64,000 nucleotides of DNA from Pseudomonas sp. ANT_H4 (lineage in GTDB: Bacteria > Pseudomonadota > Gammaproteobacteria > Pseudomonadales > Pseudomonadaceae): positions 310,001 to 374,000 of the forward strand of contig NZ_VOBG01000002.1 in NCBI RefSeq assembly GCF_008369295.1, given 5' to 3'. The position numbers were made by a program, and so were the translations under genes. Of the stretch, positions 1-64,000 are shown piece after piece (the stretch's first letter is position 1; the number at the start of each line of letters is the position of its first letter). Below the pieces are notes generated by a model, which was given only the letters and a program-made list of their open reading frames with translations, was not told the DNA's origin and did not search any database.

Positions 1-1
1 C

Positions 2-736
2 CCTGAAGGCATTATCCAGATGCAGGGCGTCAACAAGTGGTACGGCCAGTTCCATGTGTTGAAAGATATCAATCTCAACGTCAAGCAGGGCGAGCGTATC
101 GTGCTGTGTGGCCCGTCGGGTTCCGGCAAGTCCACCACCATCCGCTGCCTTAACCGCCTGGAAGAACACCAGCAAGGCCGCATCGTGGTCGATGGCGTGG
201 AGCTGACCAACGACCTCAAGCAGATCGAAACGGTCCGCCGTGAAGTCGGCATGGTGTTCCAGCACTTCAACCTGTTCCCGCACCTGACCATCCTGCAAAA
301 CTGCACGCTGGCGCCGATGTGGGTGCGCAAGATGCCCAAGCGCAAGGCTGAAGAAATTGCCATGCATTACCTGGAGCGCGTGCGCATTCCGGAGCAGGCC
401 CACAAGTTCCCGGGGCAACTGTCCGGCGGCCAGCAACAGCGCGTGGCGATTGCCCGGGCGCTGTGCATGAAGCCGAAAATCATGCTGTTCGATGAGCCGA
501 CGTCGGCACTCGATCCGGAAATGGTGAAAGAGGTGCTGGACACCATGATCGGCCTGGCTGAAGACGGCATGACCATGCTCTGCGTAACCCACGAGATGGG
601 CTTTGCCCGTACTGTGGCGAACCGGGTGATCTTCATGGACAAGGGTGAGATCGTTGAACAGGCGGCGCCGAATGACTTCTTCGATAATCCGCAGAATGAT
701 CGGACCAAGTTGTTCTTGAGCCAGATTCTGCATTGA
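2..736 (+). CDS. aapP: Amino-acid ABC transporter ATP-binding protein (AapP-like), 5' end missing
   Basis: ATPase subunit of a polar/general L-amino-acid ABC importer, working at the inner membrane with permeases that would lie upstream. Visible motifs are Walker [10 protein letters not shown], the signature [15 protein letters not shown], Walker [14 protein letters not shown] and the switch histidine in THEMGFA. The frame is open to the left edge of the window (codons before the first visible Met read PEGIIQ), so the true start is upstream and only a few N-terminal residues are missing. The C-terminus FLSQILH is typical of the family. It is the last gene of its operon, because a strong hairpin terminator follows directly. 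Membership of the AapP/GlnQ/HisP group is certain; the exact amino-acid specificity is inferred. Confidence 0.9.
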
Positions 737-756
737 TCTGTGGATGATGCTTAAAA

Positions 757-790
757 GTAAACCCGGCCTAGTGCCGGGTTTATTGTTTGG
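757..790 (+). terminator. Rho-independent terminator after aapP
   Basis: The stem AAACCCGGC/GCCGGGTTT closes on a short loop and is followed by a T-rich stretch, about 20 bp after the aapP stop codon. The rest of the 305-bp gap to the next gene holds no convincing ORF. Confidence 0.85.
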
Positions 791-1009
791 GGCTCAGGAA
801 ACCGTGAGGTTTTCATGTTCCTTGTGCTCGGTGTATTTGAAGGTTCCCCGCACTTCTGGAATTCCCCGCCAGAAAGATCATCGACACGCCGCTCCATGCC
901 TTTGACGCTAATGGTTGCGCAGCGACCCTTGAAACCCGTCATGGCGTTGTCACGTAAACAACCCTAGTACGTTGCCCTTGTAGGTAAGTCTGACTACCAT
1001 GCAGGGAAA

Positions 1010-1030
1010 TTCATCCTATGATTGGATGAA
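1010..1030. promoter_or_regulatory. Inverted-repeat operator candidate before the GntR/FadR gene
   Basis: A perfect 7-bp inverted repeat, TTCATCC and GGATGAA, is separated by 7 bp and ends 11 bp before the regulator's ATG. Its position over the start region suggests an autoregulatory site. The link to this regulator is inferred from position only. Confidence 0.5.
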
Positions 1031-1041
1031 AGGCGAATCCT

Positions 1042-1701
1042 ATGACAGACATTGCTCCACTGATAAAACGCTCCCTGGTTGATCAGGCCCTGGAGCAACT
1101 GCGCCAGCGTATCAACCAGGGGAAATGGGCGATCGGTGAGCGCCTGCCTACCGAACCCGAGCTGTCCGCCGAACTGGGCATCAGCCGCAATACCGTGCGC
1201 GAGGCCATGCGCGTGCTGGCGTTTTGCGGGTTGATCGAGATTCGCCAGGGCGATGGCAGTTACCTGCGCTCAATGACCGACCCGCTGGGGGCGATGAAAG
1301 CCTTGTCCCACTGCTCTCTGGCCCAGGCCCAGGAGACGCGGCAGATTCTCGAAGTCGAAGCCATAGGCCTGGCTGCGCTACGCCGTACCGATGAAGACCT
1401 ACACGCCCTGCGCCTGGCATTAAGCGCCAGCGGCGAGCATTACCACGGCGATCTGGAGCACTACATCAGCTGCGATCTGGTGTTCCACAAACGCCTGGTG
1501 GACGCCGCCCACAACCCCGCCTTGAGCGAGCTGTACCAGTACTTCTCCAGCATCGTCGGCGCCCAGTTGCGCCAAACCCTCAATATCAAACCTCGCCGCC
1601 AATCGGTGTTCGACCTGCATGCCGAGCTGCTCGATGCGGTGGAGCAACAGGACCCGGAACGTGCCAAGGCCCTTTGCCGGCAGTTGATCAATGAACCTTG
1701 A
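1042..1701 (+). CDS. FadR/GntR-family transcriptional regulator
   Basis: A 219-residue regulator. An N-terminal GntR winged helix (about residues 8-75) contains the recognition-helix signature ELGISRNTVREAMRVL. An all-helical FCD ligand-binding domain follows (about 85-210), with the usual helix carrying acidic and His metal-binding positions (for example DLVFHKRLVDAAHNPAL). It probably represses itself and the MFS gene it overlaps by 11 bp, in response to a small acid or transport substrate. A 21-bp palindrome sits just before the start codon. Family assignment is secure; the ligand is unknown. Confidence 0.88.
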   Translation: MTDIAPLIKRSLVDQALEQLRQRINQGKWAIGERLPTEPELSAELGISRNTVREAMRVLAFCGLIEIRQGDGSYLRSMTDPLGAMKALSHCSLAQAQETRQILEVEAIGLAALRRTDEDLHALRLALSASGEHYHGDLEHYISCDLVFHKRLVDAAHNPALSELYQYFSSIVGAQLRQTLNIKPRRQSVFDLHAELLDAVEQQDPERAKALCRQLINEP

Positions 1702-3031
1702 AGCCGAGAACATCATGTTCAGTACAGAAAAGCGCCGTACAGAAAAGCGCCGTACAGAAAAGCTCCGGCCTGAAAATACCCCGCGCAAGGCCGAGCTGGA
1801 AGAGCTGCTGATCGATGCCGAAGCCGATGATGACGAGGTTCAGCACAATCATCCGCTGGTGAGTCGCCCCTGGCTGTTGCTGCTGGGCTTGATCCTGGTG
1901 GCGCTGAACTTGCGTCCGGCGTTGTCGAGCATGTCGCCCTTGCTCAGCGAAGTGTCCGTCAGCCTCGGCCTGTCGGCGGCCAAGGCTGGTCTGCTGACCA
2001 CTTTGCCGGTGTTGTGCCTGGGGCTGTTCGCGCCGCTGGCGCCAATCCTCGCCCGGCGTTTTGGTGCCGAGCGGGTGGTGTTGGGGATTTTGCTGACCCT
2101 GGCTTGCGGCATCATCCTGCGCAGTTCCTTCGGCGAAGTCGGATTGTTTGCTGGCAGCCTGCTGGCCGGCGCCAGCATCGGCATCATCGGCGTGCTATTG
2201 CCCGGTATCGTCAAGCGTGACTTCGCCAAGCAGGCGGGAACCATGACTGGCGTCTACACCATGGCCCTGTGCCTGGGGGCGGCGCTGGCGGCCGGTGCCA
2301 CTGTGCCGTTGAGCCAGTATTTTGGTGATAGCTGGGCCATCGGCCTGGGTTTCTGGATTCTTCCGGCGTTGGTGGCTGCACTGTTCTGGCTGCCCCAGGT
2401 TGGCCAGAAACACGGCGCCCACCACGTGGCCTATCGCGTGCGCGGCTTGCTGCGTGATCCGCTGGCCTGGCAGGTGACGTTGTACATGGGGCTGCAATCG
2501 TCCCTGGCCTACATCGTATTTGGCTGGTTGCCGTCGATCCTGATCGGTCGTGGCTTGACGGCGACCCAGGCAGGCCTGGTGCTTTCAGGTTCGGTGCTCG
2601 TGCAACTGGCCAGCTCCCTGGCGGCGCCTTGGTTGGCTACGCGCGGCAAGGACCAGCGCCTGGCTATCGTGGTGGTGATGCTGCTGACCCTCGGCGGCCT
2701 GTTCGGTTGCCTGTATGCACCGCTGGACGGTTTGTGGGGCTGGGCGATTCTGCTGGGCCTGGGGCAGGGTGGTACGTTCAGCCTGGCGCTGACTTTGATT
2801 GTGCTGCGCTCGCGGGACTCCCACGTGGCGGCCAACTTGTCGAGCATGGCCCAGGGATTTGGCTACACCCTGGCGTCCCTCGGCCCCTTCGCGGTCGGCC
2901 TGGTGCATGACTGGACCGGCGGCTGGGCGGCCGTGGGCTGGATTTTCGCGGTGATCGGTCTCGGTGCGATCATTGCGGGCCTCGGCGCCGGGCGTGCGTT
3001 GTATGTGCAAGTCACCAGCGAGAAGCTCTGA
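1691..3031 (+). CDS. MFS transporter, CynX/NimT (cyanate / 2-nitroimidazole) type
   Basis: A 446-residue major facilitator with about 12 predicted membrane segments, starting after a charged cytoplasmic N-terminus of about 55 residues. The conserved segment LRPALSSMSPLLSEV near the first helix is typical of the CynX/NimT branch, which exports or imports small organic anions or drugs. The ATG at 1691 overlaps the upstream regulator gene; a second ATG at 1715 is an equally possible start. The N-terminal tail is partly encoded by three tandem 15-bp units (1722-1766), giving repeated RTEK residues. Overlap with the regulator indicates co-transcription. The substrate cannot be read from sequence. 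Confidence 0.85.
   Translation: MNLEAENIMFSTEKRRTEKRRTEKLRPENTPRKAELEELLIDAEADDDEVQHNHPLVSRPWLLLLGLILVALNLRPALSSMSPLLSEVSVSLGLSAAKAGLLTTLPVLCLGLFAPLAPILARRFGAERVVLGILLTLACGIILRSSFGEVGLFAGSLLAGASIGIIGVLLPGIVKRDFAKQAGTMTGVYTMALCLGAALAAGATVPLSQYFGDSWAIGLGFWILPALVAALFWLPQVGQKHGAHHVAYRVRGLLRDPLAWQVTLYMGLQSSLAYIVFGWLPSILIGRGLTATQAGLVLSGSVLVQLASSLAAPWLATRGKDQRLAIVVVMLLTLGGLFGCLYAPLDGLWGWAILLGLGQGGTFSLALTLIVLRSRDSHVAANLSSMAQGFGYTLASLGPFAVGLVHDWTGGWAAVGWIFAVIGLGAIIAGLGAGRALYVQVTSEKL
1722..1766 (+). repeat. Three tandem 15-bp units inside the MFS gene
   Basis: The unit GTACAGAAAAGCGCC occurs three times in a row; the last copy has one change (GCTCC end). Because 15 bp is a multiple of 3, the copies add five residues each and keep the frame. 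Confidence 0.9.
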
Positions 3032-3185
3032 ACCTACAGATAGACCACTTCCAGTGGCGCCTATGCTCGCAGTTGCGGCATGGTGCCTTATGGCCTTACC
3101 CGCGGCATTCCCGCCATAAATGCCGATAGTGTTCCAGGTGCTTGCGCACTATCTTACGTAGCCGCCACCCTTTCGGAGCCTGCCC

Positions 3186-3656
3186 ATGAGCGACGCCCAT
3201 AACGCCCTGATCACTGAGTTCTACAGCGCTTTGCAGCGGTTGGATGCTGAGGCCATGAGCGCTTGCTACACCGATGATGTGGTGTTCAGCGATCCGGCAT
3301 TTGGCGAGTTGTGCGGGCGAGATGCAGGGGATATGTGGCGCATGCTGACCACACGGGCCAAGGATTTTTCTCTGACCTTCGACGGGGTACATAGTGATGA
3401 AATCACCGGTAGCGCCCATTGGGTGGCGACGTATCTGTTCAGCCAGACCGGCAATACAGTGGTCAACGTCATCCAGGCGCGCTTTGTCTTTCGCGATGGC
3501 AAGATCTGCGAACACCACGATCACTTCGACTTGTGGCGCTGGTCCCGCCAGGCTCTCGGTACCAAGGGCCTGCTGCTGGGTTGGACGCCGCTGGTGCGCA
3601 ATGCGGTGCGTGCCCAGGCGTTGAAAGGGTTGAAGGCGTTCCAGGCCAGTCGTTGA
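3186..3656 (+). CDS. NTF2-like / SnoaL-like small protein
   Basis: A 156-residue single-domain protein of the nuclear transport factor 2 fold. Evidence is the N-terminal pattern ALITEFYSALQRLDAEAM followed by CYTDDVVFSDPAFGEL and the later FRDGKICEHHDHFDLWRW, typical of SnoaL-like or limonene-epoxide-hydrolase-like polyketide cyclase folds. Such proteins bind small hydrophobic ligands; no specific reaction can be assigned. It stands about 150 bp after the MFS gene and is followed closely by the GIY-YIG gene on the same strand. Confidence 0.8.
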   Translation: MSDAHNALITEFYSALQRLDAEAMSACYTDDVVFSDPAFGELCGRDAGDMWRMLTTRAKDFSLTFDGVHSDEITGSAHWVATYLFSQTGNTVVNVIQARFVFRDGKICEHHDHFDLWRWSRQALGTKGLLLGWTPLVRNAVRAQALKGLKAFQASR

Positions 3657-3692
3657 TAAGATTGGCGCTCTTTTCGTTTGCCAGAACAGTCT

Positions 3693-3992
3693 GTGAATAG
3701 TCCTTCTACCTGTGCTGAAGTTGAGCCAGCAGCGCCCAAAACGTGGTTCGTCTACTTGGTGCGCGCAGCCAATGGCTCGCTGTATTGCGGGATCAGCAAT
3801 GATCCGCTGCGCCGCTTTGCCTCGCATCAGAGCGGCAAGGGCGCACGGTTTTTTCTCTCCAGCCCGGCGGTGGCGCTGGTCTACACCGAGGTTTGTTCCA
3901 GCAAGAGCGAAGCCCTGCGTCAGGAGCGGCTGATCAAAAAGCTGAAAAAAAGCGCCAAGGAATGCCTGGCGGCCAGTGGCTTATCAATTTGA
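3693..3992 (+). CDS. GIY-YIG nuclease-superfamily protein (YhbQ-like)
   Basis: A small protein with one GIY-YIG domain: [19 protein letters not shown] carries the GIY-like and YIG-like (YCG) strands, followed by [15 protein letters not shown] with the conserved Arg/His helix. The family includes the poorly characterised YhbQ/UPF0213 proteins. I chose the GTG at 3693 (reading [10 protein letters not shown]); a TTG at 3678 also opens the frame and neither has a strong ribosome site. The C-terminus is lysine-rich ([11 protein letters not shown]). The biological role is not established. Confidence 0.85.
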
Positions 3993-4077
3993 CTGATAAG
4001 TTCCCATCAGGCAGATGGGTAGGCTGTCTGGTTTTCTCACGCTAAGCTGCAAGTCCACTCGTTTAGCGGATTCCAGC

Positions 4078-5013
4078 ATGTCTGAGTTGATTCTTCACCA
4101 TTACCCGGCATCCCCATTCGCGGAAAAAACTCGTCTGATGCTGGGCTTCAAAGGCCTTTCCTGGCGGTCGGTGCATATCTCGCCAGTGATGCCCAAGCCC
4201 GATCTGACCGCCCTGACCGGCGGCTACCGCAAAACCCCGGTGTTGCAGGTTGGGGCCGATATTTACTGCGATACCGCGATGATTGCCCAGCGCCTGGAAC
4301 AGGCAAAAGCCACCCCGGCGCTCTTTCCTGAAGGCCAGGAGATGATCACCCAAACCTTTGCCGCCTGGGTCGATTCGGTGGTGTTCGCCCATGCCGTCAG
4401 CCTGGTGTTCCAACCTGAGTCGGTGGCGGTGCGCTTTGCCAAGTTACCGCCGGAAGCGGTCAAGGCATTTGTCGCCGACCGGACCGCGTTGTTCTCCGGT
4501 GGCGCGGCCGTCCGTGTGCCTGCCGAGCAGGCGCGCCATCAATGGCCAGCCATTATGGCGCGCCTGGAGCAACAGTTGCAGCGTGAGCAGGGGGACTTCC
4601 TGTTTGGCGAACCGTCGATTGCCGACTTCGCCATGGCGCATCCGTTGTGGTTTCTCAAAGCGACGGCCGTGACATCGCCTCTGGTCGACGTTTATCCCGC
4701 CGTATCTACCTGGCATGCACGGGTCATGGGGTTTGGCCATGGTTCGGCGACTGAAATGAGCGCCGAGCAAGCCCTGGAGGTGGCACGAAACGCCACGCCA
4801 GCAGCATTGCCGGATGAGTTGTTCGAAGAGCCGAATGGCTTCAAGGCCGGCCAGCAGGTAACCATCGCTGCGACCGACTATGGCGTCGACCCTGTGGCGG
4901 GTGAGTTGATGTTCGCCGGTCGCGAGGCGTTGATCCTGCGCCGTACCGATGAGCGTGGCGGCACAGTGCATGTGCACTTTCCACGATTCGGGTTTCGCAT
5001 TCAGGCTCAGTAG
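4078..5013 (+). CDS. Glutathione S-transferase family protein
   Basis: A 311-residue protein with a thioredoxin-fold GST N-domain (LILHHYPASPFAEKTRLML, about residues 4-80) followed by a helical GST C-domain with the motif FGEPSIADFAMAHPLWFL near residue 180. The last 90 residues (after about 215) form an extra region not found in short GSTs, ending in VHVHFPRFGFRIQAQ. The ATG at 4078 is chosen because the GST fold begins immediately after it; an upstream start at 4015 would add 21 unrelated residues. Cytosolic; substrate unknown. Confidence 0.86.
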   Translation: MSELILHHYPASPFAEKTRLMLGFKGLSWRSVHISPVMPKPDLTALTGGYRKTPVLQVGADIYCDTAMIAQRLEQAKATPALFPEGQEMITQTFAAWVDSVVFAHAVSLVFQPESVAVRFAKLPPEAVKAFVADRTALFSGGAAVRVPAEQARHQWPAIMARLEQQLQREQGDFLFGEPSIADFAMAHPLWFLKATAVTSPLVDVYPAVSTWHARVMGFGHGSATEMSAEQALEVARNATPAALPDELFEEPNGFKAGQQVTIAATDYGVDPVAGELMFAGREALILRRTDERGGTVHVHFPRFGFRIQAQ

Positions 5014-5124
5014 GCAGGCGGTTTAATGTAGGCGCTGGCTTGTCGGGTCGTCGCATAGGGATCTATGTATTGTTGCGGACAGGATTCTGGGGTTGTGGGC
5101 AATAGGTTGGGTTGGGCTGGGTGG

Positions 5125-5790
5125 GTACATATCCGTTATTTTGGTTGGGGCTGATTAGGGTTACGCCCTTACGGCGTGTCACTTTCGAAAAGCCGGAATG
5201 CCGGCCCAGACGAAAGTAACCAAAGCGCTCTTGCCCCACCACTCGGTGCCTCGCTTAGGCTCGGCATGCCTTCTCTGCGGCATTGCTCCGTGGGCCGCCG
5301 CGATGGGCCATCCTTGGCCCAGCGCGGCTAAACCGGCGTCCTGCCGGTTTACCCACGGATCAATGCCTGCGTTCAGCCAGCGTGGTTTAACGGGGCGCCT
5401 TAGATCAAAAGCAAAAGCACGGCGGCCTGGTAGCCGACCTGAGTGGTGAAAAGCAAGAGCAGATCCCATGCCCACTGCCCACTGCCCACTGTAGGAGCGA
5501 GCTTGCTCCGGGCGGCGTTCCGACGATGGTCGTTAACGATGACATGGGCTTCCTGGATGAATGCGGTGCCCTCAGGCTCTTCGCGAGCAAGCTCGCTCCT
5601 ACAGAGAAGCGGATCGACCCCGGCACTAGCTTTTGCTCTGCTTTTGATCAGGCTCTGGATCTGCCTGCCCATAAAACCAGAGGCCGAACGCAGGTATTGC
5701 GCAGTGGGTAAACCGGCAAGGATGCCGGTTTAGCCGCGCTGGGCCAGGGGGTAACCCTAAGCCGCCGTTACCGCAGCAACGGATATGTAC
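5125..5790. repeat. Composite nested-palindrome element with a REPIN near its apex
   Basis: Outer ends are a perfect 13-bp inverted repeat (GTACATATCCGTT at 5125-5137 and its complement at 5778-5790). Inside lies a 10-bp pair (TTAGGGTTAC 5155-5164; complement 5751-5760). A 42/43-bp pair (5315-5356 and 5704-5746) differs by one substitution and one indel. A looser pair surrounds GATCAAAAGCA (5403 and about 5640). A REPIN occupies 5489-5604. Arms are in mirror order, so one strand could fold into a very long hairpin. Confidence 0.8.
5489..5604. repeat. REPIN, family 1 (GTAGGAGCGAGCTTGCTC)
   Basis: The head CTGTAGGAGCGAGCTTGCTC and the inverted tail GAGCAAGCTCGCTCCTACAG are separated by about 75 bp. 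It lies near the apex of the composite element. Confidence 0.9.
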
Positions 5791-5896
5791 TCAAACCTGC
5801 CCCAAAATATCAGCATCAACAACCTCAAGAGAGGTGTAGATACCAACGGCCATCGCAGGCAAGCCAGCTCTCAGACAAATCCGTGTGCGGCTTTGG

Positions 5897-6247
5897 TTAT
5901 TTGAGCGCCGCCATGATCGCATCCGGGTTGTAATCGCGAATCAGCGTGCCATTCACGTCCACAAACGGAATCCCACCACCGCCCAGGGCCTCATAGGCCT
6001 TGCGCGCCTGGGCGTCCTTTTCGATATCGACGACCTTGTAGGGAATGCCCTTCTGATCGAGAAAACGTTGTGTCTGCTTGCAGTAGCCGCACCAGTCGGT
6101 GGCGTACAACACCACCTTGGCGTTGACCCTGACCTGCTCTGACACTACCTGCGATGGGTTGAATACCCGCTCGATCTTGCCCCAGTTCTGGAAAACCACA
6201 ACCACCAGCAACACCAGCAGAACTTTCTTCAGCGCACCACCCAGCAT
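5897..6247 (-). CDS. Membrane-anchored glutaredoxin-family protein
   Basis: A 116-residue protein: an N-terminal hydrophobic segment (about residues 7-19, KKVLLVLLVVVVF) acts as signal or anchor, followed by a glutaredoxin domain with the redox motif CGYC (in LYATDWCGYCKQTQRFL) and the cis-proline region GGGIPFVDVNG. A dithiol active site after a membrane anchor suggests a periplasm-facing or membrane-tethered thiol oxidoreductase. Its start codon overlaps or touches the stop of yejK, so the two are likely co-transcribed. The partner protein is unknown. Confidence 0.85.
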   Translation of the reverse strand: MLGGALKKVLLVLLVVVVFQNWGKIERVFNPSQVVSEQVRVNAKVVLYATDWCGYCKQTQRFLDQKGIPYKVVDIEKDAQARKAYEALGGGGIPFVDVNGTLIRDYNPDAIMAALK

Positions 6248-7251
6248 CAGTTACGGCGCTTGAGCTGGTCAGTCAACTGGGTCGGCAGGCCCTTGATGAT
6301 CAGGGTGCCAGCGGCTTCGTCGTATTCGATCTTGTCGCCCAGCAGGTGCGCTTCAAAGCTGATGGACAGGCCTTCGGCGCGCCCGGTGAAGCGGCGGAAC
6401 TGGTTAAGGGTGCGTTTGTCGGCCGGGATTTCCGGCGACAAGCCGTAATCCTTGTTGCGGATGTGATCGTAGAAGGCTTTCGGCCGTTCTTCGTCAATCA
6501 GCCCCGACAGTTCTTCCAGGCCCATGGGCTCGCCAAGCTTGGCCTGGCTGCTGGCGTAGTTCACCAAGGTCTTGGTTTTCTCGCGAGCGGATTCGTCCGG
6601 CAGGTCTTCGCTTTCAACGAAGTCGCTGAAGGCCTTGAGCAGGGTGCGGGTCTCGCCCGGGCCGTCGATACCTTCCTGGCAGCCGATAAAGTCGCGGAAG
6701 TACTCCGAGACCTTTTTGCCGTTCTTGCCCTTGATAAAGGAGATGTATTGCTTGGACTGCTTGTTGTTCTGCCACTCGGACACGTTGATCCGCGCAGCGA
6801 GGTGCAGTTGGCCCAGGTCCAGGTGGCGCGAGGGCGTCACGTCCAGCTCATCGGTCACCGCCACGCCTTCACTATGGTGCAGCAGGGCGATGGCAAGGTA
6901 GTCGGTCATGCCTTGTTGATAGTGGGCAAACAGCACATGGCCGCCGACGGAAAGGTTGGACTCTTCCATCAGCTTTTGCAGATGCTCGACCGCCACGCGG
7001 CTGAAGGCAGTGAAATCCAGGCCACCGTCGAAATATTCCTTCAACCAGCCGCTGAACGGGTGCGCGCCCGACTCGGCATGGAAAAACCCCCAGGCCTTGC
7101 CTTGTTTGGCGTTATAGCTCTCGTTGAGGTCGGCAAGCATGTTCTCGATGGCAGCCGACTCGGCAAGCTCGGAGTCGCGGGCGTGGAGAATTGCAGGGGT
7201 GCCGTCGGGTTTTTTGTCGATCAGGTGGACGATGCAATGACGGATCGGCAT
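6247..7251 (-). CDS. yejK: Nucleoid-associated protein YejK (NdpA)
   Basis: A 334-residue protein of the YejK/NdpA (37-kDa nucleoid-associated) family, starting [20 protein letters not shown], with the usual family length. It binds the bacterial nucleoid; its molecular function is still poorly defined. It is divergent from the HU-type gene 395 bp away, another nucleoid protein. It is followed without gap by the glutaredoxin gene. The N-terminal block and the C-terminal run ending DQLKRRN fit the family well. Confidence 0.9.
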
Positions 7252-7646
7252 AGGCTTCTCGGCTGGTTGAGTGGGAGTGGTTGGCCTCCCGGAAAAAGTC
7301 GCCAGTGTACCGCACCCGCTGGTCGCGGCGGTGTCCGAAGGGTACTTCGGGAGTCGTCCGACGACCCATATGTGTTTTTTTCACGATTTAGAACGATAAA
7401 GCTGACCAAATGGGTAGGTAGAGGCGGATATTTCCCCGTCTCTGTGCTAGTTTTGCCCCGTCTTACGCGATGTCTCGGCGTTAAGCGTGCATTCAGCATT
7501 TGTCAGGTCGAACCAAACCCCGTTTCAGGCATCTATAACCCCGATCTTCGTGGTTATAGCCTCGGGTGCCAGGCCTTACGGTCGGGCTCGATGGCTGACA
7601 CTGCACTCTGCAATCCACATGAATTTGATAGGGAAGGAACACCACA
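7252..7646. promoter_or_regulatory. Divergent upstream region of yejK and the HU gene, with an 8-bp inverted repeat
   Basis: 395 bp between divergent genes. The one clear structure is a perfect inverted repeat CTATAACC (7533-7540) and GGTTATAG (7552-7559) with 11 bp between, about 88 bp before the HU start codon. I could not place convincing -35/-10 pairs. A good ribosome site (GGGAAGGAA, about 7631) precedes the HU ATG. Confidence 0.45.
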
Positions 7647-7928
7647 ATGGCTATTACTAAAGACCAACTGATCGCTGATCTGGCTGAAGCTGTAGACGCA
7701 CCGAAAACTACCGTGCGCGCACTTCTGGACCAACTGAGCCAGATCGTTGCTGACCAGCTGGAAAACGGCGGCGAAATCACTCTGCCAGGCGTTGGCAAAT
7801 TGAAAGTGACCGAGCGTCCTGCCCGTACTGGCCGTAACCCTTCGACTGGCGCTGCCATCGAAATCGCTGCAAAGAAAGTTATCAAGCTGGTTGTGGCCAA
7901 AGGCCTGACCGACTCGATCAACAAGTAA
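7647..7928 (+). CDS. hupN: HU-family DNA-binding protein
   Basis: A 93-residue histone-like protein: helical N-terminus MAITKDQLIADLAEAVDAPK, the signature GKLKVTERPARTGRNPSTG covering the DNA-binding beta arm with its intercalating Pro (RNPSTG), and the C-terminal helix. It bends and compacts DNA as a dimer. Its position next to yejK matches the third HU gene of pseudomonads (hupN in P. putida); the symbol rests on that synteny. It is monocistronic, with its own strong terminator. Confidence 0.92.
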   Translation: MAITKDQLIADLAEAVDAPKTTVRALLDQLSQIVADQLENGGEITLPGVGKLKVTERPARTGRNPSTGAAIEIAAKKVIKLVVAKGLTDSINK

Positions 7929-7936
7929 GACGCAGC

Positions 7937-7978
7937 AAAAAAAACCGTGCTCCGGAGCGATCCGGGCACGGTTTTTTG
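7937..7978 (+). terminator. Terminator after the HU gene
   Basis: The stem AAAACCGTGC/GCACGGTTTT encloses a GC-rich inner part and is flanked by A and T runs, so it may act on both strands. Confidence 0.9.
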
Positions 7979-8018
7979 TTGCCTGCGATTTTGTTTTAAC
8001 TGTAGACGCGAGGGGGAC

Positions 8019-8093
8019 GCCTAGTTCTTGCTCGTGAAAAACGCCAGGATAGCGCGGGCATTCCGGAGAAGCGCGGAGCCCTTGCTCCTTGGG
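8019..8093. repeat. Degenerate REPIN, family 1 variant
   Basis: The left part GCCTAGTTCTTGCTCGTGAA closely resembles the left end of the element at 38217-38312; the right part GAGCCCTTGCTCC is degraded. It lies between the convergent HU and rlmF genes. Confidence 0.5.
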
Positions 8094-8094
8094 T

Positions 8095-9117
8095 TTAGTC
8101 TTTACGGGCCCAGCGCTGACGCCAGGTCTGCTGCTCGGATTTGGTCTGGAAGGTCCAGGCAACGAAGCGGCTCTGTTTCTGCCCCTGAGACATTTCCACC
8201 ACCTGGCTTTCCAGCACTCCGGCCTTTTTCAGCGCGGTCTGGATTGCTGGCAGGTTGGACGCTTTTGATACCAGGGTGCTGAACCACAACACCTTTTGCT
8301 GGAAGTTCGTGCTCTCGGCGATCAACTGCGTGACAAACCGTGCTTCGCCGCCTTCACACCACAATTCGGCCGATTGGCCACCAAAATTGAGCACAGGCAG
8401 TTTACGTTTCGGGTCGGCCCGGCCTAGGGCGCGCCATTTGCGCTCGCTGCCTTTGGTCGCTTCATCCATGGAGGCATGGAACGGCGGGTTGCACATGGTC
8501 AGGTCAAAGCGCTCGCCCGGCTCCAGCAGGCCTAGCAGGATGTGCTTGGGGTTGCTTTGCAGGCGCAGCTGGATGGACTTGTTCAGCCCGTTGGACTGCA
8601 CAATGGCCTTGGCAGCGGCCACGGCTGTCGGGTCGACTTCCGAACCGAGGAAGTGCCAGCGGTAATCGCTATAGCCGATCAACGGGTAGACACAGTTGGC
8701 GCCCATGCCGATGTCCAGCACCTTGACCGGCGCGCCACGGGGGATCACGCCCTCGTTGACGCTGGCCAGCAGGTCGGCCAGAAAGTGTACGTAGTCGGCA
8801 CGCCCAGGAACCGGTGGGCACAGGTAATCAGCCGGGATATCCCAGTGATTGACGCCATAGAAGGACTTGAGCAGCGCCCGGTTGAACACCCGCACCGCAT
8901 CCGGGCTGGCGAAGTCGATGCTTTCCTTGCCGTAGGGGTTGAGGATCACGAACTTGGCCAGTTCTGGCGTGGTCTTGATCAGCGCCGGGAAGTCGTAACG
9001 GCCCTGATGGCGGTTACGCGGGTGCAGGCTGGCCTTTTCCCGTGGAACGACGACCTTGGCCGGGGTTACGGGTTTAGGCTTCTTGCGCGGTGCTTTGGGT
9101 GTGCTGGGGGTGGTCAT
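8095..9117 (-). CDS. rlmF: 23S rRNA (adenine-N6)-methyltransferase RlmF
   Basis: A 340-residue SAM-dependent methyltransferase (YbiN family) that methylates A1618 of 23S rRNA in E. coli. It has a Pro/Lys-rich tail of about 25 residues, the family block [16 protein letters not shown], a SAM-binding motif [17 protein letters not shown] near residue 135, and the N6-adenine signature NPPFHAS near residue 210. It is encoded alone; a short palindrome and the valS terminator lie upstream. Confidence 0.93.
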
Positions 9118-9190
9118 GGCTGCGTCGATTCTGGGTTTGCTTCAAGAGTGGCGGGTATTGTCACACATTCCAGAGTCGATTTCGGTCAAA

Positions 9191-9210
9191 TGTGGGAGCC
9201 AGCTCCCACA
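9191..9210. repeat. Short REP-like palindrome TGTGGGAGC/GCTCCCACA
   Basis: A 20-bp nearly perfect palindrome between rlmF and valS, a single REP-type unit. Confidence 0.6.
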
Positions 9211-9252
9211 TTGATCGGGTTTTCAACAGGAAATATCGGTGTTCTGCCGGGC

Positions 9253-9284
9253 CAAAAAAAAGAGACCCGAAGGTCTCTTTTTTA
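9253..9284 (-). terminator. Terminator after valS
   Basis: AAAAGAGACC and GGTCTCTTTT form a 10-bp stem with a CGAA tetraloop and A/T runs on both sides, just past the valS stop codon. Confidence 0.9.
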
Positions 9285-9297
9285 CACGGGCTCCACC

Positions 9298-12144
9298 TTA
9301 CAGGCTGGAAATCCGCGCATGTTGTTCCGCCAACTTGCCCAACGCCTGTTCGGCTTCGGCCAGCTTGGCGCGTTCCTTGTCGATGACTTCCGCCGGAGCC
9401 TTATCAACGAAGGCAGCATTGGACAACTTGCCGCCAACCCGCTGCACTTCGCCTTGCAGACGCAGGATTTCCTTGTCCAGGCGCGCCAGCTCAGCCGCTT
9501 TGTCGATCAGGCCGGCCATGGGCACCAGCACTTCCATCTCGCCTACCAGTGCGGTAGCCGACAGCGGTGCTTCGACGCCAGCCGCTAATACGGTGATCGA
9601 TTCCAGCTTGGCCAGCTTCTTGATCAGTGCATCGTTCTCGGTGAGGCGACGCTGATCTTCGGCACTGACGTTCTTCAGGAACAAGGTCAGCGGCTTGCCA
9701 GGACCAATGTTCATCTCGGCGCGAATGTTGCGGGTGCCGAGCATCAGCGCCTTGAGCCATTCGATATCGTCTTCAGCCGCCTGATCAATGCGCGCTTCGT
9801 TGGCCACCGGCCAAGGTTGCAGCATGATGGTCTTGCCTTCGATGCCAGCCAGCGGCGCCAGGCGCTGCCAGATTTCCTCGGTGATGAACGGCATGAACGG
9901 ATGGGCCAGGCGCAGTGCCACTTCCAGAACGCGCACCAGGGTGCGACGGGTGCCACGCTGACGTTCGATTGGCGCGTTCTCGTCCCACAGCACTGGCTTG
10001 GACAGCTCCAGGTACCAGTCGCAATACTGGTTCCAGATGAACTCGTACAAGGCCTGGGCGGCCAGGTCGAAGCGGAACTGGTCGAGTTGGCGGGTCACTT
10101 CGGCTTCGGTGCGCTGCAGCTGGGAGATGATCCAGCGATCCGCCAGGGACAGCTCGACTTCTTCGCCGTTCTGTCCACAGTCTTCGCCTTTATCCAGTAC
10201 GTAGCGGGCGGCGTTCCAGATCTTGTTGCAGAAGTTGCGATAGCCTTCGACGCGGCCCATGTCGAACTTGATGTCGCGACCGGTGGACGCCAGCGAGCAG
10301 AAGGTAAAGCGCAGAGCGTCGGTGCCGTAGCTGGCAATGCCGTCGGCGAACTCGTCGCGGGTCTGCTTTTCGATCTTTTTCGCCAGTTTTGGCTGCATCA
10401 GGCCCGAGGTGCGTTTTTGCACCAGGGTTTCCAGGTCGATGCCGTCGATGATGTCCAGTGGGTCAAGGACGTTGCCCTTGGACTTGGACATCTTCTGGCC
10501 CTGGCCATCGCGTACCAGGCCGTGGACGTACACGGTCTTGAACGGTACTTGCGGCGTGCCGTCTTCGTTCTTCACTAGGTGCATGGTGAGCATGATCATC
10601 CGGGCGACCCAGAAGAAAATGATGTCGAAGCCGGTAACCAGCACGTCGGTGGAGTGGAATTTTTTCAGGAACTCGGTCTGCTGCGGCCAGCCCAGGGTGG
10701 AGAAGGTCCACAAGCCCGAACTGAACCATGTGTCCAGTACGTCGTTGTCCTGTTGCAGCGCAATGTCCGGGCCGAGGTTGTGCTTGGCCCGCACTTCGGC
10801 TTCGTCGCGGCCAACGTAGACCTTGCCCGACTCGTCGTACCAGGCCGGAATGCGGTGGCCCCACCACAGCTGGCGGCTGATGCACCAATCCTGGATGTCA
10901 CGCATCCACGAGAAGTACATGTTTTCGTACTGTTTAGGCACGAACACAATACGGCCGTCTTCCACTGCCGCAATCGCGGGTTCAGCCAGAGGCTTGGTGG
11001 AGACATACCACTGGTCGGTCAGCCAAGGCTCGATGATGGTGCCGGAGCGGTCGCCTTTCGGCACTTTCAGGCCGTGGTCGTCGACGCTGACCAGCAGGCC
11101 CGCTGCGTCGAAAGCTGCAACTATCTGCTTGCGCGCTTCAAAACGGTCGAGGCCGGCGTATTGGGCCGGGATCTTGCCGTCGATGCTTTCGTTTAGTTTG
11201 CCGTCGAGGTTGAACACCTGACAGGCCGGTAGTACAGCGGCGTTTTTGTCGAAGATGTTCAGCAGCGGCAGGTTGTGGCGCTTGCCGACTTCATAATCGT
11301 TGAAATCGTGGGCCGGGGTGATTTTCACACAGCCGGTGCCGAATTCTGGGTCGCAGTAGTCGTCAGCAATGATCGGGATGCGACGGCCAACCAAAGGCAG
11401 GTCGATGAACTTGCCGATCAGTGCTTTATAACGTTCGTCTTGCGGGTTCACGGCCACGGCGGCGTCGCCGAGCATGGTTTCCGGACGAGTGGTAGCGACG
11501 ATCAGGTAGTCGTTGCCTTCGGCGGTCTTGGCGCCGTCGGCCAGCGGATACTTGAGGTTCCACAGGAAACCTTTCTCGTCGTGGTTTTCCACTTCAAGGT
11601 CGGAAATCGCCGTGTGCAGCTTGGTGTCCCAGTTGACCAGGCGCTTGCCGCGGTAGATCAGGCCGTCTTCATGCAGGCGCACGAAGGCTTCTTTCACAGA
11701 TTCCGACAGGCCGTCGTCCATGGTGAAGCGCTCGCGGCTCCAGTCGACGGACGAACCCAAGCGACGAATTTGACGGCTGATGTTGCCGCCGGATTGATCT
11801 TTCCATTCCCATATTTTTTCCAGGAATTTTTCGCGGCCCAGGTCGTGACGGCTCTGGCCTGCGGCTTCCAGTTGGCGTTCCACCAGCATCTGGGTGGCGA
11901 TGCCGGCGTGGTCGGTGCCCGGTTGCCACAGGGTGTTGCGGCCCTGCATGCGGCGGAAGCGGATCAACGCATCCATGATCGCATTGTTGAAGCCATGGCC
12001 CATGTGCAGGCTGCCAGTGACGTTCGGTGGCGGAATCATGATGGTGTAGGCATCGCCCGCGCCTTGCGGAGCGAAATAGTTCTCGGACTCCCAGGTCTTG
12101 TACCAGGAAGTTTCAATAGCGTGCGGCTGGTAGGTCTTATCCAT
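9298..12144 (-). CDS. valS: Valyl-tRNA synthetase
   Basis: Class Ia synthetase charging tRNA-Val. 948 residues from the start [15 protein letters not shown]; eight more codons upstream (from 12168) are open but do not belong to the family N-terminus. The HIGH motif appears as HMGH at residues 47-50 after PPPNVTGSL, and the KMSKS loop as KMSKSKGN. The editing (CP1) domain lies between, the anticodon-binding domain follows, and a C-terminal coiled-coil arm ([18 protein letters not shown]) ends the protein. Downstream neighbours of pseudomonad valS are conserved here: holC and pepA lie upstream on the same strand. Confidence 0.97.
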
Positions 12145-12213
12145 GCGCGGCGGGACCCTAGTTGGCATTTATTCAGGAAAGCCGACAAGTATAACGGGGG
12201 ATAGGGGAGAGGG

Positions 12214-12323
12214 GTAGGAGCGAGCTTGCTCACAAAAAACCTGAGGGCGGCGCGTTCATTCTGAACGCCCGCGTTATCGTTCACGACCTTCGTCGGAACG
12301 CCGCAGGAGCAAGCTCGCTCCAG
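12214..12323. repeat. REPIN, family 1
   Basis: Head GTAGGAGCGAGCTTGCTC and inverted tail GAGCAAGCTCGCTCC, between valS and the next gene of the operon. Confidence 0.88.
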
Positions 12324-12332
12324 GGGAACTGC

Positions 12333-12722
12333 TTAATTTTGATACTGGCTGAGCAACCGCTCCATTCGCGCATCCAGCCGACGCTTGATCTCGGTTTCGA
12401 TATGCGGGGCGAAGTCGTCGATCACGTCCTGCATGATCAACTGCGCCGCGGCGCGCAGTTCGTTGTCCAGGTGCAGCAGAAGGGCGTCGGGCGTTTTTTC
12501 GGCAGCAGGTTCGGGTACCGCTTGTACAGCAGGCGTTTCGACAGGCTCTGGCGCGACAGGTTTGCCACCGACCATATCGAGCAACAGGGGAATTTGTACG
12601 TCGCCAGTGACGGCATCAGTCAAAAGCGGCGGCTGCAGATTGTCTTCACCGAGCAACTGGCGGATCGACTCAAGGTCATCCAGCAGATGGTCAGACGTTT
12701 TTAGCGGGTTTGGAGTGTCCAT
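12333..12722 (-). CDS. Conserved hypothetical protein between holC and valS
   Basis: A 129-residue acidic protein with no domain I can name. It starts MDTPNPLKTSDHLLDDLESI at the ATG of 12722; the frame runs 41 codons further upstream but those overlap holC. The middle is Pro/Ala/Val-rich (about residues 50-75, likely disordered). The C-terminal helix has alternating acidic and basic residues (IETEIKRRLDARMERLL). A gene of this type sits between holC and valS in other pseudomonads, so an association with DNA polymerase III or translation is possible but unproven. Confidence 0.75.
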   Translation of the reverse strand: MDTPNPLKTSDHLLDDLESIRQLLGEDNLQPPLLTDAVTGDVQIPLLLDMVGGKPVAPEPVETPAVQAVPEPAAEKTPDALLLHLDNELRAAAQLIMQDVIDDFAPHIETEIKRRLDARMERLLSQYQN

Positions 12723-12729
12723 CGTGTGC

Positions 12730-13158
12730 TCAGAGTCGCTGTAACCGGTGATCTTGCAGAGAATAGCCCTGTTCGCGGTAGAAACGGAAACTCTCCCGCG
12801 CGGCCTGACGAATAGCTGGGTCTTCCACCACCACTTCTGCCACACGGGCGAAACCCTTGGCGAAGGCCGGTACTTTCAGGTCCAGGTTGACCAACAGGTC
12901 ATGATGATCGCCGCAGCTATCTCCCAAGCCAAGTACTACCAGGCCATCGGGCTCTGATTCGGCGGGCCCATGAGGCACGAAGCTTTCGCCCTTGAAGCGC
13001 CACAGGCGGGCGTCAAGGTCATCACGCTGGGCGGCATCGATGCAATGCAGGTAAATGCGGTGGCCCATGCGCCAGGCTTTTTCGGTGAGTTTGCAGGCAA
13101 AGTCCAGGCGTGCCGAAGGATCGGCGCTGGGCAGGATATAGAAGTCGACTTGGGTCAT
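12730..13158 (-). CDS. holC: DNA polymerase III subunit chi
   Basis: A 142-residue chi subunit, which links the clamp loader (through psi) to single-strand-binding protein. Family features are the N-terminal VDFYILPSAD, a Rossmann-like strand-helix pattern with RIYLHCIDAAQRDDLDARLW, and FVPHGPAESEPDGLVVLG. It is followed 7 bp later by the small hypothetical gene and then valS, the usual pseudomonad order. Confidence 0.93.
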   Translation of the reverse strand: MTQVDFYILPSADPSARLDFACKLTEKAWRMGHRIYLHCIDAAQRDDLDARLWRFKGESFVPHGPAESEPDGLVVLGLGDSCGDHHDLLVNLDLKVPAFAKGFARVAEVVVEDPAIRQAARESFRFYREQGYSLQDHRLQRL

Positions 13159-13205
13159 TGCGGTTCCTGAACCCTGGCCGGCTAGTATGGAGCCGACCCG
13201 GGAAT

Positions 13206-13319
13206 TGTAGGAGCGAGCTTGCTCGCGAAAAGCCTGAGGGCGCCGCGTGCATTCAGAATGCCCGCGTCATCGTTGACGATCTTCGTCGGAGGGCCGCCCG
13301 GAGCAAACTCGCTCTCCAG
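13206..13319. repeat. REPIN, family 1
   Basis: Head TGTAGGAGCGAGCTTGCTCG at 13206 and degraded inverted tail GAGCAAACTCGCTC at 13301, filling nearly all the space between pepA and holC. Confidence 0.85.
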
Positions 13320-13322
13320 GGC

Positions 13323-14861
<1,539 letters not shown>

Positions 14862-14871
14862 TTATAAGCTT

Positions 14872-14889
14872 GGCGGCCTGTAGGCCGCC
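14872..14889. promoter_or_regulatory. Perfect hairpin in the pepA leader
   Basis: GGCGGCC-TGTA-GGCCGCC, a 7-bp stem with a 4-base loop about 60 bp before the pepA start codon. It could be a leader hairpin or an operator in the pepA/lptF divergent region; no promoter hexamers could be placed with confidence. Confidence 0.4.
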
Positions 14890-15095
14890 TGCGACAAAGG
14901 CCGCAGTTTGAACCTCGCGGTCTTCGCCTGACAACCCTTGCCGGCAGCTTTGTGCGCCTGCTTGAGCATGTGCAGTGACAGGCGCGGACAATCCCATGAT
15001 AATGCGTCATCTTTTTAGCCGGCCCGTGCCAATGGGTCGACTCGTTATACTTGCTTGTTTGGCCGCCTTAGCCTGACAACCCTGGAGTGTCTGGT

Positions 15096-16214
15096 TTGAT
15101 CGTCTTCCGTTATCTGTCCCGCGAAGTCATGTTGACCCTGAGTGCCGTAAGCGCGGTATTGCTGGTCATCATCATGAGTGGTCGCTTCGTTAAATACCTG
15201 GCCCAGGCTGCCTCGGGCGCCCTTGATCCGGGCTCGCTGTTCCTGATCATGGGCTTTCGCTTGCCGGGTTTCCTGCAGCTGATTTTGCCGTTGGGCCTGT
15301 TTCTCGGGATTCTGCTGGCCTATGGCCGGCTGTATCTGGAAAGCGAGATGACCGTGCTCTCGGCCACCGGCATGAGCCAGCAGCGTCTGCTGGCCATGAC
15401 CATGGTCCCGGCCACCGGCGTCGCTTTGGTGGTGGCCTGGCTGAGCCTGAGCCTGGCCCCCCAGGGCGCCATGCAGTTCCAGTTGCTGCTCAATAAACAG
15501 GACGCCATGACCGAGTTCGACACCTTGGTACCGGGTCGCTTCCAGGCGCTCAACGATGGTACTCGGGTGACCTATACCGAGACGTTGAGCGACGATCGCG
15601 CGAACCTGGGTGGCGTATTCATTTCCGAGAAGCGCCTGAGCCAGGACAAGAAAGACCGTGGTATTTCTGTGCTGGTAGCTGACTCGGGCCGCCAGGAAGT
15701 GCGCCCAGACGGCAGTCGCTACTTGATTCTGGAAAACGGCTATCGCTACGACGGTAACCCTGGCCAGGCGACTTATCGCGCCATTAAGTACGACACCTAC
15801 GGCGTGATGCTGGCCAAGCCGGATATCAGCAGCGAAGTCACCGACCGCGACGCCATCCCGACCCTCGACCTGATCGGCAATAAGGAGCTGCGGGCCACCG
15901 CCGAGCTTCAATGGCGCCTGTCGTTGCCGCTACTGGTGTTTATCGTGACCCTGATGGCCGTGCCGCTGTCGCGCGTCAATCCGCGCCAAGGGCGCTTCCT
16001 CAAGCTGTTGCCGGCGATCTTGCTGTACATGGCTTACCTGACGATCCTGATTTCCGCCCGTGGCTCCCTGGAGAAAGGCAAGCTGTCGCCGACCCTGGGC
16101 TTGTGGTGGGTTCACGGAATCTTCCTGGCGATTGGGCTGTTGCTGCTTTATTGGGAACCGTTGCGGTTGAAGATGGCGAGTCGCCGCAGCATGAAGGAGT
16201 TGGCTCGTGGTTAA
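15096..16214 (+). CDS. lptF: LPS export ABC permease LptF
   Basis: A 372-residue inner-membrane permease of the LptB2FG complex that extracts lipopolysaccharide and passes it to LptC. It has three N-terminal and three C-terminal membrane segments with a periplasmic beta-jellyroll domain between (about residues 130-265). The TTG at 15096 is chosen: MIVFRYLSREV is the family N-terminus and GGAG lies 8 bp upstream, whereas the GTG at 15087 overlaps that ribosome site. It overlaps lptG by 8 bp. Confidence 0.95.
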   Translation: MIVFRYLSREVMLTLSAVSAVLLVIIMSGRFVKYLAQAASGALDPGSLFLIMGFRLPGFLQLILPLGLFLGILLAYGRLYLESEMTVLSATGMSQQRLLAMTMVPATGVALVVAWLSLSLAPQGAMQFQLLLNKQDAMTEFDTLVPGRFQALNDGTRVTYTETLSDDRANLGGVFISEKRLSQDKKDRGISVLVADSGRQEVRPDGSRYLILENGYRYDGNPGQATYRAIKYDTYGVMLAKPDISSEVTDRDAIPTLDLIGNKELRATAELQWRLSLPLLVFIVTLMAVPLSRVNPRQGRFLKLLPAILLYMAYLTILISARGSLEKGKLSPTLGLWWVHGIFLAIGLLLLYWEPLRLKMASRRSMKELARG

Positions 16215-17286
16215 GCTCGACCGCTACATAGGTAGCAGCGTACTGATCGCAATCCTCGCGGTACTGGGGATTATTCTGGGCCTGGCGTCGTTGTTTGCCT
16301 TTATCGACGAAGTCGGCAGTGTCAGCGACACCTACACTGTGACTGACGTGCTGAGCTATGTGGCGCTGACGGCGCCTCGTCGTCTCTACGACATGATGCC
16401 GATGGCCGCGCTGATCGGTTGCCTGATCGGCCTCGGTAGCCTGGCCAGCAACAGCGAGCTGACCATCATGCGCGCGGCGGGTGTTTCCATCGGTCGCATC
16501 GTCTGGGCGGTCATGAAGCCGATGCTGGTGTTGGTGCTGGCCAGCGTCCTGGTCGGTGAGTATGTGGCGCCACCTGCTGAAGCGCTGGGTCAGGCCAATC
16601 GCGCCCTGGCCCAGGGCTCGGGTGATGCCCAGAGCTCCAGGCACGGCCTCTGGCACCGCCAGGGTGATGAATTTATCCACATCAACGCCGTACAGCCTGG
16701 CGGCTTGCTGATTGGTGTCACCCGTTATCACTTTGATAAAGAACGGCACATGTTGTCGTCCAGCTTTGCCAAGCGCGCACAGTTCGGCCAGGATCACTGG
16801 CAGTTGACCGACGTGACCACCACTTACTTTCGTAATGTTGGCATGGGCACCCAGGCCAGCACTGAAGTGATCAATGTGCCGACAGAGCGTTGGGACATTG
16901 CCTTGAGCCCGCAACTGCTCAATACCGTGATCATGATCCCGGAAAGCCTGCCGATCACCGGTTTGTGGGGCTATATCCACTACCTCAAGGATCAGGGCCT
17001 GAACAACGGCCGCTACTGGCTGGCGTTCTGGGTCAAGGTATTGCAACCGGTAGTGACGGCCGCCCTGGTGCTGATGGCGATCTCCTTTATCTTCGGCCCG
17101 CTGCGTTCGGTAACCCTCGGTCAGCGTGTATTCACAGGCGTACTGGTGGGCTTTACCTTCCGTATCGCCCAGGATTTGCTGGGGCCGTCGAGCCTGGTTT
17201 TCGGTTTCTCACCGTTATTCGCGGTGCTGGTGCCGACCACTATCTGCGCCTTGGCCGGGTTCTGGCTGTTACGCCGAGCCGGTTGA
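16207..17286 (+). CDS. lptG: LPS export ABC permease LptG
   Basis: A 359-residue partner of LptF, with the same layout: N-terminal membrane segments (VLIAILAVLGIILGLASLFAF), a periplasmic jellyroll domain, and C-terminal membrane segments. It starts at a GTG inside the end of lptF, so translation is probably coupled. The cytoplasmic coupling helix region ASNSELTIMRAAGVSIG, which contacts LptB, is conserved. A terminator follows directly, so lptFG form a two-gene operon. Confidence 0.95.
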   Translation: MVKLDRYIGSSVLIAILAVLGIILGLASLFAFIDEVGSVSDTYTVTDVLSYVALTAPRRLYDMMPMAALIGCLIGLGSLASNSELTIMRAAGVSIGRIVWAVMKPMLVLVLASVLVGEYVAPPAEALGQANRALAQGSGDAQSSRHGLWHRQGDEFIHINAVQPGGLLIGVTRYHFDKERHMLSSSFAKRAQFGQDHWQLTDVTTTYFRNVGMGTQASTEVINVPTERWDIALSPQLLNTVIMIPESLPITGLWGYIHYLKDQGLNNGRYWLAFWVKVLQPVVTAALVLMAISFIFGPLRSVTLGQRVFTGVLVGFTFRIAQDLLGPSSLVFGFSPLFAVLVPTTICALAGFWLLRRAG

Positions 17287-17299
17287 TCCTGCGCTTATG

Positions 17300-17342
17300 A
17301 ACAAAAAAATGCCCCGATTGCGAGATCGGGGCATTTTTGTTC
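17300..17342 (+). terminator. Terminator after lptG
   Basis: AAAAATGCCCCGAT pairs with ATCGGGGCATTTTT around a short loop; the T run continues. Confidence 0.92.
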
Positions 17343-17439
17343 TTGGTCACTGTTGGTGACGTCACGCCCGGGCATCAGGTACAATTCCCGGCTATTTTTC
17401 AGCGGGCAGTCTGCCTGCAGCCTTTTTGAGTGTTGATCC

Positions 17440-19239
17440 GTGAGTGATTTGAGTCATATCCGCAATTTCTCCATCATCGCCCACATTGACCATGGTAAGT
17501 CGACGCTGGCCGATCGATTCATCCAGATGTGCGGCGGCCTTGCCGAGCGTGAAATGGAAGCCCAGGTACTGGACTCCATGGACCTCGAACGCGAGCGCGG
17601 GATCACCATCAAGGCCCACAGCGTTACTCTGTATTACACCGCCCGCGATGGCATCAAGTACCAACTGAACTTCATTGACACCCCAGGCCACGTTGACTTC
17701 ACCTACGAAGTCAGCCGGTCGCTGGCGGCCTGTGAAGGCGCGTTGCTGGTTGTAGACGCGGGGCAGGGCGTGGAAGCCCAGTCCGTGGCCAACTGCTACA
17801 CCGCCATCGAACAAGGACTGGAAGTCATGCCGGTGCTGAACAAGATCGACCTGCCACAGGCCGATCCAGACCGCGTGAAAGAAGAAATCGAGAAGATCAT
17901 CGGTATCGATGCCACCGATGCCGTCGAGTGCAGCGCCAAGACCGGCCAGGGCGTCGACGAAGTGCTCGAACGCCTGGTTCACACCATTCCCGCTCCTACC
18001 GGCAACTACGAAGATCCGCTGCAAGCGTTGATCATCGACTCCTGGTTCGACAACTACCTGGGCGTTGTTTCCTTGGTACGCGTGCGCCACGGCCGTGTGA
18101 AGAAGGGCGACAAGATCCTGGTCAAATCCACCGGCAAGATCCACCTGGTGGACAGCGTTGGTGTATTCAACCCGAAACACACCGCGACCGTTGATCTGAA
18201 AGCTGGTGAAGTAGGCTTCATCATCGCCGGCATCAAGGACATCCACGGTGCGCCGGTCGGCGACACCCTGACCTTGAGCTCCACCCCTGATGTCGACGTG
18301 CTGCCGGGCTTCAAACGCATCCAGCCGCAGGTCTACGCCGGCCTGTTTCCGGTCAGCTCCGACGACTTCGAAGACTTTCGCGAAGCGCTGCAAAAGCTGA
18401 CCCTCAACGACTCGTCGTTGCAGTACACCCCGGAAAGCTCCGATGCCCTGGGCTTTGGCTTCCGTTGCGGCTTCCTCGGCATGCTGCACATGGAAATCAT
18501 CCAGGAGCGCCTGGAGCGCGAGTACGACCTGGACCTGATTACCACGGCGCCAACGGTTATTTTTGAGCTGTTGCTCAAAACCGGTGAAACGATTTACGTT
18601 GATAACCCGTCCAAGCTCCCGGATCTGTCTGCCATCGAAGACATGCGCGAACCGATCGTGAGGGTGAATATTCTTGTGCCGCAGGAACACCTGGGCAACG
18701 TTATTACCCTGTGTATCGAAAAGCGTGGCGTGCAGCACGACATGCTGTTCCTCGGTACCCAGGTGCAAGTGACCTACGATTTGCCGATGAACGAAGTGGT
18801 CCTGGACTTCTTCGACCGTCTCAAATCCACCAGTCGCGGCTATGCTTCGCTGGATTACCATTTCGATCGTTATCAATCAGCTAATCTGGTGAAGCTGGAC
18901 GTGCTGATCAATGGTGACAAGGTCGATGCCCTGGCGCTGATCGTGCACAAGGAAAACGCGCACTACAAAGGTCGCCAGTTGACCGAGAAGATGAAAGAAC
19001 TGATTCCGCGCCAGATGTTCGATGTCGCGATCCAGGCCGCCATTGGCGGGCAGATCATTGCACGGACCTCCGTCAAAGCTCTCAGAAAAAACGTACTGGC
19101 CAAATGCTATGGCGGCGACGTCAGCCGCAAGCGCAAGCTGCTTGAAAAGCAAAAGGCCGGTAAAAAACGCATGAAGCAAGTGGGCAACGTGGAAATTCCA
19201 CAAGAAGCCTTCCTTGCGGTGCTCAGGTTGGATAGTTAG
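17440..19239 (+). CDS. lepA: Elongation factor 4 (LepA)
   Basis: A 599-residue translational GTPase (EF4), membrane-associated in some bacteria, acting on ribosomes in initiation or back-translocation. G1 is AHIDHGKST at residues 14-22, G3 is DTPGHVDF, and G4 is NKIDLPQAD. The EF-G-like domains and the LepA-specific C-terminal domain (ending [12 protein letters not shown]) are complete. The start is GTG at 17440. A TACAAT hexamer at 17380-17385 is a possible -10 box, without a clear -35 at normal spacing. lepB follows after 5 bp. Confidence 0.97.
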
Positions 19240-19244
19240 GTCCT

Positions 19245-20099
19245 ATGTCACTAAATTTCCCGCTGTTGCTGGTCATCGCCGTTGCCGTTTGCGGTCTATT
19301 GGCGTTGCTCGATCTGCTTTTCTTCGCCCCGCGTCGGCGGGCGGCTATCGCGTCCTATCAGGGCAGCGTCAGCCAGCCCGATGGCGTGGTCATCGAGAAA
19401 CTCAACAAAGAGCCGCTGCTGGTTGAATACGGCAAGTCGTTCTTCCCGGTATTGTTCATCGTGCTGGTGTTGCGTTCGTTTCTGGTGGAGCCGTTTCAGA
19501 TTCCTTCGGGATCGATGAAGCCGACCCTGGATGTGGGTGACTTCATCCTGGTGAACAAGTTTTCCTACGGGATTCGCTTGCCGGTGCTCGACAAGAAAGT
19601 GATCGAGATCGGTGATCCGCAACGCGGCGATGTGATGGTGTTCCGCTACCCAAGCGACCCGAACGTCAACTACATCAAGCGTGTGGTGGGCCTGCCGGGT
19701 GATGTGATTCGCTACACCAGCGACAAGCGCCTGTTCGTCAACGGCGAGTCGGTGGCGGAAAAACTGATCGGTTCCGAACCGAACACCTTGGGCAGCGCCG
19801 AGCTGTACCAGGAAAAACTCGGAGTGGTAGAGCACGAGATCCGCAAGGAAATGAGCCGCTACCGTTCCCCGCCCGACAATCAATGGACAGTGCCTGCAGG
19901 GCATTACTTCATGATGGGCGACAATCGTGACAACTCCAATGACAGCCGCTACTGGGACGATCCGAACATTCCCAAGGAGCTGCTGGGCATGGTCCCCGAC
20001 CAGAATATCGTCGGCAAGGCCTTTGCGGTCTGGATGAGTTGGCCGGAACCCAAGCTCAGCCACCTGCCGAACTTCTCGCGGGTGGGGCTGATCAAGTAA
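19245..20099 (+). CDS. lepB: Signal peptidase I
   Basis: A 284-residue inner-membrane Ser/Lys-dyad protease that removes Sec and Tat signal peptides. Two membrane segments (about 5-26 and 66-80) precede the catalytic Ser90 in IPSGSMKPTL; the general-base Lys145 lies in NYIKRVVGLPGD. The box MMGDNRDNSNDSRYW is near residue 222. It is translated from the lepA transcript, 5 bp downstream. Confidence 0.96.
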   Translation: MSLNFPLLLVIAVAVCGLLALLDLLFFAPRRRAAIASYQGSVSQPDGVVIEKLNKEPLLVEYGKSFFPVLFIVLVLRSFLVEPFQIPSGSMKPTLDVGDFILVNKFSYGIRLPVLDKKVIEIGDPQRGDVMVFRYPSDPNVNYIKRVVGLPGDVIRYTSDKRLFVNGESVAEKLIGSEPNTLGSAELYQEKLGVVEHEIRKEMSRYRSPPDNQWTVPAGHYFMMGDNRDNSNDSRYWDDPNIPKELLGMVPDQNIVGKAFAVWMSWPEPKLSHLPNFSRVGLIK

Positions 20100-20106
20100 T
20101 CCATGC

Positions 20107-20134
20107 GGCGCTGTGAACACAGCGCCGAATGCTT
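20107..20134 (+). terminator. Weak terminator-like hairpin after lepB
   Basis: GGCGCTGTG-AA-CACAGCGCC forms a perfect 9-bp stem, followed by GAATGCTTTTC. The T run is short, so it may be a processing or attenuation hairpin instead. Confidence 0.45.
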
Positions 20135-20164
20135 TTCTGGGCCTTGGACAAATCGTCCGGTCCT

Positions 20165-20189
20165 GTGCAGCACCTACGCGGTGCTGCAC
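20165..20189. promoter_or_regulatory. Second perfect hairpin in the lepB-rnc gap
   Basis: GTGCAGCACC-TACGC-GGTGCTGCAC: a 10-bp stem with a 5-base loop, about 110 bp before rnc. Possible RNase III processing structure, by analogy with the rnc leader of E. coli; this is inference. Confidence 0.5.
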
Positions 20190-20212
20190 ACAACAATAGC
20201 CAGGATGTAAAT

Positions 20213-20302
20213 TTGAACACAGCGTTAATCGTCGATGGCCGCCGGTGCCTCGCCCTTCAAGTGGTGAAGTTCGGCCACGAACTGAATGTGGGTAAACCGT
20301 GA
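20213..20302 (+). pseudogene. Probable 3' remnant of the DUF4845 gene
   Basis: In pseudomonads a DUF4845 membrane-protein gene of about 120 codons usually lies between lepB and rnc. Here the whole gap is 199 bp and only a 29-codon frame runs into rnc, ending [13 protein letters not shown]. As I recall the family, DUF4845 proteins end in a similar VVKFDHEF-like segment just before rnc. The first codons (LNTALIVDGRR) do not resemble it. I read this as a decayed 3' end after a deletion; resemblance is from memory, not from an alignment. Confidence 0.4.
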
Positions 20303-20988
20303 GCGTTTCTTTAAGCAGTCTCGAGCGTCAGCTCGGTTACACCTTCAAGGACCAGGAATTGATGGTCCTTGCCCTGACACACCGCAGTTTTGCCGGGCGT
20401 AACAACGAGCGCCTGGAATTCCTCGGTGATGCCATCCTTAACTTTGTTGCCGGTGAAGCCCTGTTTGTTCGCTTCCCTCTGGCCCGTGAAGGCCAGTTGT
20501 CGCGCCTGCGCGCGCGCCTGGTGAAAGGCGAAACCCTGGCCGTGCTGGCCCGGGGTTTCGATCTGGGCGAATACTTGCGCCTAGGCTCCGGCGAGTTGAA
20601 AAGCGGCGGTTTCCGTCGCGAGTCGATTCTGGCCGACGCCCTTGAAGCGCTGATCGGGGCGATCTACCTCGATGCAGGCATGGACATGGCCCGCGAGCGG
20701 GTACTGGCCTGGCTGACCTCGGAGTTCGACAGCCTGACGCTGGTGGACACCAACAAAGATCCCAAGACCCGCCTGCAAGAGTTCCTGCAGTCGCGCGGGT
20801 GTGAGCTGCCACGTTACGAAGTGGTGGATATCCAGGGTGAGCCTCATTGCCGAGTTTTCTTCGTCGAATGTGAAATCACCTTACTGAATGAAAAAAGCCG
20901 AGGTCAGGGTGTGAGTCGTCGTATTGCCGAACAGGTAGCGGCCGCCGCAGCACTGATAGCCCTGGGCGTGGAGAATGGCCATGACTGA
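20299..20988 (+). CDS. rnc: Ribonuclease III
   Basis: A 229-residue double-strand-specific RNase that processes rRNA precursors. The signature [11 protein letters not shown] is at residues 37-47, with further catalytic acids in the [14 protein letters not shown] region; the dsRNA-binding domain occupies about 155-225 ([11 protein letters not shown] to AAAAALIAL). The GTG start overlaps the stop codon of the upstream remnant frame. The gene overlaps era by 8 bp. Confidence 0.96.
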
Positions 20989-21883
20989 TTCAACCGCAAC
21001 TCGCTGTGGCTATGTTGCCATCGTCGGCCGCCCCAACGTGGGCAAGTCCACGTTGCTGAACCACATCCTCGGGCAAAAGCTGGCGATCACTTCGCGCAAG
21101 CCCCAGACCACCCGCCACAACATGCTGGGAATCAAGACCGAAGGCAACATCCAGGCGGTCTATGTTGATACCCCGGGCATGCACAAAGGCGGCGAGAAAG
21201 CCCTCAACCGCTACATGAACAAGACCGCTTCGGCGGCGTTGAAAGACGTCGACGTGGTGATCTTCGTGGTCGACCGCACCAAGTGGACCGACGAAGACCA
21301 GATGGTCCTCGAGCGCGTGCAGTACGTCACCGGCCCCTTGATCGTCGCGTTGAACAAGACCGACCGTATCGAAGACAAGGCCGAGCTGATGCCGCACCTG
21401 AGCTGGCTGCAGGAACAACTGCCGAACGCCCAGATCATGCCGATCTCGGCCCAGCATGGGCACAATCTCGAAGCCCTGGAGCGGGTGATTGCCGGGTATC
21501 TGCCGGAGAACGAGCACTTCTTCCCGGAAGACCAGATCACCGACCGCAGCAGCCGTTTCCTCGCCGCAGAACTTGTGCGCGAGAAAATCATGCGCCAGAT
21601 GGGCGCCGAGCTGCCGTACCAGATCACCGTGGAAATCGAAGAGTTCAAGCAGCAGGGCAAGACCCTGCATATCCACGCGCTGATCCTCGTCGAACGTGAC
21701 GGCCAGAAGAAAATCATCATTGGCGACAAGGGCGAGCGCATCAAGCGCATTGGCACCGAAGCGCGCAAGGACATGGAATTGCTGTTTGATTCCAAGATCA
21801 TGCTCAACCTGTGGGTCAAGGTTAAGGGTGGTTGGTCCGATGATGAGCGGGCATTGCGCTCCCTGGGTTACGGCGACCTGTAA
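20981..21883 (+). CDS. era: GTPase Era
   Basis: A 300-residue GTPase that assists 16S rRNA maturation and 30S assembly. G1 GRPNVGKST is at residues 16-24, G3 DTPGMH, G4 NKTDRI; the C-terminal KH domain includes [14 protein letters not shown]. The ATG at 20981 is preferred (GGAG 7 bp upstream, family N-terminus [16 protein letters not shown]); the ATG at 20975 is two codons earlier. It lies in the rnc-era-recO-pdxJ cluster. Confidence 0.96.
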
Positions 21884-21897
21884 TACGCTGCTTCCCC

Positions 21898-21999
21898 CTG
21901 TAGGAGCGAGCTTGCTCGCGAAAAACGTTAACGATGACGCGTTCTTTCTGAATAGGCGTGTCGTTCTCAGGTTCTTCGCGAGCAAGCTCGCTCCTACAG
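21898..21999. repeat. REPIN, family 1, inserted between era and recO
   Basis: A perfect pair: CTGTAGGAGCGAGCTTGCTC at 21898 and GAGCAAGCTCGCTCCTACAG at the far end, about 60 bp between. It separates era from recO inside the cluster. Confidence 0.95.
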
Positions 22000-22043
22000 T
22001 GATGCCCATCGCTTTGAAGACCGTGTTCCCTCAGCGAGCCCCC

Positions 22044-22733
22044 ATGTCTCAATCCCCACCCACCGGCCAGCCCGCTTACGTCTTGCACAGCCGTGCCTAC
22101 CGTGAAAACAGCGCGTTGGTGGACTTCCTCACGCCACAAGGTCGCCTGCGGGCGGTGTTGCGCAGTGCGCGGGGCAAGGCGGGGACGCTGGCGCGACCAT
22201 TCGTGGCCCTGGAAGTGGAGTTTCGCGGACGCGGCGAGCTGAAAAACGTCGGCCGCATGGAAAGCGCCGGGGCTTCCAACTGGCTCAATGGCGAAGCGCT
22301 GTTCAGCGGCCTCTACCTCAACGAACTGCTGATTCGCCTACTGCCCGCTGAAGACCCGCACCCCGCCGTTTTCGATCACTACGCCGCCACCTTACTGGCC
22401 CTGGCCGAAGGCCGCCCCCTGGAGCCGTTGCTGCGGGCTTTCGAGTGGCGCCTGCTGGACGACTTGGGCTACGGCTTCGAACTGAGCCAGGACCTGCACG
22501 GCGACCCCATCGCCGCCGACGGTATGTATCGCCTGCAGGTGGACGCGGGTCTAGAACGGGTCTACCTGCTGCAACCCGGCCTTTTTCAGGGCACTGAGCT
22601 GCTGGCCATGGCCGAGGCCGACTGGACCGCTCCCGGCGCCCTGTCTGCCGCCAAGCGTCTGATGCGCCAGGCCCTGGCCGTGCACTTGGGTGGTCGGCCG
22701 CTGGTCAGTCGCGAGTTGTTTCGAAAGCCCTGA
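22044..22733 (+). CDS. recO: DNA repair protein RecO
   Basis: A 229-residue recombination mediator that loads RecA with RecF/RecR on SSB-coated DNA. The OB-fold N-domain ([20 protein letters not shown]) and the helical C-domain are visible. The ATG at 22044 starts [16 protein letters not shown]; the frame is open further back through the REPIN, but that stretch is repeat-derived. No clear ribosome site is seen (AGCGAGCC). Confidence 0.93.
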
Positions 22734-22785
22734 CATCCCCGTGTATGCTGTGCAGCGATTCCTTCCCTCTTCAGGAGCGCTTTTC

Positions 22786-23529
22786 GTGACCACCAGCAAT
22801 CGCATTCTTCTCGGCGTGAACATCGACCACGTAGCCACCCTGCGCCAGGCACGGGGCACCCGTTACCCTGATCCGGTCAAGGCCGCGCTGGATGCCGAGG
22901 AAGCGGGCGCCGACGGCATCACCGTGCACCTGCGCGAAGACCGCCGGCACATCCAGGAGCGCGACGTGCTGCTGCTCAAGGACGTGCTGCAAACCCGCAT
23001 GAACTTCGAAATGGGCGTCACCGAAGCAATGATGGTGTTCGCTGAGCGTATTCGTCCGGCGCATATCTGCCTGGTCCCGGAAACCCGTCAGGAATTGACC
23101 ACCGAAGGCGGCCTGGACGTTGCCGGCCAGGAAGCACGGATCAAGGCGGCGGTTGAGCGCCTGGCGACGATCGGTTGTGAAGTCTCGTTGTTCATCGACG
23201 CTGATGAGCGGCAGATCGAGGCCTCTAAACGCGTCGGCGCCCCGGCCATTGAGCTGCACACTGGCCGTTACGCCGACGCCACTACGCCGACCGAAGTCGC
23301 CGATGAGTTGCAGCGCATCGTCGACGGCGTGGCCTGTGGTCTTGCCCAAGGCCTGATCGTTAACGCTGGCCATGGCCTGCACTACCACAACGTCGAAGCG
23401 GTGGCTGCGATCAAGGGCATCAACGAGCTGAACATCGGCCATGCCCTGGTGGCCCACGCGCTGTTCGTCGGTTTCAAAGGCGCGGTCGCCGAGATGAAAG
23501 CCCTGATTCTGGCTGCTGCCAAGGCCTGA
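22786..23529 (+). CDS. pdxJ: Pyridoxine 5'-phosphate synthase
   Basis: A 247-residue TIM-barrel enzyme that makes pyridoxine 5'-phosphate from 1-deoxyxylulose 5-phosphate and 3-amino-1-hydroxyacetone phosphate in DXP-dependent vitamin B6 synthesis. Motifs are [19 protein letters not shown] at the N-terminus, [13 protein letters not shown], and [10 protein letters not shown] with catalytic His. The start is GTG at 22786, with CAGGAG 8 bp before it. Confidence 0.96.
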
Positions 23530-23632
23530 AAACGCCACTGCGGCAACCCGCGCCCTTACTGTTTCGCATTTGCGGGTGTATCGTATTTGCCCTTTGCGGG
23601 TCTCGGACCCGCGGTAGATACGTGAGGTTGTT

Positions 23633-25012
23633 GTGTCCCTATCCTTTTCCCGTCGACAAATCCTCGGTGGTCTTGCAGGTTGTGCAGTGGTTGGCGTCGG
23701 TGCCGGTGGCGCCTACCGCTACTGGCTGGGGAAAATGGCAGACGCCGAGGCGGGTCACGATTACGAGCTGATCGCAGCACCCCTGGATGTGGAATTGGTA
23801 CCCGGGCACAAGACCCAAGCCTGGGCCTTTGGCCCATCGGCGCCGGGCACCGAGTTGCGGGTGCGTCAGGGCGAATGGCTGCGGGTGCGCTTTATCAACC
23901 ACCTGCCGGTTGCTACCACCATCCACTGGCACGGCATTCGCCTGCCGCTGGAAATGGATGGCGTGCCCTACGTTTCGCAACTGCCGGTGTTGCCGGGCGA
24001 GTATTTCGATTACAAATTTCGCGTGCCCGACGCCGGCAGCTACTGGTATCACCCCCATGTGAACAGCAGTGAAGAGCTGGGCCGTGGCCTGGTGGGCCCG
24101 CTGATCATCGAAGAGCGCGAGCCCACCGGTTTCAAGCACGAATGCACCCTGAGCCTGAAAAGCTGGCACGTGGACGAAGAGGGCGCCTTTGTTGTCTTCA
24201 GCATTCCCCGTGAAGCAGCCCGTGGTGGCACCGCTGGGCGCTTGTCGACCATCAATGGTGTGTCCCAGGCAGTGATCGACCTCCCGGCCGGGCAGATCAC
24301 CCGTGTGCGGCTGCTCAACCTCGACAATACCCTGACCTATCGCCTCAACATCCCCGGAGTTGAAGCGCAGATCTATGCGCTGGACGGCAACCCCATCGAG
24401 CCCCGGCCCTTGGGCAAGGAATACTGGCTGGGGCCGGGCATGCGCATTTGTCTGGCAATCAAGGCACCGGCTGCTGGAGAAGAATTGTCGATCCGTAACG
24501 GCCCGGTGCGCCTTGGCACGTTCCGTTCGGTGGTCAACACTGACGCGCCCACCGAGTGGCCGCCCGCGCTGCCGGCAAACCCGATTGCCGAGCCGGACCT
24601 GGCCAATGCCGAGAAACTCAACTTCAATTTCGAATGGGTGGGTTCGGTGTCGGTGAATGTCGACAATAAGCCGCCAAGCCTGTGGCAGATCAACGGGCAG
24701 GCCTGGGATATCACCGACAAGACCTGCGCCGACCGCCCGATTGCCAAGCTTGAAAAGGGCAAGAGCTACATTTTCGAATTGAAGAATATGACCCAGTACC
24801 AACACCCGATCCACTTGCACGGCATGAGTTTCAAGGTCATCGCCTCGAACCGGCACAAGGTCATCCCGTACTTCACCGACACCTACCTGCTGGGCAAGAA
24901 CGAACGCGCCCGCGTGGCCCTGGTGGCGGATAACCCTGGTGTGTGGATGTTCCACTGCCATGTGATCGACCACATGGAAACCGGCCTGATGGCCGCCATC
25001 GAGGTGGCGTGA
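23633..25012 (+). CDS. Periplasmic multicopper oxidase
   Basis: A 459-residue laccase-type oxidase. The N-terminus SFSRRQILGGLAGCAVVGVG is a twin-arginine signal. All four copper motifs are present: HWHGIR, YWYHPHV, HPIHLHG and the type-1 centre WMFHCHVIDHMETGL. The start is GTG at 23633. Its stop overlaps the tadA ATG (ATGA), so they are co-transcribed even though their roles look unrelated. Likely roles are metal or phenol oxidation in the periplasm; the substrate is unknown. Confidence 0.9.
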   Translation: MSLSFSRRQILGGLAGCAVVGVGAGGAYRYWLGKMADAEAGHDYELIAAPLDVELVPGHKTQAWAFGPSAPGTELRVRQGEWLRVRFINHLPVATTIHWHGIRLPLEMDGVPYVSQLPVLPGEYFDYKFRVPDAGSYWYHPHVNSSEELGRGLVGPLIIEEREPTGFKHECTLSLKSWHVDEEGAFVVFSIPREAARGGTAGRLSTINGVSQAVIDLPAGQITRVRLLNLDNTLTYRLNIPGVEAQIYALDGNPIEPRPLGKEYWLGPGMRICLAIKAPAAGEELSIRNGPVRLGTFRSVVNTDAPTEWPPALPANPIAEPDLANAEKLNFNFEWVGSVSVNVDNKPPSLWQINGQAWDITDKTCADRPIAKLEKGKSYIFELKNMTQYQHPIHLHGMSFKVIASNRHKVIPYFTDTYLLGKNERARVALVADNPGVWMFHCHVIDHMETGLMAAIEVA

Positions 25013-25509
25013 TGCGCCAGATTCGCCCAATGGCGATTATTGATCGTAGCCGCGACCAGGACTTCATGCGCGAAGCGCTGACCCTCGCCGCCCAAGGCGC
25101 GGCGCTCGGCGAAGTGCCGGTGGGCGCGGTGTTGGTGCAGGACGGTGAAATCATTGGCCGAGGCTTCAACTGCCCTATCAGTGGCAACGACCCCAGTGCG
25201 CATGCCGAGATGGTCGCCATCCGCGCGGCTGCCCAGGCGGCGAGCAATTACCGCCTGCCGGGCAGCACCCTCTACGTGACGCTGGAACCGTGCAGCATGT
25301 GCGCCGGCTTGATCGTCCATTCGCGTATTGCGCGGGTGGTGTACGGTGCGCTGGAGCCAAAAGCCGGGATCGTGCAAAGCCAGGGGCAGTTCTTTACCCA
25401 GGGTTTTCTCAATCATCGGGTGCTGTTTGAAGGCGGGGTGCTGGCTGAGGAATGCGGGACGGTGTTGAGTGAGTTCTTCAAGGCGCGAAGAGCCAACCCC
25501 CCCGGTTGA
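25012..25509 (+). CDS. tadA: tRNA-specific adenosine deaminase TadA
   Basis: A 165-residue zinc deaminase converting A34 to inosine in tRNA-Arg. The zinc site is HAEM (His ligand and catalytic Glu) plus PCSMCAG (two Cys). The start used is the ATG overlapping the multicopper-oxidase stop; a start at 25030 (MAIIDRSRD) is also possible. The C-terminus extends to KARRANPPG. Confidence 0.95.
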   Translation: MRQIRPMAIIDRSRDQDFMREALTLAAQGAALGEVPVGAVLVQDGEIIGRGFNCPISGNDPSAHAEMVAIRAAAQAASNYRLPGSTLYVTLEPCSMCAGLIVHSRIARVVYGALEPKAGIVQSQGQFFTQGFLNHRVLFEGGVLAEECGTVLSEFFKARRANPPG

Positions 25510-25521
25510 TCGTTATATTCT

Positions 25522-25620
25522 CGTAGCAGCTGCCGAGCGCCAGCGAGGCTGCGTCGGCAGCACCCATTAATGCGCGGTACTCGCCACGCAGCCTCGCCCC
25601 GGCTCGACAGCTGCTACGGG
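25522..25620. repeat. REPIN, family 2 (GTAGCAGCTG-CGAG)
   Basis: CGTAGCAGCTGCCGAGC at the left and GCTCGACAGCTGCTACG inverted at the right, with inner GCGAGGCTGCG/CGCAGCCTCGC also paired. Lies between the convergent tadA and cmoB. Confidence 0.88.
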
Positions 25621-25626
25621 GGGAGA

Positions 25627-26583
25627 TTACTTGCGGGCGACGATAACGGCGCGCATCGGCGCCGGCAGCCCTTCGATAGTCTTGCTGTGATCTTCGGGGT
25701 CGAGGAAGTCGCTCAGGGACTGAAACTTCATCCACTGCGTGCCACGTTGTTCCTCGACTGTGGTTACGCTCACATCCACACAGCGCACATCACTGAAGCC
25801 AGCACGGCGCAGCCACAGCATCAGCGCCGGCACCGACGGCAGGAACCACACGTTGCGCATCTGCGCATAACGGTCTTCCGGCACCAACACTTGCTGCTGA
25901 TCGCCTTCAATCACCAGGGTTTCCAGCACCAACTCGCCGCCCTTGACCAGGCAGTCCTTGAGCGCCAGCAAATGCTCGATGGGTGAACGACGGTGGTAAA
26001 ACACACCCATGGAAAATACTGTGTCGAAGCCTTCCATGTTCGGCGGCAGGTCTTCGAAGGGAAACGGCAAGTGCCAGGCATTCGGCGCGCACAGGTAACG
26101 CTGCACCGCCTGGAACTGGCAGAAGAACAGCCAGTTCGGGTCGACGCCAATCACGCTGTCGGCTCCGGCACCCAGCATGCGCCACATGTAATAGCCGTTG
26201 CCGCAACCGACATCGAGGATGCGCTTGCCCTTGAGGTCCAGGTGCGGGGCCACTCGTGACCACTTCCAGTCCGAGCGCCATTCGGTGTCGACATGCACGC
26301 CAAACAGGTCGAAAGGCCCTTTGCGCCACGGGCATAGGCCCATCAACGCGGTACGCATTTGTACGCGGGTTTCGTCGTCGCAATCAGTGTCGAGGATCAG
26401 GCCGTTCAGCAGGTCAATTTCGCTGGGCATGATCTTCGGCAACGCATCCAGCGCACCTTGCCAGCGCTCCAGGTCGCCATGACCCTTTTCCATCTTGCTA
26501 TCGAGTTGCGCTTGCAGGCCTTGGGCCCATACAGCCAGGGGAGTGCCGACTAGGTGGCGGGCGAGGGGAGACAGATCAATCAT
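25627..26583 (-). CDS. cmoB: tRNA U34 carboxymethyltransferase
   Basis: A 318-residue enzyme that transfers the carboxymethyl group of carboxy-SAM to 5-hydroxyuridine 34, giving cmo5U. The Rossmann motif [16 protein letters not shown] is near residue 125 and [11 protein letters not shown] near residue 195. The start codon overlaps the cmoA stop by 4 bp, as expected for a pair that makes and uses carboxy-SAM. Confidence 0.95.
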
Positions 26584-27323
26584 GGCAGGGCAATCAACGA
26601 GGCAAAGTTAAGACACTGGAACCACGGCACGACTTTCGAGAACCCGGCGGCCAGCAGGCGTTCGCGGTGTTCTTCGAGGCTGTCGGGCTTCATGATGTTT
26701 TCGATGGCGCTGCGCTTCTGGGCGATTTCCAGTTCGCTGTAGCCGTTGGCGCGTTTGAAGGCGATGTGCAGGTCGGTCAGCAGTGCGTGTTCTTCAAGGT
26801 CGTTGAAACGCAGCTTTTCCGAGAGGATCAGCGCACCACCGGGCAGCAATGACTGACGAATTCGCCCGAGCAATGCCAGGCGCTCTTCGGGGGCGATAAA
26901 TTGCAGGGTGAAATTCAGCGCCACCACCGAAGCCGGCTGGAATTGCAGTGCGAGGATATCGCCCTCGATCACCTCCACCGGCAGCAGTTCCTGGAACATC
27001 GAGTCCTGGCCGTTGAGGTATTCCCGGCACCGTTCGACCATCGCCGCAGAGTTATCCACAGCGATTACCCGGCAACCGTCCGTGCGTACGTGTCGGCGCA
27101 GCGCCTGGGTCACCGCGCCGAGGGACGAGCCCAGGTCGTAGAGCACGCTACCCGGCTGGGCGAACTGCGCTGCCAGCACGCCAAGGTTCTCGACAATGGT
27201 CGGGTAACCGGGCACCGAACGCTTGATCATGTCCGGGAACACCCGCACCACGTCTTCGTTGAAGGCGAAGTCCGGCACTTGGGGCAAGGGCTGGGCGAAT
27301 AGACGATCGGGTTCTTTGCTCAC
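26580..27323 (-). CDS. cmoA: Carboxy-SAM synthase
   Basis: A 247-residue enzyme making carboxy-S-adenosylmethionine from SAM and prephenate. Motifs are the N-terminal [22 protein letters not shown] and the SAM site [15 protein letters not shown]. It is the first gene of the cmoA-cmoB pair; a REPIN lies about 100 bp upstream of it. Confidence 0.95.
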
Positions 27324-27428
27324 GGCTGTTCCGGCGACGAAGGGGGAAAAGCGGGCATTTTAGCCAAGTTGGCTTTGGGATGCGCGGGTTGTCTGATGGA
27401 ACGCCGACGCGGTAATTCCCCACTGCCC

Positions 27429-27530
27429 CTGTAGGAGCGAGCTTGCTCGCGAAAAACGCCAACGATAACGCGGGAATCTGGATTAACGCGGTGCTGCTGC
27501 GTTCTTCGCGAGCAAGCTCGCTCCTACAGG
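27429..27530. repeat. REPIN, family 1, supplying a stop codon
   Basis: CTGTAGGAGCGAGCTTGCTC and its inverted tail, about 60 bp apart. On the minus strand the right-hand CTGTAG contains the stop codon of the neighbouring lysoplasmalogenase gene (27524-27526). Confidence 0.95.
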
Positions 27531-28168
27531 GGGGCGGGTTGTTTCTGATGAAAGGCGGAGGCGGTAATTCCCCACTGCCCTAGCCAGTAGCTGATGATCA
27601 GCAAATACGGCGCTGCCTCAAACGTCACCACAAAGCGATTGATCCCGATCAGCGTGTCAGAAAACACAAACGCCGCCGCGCCCACCGCCGCCAGTTGCGC
27701 CGAGCGCTTGGGCACGTCGCTGCCCAAGCGTGCCAGCGCCCGCCAGAGCATGGCGCTGATTACCAAGGCGTAAATCACCACAGGCACCAGCAATGGCCCC
27801 AGGCCATGGGAAATCAGAATACTCAGCAAGATCGCGCCCACTACCAGCGCCAACACCAACGGCAACAGTGCCGGGCGGCGGCAATCGCTTAAGTAGGCTT
27901 TCAAATACGCCAGGTGGGCGAACAGGAAGGCGCCGAGGCCAAAGATGAACAGGTCGCCGGGCCACGCCAGCAGCACATCACCCACCAGGGAAAAAATCAG
28001 GCCCAGGCTGATCCAGCGTCGATAGTCGCTGGGCGGCGCGTCATGCAGCCAGCCCAGCAGCGCCAGCACCGGCAAGGGTTTGACCAACAGACAGAGCAGG
28101 GTGGCGTGGGTGTTCAGGCCGTACATGAAAGTGGCGGCACCCATCAGCGCGAGAATCAGCCAAGGCAT
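27524..28168 (-). CDS. YhhN/TMEM86-family lysoplasmalogenase
   Basis: A 214-residue polytopic membrane protein with about eight hydrophobic helices. Family features are LLCLLVKPLPVLALLGWLHD, FSLVGDVLLAWPGDLFIFGLGAFLFAH (two conserved acidic residues) and VFSDTLIGINRF. Characterised members hydrolyse the vinyl-ether bond of lysoplasmalogens; the bacterial substrate is uncertain. The last codons read into a REPIN that supplies the stop. The chagasin-like gene lies 1 bp upstream, so the two are one unit. Confidence 0.88.
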   Translation of the reverse strand: MPWLILALMGAATFMYGLNTHATLLCLLVKPLPVLALLGWLHDAPPSDYRRWISLGLIFSLVGDVLLAWPGDLFIFGLGAFLFAHLAYLKAYLSDCRRPALLPLVLALVVGAILLSILISHGLGPLLVPVVIYALVISAMLWRALARLGSDVPKRSAQLAAVGAAAFVFSDTLIGINRFVVTFEAAPYLLIISYWLGQWGITASAFHQKQPAPL

Positions 28169-28169
28169 A

Positions 28170-28562
28170 TCAGTTCACCGTAATGGCGCAGTCGAAGGTC
28201 TCCACCGGGTTTACTTCCGGGGCCCAGGGTTGCTGGGAGGTCAGGCGTAAACGGCCTTCGCCTGCGGCAACGGCCTGGAAGCGCCATGTGGATTGCCCGG
28301 CTGCGCCCACCACTCCGGCGTTTTCGGGGTTGCTGTAGACCTCGGGACTGAGGCTGCGCAGCACGCCGCCAGCCGAATCCTGGATGGCCCAGCGGTAACC
28401 GGTGGTGGGGTTGCTGGGTAAGGTGAGAATCAGGGTTTGCCCGGTTTTGAGTTGGAGCGGGCAGGCGCTCTGTTTTTCCAAAGTGACGTTTTGCTTCGGT
28501 GCACTGGCGCACGCGGCGAGCAAGGCAAGGCTCAGGGGAAGCAGCAGACGGGCAGCGGTCAT
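28170..28562 (-). CDS. Chagasin-family (I42) protease inhibitor, lipoprotein
   Basis: About 130 residues. The lipobox LALLAACAS gives a likely lipoprotein signal peptide. The mature part has the inhibitor loop NPTTGYRW, the hallmark of chagasin/amoebapsin inhibitors of papain-type cysteine proteases. The start used is the ATG at 28562 (MTAARLLLPL); another ATG lies at 28577. Acting from the outer or inner membrane, it may protect against host or competitor proteases (inference). The lysoplasmalogenase gene follows after 1 bp. Confidence 0.87.
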   Translation of the reverse strand: MTAARLLLPLSLALLAACASAPKQNVTLEKQSACPLQLKTGQTLILTLPSNPTTGYRWAIQDSAGGVLRSLSPEVYSNPENAGVVGAAGQSTWRFQAVAAGEGRLRLTSQQPWAPEVNPVETFDCAITVN

Positions 28563-28649
28563 GGGGGCTCCATTCATTCACGACGAAGGGCGAGCATAAC
28601 CGAAGATGAGACAAGGTGTGACAAGAGGGAGGTCCGACAGGTCGCTTTC

Positions 28650-28766
28650 CTGTAGCAGCTGTCGAGCCCCAGCGAGGCTGCGTCAGGCGCGACGCGGTGT
28701 CGTGCCTGGCTCGGAGTCGGTGGTGCTGCCAACGCAGCCTCGCTGGAGCTCGACAGCTGCTACGGG
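28650..28766. repeat. REPIN, family 2
   Basis: CTGTAGCAGCTGTCGAGC at the left; GCTCGACAGCTGCTACGG inverted at the right, the same family as 25522-25620, immediately after the asrA-like lon stop. Confidence 0.9.
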
Positions 28767-28770
28767 TTAC

Positions 28771-31191
28771 TTAGAACAACACCTTCGCCACGTCCGCAAA
28801 CCGCTTGGCGAAGTGCACCGTCATGCCTTCCTTCAGGTACTCCGGCAACTCTTCAAAACTGCCGCGATTGGGCTCCGGCAAGATCAGCTCGTGAATCTTC
28901 TGGCGTCGCGCTGCAATCACCTTTTCCCGAACCCCGCCAATCGGCAGCACATGCCCGGTGAGCGTCAACTCGCCAGTCATGGCCACGCCTTTTTTCGGCG
29001 GCTGGTTGCGGGCAAGGGACAGCAGCGCACTGGCCATGGTCACTCCGGCGCTCGGGCCGTCTTTGGGCGTTGCGCCTTCCGGTACGTGAAGATGGACGAA
29101 AGCCTCGTCAAAAAACTTCGGATCACCACCAAACGACTTGAGGTTGGCGCTGATGTAGCTGTAGGCGATCTCGGCGGATTCCTTCATTACGTCACCCAGT
29201 TGCCCGGTGAGTTTGAAACCGCGATTGAGGGTATGAATGCGCGTCGCCTCGATCGGCAAGGTGGCGCCGCCCATGCTGGTCCAGGCCAGGCCGGTGATCA
29301 CACCGGTGCCCGACAGCACTTGCTCGTTGCGGAACACCGGCATGCCCAGCGAGGTTTCCAGATCCTTGTTGCCGATCTTGATCACTAACGTGGGCTCATC
29401 CAGCAGCTTGACCACCGCCTTGCGCACCAGTTTGCCCAGCTGTTTCTCCAACTGGCGCACTCCGGCTTCCCGGGCGTAGCCATCGATCACTGCACGCAGG
29501 GCGCCGTCGCTGATGGACAGGCTGGTCTTCGCCACACCGGCTTTTGCCAGCTGCTTGGGCCACAGGTGACGCTTGGCGATGGCGATTTTTTCTTCGGTGA
29601 TATAGCCCGACAGGCGAATCACTTCCATCCGGTCCAGCAACGGGCCAGGGATTGAGTCCAGGGTGTTGGCGGTGCAGACGAACAGCACTTTTGACAGGTC
29701 CAGGCGCAGGTCCAGGTAGTGGTCGAGAAATTCCACGTTCTGTTCCGGGTCGAGGGTTTCCAGCAGGGCCGAGGCCGGATCGCCCTGGTAGCTCTGGCCC
29801 ATCTTGTCGATCTCGTCGAGCATGATCACCGGGTTCATCACTTCTACATCTTTAAGCGCCTGCACCAGCTTGCCGGGCATGGCGCCGATGTAGGTGCGGC
29901 GATGGCCCTTGATCTCGGCCTCGTCACGCATTCCGCCGACGCTGAAGCGGTAGAACGGCCGACCCAGTGATTCGGCGATGGACTTGCCGACGCTGGTCTT
30001 GCCCACGCCCGGCGGCCCAACCAGCAACACGATGGAGCCGGCGACTTCGCCTTTATAGGCGCCGACGGCAAGGAATTCGAGGATGCGGCTCTTGATGTCG
30101 CCCAGGCCAGCGTGGTGTTTATCCAACACCTTGCGAGCGTGCTTGAGGTCGAGTTTGTCCTTGCCATACACGCCCCACGGCACCGAGGTGGCCCAGTCCA
30201 GGTAGTTGCGGGTGACCGCGTACTCCGGCGAGCCGGTTTCCAGGATCGACAATTTGTTCAGTTCTTCATCGATGCGCTTTTGCGCCTGGGCCGGCAAAAC
30301 CTTGCCTTCCAGGCGCTGCTGGAACTGCTCGACATCGGCACTGCGATCATCCTTTGTAAGACCAAGCTCCTGCTGGATGACCTTGAGCTGTTCCTTGAGG
30401 AAGAACTCGCGCTGGTGCTCGCCGATCTTGCGGTTCACTTCGGCGGAGATTTCTTTTTGCAGGCGCGCGACTTCGACTTCCTTGCGCAGCATTGGCAAGA
30501 CTTTTTCCATGCGTTTGAGCATGGGCACGCAGTCCAGCACTTCCTGCAATTCGTTACCGGTGGCCGAGGTCAACGCGGCGGCGAAATCGGTCAGTGGCGA
30601 CGGATCGTTGGGGCTGAAGCGGTTGAGGTAGTTCTTCAACTCTTCGCTGTACAGCGGGTTGAGTGGCAGCAGTTCCTTGATCGCGTTGATCAGCGCCATG
30701 CCATAGGCCTTGACCTCGTCGGTCGGCTCGCTCGGTTGGTGTGGGTATTCGACTTCCACCAGGTACGGTGGGCGGTGGTGCTTGAGCCAGGTGCGAATCC
30801 TCACGCGGGTCAGGCCCTGGGCGACGAATTGCAGCTTGCCGTTTTCGCGGCTGGCGTGGTGGACCTTCACCAGAGTGCCGTACAGCGGCAGGCTGGAGGT
30901 GTCGAAGTGCCGCGGATCGTCAGGGGGCGTGTCCATGAAAAACAGGGCAAGGGAATGGTGATCGGATTTGCTCACCAGCTCCAGGGTTTCGGCCCATGGC
31001 TCTTCATTGACGATCACTGGCAGCACTTGCGCCGGGAAGAAGGGCCGATTGTGGATCGGGATGATGTAGACCTTGTCCGGCAGGTTTTGCCCAGGCAGGG
31101 CCAGGCCGGTGTTGGTGGAGGCGTGTTCGGCGTTTTCCGGATCGGCGTAGTCGTTGAGGTCGATATCAGGGAATTCTTGCTGGTCGCTCAT
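28771..31191 (-). CDS. lon: ATP-dependent protease, Lon family (AsrA-like paralogue)
   Basis: An 806-residue Lon protease: N-terminal substrate-recognition domain (about 35-230), coiled coil, AAA+ module with Walker A GPPGVGKTSVG and Walker B VIMLDEIDKMG, then the Ser-Lys protease domain with the catalytic serine in PKDGPSAG. Its position near a ZnuD-like receptor matches PA0779 (AsrA), the stress-induced second Lon of P. aeruginosa, so it is probably not the housekeeping Lon. A sigma-32-like promoter precedes it. The asrA identity is inferred from synteny. Confidence 0.92.
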   Translation of the reverse strand: MSDQQEFPDIDLNDYADPENAEHASTNTGLALPGQNLPDKVYIIPIHNRPFFPAQVLPVIVNEEPWAETLELVSKSDHHSLALFFMDTPPDDPRHFDTSSLPLYGTLVKVHHASRENGKLQFVAQGLTRVRIRTWLKHHRPPYLVEVEYPHQPSEPTDEVKAYGMALINAIKELLPLNPLYSEELKNYLNRFSPNDPSPLTDFAAALTSATGNELQEVLDCVPMLKRMEKVLPMLRKEVEVARLQKEISAEVNRKIGEHQREFFLKEQLKVIQQELGLTKDDRSADVEQFQQRLEGKVLPAQAQKRIDEELNKLSILETGSPEYAVTRNYLDWATSVPWGVYGKDKLDLKHARKVLDKHHAGLGDIKSRILEFLAVGAYKGEVAGSIVLLVGPPGVGKTSVGKSIAESLGRPFYRFSVGGMRDEAEIKGHRRTYIGAMPGKLVQALKDVEVMNPVIMLDEIDKMGQSYQGDPASALLETLDPEQNVEFLDHYLDLRLDLSKVLFVCTANTLDSIPGPLLDRMEVIRLSGYITEEKIAIAKRHLWPKQLAKAGVAKTSLSISDGALRAVIDGYAREAGVRQLEKQLGKLVRKAVVKLLDEPTLVIKIGNKDLETSLGMPVFRNEQVLSGTGVITGLAWTSMGGATLPIEATRIHTLNRGFKLTGQLGDVMKESAEIAYSYISANLKSFGGDPKFFDEAFVHLHVPEGATPKDGPSAGVTMASALLSLARNQPPKKGVAMTGELTLTGHVLPIGGVREKVIAARRQKIHELILPEPNRGSFEELPEYLKEGMTVHFAKRFADVAKVLF

Positions 31192-31221
31192 GGGGCACCT
31201 GCATGGGGAAGTATGCAGGTT

Positions 31222-31250
31222 AGATGGGGCAGGTCAGCAGTGGTTTCAAT
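31222..31250 (-). promoter_or_regulatory. Sigma-32 (heat-shock) promoter before the Lon gene
   Basis: Read on the minus strand: -35 ATTGAAA (31250-31244), a 14-bp spacer and -10 CCCCATCT (31229-31222). This fits the sigma-32 consensus (CTTGAAA, 13-17 bp, CCCCATNT) with one mismatch. The predicted start of transcription is about 25 bp before the ATG, giving a very short leader. Confidence 0.65.
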
Positions 31251-31313
31251 GGTGGGGCGTTGTTAGCAACAAATTGCATGGTATTTGCTGCGACACATTT
31301 TGATCGGGTACAT

Positions 31314-32348
31314 TCAGCTGATTTTGTTGAGGTAGCCTGGCAGCGGCTGTTCCGGCAGCACCGACAACACCTTCAAGCGCTGCAACATCCGCTGTCGGGC
31401 CCGTTGCAGGTGCTCGCGCAGGTTTAGCGCGGCGGCGTCGAACGCGCCGTGCAGCAGTAGCTCCAGGATCAGCCGGTGCTCGGCCAGCATCGCCGGATCG
31501 GCGCCGATACCCAACAGGCTGTAGAAGATCCGGCTGATGATCATCGGGCTCTGGCCCTGGCGGATCAGCGCGGCGATCTTGCGGTTTTGCAGGCCCGCCA
31601 GGCAGTGCTGGTGCAGATCTTCTTCAAGTTGTTCGATTTCTTCCAGGCTGCAATGGTCGCTGTTTTGCGCATCGATCACCCGCTGCAGCATGGCCTCCAG
31701 CATCTCGCGAGCAAGGCCCGGCGCGCTCTGGCGCAAGGCTTCGGGTTCCAGGCAGGCCCGCAACTCGTAGTCTTCGGTGACCTCCCGGGCGGTCAGCGGC
31801 CCGGCCAGCCATTGGGAATAGGGTTCCTTTTCCACCAGGCCGCGGTCTCGTAGGCGCATCAGTGCTTCACGCACCACCGCGCGGCTGACACCGTAGTGTT
31901 CGGCCGCGGCTTGTTCATCGAGGCGGTAATGACCAAAGGCAATGCAGGTGGACAGAGCCGCACCGATCTCCTCGACGATTCGCTCGCCCAGGGGCCGGGT
32001 GTCCATCAGTTCGGCCTCACCGTTAAGGCCCAGGTGCGCATGGCTCAAGGGCAGGCGCAGTGGCTCCATGTCCAGGCCATCGGGGTTGATCAGGTAGCCA
32101 CGGCCATCGAAACGGCAGATCAGTCCTTCTTCATGCAGCAGGTCCAGGGCCTTGCGCACCGGGACGCGACTGGTGCCGAACAACTCGGCCAGCGGCGCTT
32201 CCAGCAGTACTAGGCCGTGGCGGGCGGTGCCGTTGACGATGGCGTCGCGCAATACCTGGTGGATCATCGCGTAACGGGAAGCCGAGGTTGACACTGCTTT
32301 CATCGGGTTCTCTGGAGCAAACGGGTCGGTGGCCTCGGATTCTCTCAT
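31314..32348 (-). CDS. GntR-type regulator with two winged-helix domains
   Basis: About 344 residues from the ATG at 32348; other starts are 32384 and 32303 (MKAVSTSASRYAMI, with AGAGAA before it). The first winged helix is SRYAMIHQVLRDAIVNG to RVPVRKALDLLHEEGL. The second begins GERIVEEIGAALSTCIAFG and includes GVSRAVVREALMRLRDRGL. A C-terminal FCD-like helical domain (YELRACLEPEALRQ onward) follows. A tandem DNA-binding arrangement is unusual for GntR proteins, which normally have one. It is divergent from the amidase operon and probably controls it through the paired 25-bp sites. Confidence 0.85.
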   Translation of the reverse strand: MRESEATDPFAPENPMKAVSTSASRYAMIHQVLRDAIVNGTARHGLVLLEAPLAELFGTSRVPVRKALDLLHEEGLICRFDGRGYLINPDGLDMEPLRLPLSHAHLGLNGEAELMDTRPLGERIVEEIGAALSTCIAFGHYRLDEQAAAEHYGVSRAVVREALMRLRDRGLVEKEPYSQWLAGPLTAREVTEDYELRACLEPEALRQSAPGLAREMLEAMLQRVIDAQNSDHCSLEEIEQLEEDLHQHCLAGLQNRKIAALIRQGQSPMIISRIFYSLLGIGADPAMLAEHRLILELLLHGAFDAAALNLREHLQRARQRMLQRLKVLSVLPEQPLPGYLNKIS

Positions 32349-32429
32349 AGATGTGCCTGTCACTCTGCGCCACGTCGGTGGCACTTTTTTGGGGCCTTGC
32401 AGGTAAGAATGTTACTTTTCTGCACCAAA

Positions 32430-32454
32430 ATGTACTTATTAATAAATAATACAT
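32430..32454. promoter_or_regulatory. Operator candidate A in the regulator-amidase intergenic region
   Basis: A 25-bp AT-rich pseudo-palindrome beginning ATGTAC and ending ATACAT, with TTATTAATAAATA between. It has the same length and end sequences as site B at 32608-32632. Confidence 0.55.
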
Positions 32455-32607
32455 TATTTGACTCTGGGGGTGTTTCCGCAGGCCTGTGGGATTTTTGTTG
32501 CGGGGTTAAACCCATCTATCCCGTATGTCTGGGAGATATTCCTGATTCCCCTGAAGCGCTGTGTATCTCCATGTGACTGAGATTGGCACGAAAGCTGCCT
32601 TTGTAAA

Positions 32608-32632
32608 ATGTATATTTTATTAATATGTACAT
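32608..32632. promoter_or_regulatory. Operator candidate B just before the amidase gene
   Basis: A 25-bp AT-rich pseudo-palindrome beginning ATGTAT and ending GTACAT, 18 bp before the amidase ATG. It matches site A in length and end sequence. Confidence 0.6.
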
Positions 32633-32650
32633 TTATAAAGGGTCCTTCCT

Positions 32651-33994
32651 ATGTCAGACGCCACTTCATTGGCCGAGGACTTCGCCAGCGGTCGCAGCGA
32701 CCCGGTGCAAGCCCTCGAACAGGCACTCGATCAGGCGAGCCAAGTCCCAGGTGTATTTATCTCGCTGACCCCGGAGCGCGCCCTGCGGGAAGCCCAAGCG
32801 TCGGCCGCCCGCTGGCGCGCTGGGCAGCCGTTGAGTGTGTTCGATGGCGTGCCGTTGGCCTGGAAGGACCTGTTCGATGTGGCAGGCAGCGTTACCACTG
32901 CCGGTGCTGCATTTCGTCGTGATGCACCCGAAGCCCTGCTCGATGCGCCAAGCGTGGGCCTGTTGTGCCGCGCTGGCATGATCAGCGTCGGCAAGACCAA
33001 TCTCAGTGAGCTGGCCTATTCCGGCCTGGGCCTGAACCCGCATTTCGGCACGCCCCACAACCCTCACGGCACCGATCAGCCACGCATTCCCGGTGGTTCG
33101 TCCTCAGGTTCCGCAGTGGCGGTGGCCGCCGGCATCGTGCCAATTGCCATGGGCACCGACACCGCCGGCTCGATCCGCATTCCCGCGGCCCTCAACGGCC
33201 TGGTGGGGTATCGCAGCAGTTGCCGGCGCTACAGCCGCGACGGTGTTTTTCCCCTGGCACATACCCTCGACAGCCTCGGCCCGTTGACCCGCAGCGTGCG
33301 TGATGCGCTGGTCATCGACGACGTGCTCAATGGTCGTGATAACCAGCAGCCGCGCAACGTACGCAGCATCAAAGGCCAACGCTTCTGGATAGAGCAAGGC
33401 GTGCTGGAGGATTCCGGGGTCGAACACAGCGTGCGTGAGAACCTTCAGCATTGTGTTGCGCAACTCCAAGCGAGCGGTGCGGTGCTGGACGTGCGTCCCT
33501 CAAAGACCTTTCAAACCACCCTTGAGCTGATCCAGCACCAAGGCTGGCTCGGCTCCTTTGAGGCCTTCGCCCTCCACGAAGCGCTGCTCGACAGCCCTGA
33601 CGCAGCTCAACTCGACCCCCGCGTGCGCCGTCGCCTTGAAGCTGCTCGCACGCTGCCGGCCAGTCAGTTGCTCGGCCTGTATGACGCTCGTCGCCGTCTG
33701 CAACAGCAACTGATCGACGAACTCGACGGCGCCATCCTCATCACCCCCACCGTGGCCCATGTCGCCCCGGCTCTGGCACCGCTGGAAGCCGACGATCAAC
33801 TGTTCGTCAGCACCAACCTTGCCACCCTGCGCCTGACTATGCCCGGCAGCCTGCTGGACATGCCCGGCGTGACCCTGCCCAGCGGCCGCGATGCACTGGG
33901 CCTGCCCACCGGCCTCTTGCTCAGCGCGCCCAGCGGCGAAGACGCACGCCTGCTCAGGGCTGCCCTGTCAGTCGAAACAGCACTCATTCTTTAA
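32651..33994 (+). CDS. Amidase (amidase-signature family), possible half-amidase
   Basis: A 447-residue amidase with the Ser-cisSer-Lys triad: Lys in PLAWKDLFD, and the serines in [16 protein letters not shown] and [16 protein letters not shown]. Such enzymes hydrolyse amides to acid plus ammonia. It is first in the operon and lies 11 bp from the imidase/deacetylase-like gene. The pairing suggests it opens the half-amide released from a cyclic imide, but amidase substrates cannot be read from sequence; allophanate- or indoleacetamide-type activity is an alternative. Cytosolic. Confidence 0.88.
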
Positions 33995-34005
33995 GGAGAC
34001 ACATC

Positions 34006-34884
34006 ATGGCTAAAGACATCCTCTGTGCATTTGGCGTCGACGTCGACGCGGTCGCCGGCTGGCTCGGTTCCTACGGCGGCGAAGATTCCCCGGACGACAT
34101 TTCCCGTGGCCTGTTCGCCGGTGAAATCGGCGCGCCGCGCCTGCTCAAGCTGTTCGAACGTTACGGCTTGCGCACCACCTGGTTTATCCCTGGCCACTCG
34201 ATGGAAACCTTCCCCGAGCAGATGAAAGCGGTAGCCGACGCCGGCCACGAAATTGGTGTGCACGGCTACAGCCACGAAAACCCCATCGCCATGACCGCCG
34301 AGCAGGAAGAAATCGTCCTCGACAAGTCCATTGAACTGATCACCCAGGTCACCGGCAAACGGCCCACCGGCTATGTCGCGCCGTGGTGGGAATTCAGCAA
34401 GGTGACCAATGAGTTGCTGCTGAAAAAGGGCATCAAGTACGACCACAGCCTGATGCACAACGACTTCCACCCGTACTACGTGCGCAAGGGCGACAGCTGG
34501 ACCAAGATCGATTACAGCCAGCACCCCGACACCTGGATGAAACCCTTGGTGCGTGGCGAAGAAACCGACCTGGTGGAGATCCCGGCCAACTGGTACCTCG
34601 ACGACCTGCCGCCAATGATGTTTATCAAAAAGGCCCCCAACAGCCACGGCTTCGTCAACCCGCGCCACCTGGAAGAGATGTGGCGCGACCAGTTCGACTG
34701 GGTCTACCGCGAACACGAACATGCGGTGTTCACCATGACCATCCACCCCGACGTTTCCGGCCGCCCACAAGTGCTGTTGATGCTGGAACGGTTGATCGAA
34801 CACATCCAGAGCCATGCCGGTGTGCGCTTCGTCACCTTCGACGAAATCGCCGATGACTTTATCCGCCGCCAACCCCGTACCTGA
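34006..34884 (+). CDS. Polysaccharide-deacetylase-fold hydrolase, cyclic-imidase-like
   Basis: A 292-residue NodB-fold protein without a signal peptide, so cytosolic. The catalytic aspartate lies in [16 protein letters not shown] and the His metal site in [13 protein letters not shown]; a late segment [13 protein letters not shown] completes the pocket. This form is close to PuuE-type ureidase/allantoinase enzymes and to the cyclic imide hydrolase described from Pseudomonas putida, rather than to wall deacetylases. Together with the neighbouring amidase this suggests ring opening of a cyclic imide. I infer this from recalled family similarity, not from an alignment. Confidence 0.72.
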
Positions 34885-34913
34885 CCCTTTGCCACCCCAT
34901 CGAGGCGCGATTC

Positions 34914-36254
34914 ATGTCTATCTACAACAAGCTTGATTTGACTGGCTGGAAACCCCGGCAACTGACGCCTAAGGAAGTGCGCTTCGCCACCTGGATCGCG
35001 TTTTTCGCCTGGGTATTTGCGGTGTACGACTTCATTCTGTTCGGCACCTTGCTTCCTGAGATTGGCCGGCATTTCGGCTGGGGTGAAGTGGAGCAGGCTG
35101 AAATCGCGACCTGGGTGGCGGTGGGCACCGCCGTCGTTGCACTGGCCATCGGCCCGCTGGTGGACAAACTGGGGCGGCGCACGGGGATTATCTTCACCGT
35201 CGCAGGTTCTGCCTTGTGCTCGGCGCTGACCGCCATCGGCGGCGCGTGGGGTAAGTCACCGTTGATCTTTATTCGCTCGTTGGGCGGCCTGGGGTATGCC
35301 GAGGAAACGGTCAACGCCACCTACCTGAGCGAGCTGTACGCCGCGTCGGATGATCCGAAACTGGCCAAGCGTCGTGGCTTTATCTATAGCCTGGTGCAGG
35401 GCGGCTGGCCGGTCGGCGCGCTGATCGCGGCGGGGTTGACTGCGTTGCTGCTGCCGGTCATTGGCTGGCAGGGCTGCTTCATCTTCGCGGCGGTCCCGGC
35501 CATCGTGATTGCGATCATGGCCCGCAAGCTCAAGGAGAGCCCGCAGTTCCAGATCCACCAGCGCATCACCCAACTGCGTAAAAGCGGCGCGGTGACTGAG
35601 GCGAAAAGCGTTGCCGTGACTTACGACGTCGACTACGACGAACACAGCAAGGCAGGCCTGAAAGCCGCGTTCCGTGGCCCGGCACGTCGTGCAACGTTGG
35701 TGATTGGCGCGGCGATCCTGCTCAACTGGGCGGCGATCCAGGTATTCAGTGTGCTCGGCACGTCAGTGATCGTCAGCGTGCACCACATCTCGTTTGAAAA
35801 CTCGCTGATCATTCTGGTGCTGTCGAACTTGGTGGGTTACTGCGGTTACCTGAGCCACGGCTGGATGGGCGACAAGATTGGTCGGCGCAATGTCATCGGC
35901 CTGGGCTGGATGCTCGGCGGGCTGGCGTTTGCCGGCATGCTGTATGGCCCGAGCAATATGCCGATGGTGGTTGGGCTGTATAGCCTGGGCCTGTTCTTTC
36001 TGATCGGGCCGTACTCGGCGGCGCTGTTTTTCATCAGTGAAAGCTTTCCCACCAGCATCCGCGCTACCGGTGGCGCGATCATCCATGCCATGGGGCCGAT
36101 TGGTGCTGTAGTCGCAGGTTTCGGTGCGACGCAGGTGTTGTCCGCCGGCGGTGACTGGCAGACCTCGGCCCTGTATTTCGGCGCGCTGCCGTGCTTTCTC
36201 TCTGGCGCGCTGATGTTTGCCGCGCGCCATGTGCGTCCGGAAACCGTTAAGTAA
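34914..36254 (+). CDS. MFS transporter of the catabolic cluster
   Basis: A 446-residue MFS protein with about 12 membrane helices. A sugar/acid-porter signature is present in LVDKLGRRTGI (loop 2-3) and SHGWMGDKIGRRN in the second half. It starts 29 bp after the imidase-like gene and ends 12 bp before the first SDR gene. It is presumably the uptake system for the cluster's substrate; a carboxylate or small amide fits, but this is inferred from context. Confidence 0.85.
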   Translation: MSIYNKLDLTGWKPRQLTPKEVRFATWIAFFAWVFAVYDFILFGTLLPEIGRHFGWGEVEQAEIATWVAVGTAVVALAIGPLVDKLGRRTGIIFTVAGSALCSALTAIGGAWGKSPLIFIRSLGGLGYAEETVNATYLSELYAASDDPKLAKRRGFIYSLVQGGWPVGALIAAGLTALLLPVIGWQGCFIFAAVPAIVIAIMARKLKESPQFQIHQRITQLRKSGAVTEAKSVAVTYDVDYDEHSKAGLKAAFRGPARRATLVIGAAILLNWAAIQVFSVLGTSVIVSVHHISFENSLIILVLSNLVGYCGYLSHGWMGDKIGRRNVIGLGWMLGGLAFAGMLYGPSNMPMVVGLYSLGLFFLIGPYSAALFFISESFPTSIRATGGAIIHAMGPIGAVVAGFGATQVLSAGGDWQTSALYFGALPCFLSGALMFAARHVRPETVK

Positions 36255-36266
36255 GGAGTCAGTTAG

Positions 36267-37028
36267 ATGCTTCGTAAAGTTGCCTTGATTACCGGTGCCG
36301 CCAGCGGCATCGGCCAGGCCCTCGCGTTGGCCTATGCCCGCAGCGGCGTAGTAGTGGTTGGCGGGTATTACCCGGCCGACCCCCATGACCCGCGCGAAAC
36401 TGTAGCCCTGGTGGAAGACGCCGGTGGCGAATGCCTGATGCTGGCGCTGGACGTGGGCGATACCGCCTCCGTCGATGCCCTGGCCGAGCAAGCCATCCAG
36501 CACTTCGGCCGCCTTGACTACGCCGTCGCCAACGCCGGCCTGCTGCGCCGCGCGCCGCTGCTGGAGATGACCGACGAGCTGTGGAACGAAATGCTCAATG
36601 TTGACCTGACGGGGGTGATGCGTACCTTCCGCGCGGCGACAAGGCATATGCACGAGGGCGGGGCGTTGGTGGCGATCTCCTCGATTGCCGGTGGTGTGTA
36701 TGGCTGGCAGGAGCATTCCCATTACGCGGCGGCCAAGGCTGGGGTGCCGGGGTTGTGCCGTTCGCTGGCGGTGGAGCTGGCACCGTTGGGGATTCGCTGC
36801 AATGCGGTGATTCCGGGGTTGATCGAGACGCCGCAGTCGCTGGACGCGAAGAACTCCCTGGGACCGGAAGGTCTGGCGAAAGCGGCGCGGGCGATTCCAT
36901 TGGGCCGGGTAGGGCGGGCGGATGAAGTCGCGTCACTGGTGCGGTTCTTGACCAGCGAGGAATCGAGTTACCTGACCGGGCAGAGCATTGTGATTGATGG
37001 TGGGCTGACGGTGCGCTGGCCGGATTAA
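36267..37028 (+). CDS. Short-chain dehydrogenase/reductase (first of two)
   Basis: A 253-residue classical SDR: the cofactor motif [12 protein letters not shown] (residues 8-19), the NAG strand VANAGLLRR, the catalytic Ser in AISSIAGG and YAAAKAG holding the Tyr and Lys. NADP preference is not clear. It ends with the common tail [12 protein letters not shown]. It oxidises or reduces an alcohol or ketone in the pathway. A family-3 repeat separates it from the second SDR gene. Confidence 0.88.
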
Positions 37029-37055
37029 TACATTACCTATTTGTAGGCGATGGGG

Positions 37056-37109
37056 CTGTTGTGGCAAGCGGGCTTACTGTGGCGATCCGACAAGCCCGCT
37101 CGTCACAGG
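37056..37109. repeat. Short REP pair, family 3, between the two SDR genes
   Basis: GTGGCAAGCGGGCTT then inverted AAGCCCGCTCGTCAC, about 15 bp between. It lies inside the operon. Confidence 0.7.
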
Positions 37110-37155
37110 GAATGCAATCAGCCATAGATTTAGTGTGACTAACCAGGAGTTCAAA

Positions 37156-37905
37156 ATGCCCCAACTGCATAACCGCCGCGCCGTGATTACCGGCGCTGCC
37201 AGCGGCATCGGTGCCGCCATCGCCCGCGCCTACGCTATTGAAGGCGCACGTCTGCTGCTGGCCGACCGCGACGGCTCACGGCTGGCAGAAACCGCCCGAA
37301 CTTGCCGCGACCTGGGCGCCGAAGTCTTCGAGTGCGTGGCCGACGTAGGCACTGTCGAAGGTGCCCAGGCCAGCGTCGATGCCTGCGTCACCCACCTGGG
37401 CGGCATCGATATCCTGGTCAACAACGCCGGCATGCTGACCCAGGCCCGCTGCGTCGACCTGAGCATAGACATGTGGAACGACATGCTGCGTGTCGACCTC
37501 ACCAGCGTCTTCGTCGCCAGCCAGCGCGCCTTGCCGCACATGCTCGCCCAGCGTTGGGGGCGGATCATCAATGTTGCCTCGCAACTGGGCATCAAGGGCG
37601 GCGCCGAGCTGACCCATTACGCGGCGGCCAAGGCAGGTGTGATTGGCTTCACCAAGTCCCTGGCCCTGGAAGTGGCCAAGGACAACGTGCTGGTCAATGC
37701 TATTGCCCCTGGCCCGATTGAAACGCCCTTGGTCGGTGGCATCAGCGACACCTGGAAACGCGCCAAGGCCGCCGAGTTGCCCCTGGGCCGTTTTGGTCTC
37801 GCGGACGAAGTGGCACCCACCGCCGTGCTGCTCGCCAGCGAGCCCGGTGGCAACCTATTTGTCGGCCAGACCCTGGGCCCGAACTCCGGCGACGTCATGC
37901 CATGA
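37156..37905 (+). CDS. Short-chain dehydrogenase/reductase (second of two)
   Basis: A 249-residue classical SDR with [12 protein letters not shown] (nucleotide site), VNNAGMLTQ, NVASQLGIKGGAE and [11 protein letters not shown] (catalytic Tyr and Lys). The ATG at 37156 has AGGAG 7 bp upstream; the frame is open to 37135, which I do not use. It resembles FabG-type or sugar/polyol dehydrogenases; the pathway role is inferred from the neighbours. Confidence 0.88.
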   Translation: MPQLHNRRAVITGAASGIGAAIARAYAIEGARLLLADRDGSRLAETARTCRDLGAEVFECVADVGTVEGAQASVDACVTHLGGIDILVNNAGMLTQARCVDLSIDMWNDMLRVDLTSVFVASQRALPHMLAQRWGRIINVASQLGIKGGAELTHYAAAKAGVIGFTKSLALEVAKDNVLVNAIAPGPIETPLVGGISDTWKRAKAAELPLGRFGLADEVAPTAVLLASEPGGNLFVGQTLGPNSGDVMP

Positions 37906-37918
37906 GCGAGCAATAACC

Positions 37919-38221
37919 ATGTGCGGACTCTGCGGACTGCTGGGTGAAGACCTGCACTGGAGCGATCCCCTGGGCGATGAGCTGCCTCGTCGTCGCGAAC
38001 GTTTGCGCCGGATCGCTGCGATCAATCAGGTGCTGGCGGTGTTTCGGCTCAAGGTCGAAGACTTCCAAGGTGCGTCCTACCTGCTGCTGGGCGCCACTGG
38101 AAAACAGGAACTGGCCAGCGGCCTGGATCAATTGTGGCGGGCGGCAGAAACCATGCTCGGCCGACCGCTGGACCCCCTCGACCCGCGCCTGCTAGACCAC
38201 CTGGAGCAACAGGACGCCTAG
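37919..38221 (+). CDS. Small MCGLCG protein of unknown function
   Basis: A 100-residue protein starting MCGLCGLLGEDLHWSD. The Met-Cys-Gly-x-Cys-Gly start recalls the N-terminal cysteine of class-II glutamine amidotransferases, but no other amidotransferase motif follows and the protein is too short. I do not recognise a domain; CxxC near the N-terminus could bind metal. It is placed 13 bp after the second SDR and ahead of the CobW GTPase. Its TAG stop lies in the left end of a REPIN. Confidence 0.7.
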   Translation: MCGLCGLLGEDLHWSDPLGDELPRRRERLRRIAAINQVLAVFRLKVEDFQGASYLLLGATGKQELASGLDQLWRAAETMLGRPLDPLDPRLLDHLEQQDA

Positions 38222-38312
38222 TTCTTGCTCACGAAAAACTCAAAGGCCCCGCGTTTACTCAGACAGTACGCGTCATCGTTAACGACCATCGCGAGCAAGC
38301 TCGCTCTACAGG
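38217..38312. repeat. REPIN, family 1 variant, inside the operon
   Basis: Left end GCCTAGTTCTTGCTCACGAA (degraded); right end GCGAGCAAGCTCGCTCTACAG. It separates the MCGLCG gene from the CobW gene and supplies the stop codon of the former. Confidence 0.8.
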
Positions 38313-38319
38313 TGAACCT

Positions 38320-39300
38320 ATGAGTATCGCCCTCAACGTCATCACCGGCTTTCTCGGCAGCGGCAAGACCACCTTGCTCAAACGCCTGCTGCAAGGCGAA
38401 AGCCTGGGCGACACGGCGTTGCTGATCAATGAGTTCGGTGACGTCGGAATCGACCATCTGCTTGTGGAGGAAGTGGCGCCAGACACGGTGTTGCTGCCCA
38501 GCGGTTGCGTCTGCTGCTCCATTCGTGGCGAGTTGAAAGACGCCCTGCTCGGGTTGTTGCAACGCCGCGAGCGCGGTGAGATCCCAGCCTTCAAACGGGT
38601 GATTCTGGAAACCACCGGCCTGGCTGACCCGGCGCCGATCCTCGCCACCTTGAACAACGACGTGCAACTGCGCGGGCGCTTTCATATTGGTCTGGTGGTG
38701 ACGTTGGTGGATGCCAGGCACGCCGCGTTGCAAGAGCGCCTGCACCCGGAATGGTTGGCGCAGGTGGCGGCGGCGGATCGCTTGTTGTTGAGCAAGACCG
38801 ATCTTGTCGACGACTGTGATCAGTTGCGCAAACACTTGCAGGCCCTGAATGCAGGCACGCCGATCCTTAACACCCATGAGGTCGACAGCGGCGATCAACT
38901 GCTGCTCGGTGAAGGGTTGCGCAGTTCGACACCCGCATTGGAAGTCAGCCGCTGGAAGCTGCATCAGGCCTCATCGACACCTTCGACCCATGGCGCGGCG
39001 CAAGTCTGCTGCCTGACCTTAGACCAGCCACTGGACTGGGTCGGCTTCGGGGTCTGGTTATCGATGCTGTTAAGATGCCACGGCGAACGTATTCTTCGCG
39101 TCAAAGGACTGCTCAACGTGAACGCAAGCTTGGCCCCTATCGTCATTCATGGCGTGCAGCATTGCCTGCATGCCCCGGTCCACTTGCCCGAGTGGCCGGG
39201 TACGGATCGCCAATCGCGCCTGGTGTTTATCTTGCGCGGCCTCGATCCGGCATTGTTGCGCCGCTCCTTTGAAGTCTTCTCTCGACGGTTCGCCGCATGA
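38320..39300 (+). CDS. CobW/P47K-family (COG0523) GTPase
   Basis: A 326-residue metallochaperone-type GTPase. Walker A GFLGSGKTTLL, the Zn-binding motif GCVCCS with adjacent Glu residues, ILETTGLADP and the G4-type SKTD are present; the C-terminal CobW domain follows (about 220-325). COG0523 members insert or deliver metal ions. Its stop overlaps the next start by 4 bp. A metal-dependent enzyme in the same operon (imidase fold, amide hydrolysis) is a plausible client, but this is inference. Confidence 0.88.
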   Translation: MSIALNVITGFLGSGKTTLLKRLLQGESLGDTALLINEFGDVGIDHLLVEEVAPDTVLLPSGCVCCSIRGELKDALLGLLQRRERGEIPAFKRVILETTGLADPAPILATLNNDVQLRGRFHIGLVVTLVDARHAALQERLHPEWLAQVAAADRLLLSKTDLVDDCDQLRKHLQALNAGTPILNTHEVDSGDQLLLGEGLRSSTPALEVSRWKLHQASSTPSTHGAAQVCCLTLDQPLDWVGFGVWLSMLLRCHGERILRVKGLLNVNASLAPIVIHGVQHCLHAPVHLPEWPGTDRQSRLVFILRGLDPALLRRSFEVFSRRFAA

Positions 39301-40469
39301 TTACTTTACGTGTCCTCGGCACTTCGGTGACTTTGCTTGAAGCCTTGCGTGTACGCGCCGAACAGGATCTGGGCATTCGCCTGGTCTACCAGGTGCACGA
39401 CGTCGAACAGGCCCAGCGCATCGCCGTGATGCAGCCCGACAGCTACGACCTGTACGACCAGTGGTTTCACAACGTCGACTTCGTCTGGCCGGCGCGGGCG
39501 ATCCAGCCCATCGATACCCGACGTATCGCCCTGTGGCATGAAATCAACGACCTGCCCAAGCGCGGTCGGTTGTCGGCCGGCGACCGCCTCGGCAGCGGCA
39601 GCGTGCCCAGCGAGCGCTTGTTTGTACAGCACGACGGCAGCCTTGGCAGCACCGTTACCGAACGCATCAGCATGCTGCCCCTGACCCACAACGTCGACAG
39701 TTTTGCTTATCGCCCTGAGCGTCTGCCCGAGGGTTTTAGCCGTGCCAATGAAAGTTGGGGCTGGCTGCTCGACCCGGCCTGGAGTGCCCGCGCCGCGCTG
39801 CAAAGTGATGCTGCCATTGGCGCTCTGGATGCTGCGCTGGCGGTGCAGGGTGCTGGCCTTGCGAGCTTCAAGGACATCGGCAACATGAGCATCGAAGAGA
39901 TCGATGTGCTGGCCGATATCCTGGTGCGCAAACAGAAGGAAGGCCACTTCGCCGCTTTCTGGTCCGATGATGAAGAAGCGGCGCAATTGATGCTCAGCCC
40001 CAGCATCGATATCCAGAGTCTGTGGTCACCCACTTTGATGCGCCTGCATCGGGCCGGGGTCAAATACCGTCTCGCGGTACCCAAGGAAGGCTATCGCGCC
40101 TGGTTTGGCGGCCTGTCCCTGTCGCGCCATGCCAAGGGGCCGGTGCTGGACGCCGCCTACGCCTATCTCAACTGGTGGCTCTGCGGTTGGCCCGGCGCGG
40201 TGATGGCTCGCCAGGGTTATTACATCGGTAACCCGGCTCGCAGTCGCGACCACTTGAGCAGCGCTGAATGGGACTACTGGTACGCAGGCCTGCCGGCCCG
40301 CGAGGAACTGCTGGGCAGCGATGGTTTGCCGCTGATCGACATCGGTGAAGTGCGCGATGGAGGCTCCTACGAGCAGCGCATGGGGCATATCGCGGTGTGG
40401 AACTCGGTGATGGATGAACACAACTACCTGGTGCGGCGCTGGGGCGATTTCATGCGGGCACGGATGTAA
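39297..40469 (+). CDS. PotD-like solute-binding-fold protein lacking a signal peptide
   Basis: A 390-residue protein of the ABC polyamine/organic substrate-binding fold. It begins MITLRVLGTSVTLLEALRVR, which is where the mature part of related periplasmic proteins begins, and no hydrophobic leader precedes it; the start overlaps the CobW stop (ATGA). Other segments are DSYDLYDQWFHNVDFVW and WWLCGWPGAVMARQGYY. No membrane or ATPase partner is encoded nearby. It may be a cytosolic binding protein or enzyme-associated factor. Family call is firm, function is not. Confidence 0.78.
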   Translation: MITLRVLGTSVTLLEALRVRAEQDLGIRLVYQVHDVEQAQRIAVMQPDSYDLYDQWFHNVDFVWPARAIQPIDTRRIALWHEINDLPKRGRLSAGDRLGSGSVPSERLFVQHDGSLGSTVTERISMLPLTHNVDSFAYRPERLPEGFSRANESWGWLLDPAWSARAALQSDAAIGALDAALAVQGAGLASFKDIGNMSIEEIDVLADILVRKQKEGHFAAFWSDDEEAAQLMLSPSIDIQSLWSPTLMRLHRAGVKYRLAVPKEGYRAWFGGLSLSRHAKGPVLDAAYAYLNWWLCGWPGAVMARQGYYIGNPARSRDHLSSAEWDYWYAGLPAREELLGSDGLPLIDIGEVRDGGSYEQRMGHIAVWNSVMDEHNYLVRRWGDFMRARM

Positions 40470-40621
40470 GTAGGCAGCGATCTGTCGCCAAATTAATGAC
40501 AGTAAATCTCCCGTGTTTATTAGGTTTACTTCTGCTCGCTGACAGCTAATCTGGATCGATCAAATGTTCTTAATGAAAAGACATTTACTTGACGGCAGGT
40601 CTGTAGTCGCGAGGGACGCGT

Positions 40622-43012
40622 ATGACGACGGGACGTTTCGGCTGGAGGGGACAGGCGCTGCCAGAGGGGAGGCGGATGAGGTGGCGCCACTCGTTTCAGA
40701 CACGACTTGCCGCGGTGTTGGCCTTGCTGCTGTTGGTGGTGGTGGGTGCGGTGTATTTCGCGGTGAAGGCGGCCACCACTAGCGCCGTGGAAAACCAGGC
40801 TCAGGTGCAACTGGAAACCGGCAGCCGAGTGTTCGAACGCCTGCTGGACTTGCGCGGGCGCCGTCTTCAATACGGCCTGGACTGGCTCACGGTAGACGCG
40901 CAATTTCGCCAGGCTGTCGCCGAGGGCCGCACGGCAGACATCCTTGCTGCACTGCAGCGCCATGGCACCGGCATCCGCGCCAGCGAGGTGTTTGTGCTGG
41001 GGCTCGATGGGCAAGTTATCGTCAGTACCCTGCAAGGCGTTCCCCAGGGGCAGGCCTTTCCCTTTACCGATGCGTTGCGCCGGGCGCGGCGCAGCTCCCT
41101 GCAAATGTTGATCGTTGCTCTGGCCGGTCAGCCTTATCTGCTGGTCCAGGAAGAAGTCGTTGATTCACTGCCCATCGCCCGCGTGGTCATGGGCTTTGCC
41201 ATGGACGAGATTTTCGCCAGCGAACTGCGCTCCATGAGCAACCTGGAAGTGTCGTTCATGACGCTGCAGAACGACCAGCCCGGTACGCTGTTCAGCACGC
41301 AGCCAGCGGCCGACCGGGCAAGCATCATCAGCATGCTGCAAGGTTCACGGATCAACCCGATGGCGCAGATGAGCCTGTTTCACGGCCAGCGCTTTCTCAG
41401 CCAAACCTTGCTATTGGCCAATACCGGTGACGGCGGGCAGGTGATGGTGCTGCTGCAAAGCCCTCTGGACCACGCATTGCAATCCTTCGCGCCCCTTGAT
41501 CGGCAATTTCTCGGCATCGCGTTGGCGGCGTTGCTGGTGTCACTGGTCTGGGCGTTGTTCATGGCGCGGCGGGTGTCGCGCCCGCTCAATGCGCTGGTGC
41601 AAGCTGCCGAACGCATCGGCGCTGGCGACTATCGCTCGCCGGTGGTGGTGCGTAGTAACGATGAGTTTGGCCTGCTGGCCCGGGCCTTCAACGCCATGCA
41701 AAGTGGCATCGCCGTGCGCGAACGACAGTTGGCCCACAACGCCTTGCACGACCCGCTGACCGGCCTGCCCAACCGCGCGCTGGCCATGGAGCGCTTGGGC
41801 AGCGCCATCAGCGCCCGGCGGCCGGTGGTGTTGCTGTACCTGGGCATTGAAAATTATCGGGTGATCAACGAGGGATTTGGCCCACAGGGTGTCGAAGAAA
41901 TGATGCGCGAAGCCAGCCGCTGCCTGCTGTCGAGCCTGTCAGCCAGCGATACGGCAGCGCGGATCACCGGCAGCGAATTCTTGCTGTTGCTGGAAAACAC
42001 CGAGATCGACCGCGCCGTGGCTCGGGCCGACCGGTTGTACGGCCTGTTGACGGAGCCGCAGCGCATTGGTAACGATGAGCTCAGGCATGAAGTGAGTATC
42101 GGCATCGCCGCTTATCCTGCCGATGGCCAGCAGGTCGAGGAGCTGATCAGCCGCGCGGCCATTGCTCGCCACGATGCGGCGGCATTGCCTGGCCACTTGC
42201 AGATCTACCAACAGGACCGCGACCTGGCCCATCAGCGCCAGATCAGCCTGATCCGCGACCTGCGCCGGGCGGTGGTCGAGCGCGAGCTGTTCCTGTGTTA
42301 TCAGCCCAAACTGGACTTGAACCACGGCCATGTGCGCCAGGCCGAAGCGTTATTGCGCTGGCAGCACCCGACCCTGGGCCTGGTCTCGCCCGCTGAGTTC
42401 ATTCCCCTCGCTGAGCGCACCGGTAGCATGTCCAGCCTGACCCACTGGGTGATAGAAGAGGCCATTCGCCAACTGGCCGAGTGGGACCATCGGGGCCTGC
42501 AGGTGCAGTTGTCGGTGAATATCTCGGTGGATGACCTGGCGGATGATGGTCTGGCGCTGCGCGTCACCGATTTGCTGGGGCAGTACTCGGTATTGGCCGA
42601 GCAACTGATTTTCGAAATTACCGAAAGTGCGATCATGCACAACCCGGAGCAGGCGCTGCGGGTTCTGGAGCAACTGCGTGGTTGTGGTATCAGCCTGTCG
42701 GTGGACGACTTCGGCACTGGCTACTCGTCCCTGGCTCAACTGCAACGCTTGCCGGTGCAGGAACTGAAAATCGACCAGTCCTTCGTGCGTAATCTGGACA
42801 GCGCCAGCGGCGATGGGGTAATCGTGCGCTCGACCATCGAGATGAGCCACAACCTGGGGCTCAAGGTGGTGGCCGAAGGGGTGGAGTTCGAGCCCAGCCT
42901 GAAACTGCTCAGGCAATGGAAGTGCGACACCGCCCAGGGCTACTTGATCAGCCGACCGTTGAATGCCATGGCGTTTGAGATCTGGATGCGCCGCGAGCAT
43001 ATGCAGGTGTAA
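40622..43012 (+). CDS. Membrane EAL phosphodiesterase with degenerate GGDEF
   Basis: A 796-residue protein: transmembrane segment (about residues 30-48), periplasmic cache-like sensor domain (about 55-285), second membrane segment (about 290-310), HAMP, then GGDEF and EAL domains. The GGDEF motif reads GSEF (in ITGSEFLLLL), so cyclase activity is unlikely. EAL residues look intact: EALLRW, EITES, DDFGTGYSS, KIDQSF and AEGVE. It would therefore degrade c-di-GMP in response to an outside signal. The ATG at 40622 is preceded by GAGGGACG. Confidence 0.9.
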   Translation: MTTGRFGWRGQALPEGRRMRWRHSFQTRLAAVLALLLLVVVGAVYFAVKAATTSAVENQAQVQLETGSRVFERLLDLRGRRLQYGLDWLTVDAQFRQAVAEGRTADILAALQRHGTGIRASEVFVLGLDGQVIVSTLQGVPQGQAFPFTDALRRARRSSLQMLIVALAGQPYLLVQEEVVDSLPIARVVMGFAMDEIFASELRSMSNLEVSFMTLQNDQPGTLFSTQPAADRASIISMLQGSRINPMAQMSLFHGQRFLSQTLLLANTGDGGQVMVLLQSPLDHALQSFAPLDRQFLGIALAALLVSLVWALFMARRVSRPLNALVQAAERIGAGDYRSPVVVRSNDEFGLLARAFNAMQSGIAVRERQLAHNALHDPLTGLPNRALAMERLGSAISARRPVVLLYLGIENYRVINEGFGPQGVEEMMREASRCLLSSLSASDTAARITGSEFLLLLENTEIDRAVARADRLYGLLTEPQRIGNDELRHEVSIGIAAYPADGQQVEELISRAAIARHDAAALPGHLQIYQQDRDLAHQRQISLIRDLRRAVVERELFLCYQPKLDLNHGHVRQAEALLRWQHPTLGLVSPAEFIPLAERTGSMSSLTHWVIEEAIRQLAEWDHRGLQVQLSVNISVDDLADDGLALRVTDLLGQYSVLAEQLIFEITESAIMHNPEQALRVLEQLRGCGISLSVDDFGTGYSSLAQLQRLPVQELKIDQSFVRNLDSASGDGVIVRSTIEMSHNLGLKVVAEGVEFEPSLKLLRQWKCDTAQGYLISRPLNAMAFEIWMRREHMQV

Positions 43013-43029
43013 CGGCACACAATCGACCC

Positions 43030-43060
43030 GTGGCGAGGGAGCTTGCTTCCTCGCCACAGG
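43030..43060. repeat. Single REP, family 3
   Basis: GTGGCGAGG and CCTCGCCAC around AGCTTGC, just after the EAL gene. Confidence 0.7.
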
Positions 43061-43076
43061 GGGGTAGGGCAAGCAC

Positions 43077-43115
43077 AAAAAAAGGCGGCTACCCTGAGGT
43101 AGCCGCCTTTGTTTT
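43077..43115. terminator. Bidirectional terminator between the EAL gene and gcd
   Basis: AAAGGCGGCTACC (43081-43093), loop CTGA, GGTAGCCGCCTTT (43098-43110), with an A run before and a T run after. Serves both convergent genes. Confidence 0.9.
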
Positions 43116-43129
43116 ACCGCCAGTCCCGC

Positions 43130-45541
43130 TTAATCCGGCAGTTTAAACGCCATCACATAGTCACCCTGCTTGGTGCCCAGGGAGCCGTGACCGCCGGCCA
43201 TGACCAGCACGTATTGCTTGCCGTCCTTGCCGGTGTAGGTCATCGGTGTGGTTTGGGCGCCTGCTGGCAGGCGGCCTTCCCACAACTGCTTGCCGTTTTT
43301 CACGTCATAGGCACGCAGGTACTGGTCGAGGGTACCGCTGAGGAAGGCCACGCCACTGGCAGTGGTGAAAGGCCCGCCCATGCTTGGTACGCCCATGCTC
43401 AACGGGAGCGGAACCGGCGAGTTGTCACGCACGGTGCCGTTCTTGTGCATCCAGATGGTTTTGTGGGTGGTCAGGTCGACCGCCGCCACGTAACCCCAGG
43501 CAGGTGCCTGGCACGGCAGGCCGATCGGCGACAGCATCGCTTCCAGGACGACGCCATACGGAGTGCCTTTGTTTGGCTGCACGCCTTCGGTTTCGCTGAC
43601 CCGTGGGCCCTGGGCGGCGATTTTTTCCGCCGGGATCATGGTCGACTTGAACGCCATGTAGCTTGGGTTGACGAAGGCGATCTGACGCACTGGGTCAACC
43701 GAGATGCCGCCCCAGTCGAACACACCAAAGTTGCCTGGATAAACGATCGAGCCTTGCAGCGACGGCGGAGTAAACGGGCCATCGTAGCGCAGGGACTTGA
43801 AGTCGATCCGGCAGAGCATTTGGTCGAACGGGGTCACGCCCCACATGTCACGCTCCTTGAGGGGCGGTGGCATGAAGTTCAGGTCCGACTTGGGTTGGGT
43901 TGGTGAGGTGTGATCGCCAGCCACAGCGCCTTGCGGCACAGGGATTTCATTGATCGGCACCACTGGCTCGCCGGTCGCACGGTCCAGCACGTAAATGCTG
44001 CCTTGCTTGGTCGATGTCATGACGGCTTGTTTCACGCCAGCGGCGGTCTTGATGTCGATCAGGCTTGGCTGGCCGCCCACGTCCATGTCCCACAGGTCAT
44101 GGTGCGTGAACTGGTAGTGCCAGCGCACGTGGCCGGTGTCGATGTCCAGGGCAGTGAGGCCGGCGGCATGCAGTTCCGAGGCAGGAGTGCGATAGCCACC
44201 GAACTGGTCCGGGGTCTGGTTGCCCATTGGCAGGTAGAGCATGCCGAGCTTTTCATCGACTGCGAACATCGACCACATGTTGGGCGAGTTGCGGGTGTAG
44301 GTCTTGCCTTCGGCAATCGGCGTGGTGTCGTCCGGATTGCCGCTGTCCCAGTTCCACACCAGTTTGCCGGTGTGTACGTCGAACGCGCGGATCACGCCGC
44401 TTGGCTCGTCGATGGAAACGTTGTCGGTAACGTGACCGCCAATCACCACCAGGTTTTTGGTGACCGCAGGTGGCGAGGTGGAGTAGTAACCACCGGGTGC
44501 GAAGGTGCCGATGTTGGCGCCCAGGTCGACCTGGCCCTTGTCGCCGAAGTCTTCGCACATCTTGCCGGTGTCGGCGTTCAGGGCGATCAGGCGGGTGTCG
44601 GCGGTCGGCAGGAAGATCCGGCGTGGGCAAGCGTTGGCGGTCGGCGCAGCAGCGTCGGTGGCCGGGCTTTGCTCGGTGGCGGCATAGGCGGCGTCATCGT
44701 GATACGAAACGCCACGGCAGGTCATGTGCGCCCAACCCTTGAAGTTCTCGGCTTTTTGCGTCGAGAGCTTCGGATCGAAACGCCAGATTTCCTTGCCAGT
44801 GTCCGGATCAAGGGCAATCACCTGGCTGTGGGGCGTGCACACGTAGAGCATGCCGTTGACTTTCAGCGGGGTGTTTTCCGCGGTGGTTTCACCGGGATCG
44901 CCTGGGCCAGGAAGATCGCCGGTGCGATAGGTCCAGGCTGGTACCAGCTTGTGAGCGTTTTGCGGGGTGATCTGCGCCAGCGGCGAGTAACGGTCACCGA
45001 AGGCCGAGCGGCCGTAGGAATTCCAGTCGCCATCGGGTTGGGTCGGCGCGGCGTTGGCCATGCCCGGTACCGCATCACGGTCCAGTTGGCCTTTGATTTC
45101 ACCAGGGTTGGTGAATTGGCTGGCCAAGGCGGCGGCGCCGGCCAACACCACGGCCACGCTCAGCGCGCCGGTGCCCAGCGGGGCCGTTTGGCCACGCAGC
45201 AATGGGCGACGGAACCACGGCAGCAGCATGACGATGCCCAGTGCAAACAACAGGGCCAGGCGCGGCACCAGTTGCCACCAGTCCAGGCCGACTTCCCATA
45301 GCGCCCAGACGGTGCTGGCAAACAGCACCAGCGCGTACAGGCCCAGGGCGGCGCGACGTGTGGCCAGCAGCAGGATGCCGGTCAGGGTGAGGCCAATACC
45401 GGCCAGCAGGTAGTACAGCGACCCGCCGAGCAGACTCAGCTTGATACCCCCGGCCAGCATGGCCAGGCCCATTATCAGCAGCAAAATCCCCAGCAGCCTG
45501 GGCAGCAGGCGGCTTGGACTCGAAGCACCATCAGCGCTCAT
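43130..45541 (-). CDS. gcd: PQQ-dependent glucose dehydrogenase, membrane-bound
   Basis: An 803-residue quinoprotein that oxidises glucose to gluconate in the periplasm and passes electrons to ubiquinone. Five N-terminal membrane segments (about residues 15-145) precede the PQQ-binding propeller; characteristic stretches are GDWNSYGRSAFGDRYSPL and HTSPTQPKSDLNFM. The start at 45541 (MSADGASSPSRLLP) has GGAG 9 bp upstream; an upstream ATG at 45574 gives 11 extra residues. Divergent regulatory DNA lies between it and the TonB receptor gene. Confidence 0.96.
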   Translation of the reverse strand: MSADGASSPSRLLPRLLGILLLIMGLAMLAGGIKLSLLGGSLYYLLAGIGLTLTGILLLATRRAALGLYALVLFASTVWALWEVGLDWWQLVPRLALLFALGIVMLLPWFRRPLLRGQTAPLGTGALSVAVVLAGAAALASQFTNPGEIKGQLDRDAVPGMANAAPTQPDGDWNSYGRSAFGDRYSPLAQITPQNAHKLVPAWTYRTGDLPGPGDPGETTAENTPLKVNGMLYVCTPHSQVIALDPDTGKEIWRFDPKLSTQKAENFKGWAHMTCRGVSYHDDAAYAATEQSPATDAAAPTANACPRRIFLPTADTRLIALNADTGKMCEDFGDKGQVDLGANIGTFAPGGYYSTSPPAVTKNLVVIGGHVTDNVSIDEPSGVIRAFDVHTGKLVWNWDSGNPDDTTPIAEGKTYTRNSPNMWSMFAVDEKLGMLYLPMGNQTPDQFGGYRTPASELHAAGLTALDIDTGHVRWHYQFTHHDLWDMDVGGQPSLIDIKTAAGVKQAVMTSTKQGSIYVLDRATGEPVVPINEIPVPQGAVAGDHTSPTQPKSDLNFMPPPLKERDMWGVTPFDQMLCRIDFKSLRYDGPFTPPSLQGSIVYPGNFGVFDWGGISVDPVRQIAFVNPSYMAFKSTMIPAEKIAAQGPRVSETEGVQPNKGTPYGVVLEAMLSPIGLPCQAPAWGYVAAVDLTTHKTIWMHKNGTVRDNSPVPLPLSMGVPSMGGPFTTASGVAFLSGTLDQYLRAYDVKNGKQLWEGRLPAGAQTTPMTYTGKDGKQYVLVMAGGHGSLGTKQGDYVMAFKLPD

Positions 45542-45956
45542 AAGTGTGTTCTCCGTGACGTTCAAATGTTTCAAATGTTGTAGTCCCGTGCATGTTCACT
45601 GTAGATGACGATTCAGCACGGGCTTGGTTCAGCTTTAAAAAGCTCTGTTTGGCTTTTTTTCTCCAAAAAGCGCGCAAAACACTGCTCGCGAGTTATTCGA
45701 TGGCGCTCTGTCTTTGAAAGACAGCGCTGTCCAGGGGCTGGATACATCGTTCAGGGGGCGACATCGAAAGGGATAAACCGCGTTCAGAAAGGTGGAGAAG
45801 GGTGATGAAACGTTTCAGTTTGTTGCCAGCAAGGATAAAGCGCCTGCTCTGGGAGAGAAAGGGGCATTCGCAAGATGGATCGTTTCGGATTTGGTAACAG
45901 TGAGGTGAAAGGTTGATATTTGTGGCGAGCGGGCAAGCCCGCTCGCCACAGTGGAT
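45542..45956. promoter_or_regulatory. gcd upstream region with inverted repeat and REP
   Basis: 415 bp without a gene. It holds a short direct repeat (TTCAAATGTT, 45561-45578), an inverted repeat CCCGTGC (45585-45591) / GCACGGG (45616-45622) about 45 bp before the gcd start, and a perfect REP palindrome at 45921-45950. No promoter hexamers are assigned. Confidence 0.5.
45921..45950. repeat. REP palindrome, family 3, after the TonB receptor gene
   Basis: TGTGGCGAGCGGGC / GCCCGCTCGCCACA, perfect 14-bp arms around AA; it may serve as a terminator of the receptor gene. Confidence 0.85.
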
Positions 45957-47987
45957 TTAGAAGGTAGTACGCACGCCGAACTCAACACTACGTCTTGGCG
46001 CTGGCGCAATATCGCGCAGGATTGAGCTGGCATAGCGCACGGTCTGGTTGGTCAGGTTTTCGCCGTTGACGAAGGCCAGCCACTGGCTACCACCGACATT
46101 GAAGCGATAGCCGGCGCTGGCACCCAGGGTGGTGTAGCCGTCGGTGCCGCTTTCGTTGTCGGGCACCCGGCCTTGGCCTGCGGCGTGTTCGATGTCGATC
46201 CGTGCCTGCCAGCGGTCCAGTTCCCATAGCAGGCCGCTGTTCAAGCGCAATGGCGCAATGCGCGGCAAGGCTTCGCCGGTATCGAGGTTGGTGGCGCGGG
46301 TGTAATCACCCGACAGTTCCAGGGCGAACTTGCCGTAGGCACCTTCGCCCAGCTTCCAGTGATCCTGGGCTTCAAAACCGGCGAAACGGGCGCGCACGCC
46401 GGAGTATTTGTACTCAGGGATGCCGCCAGCGTCTTCCTTGTCTTCGTCGTTCAAGGTCCGCCCACTGCCCAGCAAGCCGATGTAGTTGGAGAAGTGGCTG
46501 TAGAACACCCCGAAGCTGCCCTTGTGGGTGCCGTTGTCAAAGCGCAGGGCCAGGTCGCTGGAGACGGCTTTTTCTTTCGACAGGTTGGCGTCGCCCACTT
46601 CATACGTGCCGGTGGCAACGTGGGCACCGTTGGCATACAGCTCGTAGAAGGTCGGGGCGCGTTCGGTGTAGCTCAGGGTGGCGGCCAGGGACCAGATCGG
46701 CGTTAGGGTATACACCGCGCCGGACGACAGGCTGCCGGCGGTGAAGCTGTTGGAACTGTCGGCACTGGCGAAGCGCTCGTTGCCTTTGCCGTCCGGGTCG
46801 ACCGTGGTGTGTTCCAGCCGCCCGCCCAGGCTCAGTTTCAGGCGTTCGGTGGCCTGCATTTCTTCGAGGATAAACAGCGCGCCGGCATTGGTGTCGGTTT
46901 GCGGTACGAAGGCTTCTTCGCCCAGCGCGGAAAACTCATTGCGACTGACCTGGGCGCCAATCACCCCGTTGAATGGTCCGATGGGCAGGTGCCGCGCCTC
47001 GATCCGCGCCTCATAACCCTTGTTCTTGAAGGTGGTGCCGGTTTCGCCACCTTCGATTTCCCGATGTTCGTAGTCGGTGTAACCGGCATCGAGTTTCACC
47101 GAAGTGAAGGGGCCTTGCAGGTTACGGATCTCGGATGCGAAGGCGTAGTGATCCTGCTTCATGCGGATGCGCACGTCCTGTTCGGCGGGCGAGCCGTAGT
47201 TGCTGTCGTAGTTGCTGTAGGAAAGTCCAGCGTAACCATCGTCCCAGGTGTAGGAACCGCCGAGCGCACCGCCGTCCTGACGCCCGTCGCTGTTGCCCAG
47301 CCGGCCGCGCTTGCCATCACCATTATCACTTGGCGCGGCGTGGCGGCTGCGGGCGTAGCCTGGGATTTTCAGGTCGTTGAATTGCCGGGAGTTGGCGTCC
47401 AGGTGCAAGGCGAAGCTGCCGTTGCCGGCTTCCAGTTTGCCGGCGCTGCTGCGGGTGGTGTCGGCGCCGCCGTAGCGCAATTCACCGGCACCGTGGATGC
47501 CTTCGATGGCTTCGGTGGGGATGCGGTTGTCGAAGGTGTTGACCACGCCACCGATGGCACTGCCGCCGTAGAGCAGGGCGGCCGGGCCACGGACAATTTC
47601 GATGCGTTCGACGTTGACCGGGTCCAGCGGTACAGCGTGGTCATAGGACAGCGACGAGGCATCTAGCGCGCCAACGCCGTTACGCAGGATGCGAATGCGG
47701 TCACCGTCCTGGCCCCGAATGATCGGACGGCTGGCGCCCGGGCCGAAGTAGGACGACGACACGCCGGGCTGCTTGTTCAAGGTTTCACCGAGGCTGCCTT
47801 TTTGTTGCAGGGTCAGGTCGTCGCCTTCCAGCACGGTGGTGGGCGAGGCGAGTTGTTCGCTGCCCAGCGGGTTGCCGGTGATGACTTGAGGTTGCAGCTC
47901 CAGGGCATGGGCTTCGCTGCTGATCAACAGCGCGGCAGCTACGGGGGTAAGGCGCCACAGCAATGGACGGGGAGATGAGCTAGACAT
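45957..47987 (-). CDS. TonB-dependent outer-membrane receptor, ZnuD-like
   Basis: A 676-residue TonB-dependent receptor: signal peptide (about 1-28, ending EAHA), plug domain (about 35-160: [40 protein letters not shown]) and a 22-strand barrel ending FGVRTTF. The long segment [16 protein letters not shown] resembles ZnuD-type loops. A Zur-box-like palindrome lies 84 bp upstream, and the neighbourhood resembles PA0779-PA0781 of P. aeruginosa. Zinc (or zinc complex) import is therefore likely; haem or other siderophore import is the alternative. Confidence 0.85.
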
Positions 47988-48070
47988 CGGTTATTCCTTG
48001 GCAAGCGGCGCACATACGCACGCCCTGAGTCGAAAAGAGAAGGATGAAGACGGTAATTTTGATAGCTATA

Positions 48071-48083
48071 GTTACAATATAAC
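48071..48083. promoter_or_regulatory. Zur-box-like operator before the TonB receptor gene
   Basis: GTTACAATATAAC is close to the palindromic core GTTATANTATAAC seen at Zur sites of pseudomonads; one position breaks symmetry. It lies between the receptor gene (start 47987, minus) and the DUF2132 gene (start 48208, plus). Confidence 0.65.
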
Positions 48084-48207
48084 ATTACTTTCCTCTCTGA
48101 GGATGGGAACTTTTTTCAAGGGCTATAGTGAAGGCATCGCTTCCACCGGCATCGCCCCTCGGCTAAGGTGCGCGGCTTCATTCTTGAATTCTTGGCAAAG
48201 GCCCGGC

Positions 48208-48441
48208 ATGACTGCACAAAATAACGACCCCCTGCACGGCGTCACCCTGGAACAGGTTCTCACCGCACTGGTGACTCACTATCAATGGGAAGGGCTGGCC
48301 GAGCGCATCAACATCCGCTGTTTTTCCAGCGACCCGAGCATCAAGTCGAGCCTGTCGTTTTTGCGCAAGACGCCATGGGCACGGGAGAAGGTCGAAGGGC
48401 TGTACGTCAAGCTGATGCGCACCAAACGTCCGCAGGATTGA
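48208..48441 (+). CDS. DUF2132/VF530-family small protein
   Basis: A 77-residue protein with the VF530 pattern: [19 protein letters not shown] near the N-terminus, [20 protein letters not shown] in the middle, and [14 protein letters not shown] at the end. The family is proposed to bind DNA, without proven function. The ATG at 48208 starts the family region; upstream codons in frame (from 47998) overlap the receptor's promoter. It may share the Zur-like site. The membrane-protein gene follows after 4 bp. Confidence 0.85.
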
Positions 48442-48445
48442 TGGC

Positions 48446-49084
48446 GTGAGTGGCAGGTTGCCTGGCTATGTGGCAGTGGCGGCACTCACCGGTTGGACGG
48501 GCCTGGTGATTCAGCAGTACCTGATTTTTTATTCCCGTTGGACTTCAGGCGCCAGCTTGCTGGGCGGCCTGGTCAACTTCTTCAGCTTCTTCACTGTGCT
48601 GACCAACATCCTGGCGGTGGTGGTCTTGAGTTATGCACGGGTGAATCATCCTTCAGCCGGTCGACGGTTTTTCCTGCAGCCTGCGGTGAGCAGCGCGATA
48701 GCAGTGAGCATCGTTGTGGTGGGTTTGGCCTACAACCTGTTGCTGCGACATTTATGGCACCCGCAGGGTTTTCAGTTCATCGCCGACGAGTTGCTGCACG
48801 ACGTGATGCCCCTACTGTTTCTTGGCTATTGGTGGTTCGGCGTGCCCAAAGGCACCTTGCGCCTCAAACACATTGGCCTGTGGGTGATCTACCCCCTGGT
48901 GTACTTTGCTTACGCGCTATTGCGCGGGCATTTGCTGGGGCAGTATCAGTACCCGTTCATTGATGTGGATACCCTGGGTTATCCACAGGTGTTTGTGAAT
49001 GCCGGGGCGATATTGCTGGGATTTGTGGTGATTGCCTTGGCGATAGTCGGGCTGGACAGGGTCGCTAAATCACCGCAGGGCTAA
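48446..49084 (+). CDS. Pr6Pr-family membrane protein
   Basis: A 212-residue membrane protein with about six helices and the conserved FFSFFTVLTNILAVVVL and LLHDVMPLLFLGYWWFG (polar His/Asp in the membrane) typical of the Pr6Pr (FAR-17a/AIG1-like) family. The function of bacterial members is unknown. The start is GTG at 48446, 4 bp after the DUF2132 gene. Confidence 0.82.
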   Translation: MSGRLPGYVAVAALTGWTGLVIQQYLIFYSRWTSGASLLGGLVNFFSFFTVLTNILAVVVLSYARVNHPSAGRRFFLQPAVSSAIAVSIVVVGLAYNLLLRHLWHPQGFQFIADELLHDVMPLLFLGYWWFGVPKGTLRLKHIGLWVIYPLVYFAYALLRGHLLGQYQYPFIDVDTLGYPQVFVNAGAILLGFVVIALAIVGLDRVAKSPQG

Positions 49085-49148
49085 TGTGGCAGACTTGCCA
49101 GTCGCCACCTCTATTTGATCTTCATTGTGGTTGAGTCCGGCTTACGCT

Positions 49149-49916
49149 TTATTCGTCTTCGCTGCTGTCGGCACGCCAGTACCCGACGGCCTTGACGAAC
49201 GAGTCATCGAGCTTGTGCTCATCGAGCAGCACCCGGCGAACTTGCCGCGACAGCTTGGTTTCTGTTGCCACCCAGGCATACAACGATCCGTCCGGTACGC
49301 GCAATTGCTGGACGGTGGCGAGCAAGTTGTCCACACCGCGTAGAACCCAGATCACCTCCACATCTGCAGCACTCTCCAGTGTTTGTCGTTCAGCCGCATT
49401 GGCCACTTCAATCACCGCCAGCACCTCGCGCCCTGCTGGTAATTCTTCCAGGCGCCGGGCAATGGCCGGCAGGGCGGTTTCATCGCCGATCAGCAAGTAG
49501 CTGTCGAAGATGTCCGGCACGATCATCGAGCCTCGAGGTCCGCCGATGTACAGGTGTTGGCCGACCGCTGCCTGTTCGGCCCAGGTCGATGCGGGGCCAT
49601 CACCGTGCAAGACGAAGTCGATGTCCAGTTCGCCAATGGCCAGGTCGAACCGCCGCGGGGTGTAGTCGCGCATGGCCGGTTGTGGCCCGTCGCCCTTGAT
49701 ACTGAAGGTCGGGCTTTGCAGCGCCACGTACTCGGCGGCGGTCTGCGGGAACAGCAGCTTGATGTGATCATCACTGCCCAGGCTGACAAACCCTGCCAGT
49801 TGCTCACCGCTGAGGGTAATCCTGCGCATGCGCGGGGTGATATCGACCACCCGCAGCACGTCCAGGCGACGGCGTTTTATCTCGTGGGTGACGCGGTGGA
49901 TGACGGGTGTGTTCAT
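49149..49916 (-). CDS. yqjH: Siderophore-interacting protein / ferric reductase (YqjH-like)
   Basis: A 255-residue FAD-dependent reductase. The FAD-binding region is RRITLSGEQLAGFVSLG and RDYTPRRFD; the nucleotide-binding half contains LLIGDETALPAI and SLYAWVATETKL. It removes iron from ferric siderophores in the cytoplasm by reduction. Its start overlaps the upstream PadR gene by 4 bp (ATGA). The pair matches yqjI-yqjH of E. coli, in which YqjI represses YqjH in response to nickel. Confidence 0.87.
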   Translation of the reverse strand: MNTPVIHRVTHEIKRRRLDVLRVVDITPRMRRITLSGEQLAGFVSLGSDDHIKLLFPQTAAEYVALQSPTFSIKGDGPQPAMRDYTPRRFDLAIGELDIDFVLHGDGPASTWAEQAAVGQHLYIGGPRGSMIVPDIFDSYLLIGDETALPAIARRLEELPAGREVLAVIEVANAAERQTLESAADVEVIWVLRGVDNLLATVQQLRVPDGSLYAWVATETKLSRQVRRVLLDEHKLDDSFVKAVGYWRADSSEDE

Positions 49917-50491
49917 GGATTTTCCCCCTGTACAGGTTGGACGACCGGGCCGTCGACGATGGCGTGGGCGGTGCCGTTGAGCAGGCCCGCGACGCGGGTG
50001 ATTTCTTGCGCGCTCCAGCGCCCGTGATGCAGTTGCAGGGCATGGCGCAGGTTGTGTACCGCCTCGTGAATTTCCGGCGGCCGGTCATGGCCGCGCAGCG
50101 AACGCTTGCTGACATCGATGCGCATGCGTACGCCGTCCAGTGCAACGGCTTGTTCACTTAAAGAAAGACGTCCAGCGTCGGTGATTGTGTAGCGTTTTTT
50201 TCCGCCATCGACGTCGCCGGTGATCAATTCGCTTTCTTCCAGGAACGTCAGGGTTGGGTAGATCACCCCTGGGCTGGGGCTGTAGGCGCCGTCGAACAAA
50301 CCTTCAATCTGGCGGATCAGGTCGTAGCCGTGGCACGGCTGCTCGGCAATCAGCGCTAGCAACAGTAGTTTCAAATCCCCCGGTGCGAAGACCCGTGGGC
50401 CACGACCACCGCGTTCGCGGCCTGGGCGTTTCTCGAAGCCATCGCGGCCGTCACCGGGTTCACGGTGGGAATGAGGGTCTCTCATGGTCAT
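49913..50491 (-). CDS. yqjI: PadR-family regulator (YqjI-like)
   Basis: A 192-residue regulator with a His/Arg/Gly-rich N-terminal tail (about residues 1-33: DPHSHREPGDGRDG), as in nickel-binding YqjI, then a PadR winged helix (LLLLALIAEQPCHGYDLIR to SPGVIYPTLTFLEE, KKRYTITDAGRL) and a helical C-domain. It is encoded directly before the siderophore-interacting protein gene. Two inverted repeats lie just upstream and are likely its operator. Nickel sensing is inferred from the E. coli homologue. Confidence 0.83.
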   Translation of the reverse strand: MTMRDPHSHREPGDGRDGFEKRPGRERGGRGPRVFAPGDLKLLLLALIAEQPCHGYDLIRQIEGLFDGAYSPSPGVIYPTLTFLEESELITGDVDGGKKRYTITDAGRLSLSEQAVALDGVRMRIDVSKRSLRGHDRPPEIHEAVHNLRHALQLHHGRWSAQEITRVAGLLNGTAHAIVDGPVVQPVQGENP

Positions 50492-50505
50492 GCTCTCTGC
50501 GTATT

Positions 50506-50533
50506 AGTTAGACATAACTTAAGATATATCTTA
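50506..50533. promoter_or_regulatory. PadR operator candidate: two inverted repeats
   Basis: AGTTA-GACA-TAACT (50506-50519) is followed immediately by the perfect 14-bp palindrome TAAGATATATCTTA (50520-50533). About 15-40 bp upstream of the PadR start codon; AT-rich palindromes of this kind are typical PadR sites. Confidence 0.6.
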
Positions 50534-50676
50534 CTGGCTGAGCAAGATCCATTCCGACGAACGGTTTTCCGACAGGGTCGAGCCAGGTACGGTGATTAGA
50601 TTGTCCGCAAACGCAAATAACTATTGAATAGAGTAACTATTGTTCCAGGACGTGAATGTCTTCACTTTTGCTATGT

Positions 50677-53600
50677 TCAGGGCGCCTGACACGCGGTGTG
50701 CTCGCCAGGTTGCAGGTAAGGCGTCAGGAGGGGCGCCATGCCCTTAAGTACCTGTACGGGCAGTGCCGAGGTGAACGTGAAGGTTTGCGCCGAGCTGCCT
50801 GGCACAAACGCCGTCAGGGTGCCGAAGTGCTGCTCGCCAATGTAGAACACGAAGGTGGCGGTGCGATTGATGGACTTGGAACTGAGAATGCGTCCACCGG
50901 CACCGATGGCTTCGATGCGGTTGTCACCTGTGCCGGTTTTACCGCCCATGGTCAGGGGCGTGCCATCCGCCAGTTTGAAACTGCCGGAAACCCGTTTCGC
51001 GGTACCGGCGTCCACCACTTGCGATAGCGCTGCGCGCAAGGCGCTGGCGACGTCGCTGGGCATCACCCGTTTACTGCGATTGGGGTCATTGATCAAGCGC
51101 GTTTCATAGGGAGTGCCTGCAGCAAAATGCAGGCTGTCGATGCGCAGTGTCGGCTCGCGCACGCCATCGTTGAGGATAACTCCCACCAGTTCCGCCAGGG
51201 CGGCCGGGCGATCACCTGAGCTGCCAATCGCGGTGGCGAGGGACGGCACCAGGTGGTCGAAGGGGTAGCCGACGGCCTGCCAGCGTTGATGAATATCGAG
51301 AAACGCTTCGATCTCCAGCATGGTGCGGATACGACTGTCCCGGGCGCTTTTGTGCCGGCTCTTGAACAGCCAGCCATAGACTTCCTGACGCTCATACTCG
51401 CTGGCGGCGACGGCCTGGGTGAAGGTGGCGTCGGGGTTGTTCAACAAGTAGCCGAGCAGCCACAAGTCCAGGGGGTGGACCTTGGCGATGTAGCCTTGGT
51501 CCGGCAGGTCGTAGGCACCGGGGCCGTAGTTTTGATAGAGCTTTTCCAGGCGCTCATCGGTGAGTTTTTCCGGGGCCTTGGTGCTGGTCAAATGGGCACG
51601 GACAAAACTGTTGAAACTCTTTTGACTGGCCTGGGGCAGCAGGTAGCGGTGCACGGCGGCCAGGCGGATGGCGGTGGGGTGCAGGCTGTCGAGGAAGGTG
51701 TCGAGCCGGGCCTGGGTGTCCTTGTTGCGGTACTTTTTCCAGAAGCGCAGTAGGAACGAGGTGCCTTCGCGGTCGGCAAATTTCGCCAGGTATTCCTGAC
51801 GGCGCGGGTCGCTGTCGTCCTTGAGCAATTGGGCACTGCTGCCTGGTGCCTGGTAGGTGCTGTAGCGCACCAGGTCGCGCATCAGGCGAATGAAGGGCAG
51901 GTTGATCGATTCGCGCAGTGCTTCACGCAGGGTAGGGTTACGGCCGTTGTCTTCGTTGCGAAAGTTATGGAAGCGATGCAAGCCGCCACCGGTGAAAAAG
52001 CTTTCGCCGGGGTTGGCGGAATACTGCCGGTTGAGTGCCGCGTCGAGCATTATCGGCAGGCTTTGATCGGTGTTTTGCGCCAGGTAATCCAGGGCCCAGC
52101 GGGACAGGCGATCCTGGTCGCCGACCTCGACTTTCTGCAACGCGGCAGGCGTTTGGCCGGCATAGCGGTCGTGCAGTTCGCTGATGATTTGCAGGTAGGT
52201 AGTCAGCACCCGCAGCTTGGCGGTGGAGCCCAACTCCAGCTTGCTGCCTTCGTTGATGTCAAAGGGCTGGTCGGTGCTGTCGGTCTGCACCCGTACACGG
52301 GCGCCGTCGGCTGTCATCTCGTACAAGGTGAAGCTGTAGCGTACCTGGGCGGTGCTGGCGGGGGTCAGCAGGCGCGGGCCGAGCAGGCCCAGTTGGCCAG
52401 CGAAGGCCGGGTCGGCCAGGTGCTTGAGGTAGGCGGTGGCCTGGGTTTGCAGGTCACTTTGCAGGGTGCTGGTGGCGGACAGGTCAAGGCGGTCCAGGTC
52501 GTACAGAGGCCGCTTGAGCAGCGCGGCCAGGCGGCTGCGGGCGACGCTGATGCCCTTGTTGGTTTCGATGGGTTGGATCGTGGGCTGTTGCTGCCAGTCG
52601 CGGTAACTTACTTTGCTGGCCAGGGCGGCAGCGGACAGAGCCGGGTCGATCACGTTGTTTTGCGCCAACAGGCGGATATGGCTGTCGGTGAGGTCGGCCA
52701 GCTCCGCGCGGCCCTTGGACAAATAGTGGGAGGGCCGGCGCTGGGCGATCATCAGCGATAACACTTCACGCAGGGCCAGGGCTTTTTGCGTCAGGTTTTT
52801 TGGGTCTGTGCTGGTCAGGAGGGCATTGCTCTGGTTGAAGTCGGCGCCGTACCAGACACGTAGCCCTTCGGCCATGCCATGGACCTCGCCGTGGCCCGGA
52901 ACGGCGGACAGCGGCACGCTATTGAGGTAGTCGCGCACGATGTTCTGCCGCGCCTGTAAGGTGCCCGGGCCGTCCTGGTAGGTGCGCACGCTGGCGGAAA
53001 TCATCTGGCGAATTTTCTCGCCACCGGACAGGGTCAGGCCGTCAGGAGAGTGGCGGTACTTTTCCAATTGTGTGGCCAGGGTACTGCCGCCCGCCGTCTG
53101 GCCAGGTAGGTGCAGCAGCTTTGCCACCTGGGACCAGGCCGCCCTGGCAAAGCGAGGCCAATCCACGGCGGGGTTGGCCTGGGGCTGGGCGGGGTCCAGC
53201 AGGTCCCGGTTTTCGATAAACAGCAGGCTGTTGACTACCACCTGCGGAATGGCCGCGAAGGTCGGGTAAAACTGTTGGGGATAACTGAAACGGTACAGCG
53301 GTTCAGCGCGGCAATCGGTGATCGACAGGCCTGCCTGGATTTTTTCGGGGTAGGGCACAAACAAGCCGTGGCGGGTGTAGTCCATCAGGGCCTCGGAGAA
53401 GCGGGCCTGATTCTGTATCACATAGTCGCGCTTGAGCAGGCGCGGCAAAAAATCACCGAGCGCGCTGTAGCCCAGACGCTGGTCGAAGGGGCCTGCACCG
53501 GGGTAGACGATGGCATCGCTGGGGCCGGGTTGCAGGTCGTACGTCAAGTTCGCCGCGACCCGACTGAACTCTCGGGCTTGCCACTTGGACGTACGCATTT

Positions 53601-53781
53601 CCCGAGAGACGGCGAAACCGAGGGCGATCAACCCGATCACCAGCAACAGCCACAACAGCCGCCATCCCAGCCACCGCTGGCGGGGGCTTTGTGGCAATGG
53701 CTGTTCACCCGTGCTGTCGGTTGGCACCGCAGTCTTGGTCGAACCGGTTTGCCATAAAGCGCCCATAGTCGATTGATCCAT
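50677..53781 (-). CDS. Bifunctional transglycosylase/transpeptidase, PBP1-type
   Basis: A 1034-residue inner-membrane protein with a cytoplasmic N-tail and one anchor (about 37-55). The GT51 transglycosylase domain shows the catalytic-Glu region FIENRDL and GGSTLATQL. The later half resembles a transpeptidase: STAK in GSTAKLRVLTTYL (SxxK-type) and the KTGTGD box. It is much longer than ordinary PBP1A/1B. Pseudomonads carry a comparable long protein next to an amino-acid permease (PA0788-PA0789), as here. Start is 53781 or the ATG at 53766. Specific cell-wall role unknown. Confidence 0.85.
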   Translation of the reverse strand: MDQSTMGALWQTGSTKTAVPTDSTGEQPLPQSPRQRWLGWRLLWLLLVIGLIALGFAVSREMRTSKWQAREFSRVAANLTYDLQPGPSDAIVYPGAGPFDQRLGYSALGDFLPRLLKRDYVIQNQARFSEALMDYTRHGLFVPYPEKIQAGLSITDCRAEPLYRFSYPQQFYPTFAAIPQVVVNSLLFIENRDLLDPAQPQANPAVDWPRFARAAWSQVAKLLHLPGQTAGGSTLATQLEKYRHSPDGLTLSGGEKIRQMISASVRTYQDGPGTLQARQNIVRDYLNSVPLSAVPGHGEVHGMAEGLRVWYGADFNQSNALLTSTDPKNLTQKALALREVLSLMIAQRRPSHYLSKGRAELADLTDSHIRLLAQNNVIDPALSAAALASKVSYRDWQQQPTIQPIETNKGISVARSRLAALLKRPLYDLDRLDLSATSTLQSDLQTQATAYLKHLADPAFAGQLGLLGPRLLTPASTAQVRYSFTLYEMTADGARVRVQTDSTDQPFDINEGSKLELGSTAKLRVLTTYLQIISELHDRYAGQTPAALQKVEVGDQDRLSRWALDYLAQNTDQSLPIMLDAALNRQYSANPGESFFTGGGLHRFHNFRNEDNGRNPTLREALRESINLPFIRLMRDLVRYSTYQAPGSSAQLLKDDSDPRRQEYLAKFADREGTSFLLRFWKKYRNKDTQARLDTFLDSLHPTAIRLAAVHRYLLPQASQKSFNSFVRAHLTSTKAPEKLTDERLEKLYQNYGPGAYDLPDQGYIAKVHPLDLWLLGYLLNNPDATFTQAVAASEYERQEVYGWLFKSRHKSARDSRIRTMLEIEAFLDIHQRWQAVGYPFDHLVPSLATAIGSSGDRPAALAELVGVILNDGVREPTLRIDSLHFAAGTPYETRLINDPNRSKRVMPSDVASALRAALSQVVDAGTAKRVSGSFKLADGTPLTMGGKTGTGDNRIEAIGAGGRILSSKSINRTATFVFYIGEQHFGTLTAFVPGSSAQTFTFTSALPVQVLKGMAPLLTPYLQPGEHTACQAP

Positions 53782-53874
53782 TCACGCAGATTGATCGGAC
53801 TTGCCTGAAGCTTAGACGGTGGTGGGCATGTAGGAAGGATTTGTGTAGGCAATCGATAGTTGAGGTGAGTGCTT

Positions 53875-54010
53875 GTTGTGGCGAGTGGGCTTGCCCGCGC
53901 TGGGCGGCGAAGCCGCCCTAAAACCGGCCATGGAGATCTGCCTGGAAAAACGCAGTGACTTTATTGGGTCTGCTACGCAGCCCAACGCGGGCAAGCCCGC
54001 TCGCCACAAC
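53875..54010. repeat. 136-bp REPIN, family 3, copy 1 beside the RAYT gene
   Basis: Starts GTTGTGGCGAG and ends CTCGCCACAAC (inverted). The inside contains GGGCGGCGAAGCCGCCC. Same orientation and length as copy 2 (54642-54777), with 9 differences. Confidence 0.92.
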
Positions 54011-54043
54011 AGGCCCTTTTGCCAACAGGGGTAGATGTCTGGC

Positions 54044-54547
54044 TCAGAGCCAAGCGGCGTCCCAGAGTGGATAGTCGCCAATATTTTCCACCAGTCCAGC
54101 GCGAAGTGGATTGGCGATGATGTAGCGGGCAATCGGGCAAAGGTCTTCTTCTGCTCGAACCGCACGATCGTGATAGCCCCGTTGCCAGAAAGCACCTGAG
54201 CTGCCGCAAGCACGGTTGATGGTCAGCGTACTCCGGGACTTGGTTCTTCCCATTACCTGAGATAGCGGCGCTTCTTGCAGTTCAAATAACCAGTGAAAGT
54301 GATCCGGCATGACGACCCACGCCAATGAGTTGACCAAGCCCAGGTCATGGCTTTGCTTGAGTTCGGCAACCAGCAACCTTCCCAGGTGAAAGTCGCGAAA
54401 CAGTGGCCGTCTGTCATGAACCACGACAGTGATCAGGTAGGCGCGACCTGATTGTGAATATCGGCCACGGCGTAGCAGGTGAGAGTTGGGGTGATGGGGC
54501 AATCCTTTGCTCCTTTGAATGGATGAGTAGCCCATTGACGCTAGCAC
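54044..54547 (-). CDS. REP-associated tyrosine transposase (RAYT, IS200-like)
   Basis: A 167-residue Y1-type transposase. The HUH motif is HFH in WVVMPDHFHWLFEL; the catalytic tyrosine lies in ARYIIANPLRAGL. The N-terminus RRGRYSQSGRAYLITVVVHD fits the family. Start is the ATG at 54547 or 54535 (MGYSSIQRSK). It stands between two direct 136-bp REPIN copies, the usual RAYT setting, and is thought to act on REPs in trans. Full-length and apparently intact, without stop or frameshift. Confidence 0.9.
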   Translation of the reverse strand: MLASMGYSSIQRSKGLPHHPNSHLLRRGRYSQSGRAYLITVVVHDRRPLFRDFHLGRLLVAELKQSHDLGLVNSLAWVVMPDHFHWLFELQEAPLSQVMGRTKSRSTLTINRACGSSGAFWQRGYHDRAVRAEEDLCPIARYIIANPLRAGLVENIGDYPLWDAAWL

Positions 54548-54641
54548 CTGGCAGCGGAGGGCGATCGTGAGATCAATGTGCGGATATATCTGTGATCAGA
54601 CTCTTGTGACTAGCAGGCTGGCTCTTGTGGCAAGCGGGCCT

Positions 54642-54777
54642 GTTGTGGCGAGCGGGCTTGCCCGCGTTGGGTGGCGAAGCCGCCCTAAAACCGGTCATGG
54701 AGATCTGTCTGGAAAAATGCGGTGACTTTATTAGGACTGCTACGCAGCCCAACGCGGGCAAGCCCGCTCGCCACAAC
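54642..54777. repeat. 136-bp REPIN, family 3, copy 2 beside the RAYT gene
   Basis: Same orientation and ends as copy 1, about 93% identical (9 differences in 136). A partial REP (TTGTGGCAAGCGGGC) precedes it at about 54625-54639. Confidence 0.92.
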
Positions 54778-55151
54778 AACTCGGTGACTGGCTACAGAAG
54801 GTCCGTCCTAGAGCCTTCTTTCCAGGTAAATACACCCAAGGTAGGGGCATGACGGTGCACCATTGCTGTGCAATACTCGCCGCCGTTTATTGAGGGTGAT
54901 TTCTGCATCCTCCAGGCGATGACCCTTCGTATAGGGGGCTTTTTCCAAGAGTTCTAGCTGAATTTTACTGTTTATAGAGTGAAAAGCCCTGCTCATGGCT
55001 TTTTATACTGCACGCCCGCTGAGCTGGCCGGTTTACTCGGCCAGGCAGGTTCGCCCAAAAGGTGAGCCTGGCAGGAAGGCGTCATGGCGACCTGCTGTGA
55101 CGTCGAACGCTCGGTGATTCATATCCAATAACAACATGAGGTTGTACTCCT
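54778..55151. promoter_or_regulatory. Permease upstream region with structured leader
   Basis: No gene was recognised. A terminator-like hairpin AAAAGCC/GGCTTTT is at 54982-55003. Then come CTGGCCG (55024-55030) / CGGCCAG (55038-55044), GCCAGGC (55040-55046) / GCCTGGC (55066-55072), and GCAGGTTCGCC (55045-55055) / GGCGACCTGC (55086-55095). Some pairings exclude each other, as in an attenuator or riboswitch. Function not identified. Confidence 0.5.
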
Positions 55152-56573
55152 ATGCCCGCTGGCAATCACCTGCCCCACGGCGAGACCGCTTCGGGCGGCC
55201 CGCTTAAACGCGAATTGGGCGAACGGCATATTCGCCTGATGGCGCTCGGCGCCTGTATCGGTGTCGGCCTGTTTCTCGGATCGGCCAAGGCCATCGAAAT
55301 GGCCGGCCCGGCGATCATGCTGTCTTACATCATTGGTGGCCTGGCCATCCTGGTGATCATGCGCGCCCTCGGCGAGATGGCTGTGCATAACCCAGTCGCC
55401 GGCTCGTTCAGTCGTTATGCCCAGGATTACCTCGGCCCGCTGGCGGGCTTTCTCACCGGCTGGAACTACTGGTTCCTGTGGCTGGTGACCTGTGTCGCAG
55501 AGATCACTGCGGTGGCCGTGTACATGGGCGTCTGGTTCCCCGATGTGCCGCGCTGGATCTGGGCCCTGGCGGCCCTGATCAGCATGGGCACCATCAACCT
55601 GATCGCGGTCAAGGCCTTTGGTGAGTTCGAATTCTGGTTCGCCCTGATCAAGATCGTCACCATCATTGCCATGGTCATCGGCGGCATTGGGGTGATCGCC
55701 TTCGGCTTCGGCAACGATGGCGTGGCGTTGGGGATTTCCAACCTGTGGGCCCACGGCGGCTTCATGCCCAATGGCGTGCAGGGCGTGCTGATGTCCCTGC
55801 AAATGGTGATGTTTGCCTACCTGGGCGTAGAGATGATCGGCCTGACCGCCGGTGAAGCGAAGAACCCGCAGAAGACCATTCCCAATGCCATCGGCTCGGT
55901 ATTCTGGCGCATCCTGTTGTTCTACGTGGGTGCGTTGTTCGTGATTCTGTCGATTTACCCGTGGAATGAAATCGGCACCCAGGGCAGTCCGTTCGTGATG
56001 ACGTTCGAGCGCCTGGGCATCAAGACCGCCGCAGGCATCATCAACTTCGTGGTGATCACTGCCGCTCTGTCGTCCTGTAATGGCGGGATCTTCAGCACCG
56101 GGCGCATGCTCTACAGCCTGGCGCAGAACGGCCAGGCTCCAGCAACGTTCGGCACCACTTCCAGCAATGGCGTACCGCGCCGTGCGCTGCTGTTGTCGAT
56201 TGTGGCCTTGTTGCTGGGCGTGCTGCTCAACTACCTGGTACCGGAAAAAGTCTTCGTCTGGGTCACCGCCATCGCTACTTTTGGCGCGATCTGGACTTGG
56301 GCGATGATCCTCCTGGCCCAGCTCAGGTTCCGCCAAGGCCTGAGCCCGGCTGAACGAGCCGCCTTGAAGTACCGCATGTGGCTGTACCCGTTCAGCTCCT
56401 GGCTGGCGCTGGCGTTCCTGGTATTAGTGGTGGGCCTGATGGCGTACTTCCCGGACACCCGTGTTGCGCTGTATGTGGGCCCGGCGTTCCTGGTGCTGCT
56501 GACGGTGCTGTTCTACGCGTTCAAGCTGCAACCGATCAACACCACCCAAGGCGCGGTGCGTTCAGCGTCCTGA
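55152..56573 (+). CDS. Amino-acid permease, AAT/APC family
   Basis: A 473-residue permease with about 12 membrane helices. Family motifs are RHIRLMALGACIGVGLFLGSA near the first helix, GGLAILVIMRALGEM and VEMIGLTAGEAKNPQKTIP. It imports an amino acid with protons; ProY-, HisP- or GabP-type specificity is possible. In P. aeruginosa a permease (PA0789) also follows the long PBP-like gene. A structured leader precedes it and a terminator follows. Confidence 0.88.
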   Translation: MPAGNHLPHGETASGGPLKRELGERHIRLMALGACIGVGLFLGSAKAIEMAGPAIMLSYIIGGLAILVIMRALGEMAVHNPVAGSFSRYAQDYLGPLAGFLTGWNYWFLWLVTCVAEITAVAVYMGVWFPDVPRWIWALAALISMGTINLIAVKAFGEFEFWFALIKIVTIIAMVIGGIGVIAFGFGNDGVALGISNLWAHGGFMPNGVQGVLMSLQMVMFAYLGVEMIGLTAGEAKNPQKTIPNAIGSVFWRILLFYVGALFVILSIYPWNEIGTQGSPFVMTFERLGIKTAAGIINFVVITAALSSCNGGIFSTGRMLYSLAQNGQAPATFGTTSSNGVPRRALLLSIVALLLGVLLNYLVPEKVFVWVTAIATFGAIWTWAMILLAQLRFRQGLSPAERAALKYRMWLYPFSSWLALAFLVLVVGLMAYFPDTRVALYVGPAFLVLLTVLFYAFKLQPINTTQGAVRSAS

Positions 56574-56589
56574 CCCACACGTGAGTCAC

Positions 56590-56628
56590 AAAAAAGCCCC
56601 GGTCAGATGATCGGGGCTTTTGTTTTTA
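56590..56628. terminator. Bidirectional terminator between permease and OpgC-like genes
   Basis: AAAAGCCCCG and CGGGGCTTTT pair around GTCAGATGAT, with A and T runs outside. Confidence 0.88.
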
Positions 56629-56637
56629 CGGCGATGA

Positions 56638-57762
56638 TCAGGCCGTTGTGGCCCGTGCCGGTTGCGTCAAACGCTTGTTCAAGTCCAACCAGGCGCCGAG
56701 CAAGGCCATCAAGCCGGCACCTACCAGCGCGGTGAATATCTGCATGGCGAAGGCATCGCCGGCCATGGCGTTGACCATATCTGCCAAAGGTGCCAGCAAC
56801 ACACCCAGGCAAAACACTTCCAGGGAGTAGCGTCCCATCCGGCTGGTTTGTTGCGCCAGCCAGTTTTGCGTCCACTCGCGACCGGGCAGCAGCTTGGCGG
56901 TGACGTAGGCCAGGGCCAGGAAGTGCAGCAGGCGCACTGGCGACAGATCGGTCTTGCTGATGGGGTACAACACATCGCTCAACACGCTGGGCATGAATGC
57001 ATCGTGAATGTGCGGCCAGCGCCAGGAGACAGTGATGATCCCGGTCACCACTACGTAGCTGGCCGCCGCGATAAACAATGGCTGGCGCGACAGCGGGCGG
57101 GTTTGTGGCAAGCGTGGCCGCTGCCCGTGAATCGCCGCAGCGCCGCCGAGCACAAACAGCAACTGCCAGGTGACCGGGTTGAAGTACCACACGCCGTCGG
57201 CAATCGCCGCCAGGTTCCAGCCAAGCCTTGGCGCCAGCAGGTACACCGCCAGCGACACCGCCACCACCGCCCAGGTCTTGCGCACCAGCAATGGCAATAC
57301 CAGTGGCAGGCCAGCCAGCAGCACGATATAGAGCGGTAACGGGTCCATGAGGTTGGGTTTGAAACGCAGCAGCAACTCATCCGTCAGGGCTTGCTGAGGG
57401 TTGGTGATGAAGTGGGTCAGGCCCATTTCCTGGACCAGGTCGCGGGTTTCTACATGGCTGTTGGCAAAGAACACGATGCCCATCAGCATCGCCAGCAGGA
57501 AGATGTGCACCACGTACAGCACCCAGGCGCGCCGAAGGATTTTCACGCAGGCGATCCAATAGCCTTCGCGCTGCAGGATCTTGCCGTAGGCCAGCACTGC
57601 TGCGTAGCCAGCGAGGAACACGAAGATTTCCGCTGCATCGCTGAAACCGAAGTTACGCAGGGTGATTTGACCGAGGGGGTTGTGGGGGACGTGATCCCAG
57701 AAAATGAAGATCAACGCCAGGCCCCGAAAAAAGTCGATGCGCGGGTCGCGTCCGTTAAGCAT
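56638..57762 (-). CDS. OpgC-family membrane protein
   Basis: A 374-residue polytopic protein with about 10 helices, beginning MLNGRDPRIDFFRGLALIFIFWDHVP, typical of OpgC. Other segments are FGFSDAAEIFVFLAGYAAVLAYG and RLLHFLALAYVTAKLLP. OpgC proteins succinylate or otherwise modify periplasmic glucans; this family is also found apart from the opgGH genes. The start at 57762 fits the family; 35 codons upstream are open but unrelated. Confidence 0.87.
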   Translation of the reverse strand: MLNGRDPRIDFFRGLALIFIFWDHVPHNPLGQITLRNFGFSDAAEIFVFLAGYAAVLAYGKILQREGYWIACVKILRRAWVLYVVHIFLLAMLMGIVFFANSHVETRDLVQEMGLTHFITNPQQALTDELLLRFKPNLMDPLPLYIVLLAGLPLVLPLLVRKTWAVVAVSLAVYLLAPRLGWNLAAIADGVWYFNPVTWQLLFVLGGAAAIHGQRPRLPQTRPLSRQPLFIAAASYVVVTGIITVSWRWPHIHDAFMPSVLSDVLYPISKTDLSPVRLLHFLALAYVTAKLLPGREWTQNWLAQQTSRMGRYSLEVFCLGVLLAPLADMVNAMAGDAFAMQIFTALVGAGLMALLGAWLDLNKRLTQPARATTA

Positions 57763-57991
57763 GGCAGCGGGCTCTTGAATAGATGGTTTAGTAATGACAA
57801 GCGGACGGCGGCGATCGCTCACACCGCACGTCGGGCGCAGGTTGGCGCTATTTATAAGCAATTGCAAAGCTTAGGTTTTACTGGATGTCTCATTGCTTCG
57901 ACTAAACATCGATGATCACCAGCGTACTGTGGCTGCCCGCGAGGAATAACCGGGACGCGCAATAGCCGGGTTCAGCGGGAAGTGGGTGTTG

Positions 57992-58276
57992 TTAAAAAGC
58001 GTCCATCAGCAGCACTCGGCAGGGCTTGGCCTGATAGGCATTGATCTGCGGCACCAGCCGGGTGAAATGCTCAGTCTGGCAGTGGGTGTCCAGCGCGGCC
58101 TGGTCGGGCCATTGCTCGATAAAGATAAAGTGCCCCGGGTCTTTCTGGTCGACGAACAGATCGTAGGCAATGCACAGCGCCTCCAGGCGGGTTTTTTCCA
58201 CTAGCTCCAGGTACCAGGGGTGCACGGTGTCGAGGTGTTCGTGTTTGATGAAGTCTTCGGCAATCACTTTCAACAT
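57992..58276 (-). CDS. Antibiotic-biosynthesis-monooxygenase-type small protein
   Basis: A 94-residue ABM-fold (YgiN-like) protein: LKVIAEDFIKHEHLDTV, CIAYDLFVDQKDPGHFIFIEQW and DTHCQTEHFTRLV are the family strands and helices. Members oxidise quinols or catechols or act in stress responses. It lies between the OpgC-like and FMN glutamate-synthase-like genes on the same strand. Confidence 0.85.
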   Translation of the reverse strand: MLKVIAEDFIKHEHLDTVHPWYLELVEKTRLEALCIAYDLFVDQKDPGHFIFIEQWPDQAALDTHCQTEHFTRLVPQINAYQAKPCRVLLMDAF

Positions 58277-58321
58277 GGGTCAGTCCTTTGGGAGGCGCCG
58301 TTTCCGGCGCCTGGATCATTT

Positions 58322-59941
58322 TTAAGCGGCAGCCACTTCATGAGGTTCGAAGCTGTCGGCACGTGCCATCTGCCACATCCGTGAATAAAACTCGCCGTTC
58401 ACTTCACCGGTGAGCAACTCACCGGGTTTGAGGAACACGTGCAGTTGCGAGAACAGCTTGATCTCGGTGGCCGACATGCGTCGCACCAAATGCTTGGCTG
58501 ACAGTTGCGACGGGTGATCCAGCCCCGCGGCGGCAAGCATTTCCGCCAGGGACTTGAGGGTGTTGCGGTGGAAGTTGAACACCCGCTGGGCCTTGTCCGG
58601 CACCACCAGCGCCCGTTGGCGCAGTGGGTCCTGGGTGGCGACGCCGGTGGGGCATTTGTTGGTGTGGCAGCTTTGTGACTGGATGCAGCCGATGGCGAAC
58701 ATGAAGCCCCGCGCCGAGTTGGCCCAGTCGGCGCCGATGGCCAGGACGCTGGCGATGTCGAAGGCGCTGACGATCTTGCCGCTGGCACCGAGTTTGATCT
58801 TGTCCCGCAGGTTCAGGCCCACCAGGGTGTTGTGTACGAACAGCAAGCCTTCACGCAGCGGCACGCCGATGTGGTCGGTGAACTCCACGGGCGCAGCACC
58901 TGTGCCGCCTTCCTTGCCGTCGACCACGATAAAGTCCGGCAGGATGCCGGTTTCCAGCATGGCCTTGGCGATGCCCATGAATTCCCATGGGTGGCCCAGG
59001 CAAAACTTGAACCCCACCGGTTTGCCGCCGGACAGTTCACGCAGTTGCGCGATGAACTGCATCAGCTCAATGGGGGTGGAAAACGCGCTGTGGCGCGACG
59101 GTGAGATGCAGTCCTCACCCATCATGATGCCGCGGGTCTCGGCGATTTCTCGGGTGACCTTGTGCTTGGGCAGAATCCCGCCGTGACCAGGCTTGGCGCC
59201 CTGGCTCATCTTGATTTCGATCATTCGCACTTGCGGGCTCTGTGCTTGCACGGCGAAGCGTTCCGGGTCGAAGCGGCCGTCGCTGGTGCGGCAACCGAAG
59301 TAACCGCTGCCCAGTTCCCACGTCAGGTCGCCGCCGTTTTCCCGGTGATAGGCGCTGATGCTGCCTTCGCCAGTGTCATGGGCAAAGTTGCCCAGCTTGG
59401 CGCCCTGGTTTAGCGCGCGAATGGCATTGGCGCTCAGGGAACCGAAACTCATGGCCGAGATGTTGAACACCGATGCCGAATACGGCTGCTTGCATTGCGG
59501 GCCGCCGACTATCACGCGAAAGGCGCTGGGGTCGCTCAACGGCGCCGGGCGCATGGAGTGGCCGATAAATTCGAAACCGGACTGGTACACGTCGATCAGC
59601 GTGCCGAAGGGTTTGTCGGCGCTTTCATTCTTGGCCCGCGAATACACCAGCGAGCGCTGGGCCCGGGAGAAGGGCAGGGCATCACTGTCGGATTCCAGCA
59701 GGTATTGGCGGATTTCCGGACGAATAGCCTCCACCAGGTAACGAATATTGCCCAGGATCGGATAGTTGCGGCGCACCGCGTGGGGGCTTTGCAGCAGATC
59801 GAAGATGCCAATCAGGCTGAGCACACCGGTGATCAGGGTGATGGGCCACAACCATTCGTGTTGGATAAAGGGGATGCTGGCGAGGGTGAAAATGACACAG
59901 ACAGCAAAAAAGGCGTAACGGCTTAGCAACGACAGGCTCAT
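58322..59941 (-). CDS. FMN-binding glutamate-synthase-like protein
   Basis: A 539-residue single-chain protein with two N-terminal hydrophobic segments (about residues 6-55) and the FMN/iron-sulphur domain of glutamate synthase. FMN site segments are GHPWEFMGIAKAML and KEGGTGAAPVEFTDH; the 3Fe-4S ligands are the cysteines of CIQSQSCHTNKCPTG. It has no glutaminase domain, so it is not a full GltB. Membrane-tethered oxidoreductase; the reaction is unknown. Confidence 0.88.
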   Translation of the reverse strand: MSLSLLSRYAFFAVCVIFTLASIPFIQHEWLWPITLITGVLSLIGIFDLLQSPHAVRRNYPILGNIRYLVEAIRPEIRQYLLESDSDALPFSRAQRSLVYSRAKNESADKPFGTLIDVYQSGFEFIGHSMRPAPLSDPSAFRVIVGGPQCKQPYSASVFNISAMSFGSLSANAIRALNQGAKLGNFAHDTGEGSISAYHRENGGDLTWELGSGYFGCRTSDGRFDPERFAVQAQSPQVRMIEIKMSQGAKPGHGGILPKHKVTREIAETRGIMMGEDCISPSRHSAFSTPIELMQFIAQLRELSGGKPVGFKFCLGHPWEFMGIAKAMLETGILPDFIVVDGKEGGTGAAPVEFTDHIGVPLREGLLFVHNTLVGLNLRDKIKLGASGKIVSAFDIASVLAIGADWANSARGFMFAIGCIQSQSCHTNKCPTGVATQDPLRQRALVVPDKAQRVFNFHRNTLKSLAEMLAAAGLDHPSQLSAKHLVRRMSATEIKLFSQLHVFLKPGELLTGEVNGEFYSRMWQMARADSFEPHEVAAA

Positions 59942-59981
59942 TCTGTTTTCCTTGGTTCGGACTCATCAGGCATACGGTTTT

Positions 59982-60134
59982 TCAGGCGTTCTGTGCCTGG
60001 AGAAAAATCGATAACAGCTCGGACCGGGATTTGATCCCTGGCTTGCTGTACAGATGCCTTTTATGGGCTTTCACGGTTTCAACACAGGCTTGCAGCTTAC
60101 GAGTGATTTCCTTGCTGGAGCAACTGCCAAGCAT
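59982..60134 (-). pseudogene. Remnant of a LuxR-type HTH gene
   Basis: About 50 codons ending at 59982 read SSKEITRKLQ, then VETVKAHKRHLYSK and SRSELLSIFLQAQNA, the C-terminal helix-turn-helix of a LuxR-type regulator. The first HTH helix and everything before it are missing; codons upstream (to 60200) come from REP-like DNA. It may once have been the response regulator of the adjacent kinase genes. Confidence 0.65.
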
Positions 60135-60165
60135 GACCCTACATCTCTTTTTGTGAGCGCTGATA

Positions 60166-60200
60166 CCTATGCCCATCGCAGGCAAGCTCGGCTCCCACAT
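60166..60200. repeat. Single REP-like half-site
   Basis: ATCGCAGGCAAGCTCGGCTC followed by CCACATT; resembles common pseudomonad REP half-sites. Confidence 0.5.
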
Positions 60201-60210
60201 TAGATCTTCA

Positions 60211-61620
60211 TCAGCTTGTAGATAGAGGGTATTGCTCCACCGCCGTCTGACGGATCGGCAATATCACCCGAAACGTAGTGCCCTTGCCCACTTCGCTGGT
60301 CACCGAAATATCGCCGTGGTGTTTCTTGACGATGCCATAGGACAGCGACAGCCCCAGCCCTGTCCCTTCCCCCACCGGCTTGGTAGTGAAGAATGGATCA
60401 AAGATTTTCTGCACACTTTCTGGCGCAATCCCGCAGCCGTTGTCCGCGACTTCCAGCCAGACCCGATCGCCCTCGGTGCCATTGCTGATGGTGATGGTGC
60501 CGCGCTCCGGGCCCATGGCCTGGGCGGCGTTGATCACCAGGTTCATCACCACCTGATTGATCTGTGAAGCCAGGCATTCGATGTCCGGCAACGGCTGGTA
60601 GCGTTTGACCACATCCGCCTTGTACTTGAGTTCGCTGGCGACAATGTTGAGGGTCGAGTCGATGCCCTGCTGCAGGTTTGCCCATTGCCATTTGTCGTCG
60701 TTATCAACCCGGGAGAAATCCTTCAGGTCCTTGACGATTTGCGCCACACGGCCGATGCCTTCCTTGGTTTCGCGGATCAGAATCGGGATGTCTTCCTTGA
60801 GAAACTCCAGGTCCATGCCTTTGCGCAGGGTTTGCAAGTGCTCAAGGCATTCCCCTGGCGCCAGGGCTTCTTCGGCCTGTTGATAGGCGTCGAACATTTG
60901 TTGTAGCTGCTTGAAATAGCCGTCCAGGGTGCCTAGGTTGGAGGAGATAAACCCCACCGGGTTGTTGATTTCATGGGCTACGCCCGCTGCCAACTGCCCC
61001 AGGGACGCCAGCTTTTCCGACTGCACCAGTTGGCTTTCCAGCTGCTTGCGCTCGTCGATTTCCAGTTGCAGTGCATGGCTGCGTTGCTCCACCAACTGCT
61101 CCAGGTGACTGGTTTGCAGGCTGGCACGACGGGCCATTTCCCATTTGGCGGCCAGGGTGTTGGCCATTTGCTGGACTTCGATGTTGTCGAAGGGTTTTTT
61201 CAGGATCAGCAGGCGGTCGTGGGCCTGCAGGCGAAACAGTAGCTCTTCCCAGGAATAATCCGAGTACGCGGTACACACCACTACTTGCAGGTCCGGATCG
61301 ACTTTCCACAGTTCTTCGATGGTTTGTGCACCGTCCCAACCCTGAGGCATGCGCATGTCGACAAACGCCAGGGCATAGGGGCGATCCTGCTCCATGGCCG
61401 CGCACAGCCGTTGCAGGCCCTCCTGCCCGCCGTAGGCCGAGTCCAGCTCAAAGGCCTGGACCTGGGCCTGGGGTTTGACGGTGCCGCCGAACAGTGCGGC
61501 TTCCATCTCATCGAGTTCCAGGTTCTGCTCCACGGGCGGGGTTAGGATCTTGCGAAAATCCTCGTGAATCGACGGTGTGTCGTCGATCAGCAGAATGCGC
61601 CGGTTCGGCAGTTGATTCAT
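60211..61620 (-). CDS. Receiver-histidine kinase fusion
   Basis: A 469-residue protein with a receiver domain first (about 8-150; acidic pocket in [12 protein letters not shown], phospho-acceptor Asp in [16 protein letters not shown]), a coiled coil, a dimerisation domain with the H-box [19 protein letters not shown] and a GHKL ATPase ([37 protein letters not shown]). No membrane segment is seen. The order receiver-then-kinase is inverted relative to ordinary hybrid kinases. It follows the membrane sensor kinase gene by 2 bp. Confidence 0.9.
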
Positions 61621-61622
61621 GG

Positions 61623-63428
61623 TCAGGTCTCTGCGCGGTCAAGGGGGATGTGCAAGGTGAACAGCGCGCCTTTGCCGGGCCCATCGCTGTGGGCGCTCAG
61701 GCGGCCTTTCATTTCCAGGGCGGCCAGTGCGCAGCTGTGTAGGCCGAAGCCGTGACCTTCCTTACGGGTGGTGAAGCCGTGGGTGAAGATCCGCGTCATG
61801 TTCTCGGCCGGGATGCCTTCGCCTTCGTCCTTAACGCTGATCTGCAAGGTGCCGTCATCCAGGGGGAGGATCGACAGGGTCATCTGCCGTGGTCGGTCGG
61901 CGAGGTTGGACATGGCGTACTTGGCGTTGCTGATCAGGTTGACCAGAATCAGCAGCAGACGATGCTTGTCGACCATGATCTCTGGCACTTCGTGGTAGTC
62001 CTTGACCACCGTCACATGGTGGCGGCTCAGGGCCCCTGAATTCATGCGCAGGGCGTCTTCCATCAACGCGCTGATGTGCACCGGTTCCAGCAGGCTGGAG
62101 GCGCCGGCATAGGACTGCTGGGTGGAGACGATGTCCTTGATGTGATCGACGCTCTTGCTCAACTGCGCCAGTTCGTCGGCGATGCCTTGCTGTTCGACGG
62201 CGATGGCGTCCACCAACTGGTTCAGGTAACCGGGCAACAGCTTGCCTTTTTCATCCTCGGTGATGAAGGTGCCCAGGTCATGGCGGTGCTCGTTGATCAG
62301 TTGCATGGCCTTGCCCAGCCCCAACGCCTTGCTGGTGCGCAGCTTGCGGGCCACCAGGTCGGCGGAGATGTTCACGCTGTTGAGCACATTGCCGACGTTG
62401 TGCAGCACGTTGGTGGCGATTTCCGCCATGCCGGCCTGGCGAGCGCTGTCCAGCAGTTCGCTTTGGGCGTCCTTGAGTTCCTGGGTTCGTTCTTCGACCC
62501 GTTGTTCGAGGCTTTCGTTGACCGAGTGCAAGGCACGATTGCCCCGGTTGATCTCGGCGAAACTGCGCAACAGGCGAACCGCCAGGTAGAGCAGCAACAC
62601 CACCAGCAAGGTCGAGAATACCAGCAGGTAGCGGTGGTATTTCTGGTCGACCAGGTCGGCGGCCTGCTGGTCCTGGTTGAGCTGGTTGGTCAGATCGTCC
62701 AGGTGCACGGACAGCGGAATTGCGGCGATACGCTCCAGCAAGTCGTTAACCAGCGGTTGCTCGCGCAAAATCAGTGAGATGTGGTTGCTGAGGATCTCCA
62801 CCGGTGCCTGGAATTCCTCGGGCAGTCGCTCCTTGTTAAGCACCAGCTTGTTCAGCCCGACGAGGATATCGGCCGCCTTTTCGTCGCTGGTTACCTGGGC
62901 GAATTCCAGGCTGCTGAGCAGCAGGTCATAGGTGTCGGTGGCGACGTTTTGCAGTGCCAGTTTCTCACTGTCATCCAGGCGGGCGAACTGCTCCTGGATG
63001 TCGTCCTCGGCGGTCGGCAGAAACGCCAGTGAGTTGCGCAGCAGCGCATTGTGTGACTTGAACTGGTCGACCAGCCGGGCCTTTTCCTGGATCGCCTGGC
63101 GATAGGCATCCTCGATTGCATTCCAGCGGGCGAGGTCCGCATGATTGTGTTGCGACTCTCTCGCCTCAAGGCTCGCCCACAGGCTGGTCATCTCGGTGAG
63201 GGGCGCCACCAGCGGGTCATAGTTGTGGGTCAGGGCAATTCGTGCCTTGAGCACCTCACTGTCCCATTGCGCGTTCAGTTGCTTGATATGGCGAATCAGG
63301 TCCCGTGACTGGGTGTAGCTGGTGGTCTGGTCCATCGAGGTTTTGACGTACAAAAACAACAGGGTCGAGGCCAGCACCAGGGTTATGGCGCTGAGCAGAA
63401 GCTGGCTGGCGCGGCGGGATATTTTCAT
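61623..63428 (-). CDS. Membrane sensor histidine kinase with DAHL-like domain
   Basis: A 601-residue sensor: a transmembrane segment (about 7-26), a helical periplasmic domain of DAHL type (about 35-260), a second membrane segment (about 272-290), a coiled coil, then the H-box VLHNVGNVLNS and an ATPase with NLISNAKYAMSN, DEGEGIPAENM and GHGFGLHSCALAALEM. The H-box with HNVGN is of the less common type. It is co-transcribed with the receiver-kinase gene and follows the cytochrome peroxidase gene by 10 bp. Confidence 0.88.
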   Translation of the reverse strand: MKISRRASQLLLSAITLVLASTLLFLYVKTSMDQTTSYTQSRDLIRHIKQLNAQWDSEVLKARIALTHNYDPLVAPLTEMTSLWASLEARESQHNHADLARWNAIEDAYRQAIQEKARLVDQFKSHNALLRNSLAFLPTAEDDIQEQFARLDDSEKLALQNVATDTYDLLLSSLEFAQVTSDEKAADILVGLNKLVLNKERLPEEFQAPVEILSNHISLILREQPLVNDLLERIAAIPLSVHLDDLTNQLNQDQQAADLVDQKYHRYLLVFSTLLVVLLLYLAVRLLRSFAEINRGNRALHSVNESLEQRVEERTQELKDAQSELLDSARQAGMAEIATNVLHNVGNVLNSVNISADLVARKLRTSKALGLGKAMQLINEHRHDLGTFITEDEKGKLLPGYLNQLVDAIAVEQQGIADELAQLSKSVDHIKDIVSTQQSYAGASSLLEPVHISALMEDALRMNSGALSRHHVTVVKDYHEVPEIMVDKHRLLLILVNLISNAKYAMSNLADRPRQMTLSILPLDDGTLQISVKDEGEGIPAENMTRIFTHGFTTRKEGHGFGLHSCALAALEMKGRLSAHSDGPGKGALFTLHIPLDRAET

Positions 63429-63438
63429 AAAGGCCTGT

Positions 63439-64000
63439 TCATAACGGTTTGCCCGCCCATTCGCCGGTCAGTGTCTTGAGAAATTGGATGATAAGGGTTT
63501 TGTCTTCAGTCGAAGGCGTGCGTCCCAACTGGTACTTGAACATCACGTCGACCGCCTCTTCCAGGGTCCTGGCCGAGGCATCGTGAAAATACGGGGCGGT
63601 GACGGCCACGTTGCGCAGGCTCGGCACCTTGAATACGTTGCGATCCTCGTCGTCCTTGGTCAGCAGGTAGCGCCCCAGGTCGGTTTCGCTGGGGGTGCCC
63701 CGGGCTTTGAAGTAGTCGCCCATCACGCCGAACTTCTGGTACATGTTGCCGCCGATGTTGATCCCCTGATGGCAGGCGATGCAGCCGTAGTCCTTGAAGC
63801 GTTGGTAGCCGTATTTTTCCTCGCGGGTGAGGATCTCGGTGTTGCCCAGCAGGTACTGGTCAAAGCGCGAATTGGGTGTGAGCAGGGTGCGCTCATAGGT
63901 GGCCAGGGCATTTTGCACGTTGGCCGCCGTGATGCCATCGGGGTAGGAATGGGTGAATGCGCTCTGGTAAACGGGCAGGGCGGCCAGGGTTTCGACCACC
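63439..64000 (-). CDS. Di-haem cytochrome-c peroxidase (MauG/CcpA-type), 5' part missing
   Basis: The 3' part of a CCP/MauG gene; the coding frame runs past the end of the window, so the N-terminus and probably the first haem site are absent. The visible haem-c motif is CIACHQG. RDCxxCH-type surroundings and the tail with VKVPSLRNVAVTAPYFHD are typical (here FKVPSLRNVAVTAPYFHD). Periplasmic peroxide reduction is the known role. It lies upstream of the two kinase genes on the same strand. Confidence 0.9.
   Translation of the reverse strand, partial: VVETLAALPVYQSAFTHSYPDGITAANVQNALATYERTLLTPNSRFDQYLLGNTEILTREEKYGYQRFKDYGCIACHQGINIGGNMYQKFGVMGDYFKARGTPSETDLGRYLLTKDDEDRNVFKVPSLRNVAVTAPYFHDASARTLEEAVDVMFKYQLGRTPSTEDKTLIIQFLKTLTGEWAGKPL

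What the first reader, a model, noticed from the sequence alone, without database searches (positions are those of the whole stretch)
32349..40469. Possible cyclic-imide (or related amide) catabolic operon with divergent regulator
An amidase, a NodB-fold protein close to cyclic imide hydrolases, an MFS carrier, two SDRs, a CobW-type GTPase and a solute-binding-fold protein are in one transcription unit. Imidase plus half-amidase is the known order of steps in cyclic imide degradation. The two SDRs, the CxxC protein and the metal chaperone are not explained by that pathway and may define a new variant.
Basis: partly seen in the sequence, partly recalled or inferred. Interest (0 to 1): 0.7.

Follow-up and report, generated by a model that had tools for sequence, protein, structure and literature searches.

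The report
Cyclic-imide breakdown operon with metallochaperone
A Pseudomonas carries a gene set that most likely turns a small ring-shaped nitrogen compound into a cyclic imide and then into an organic acid plus ammonia, helped by a probable metal-delivery protein pair that nearly always sits next to the ring-opening enzyme.

Summary
Window 31314-40469 holds a divergent GntR regulator and eight co-directional genes: amidase, NodB-fold hydrolase, MFS carrier, two SDRs, CxxC protein, COG0523/CobW GTPase and a PotD-fold protein without visible signal peptide. At the thresholds used, all nine occur in 61 of 80 related loci. The NodB-fold protein is 77% identical to H. pylori HP0310/"PgdA", the closest structure of A. 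nidulans HxnM, a cyclic imide hydrolase (PMC9304392). It is not PuuE, which the genome encodes elsewhere.

In the fungal Hxn pathway an SDR makes the imide that imidase and amidase then open. The CxxC protein (no Pfam family) occurs in 44 of the 45 Pseudomonas genomes with NodB (199 searched) and in exactly the 10 of 398 Pseudomonadota genomes with close NodB, always nearby; this suggests a dedicated metallochaperone pair. The PotD-like protein is a leaderless paralogue of the exported binding protein of ABC-type clusters. A 23-bp palindrome occurs genome-wide only at the two divergent promoters. Substrate, metal transfer and transcription are untested. New variant of a known kind.

The parts
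31314..32384 (-). GntR-type regulator with two GntR winged-helix stretches and an FCD domain; start perhaps the internal ATG at 32348
   Evidence: Pfam GntR (2 stretches) and FCD; divergent neighbour in many loci
32431..32453 (.). palindromic operator-like site TGTA-N15-TACA upstream of the regulator
32609..32631 (.). second palindromic operator-like site TGTA-N15-TACA, 19 bp before the amidase start
   Evidence: only these two places in the 6.13-Mb genome with 2 mismatches allowed
32651..33994 (+). amidase-signature amidase, proposed half-amidase (KDLF, GGSSSG and TDTAGS motifs present)
   Evidence: NF004766 over cut-off; motifs
34006..34884 (+). NodB-fold hydrolase, proposed cyclic imide hydrolase
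   Evidence: 77.0% identical to HpPgdA/3qbu; D12, D14, H86, H90, H247 conserved
34914..36254 (+). MFS carrier, proposed importer
   Evidence: MFS_1; best NCBIfam match aromatic acid/H+ symport subfamily, below cut-off
36267..37028 (+). SDR 1, proposed dehydrogenase of the upper pathway
   Evidence: adh_short_C2; TGAASGIG and YAAAK present
37156..37905 (+). SDR 2, proposed dehydrogenase of the upper pathway
   Evidence: adh_short; TGAASGIG and YAAAK present
37919..38221 (+). CxxC protein (MCxxCG N-terminus), no Pfam family, proposed partner of the GTPase
   Evidence: Cys2 and Cys5 invariant in 33 aligned homologues; co-occurrence with NodB
38320..39300 (+). COG0523/CobW-type GTPase with CVCC motif, proposed metallochaperone
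   Evidence: cobW and CobW_C; CVCC
39297..40469 (+). PotD/PotF-fold protein without visible signal peptide, proposed cytoplasmic ligand-binding protein
   Evidence: AlphaFold model pLDDT 91.9, Foldseek to PotD E 1.6e-16; N-terminus by eye

Best explanation
The operon is a regulated pathway for a small cyclic amide. The MFS carrier imports the ring compound. One or both SDRs oxidise a ring hydroxyl (hemiaminal) to give a cyclic imide. The NodB-fold, metal-dependent hydrolase opens the imide to a half-amide. The amidase releases ammonia and leaves a C4 or C5 dicarboxylate, possibly hydroxylated, for central metabolism. The CxxC protein and the COG0523 GTPase load the metal (probably zinc) into the hydrolase. 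The leaderless PotD-fold protein binds the substrate or an intermediate in the cytoplasm. The tandem-domain GntR protein represses both divergent promoters through the 23-bp palindromes. Shown by computation: gene content, conservation, family placement, conserved active-site residues, co-occurrence, predicted fold and operator uniqueness. Inferred: every reaction, the metal transfer, the binding role and the direction of regulation.
For: NodB: nearest solved relative 3qbu at E 1.8e-161, PuuE-type structures at 3.6e-17 and 1.8e-15; 77.0% identity, all ten checked HpPgdA active-site and gate residues kept. HxnM is 64.2% identical to P. putida cyclic imide hydrolase homolog AAY98498 and its closest structure is 3qbu; HxnW (SDR) makes 3-hydroxypiperidine-2,6-dione, HxnM opens it, HxnN (amidase) follows (PMC9304392; passages and section 12 seen). 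True PuuE is elsewhere in the genome, 546.3 bits against cut-off 424.6; the window protein scores 88.1. Amide-hydrolysing neighbours vary: an amidase in 67 of 80 loci; an asparaginase in Rhodococcus L088, Thioclava L096 and L068; hydantoinase A/B genes in L071, L072, L077. NCS1 carriers (cytosine/uracil/allantoin permease family) in L061, L062, L064, L070, L081, L087. Rhodococcus keeps NodB-MFS-SDR1-SDR2 collinear and adds an OYE, the HxnT family. CxxC: 44 of 199 Pseudomonas genomes, all among the 45 with NodB; exactly the 10 of 398 Pseudomonadota genomes with close NodB. Operator: only two places in the genome, reversed-pattern control 0.
Against: No enzyme, growth or transcript data. The nearest solved relative is named a peptidoglycan deacetylase; PMC3688963 reports HP0310 activity on chitin, acetylated xylan and pNP-acetate, PMC3084791 says mutant work indirectly supports the deacetylase role, and PMC6957412 cites larger acetylation in the deletion mutant. 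The amidase is missing from three loci that keep the rest (L012, L028, L047). No amidase, SDR1 or SDR2 hit at E<=1e-3 in L067, L073, L075, L117, L118. Rhodococcus L088 has NodB with no CxxC, GTPase or PotD-like hit in its 20.9-kb stretch, so these are not strictly required. I did not hold the P. putida CIH, HxnM or HxnW sequences, so membership rests on HpPgdA and published identities. H. pylori HP0309 is annotated as an N-carbamoyl-D-amino acid amidohydrolase, which would fit a hydantoin route as well. OYE is collinear only in Rhodococcus; in L051 and L114 it lies beside a divergent LysR gene.
Confidence: 0.66

Rival explanations
1. The NodB-fold protein is a cell-wall or polysaccharide deacetylase (HpPgdA-like) and the neighbours are incidental or serve envelope metabolism.
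For: Nearest solved relative is HpPgdA; HP0310 activity on chitin and acetylated xylan in PMC3688963; H. pylori mutant phenotypes cited in PMC3084791 and PMC6957412.
Against: No signal peptide visible by eye, and PMC3084791 reports none for close homologues; gate residues Y23, W127, W128, W196 that block HpPgdA's site are conserved; HP0310 was inactive on GlcNAc, chitotriose, acetylated polyamines and acetylated dipeptides in PMC3084791; conserved neighbours are amide and redox enzymes and small-molecule carriers.
Confidence: 0.1
2. The pathway handles hydantoins, ureides or dihydropyrimidines, the NodB protein acting as a hydantoinase or allantoinase-like enzyme; the SDRs act on side chains.
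For: NCS1 carriers and HyuA/HyuB or PxpBC genes near NodB in other genomes; a NodB homologue beside a hydantoinase-type gene on a plasmid of Paenarthrobacter YJN-5, listed as an iprodione degrader in PMC9869045; H. pylori HP0309, next in locus-tag order to HP0310, is annotated N-carbamoyl-D-amino acid amidohydrolase, the usual partner of a hydantoinase (recalled).
Against: True PuuE present elsewhere; HpPgdA did not act on allantoin; the family scans show no carbamoylase in this operon; amidase and asparaginase partners fit a half-amide better than a carbamoyl acid.
Confidence: 0.17
3. The order of steps differs: the cyclic imide itself is imported and opened, and the two SDRs act downstream on a hydroxy-dicarboxylate or half-amide.
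For: L067, L073 and L118 keep ABC permease genes next to NodB-CxxC-GTPase with no SDR hit; a gene annotated tartrate dehydrogenase lies beside an asparaginase in Mesorhizobium L089.
Against: The HxnW precedent places the SDR before the imidase; the SDR pair, MFS and NodB travel together also in Rhodococcus.
Confidence: 0.2
4. The CxxC protein and GTPase maintain some other metalloprotein or act as a stress element unrelated to the hydrolase.
For: COG0523 GTPases serve diverse clients (PMC2770081, passages seen); Rhodococcus L088 lacks them beside NodB.
Against: CxxC co-occurs exactly with the close NodB clade in 398 Pseudomonadota genomes and is the next gene in four of the six genera concerned; both stay beside NodB where amidase and SDRs are not found.
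Confidence: 0.3

Closest known systems
Aspergillus nidulans Hxn lower pathway (HxnT, HxnW, HxnM, HxnN; PMC9304392)
   Same: An SDR, then a cyclic imide hydrolase whose closest structure is the same HpPgdA, then an amidase, with transporters; an OYE also present in the Rhodococcus version
   Different: Fungal genes lie in three clusters together with the nicotinate-hydroxylating steps; no CxxC protein, GTPase or PotD-fold protein in the parts I saw; substrate in Pseudomonas unknown
Bacterial imidase/half-amidase route of cyclic imide degradation (recalled; P. putida CIH homolog AAY98498 is named in PMC9304392)
   Same: Imidase of this family plus amidase
   Different: Two SDRs, a likely metallochaperone pair, a leaderless binding protein and an operator are added
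Helicobacter pylori HP0310 (HpPgdA) locus
   Same: Enzyme 77.0% identical; by locus tag HP0309 is an annotated amidohydrolase, HP0311 hypothetical and HP0312 a COG0523 protein (PMC3866246 table passage, PMC2770081 passage)
   Different: Locus DNA and HP0311 sequence not seen; published as a wall deacetylase; SDRs or a PotD-fold protein there not examined
PuuE allantoinase
   Same: NodB fold, small cyclic amide substrate
   Different: 27% identity to this genome's PuuE, in which D14 and H90 are replaced; window protein far below the PuuE cut-off

Membership tests
Cyclic imide hydrolase (P. putida CIH / HxnM / HpPgdA family) | Sequence in the HpPgdA clade rather than with PuuE or wall deacetylases | tested here: met
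   77.0% identity to HpPgdA; the split that holds both with 37 other leaves apart from the rest has support 0.942. CIH, HxnM and wall deacetylases were not in the tree; wall deacetylases score far lower
Cyclic imide hydrolase (P. putida CIH / HxnM / HpPgdA family) | Mononuclear metal site D14, H86, H90 with D12 and H247 | tested here: met
   Conserved in the window protein; residues from PMC3084791
Cyclic imide hydrolase (P. putida CIH / HxnM / HpPgdA family) | Hydrolysis of a cyclic imide | not testable with these tools
   Needs an enzyme assay
PuuE allantoinase | Score above TIGR03212 cut-off 424.6 | tested here: not met
   88.1 bits; the genome's other homologue scores 546.3
Secreted peptidoglycan/chitin deacetylase | Export signal | tested here: not met
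   N-terminus [15 protein letters not shown] shows none, judged by eye, no predictor run
Secreted peptidoglycan/chitin deacetylase | Open groove for a polymer | tested here: inconclusive
   Residues that block the site in HpPgdA are conserved; the window protein was not modelled
Amidase signature family | Lys-cisSer-Ser motifs | tested here: met
   Pfam Amidase 251.1 bits; KDLF, GGSSSG, TDTAGS; meaning of the motifs recalled
COG0523 GTPase | CXCC motif and CobW_C domain | tested here: met
   CVCC at residue 63, CobW_C 74.5 bits; motif definition in PMC2770081
PotD-type periplasmic binding protein | PotD fold | tested here: met
   Foldseek E 1.6e-16, TMt 0.80 on a predicted model
PotD-type periplasmic binding protein | Export signal | tested here: not met
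   Starts MITLRVLGTSVTLLE; paralogues in other clusters carry RRSLLK-type leaders, judged by eye
Hxn nicotinate pathway | Substrate 3-hydroxyglutarimide derived from nicotinate | not testable with these tools
   No metabolite data; upstream Hxn genes were not searched for in this genome

The most novel reading that the evidence does not exclude
The CxxC family and its COG0523 GTPase are a dedicated metal-insertion pair for NodB-fold cyclic imide hydrolases. A binding protein of the importer was duplicated and kept in the cytoplasm as an intermediate-holding partner. H. pylori HP0309-HP0312 is a reduced form of the same module, so the wall deacetylase PgdA would by descent be an imide hydrolase that needs its own chaperone.
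Probability: 0.35. Interest if true: 0.82.

Novelty: new variant of a known kind. Interest (0 to 1): 0.62.

Why it matters
PMC9304392 states that several Hxn steps have no prokaryotic equivalent; this operon is a candidate bacterial counterpart with SDR, imidase and amidase in one unit. It gives a COG0523 GTPase a specific likely client and a new partner family. It also gives a concrete reason to retest H. pylori PgdA, an enzyme linked to immune evasion whose true substrate PMC3084791 left open.

Tried and rejected
Substrate from flanking genes in Pseudomonas: the window neighbours (Lon protease, GGDEF/EAL gene, PQQ-type dehydrogenase) recur only in Pseudomonas loci and say nothing about substrate.

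OYE as a constant partner: hits in 7 of 96 scanned loci by tblastn at E<=1e-15, but collinear only in Rhodococcus. In L051 and L114 it lies beside a divergent LysR gene; in L087 no ORF of 150 aa or more covers the hit on that strand. I keep it only as a parallel in Rhodococcus.

CxxC as a short form of a class II amidotransferase (MCGxxG start): considered from memory only; no Pfam match, N-terminus disordered in the model. Fold search gave no match with E at or below 0.001, and VIA-align at best Z 5.2: inconclusive.

H. pylori neighbourhood: viral contigs searched with the HpPgdA sequence, no relative found; it rests on passages of two papers. A viral-contig scan with the NodB alignment gave two distant partial hits, not followed.

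Papers on the operon itself: searches listed none that describes it; only listings were seen for most of these papers, and the library omits most subscription journals, including (recalled) the original imidase and half-amidase work.

Corrections made on checking: a notebook entry says 44 of 55 regions carry the palindrome; the count is 43 of 55. One search printed a clade support of 0.757 that re-rooting had misplaced; the split support is 0.942. Because the HP0309 annotation also fits a hydantoin route and mutant data speak for the deacetylase, I moved the hydantoin rival from 0.14 to 0.17, the deacetylase rival from 0.08 to 0.10 and the best explanation from 0.68 to 0.66.
Full report
What is there. 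Between window positions 31314 and 40469 lie a divergent GntR-type regulator and eight co-directional genes: amidase, NodB-fold hydrolase, MFS carrier, SDR1, SDR2, a 100-residue CxxC protein, a COG0523/CobW GTPase and a PotD-type protein. The gaps are 11, 29, 12, 127, 13, 98 and -4 bp. The genome is a 6.13-Mb assembly in 89 contigs; the closest loci are Pseudomonas, mostly of the P. fluorescens group (grouping recalled).

Conservation. NodB-CxxC-GTPase is present in 77 of 80; the other three contigs end shortly after the start of SDR1. At the identity thresholds used, all nine genes occur in 61 of 80. The operon order also holds in Pantoea, Halomonas L082, Paraburkholderia, Delftia and Acinetobacter, with the regulator downstream in the last three, and on Klebsiella plasmids. 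Three loci lack the amidase (L012, L028, L047). In alphaproteobacteria, and in one record labelled Roseateles (L095), the set is rearranged and the MFS is replaced by a PotABCD-type importer (L084, L086, L095, L096, L114) or an NCS1 permease (L070, L081, L087). Three of four Halomonas loci have both MFS and NCS1.

The NodB-fold enzyme. Its best solved relative by sequence is H. pylori HP0310 (3qbu, E 1.8e-161), with PuuE far behind. Aligned identity to HpPgdA is 77.0%; metal ligands D14, H86, H90, the water-holding D12 and H247, and the gate residues Y23, W127, W128, W196 and L201 are all kept (residue roles from PMC3084791, sections 8 and 11 read). In a FastTree analysis of 54 sequences HpPgdA, the window protein, Rhodococcus and the rhizobial proteins form one group of 39 leaves, split support 0.942. 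The genome's real PuuE lies on another contig and scores 546.3 bits for TIGR03212 (cut-off 424.6), while the window protein scores 88.1.

What this family does. PMC9304392 (abstract, passages and section 12 seen) shows in A. nidulans that the SDR HxnW makes 3-hydroxypiperidine-2,6-dione, proposes that HxnM opens it, and assigns removal of the amide nitrogen to the amidase HxnN. HxnM is 64.2% identical to the P. putida cyclic imide hydrolase homolog AAY98498, and its closest structure is 3qbu. So an SDR in front of an imidase has a precedent. PMC3084791 (passages and sections 8, 9, 11 read) found HpPgdA inactive on GlcNAc, chitotriose, acetylated polyamines, acetylated dipeptides and allantoin, and argued for a small substrate; it also noted polyamine importers near homologues, which fits the PotABCD-type clusters here. 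Against this, PMC3688963 (passages) reports activity of HP0310 on pNP-acetate, acetylated xylan and chitin, and mutant data for a role in peptidoglycan acetylation are cited in PMC3084791 and PMC6957412.

The amide step. The partner that would hydrolyse the half-amide differs between lineages: an amidase-signature enzyme in 67 of 80 loci; an asparaginase in Rhodococcus L088, Thioclava L096 and L068, and one nearby in Mesorhizobium L089; hydantoinase A/B genes between GTPase and PotD-like gene in L071, L072 and L077. Use of different families for like chemistry supports the assigned step; five loci show no such partner by similarity to the window amidase. Rhodococcus keeps NodB-MFS-SDR1-SDR2 in order (49-74% identity) and adds an OYE-family reductase, as in the Hxn pathway, but shows no CxxC, GTPase or PotD-like hit.

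The CxxC protein and GTPase. Met1, Cys2, Cys5, Gly6, W14, R25, N36, T60, G61 and D85 are invariant in 33 homologues. No Pfam family matches the window protein, and the predicted structure (pLDDT 81.8, N-terminus disordered) has no fold match with E at or below 0.001. In 199 Pseudomonas genomes NodB (E<=1e-60) occurs in 45 and CxxC in 44 of those same genomes, on the same contig about 3 to 4 kb away; the odd one, G128, has a divergent NodB. In 398 Pseudomonadota genomes CxxC occurs in 10, exactly those whose NodB scores E<=5.6e-136, on the same contig and strand within 4 kb; eight genomes with more distant NodB lack it. Five of the ten are the window's own genus, so the count by genus is 6 of 212. 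CxxC and GTPase stay beside NodB in L075, L117 and L118, where no amidase or SDR hit is found. The GTPase has the CVCC motif that COG0523 members share (PMC2770081). The simplest reading is a metal-loading pair for the hydrolase; metal transfer itself is inference.

The PotD-like protein. Its model (pLDDT 91.9) matches PotD (E 1.6e-16, TMt 0.80). It has no visible leader, whereas rhizobial clusters carry both an exported form with an RRSLLK-type leader next to ABC genes and the leaderless form after the GTPase. The leaderless proteins form one clade when rooted on the L067/L073 proteins and share many invariant residues with the exported ones. It occurs in 45 of 199 Pseudomonas genomes: the 44 with CxxC (in G079 it is read in two pieces) plus G163, where a divergent copy lies beside ABC genes and a distant NodB. 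A cytoplasmic binding role is inference.

Regulation. TGTA-N15-TACA palindromes lie at 32431-32453 and 32609-32631. A degenerate 23-bp pattern drawn from these sites and their homologues, with up to two mismatches, hits only these two places in the genome, and the reversed control hits none. Of 55 regulator-amidase intergenic regions 43 carry at least one and 6 carry two; shuffled regions average 0.37 (maximum 3 in 200 rounds), and among spacings 8-24 spacing 15 gives 43, the next highest, 14, gives 8. The pattern was chosen after seeing the window, and the regions are related, so this is not 43 independent events.

H. pylori. HP0309 is annotated N-carbamoyl-D-amino acid amidohydrolase, HP0311 hypothetical and HP0312 ATP-binding protein (PMC3866246, table passage), and HP0312 is listed as a COG0523 member (PMC2770081, passage). 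I did not see the HP0311 sequence or the locus DNA. If HP0311 belongs to the CxxC family, H. pylori carries a reduced version of this module; the HP0309 annotation would also fit a hydantoin route.

Verdict. The class of pathway (cyclic imide catabolism) is likely; the substrate is not known. The distinctive parts, a dedicated metallochaperone pair and a leaderless binding protein, are supported by co-occurrence but not by experiment.

Noticed in passing
window 37029-37155 and 38222-38319: The two longest gaps inside the operon hold repeat-like intergenic sequence by eye (for example tcgcgagcaagctcgctc); gap lengths differ between Pseudomonas loci.
   Followed up: no
L083 (Klebsiella pneumoniae plasmid NZ_CP147633.1): The complete nine-gene set, with 88% identical NodB, lies on a mobilizable plasmid with IS26 and IS903B elements within the 25-kb stretch.
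   Followed up: no
L087 19426-22288 and L090 9282-12210: A second arrangement: urea carboxylase-associated protein, NodB homologue and amidase next to PotABCD-type genes, without adjacent CxxC or GTPase.
   Followed up: partly
L075 1489-5127: Bradyrhizobium NodB-CxxC-GTPase lies downstream of a molybdenum hydroxylase gene set, an enzyme type that can hydroxylate N-heterocycles.
   Followed up: partly
L051, L071, L072, L077, L084, L085, L086, L095: Carboxyltransferase-domain genes of the PxpB/PxpC type lie near the NodB clusters.
   Followed up: partly
L012, L028, L047: Operons that keep NodB and the rest but have no amidase hit.
   Followed up: partly
L094 (Paenarthrobacter sp. YJN-5 plasmid): A 37% identical NodB homologue near a hydantoinase-type gene and a cytosine permease in a strain listed as an iprodione degrader.
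   Followed up: partly
L123 8947-10095: One Pseudomonas genome (G163) has a divergent PotD-like homologue with ABC genes and a distant NodB but no CxxC hit.
   Followed up: partly
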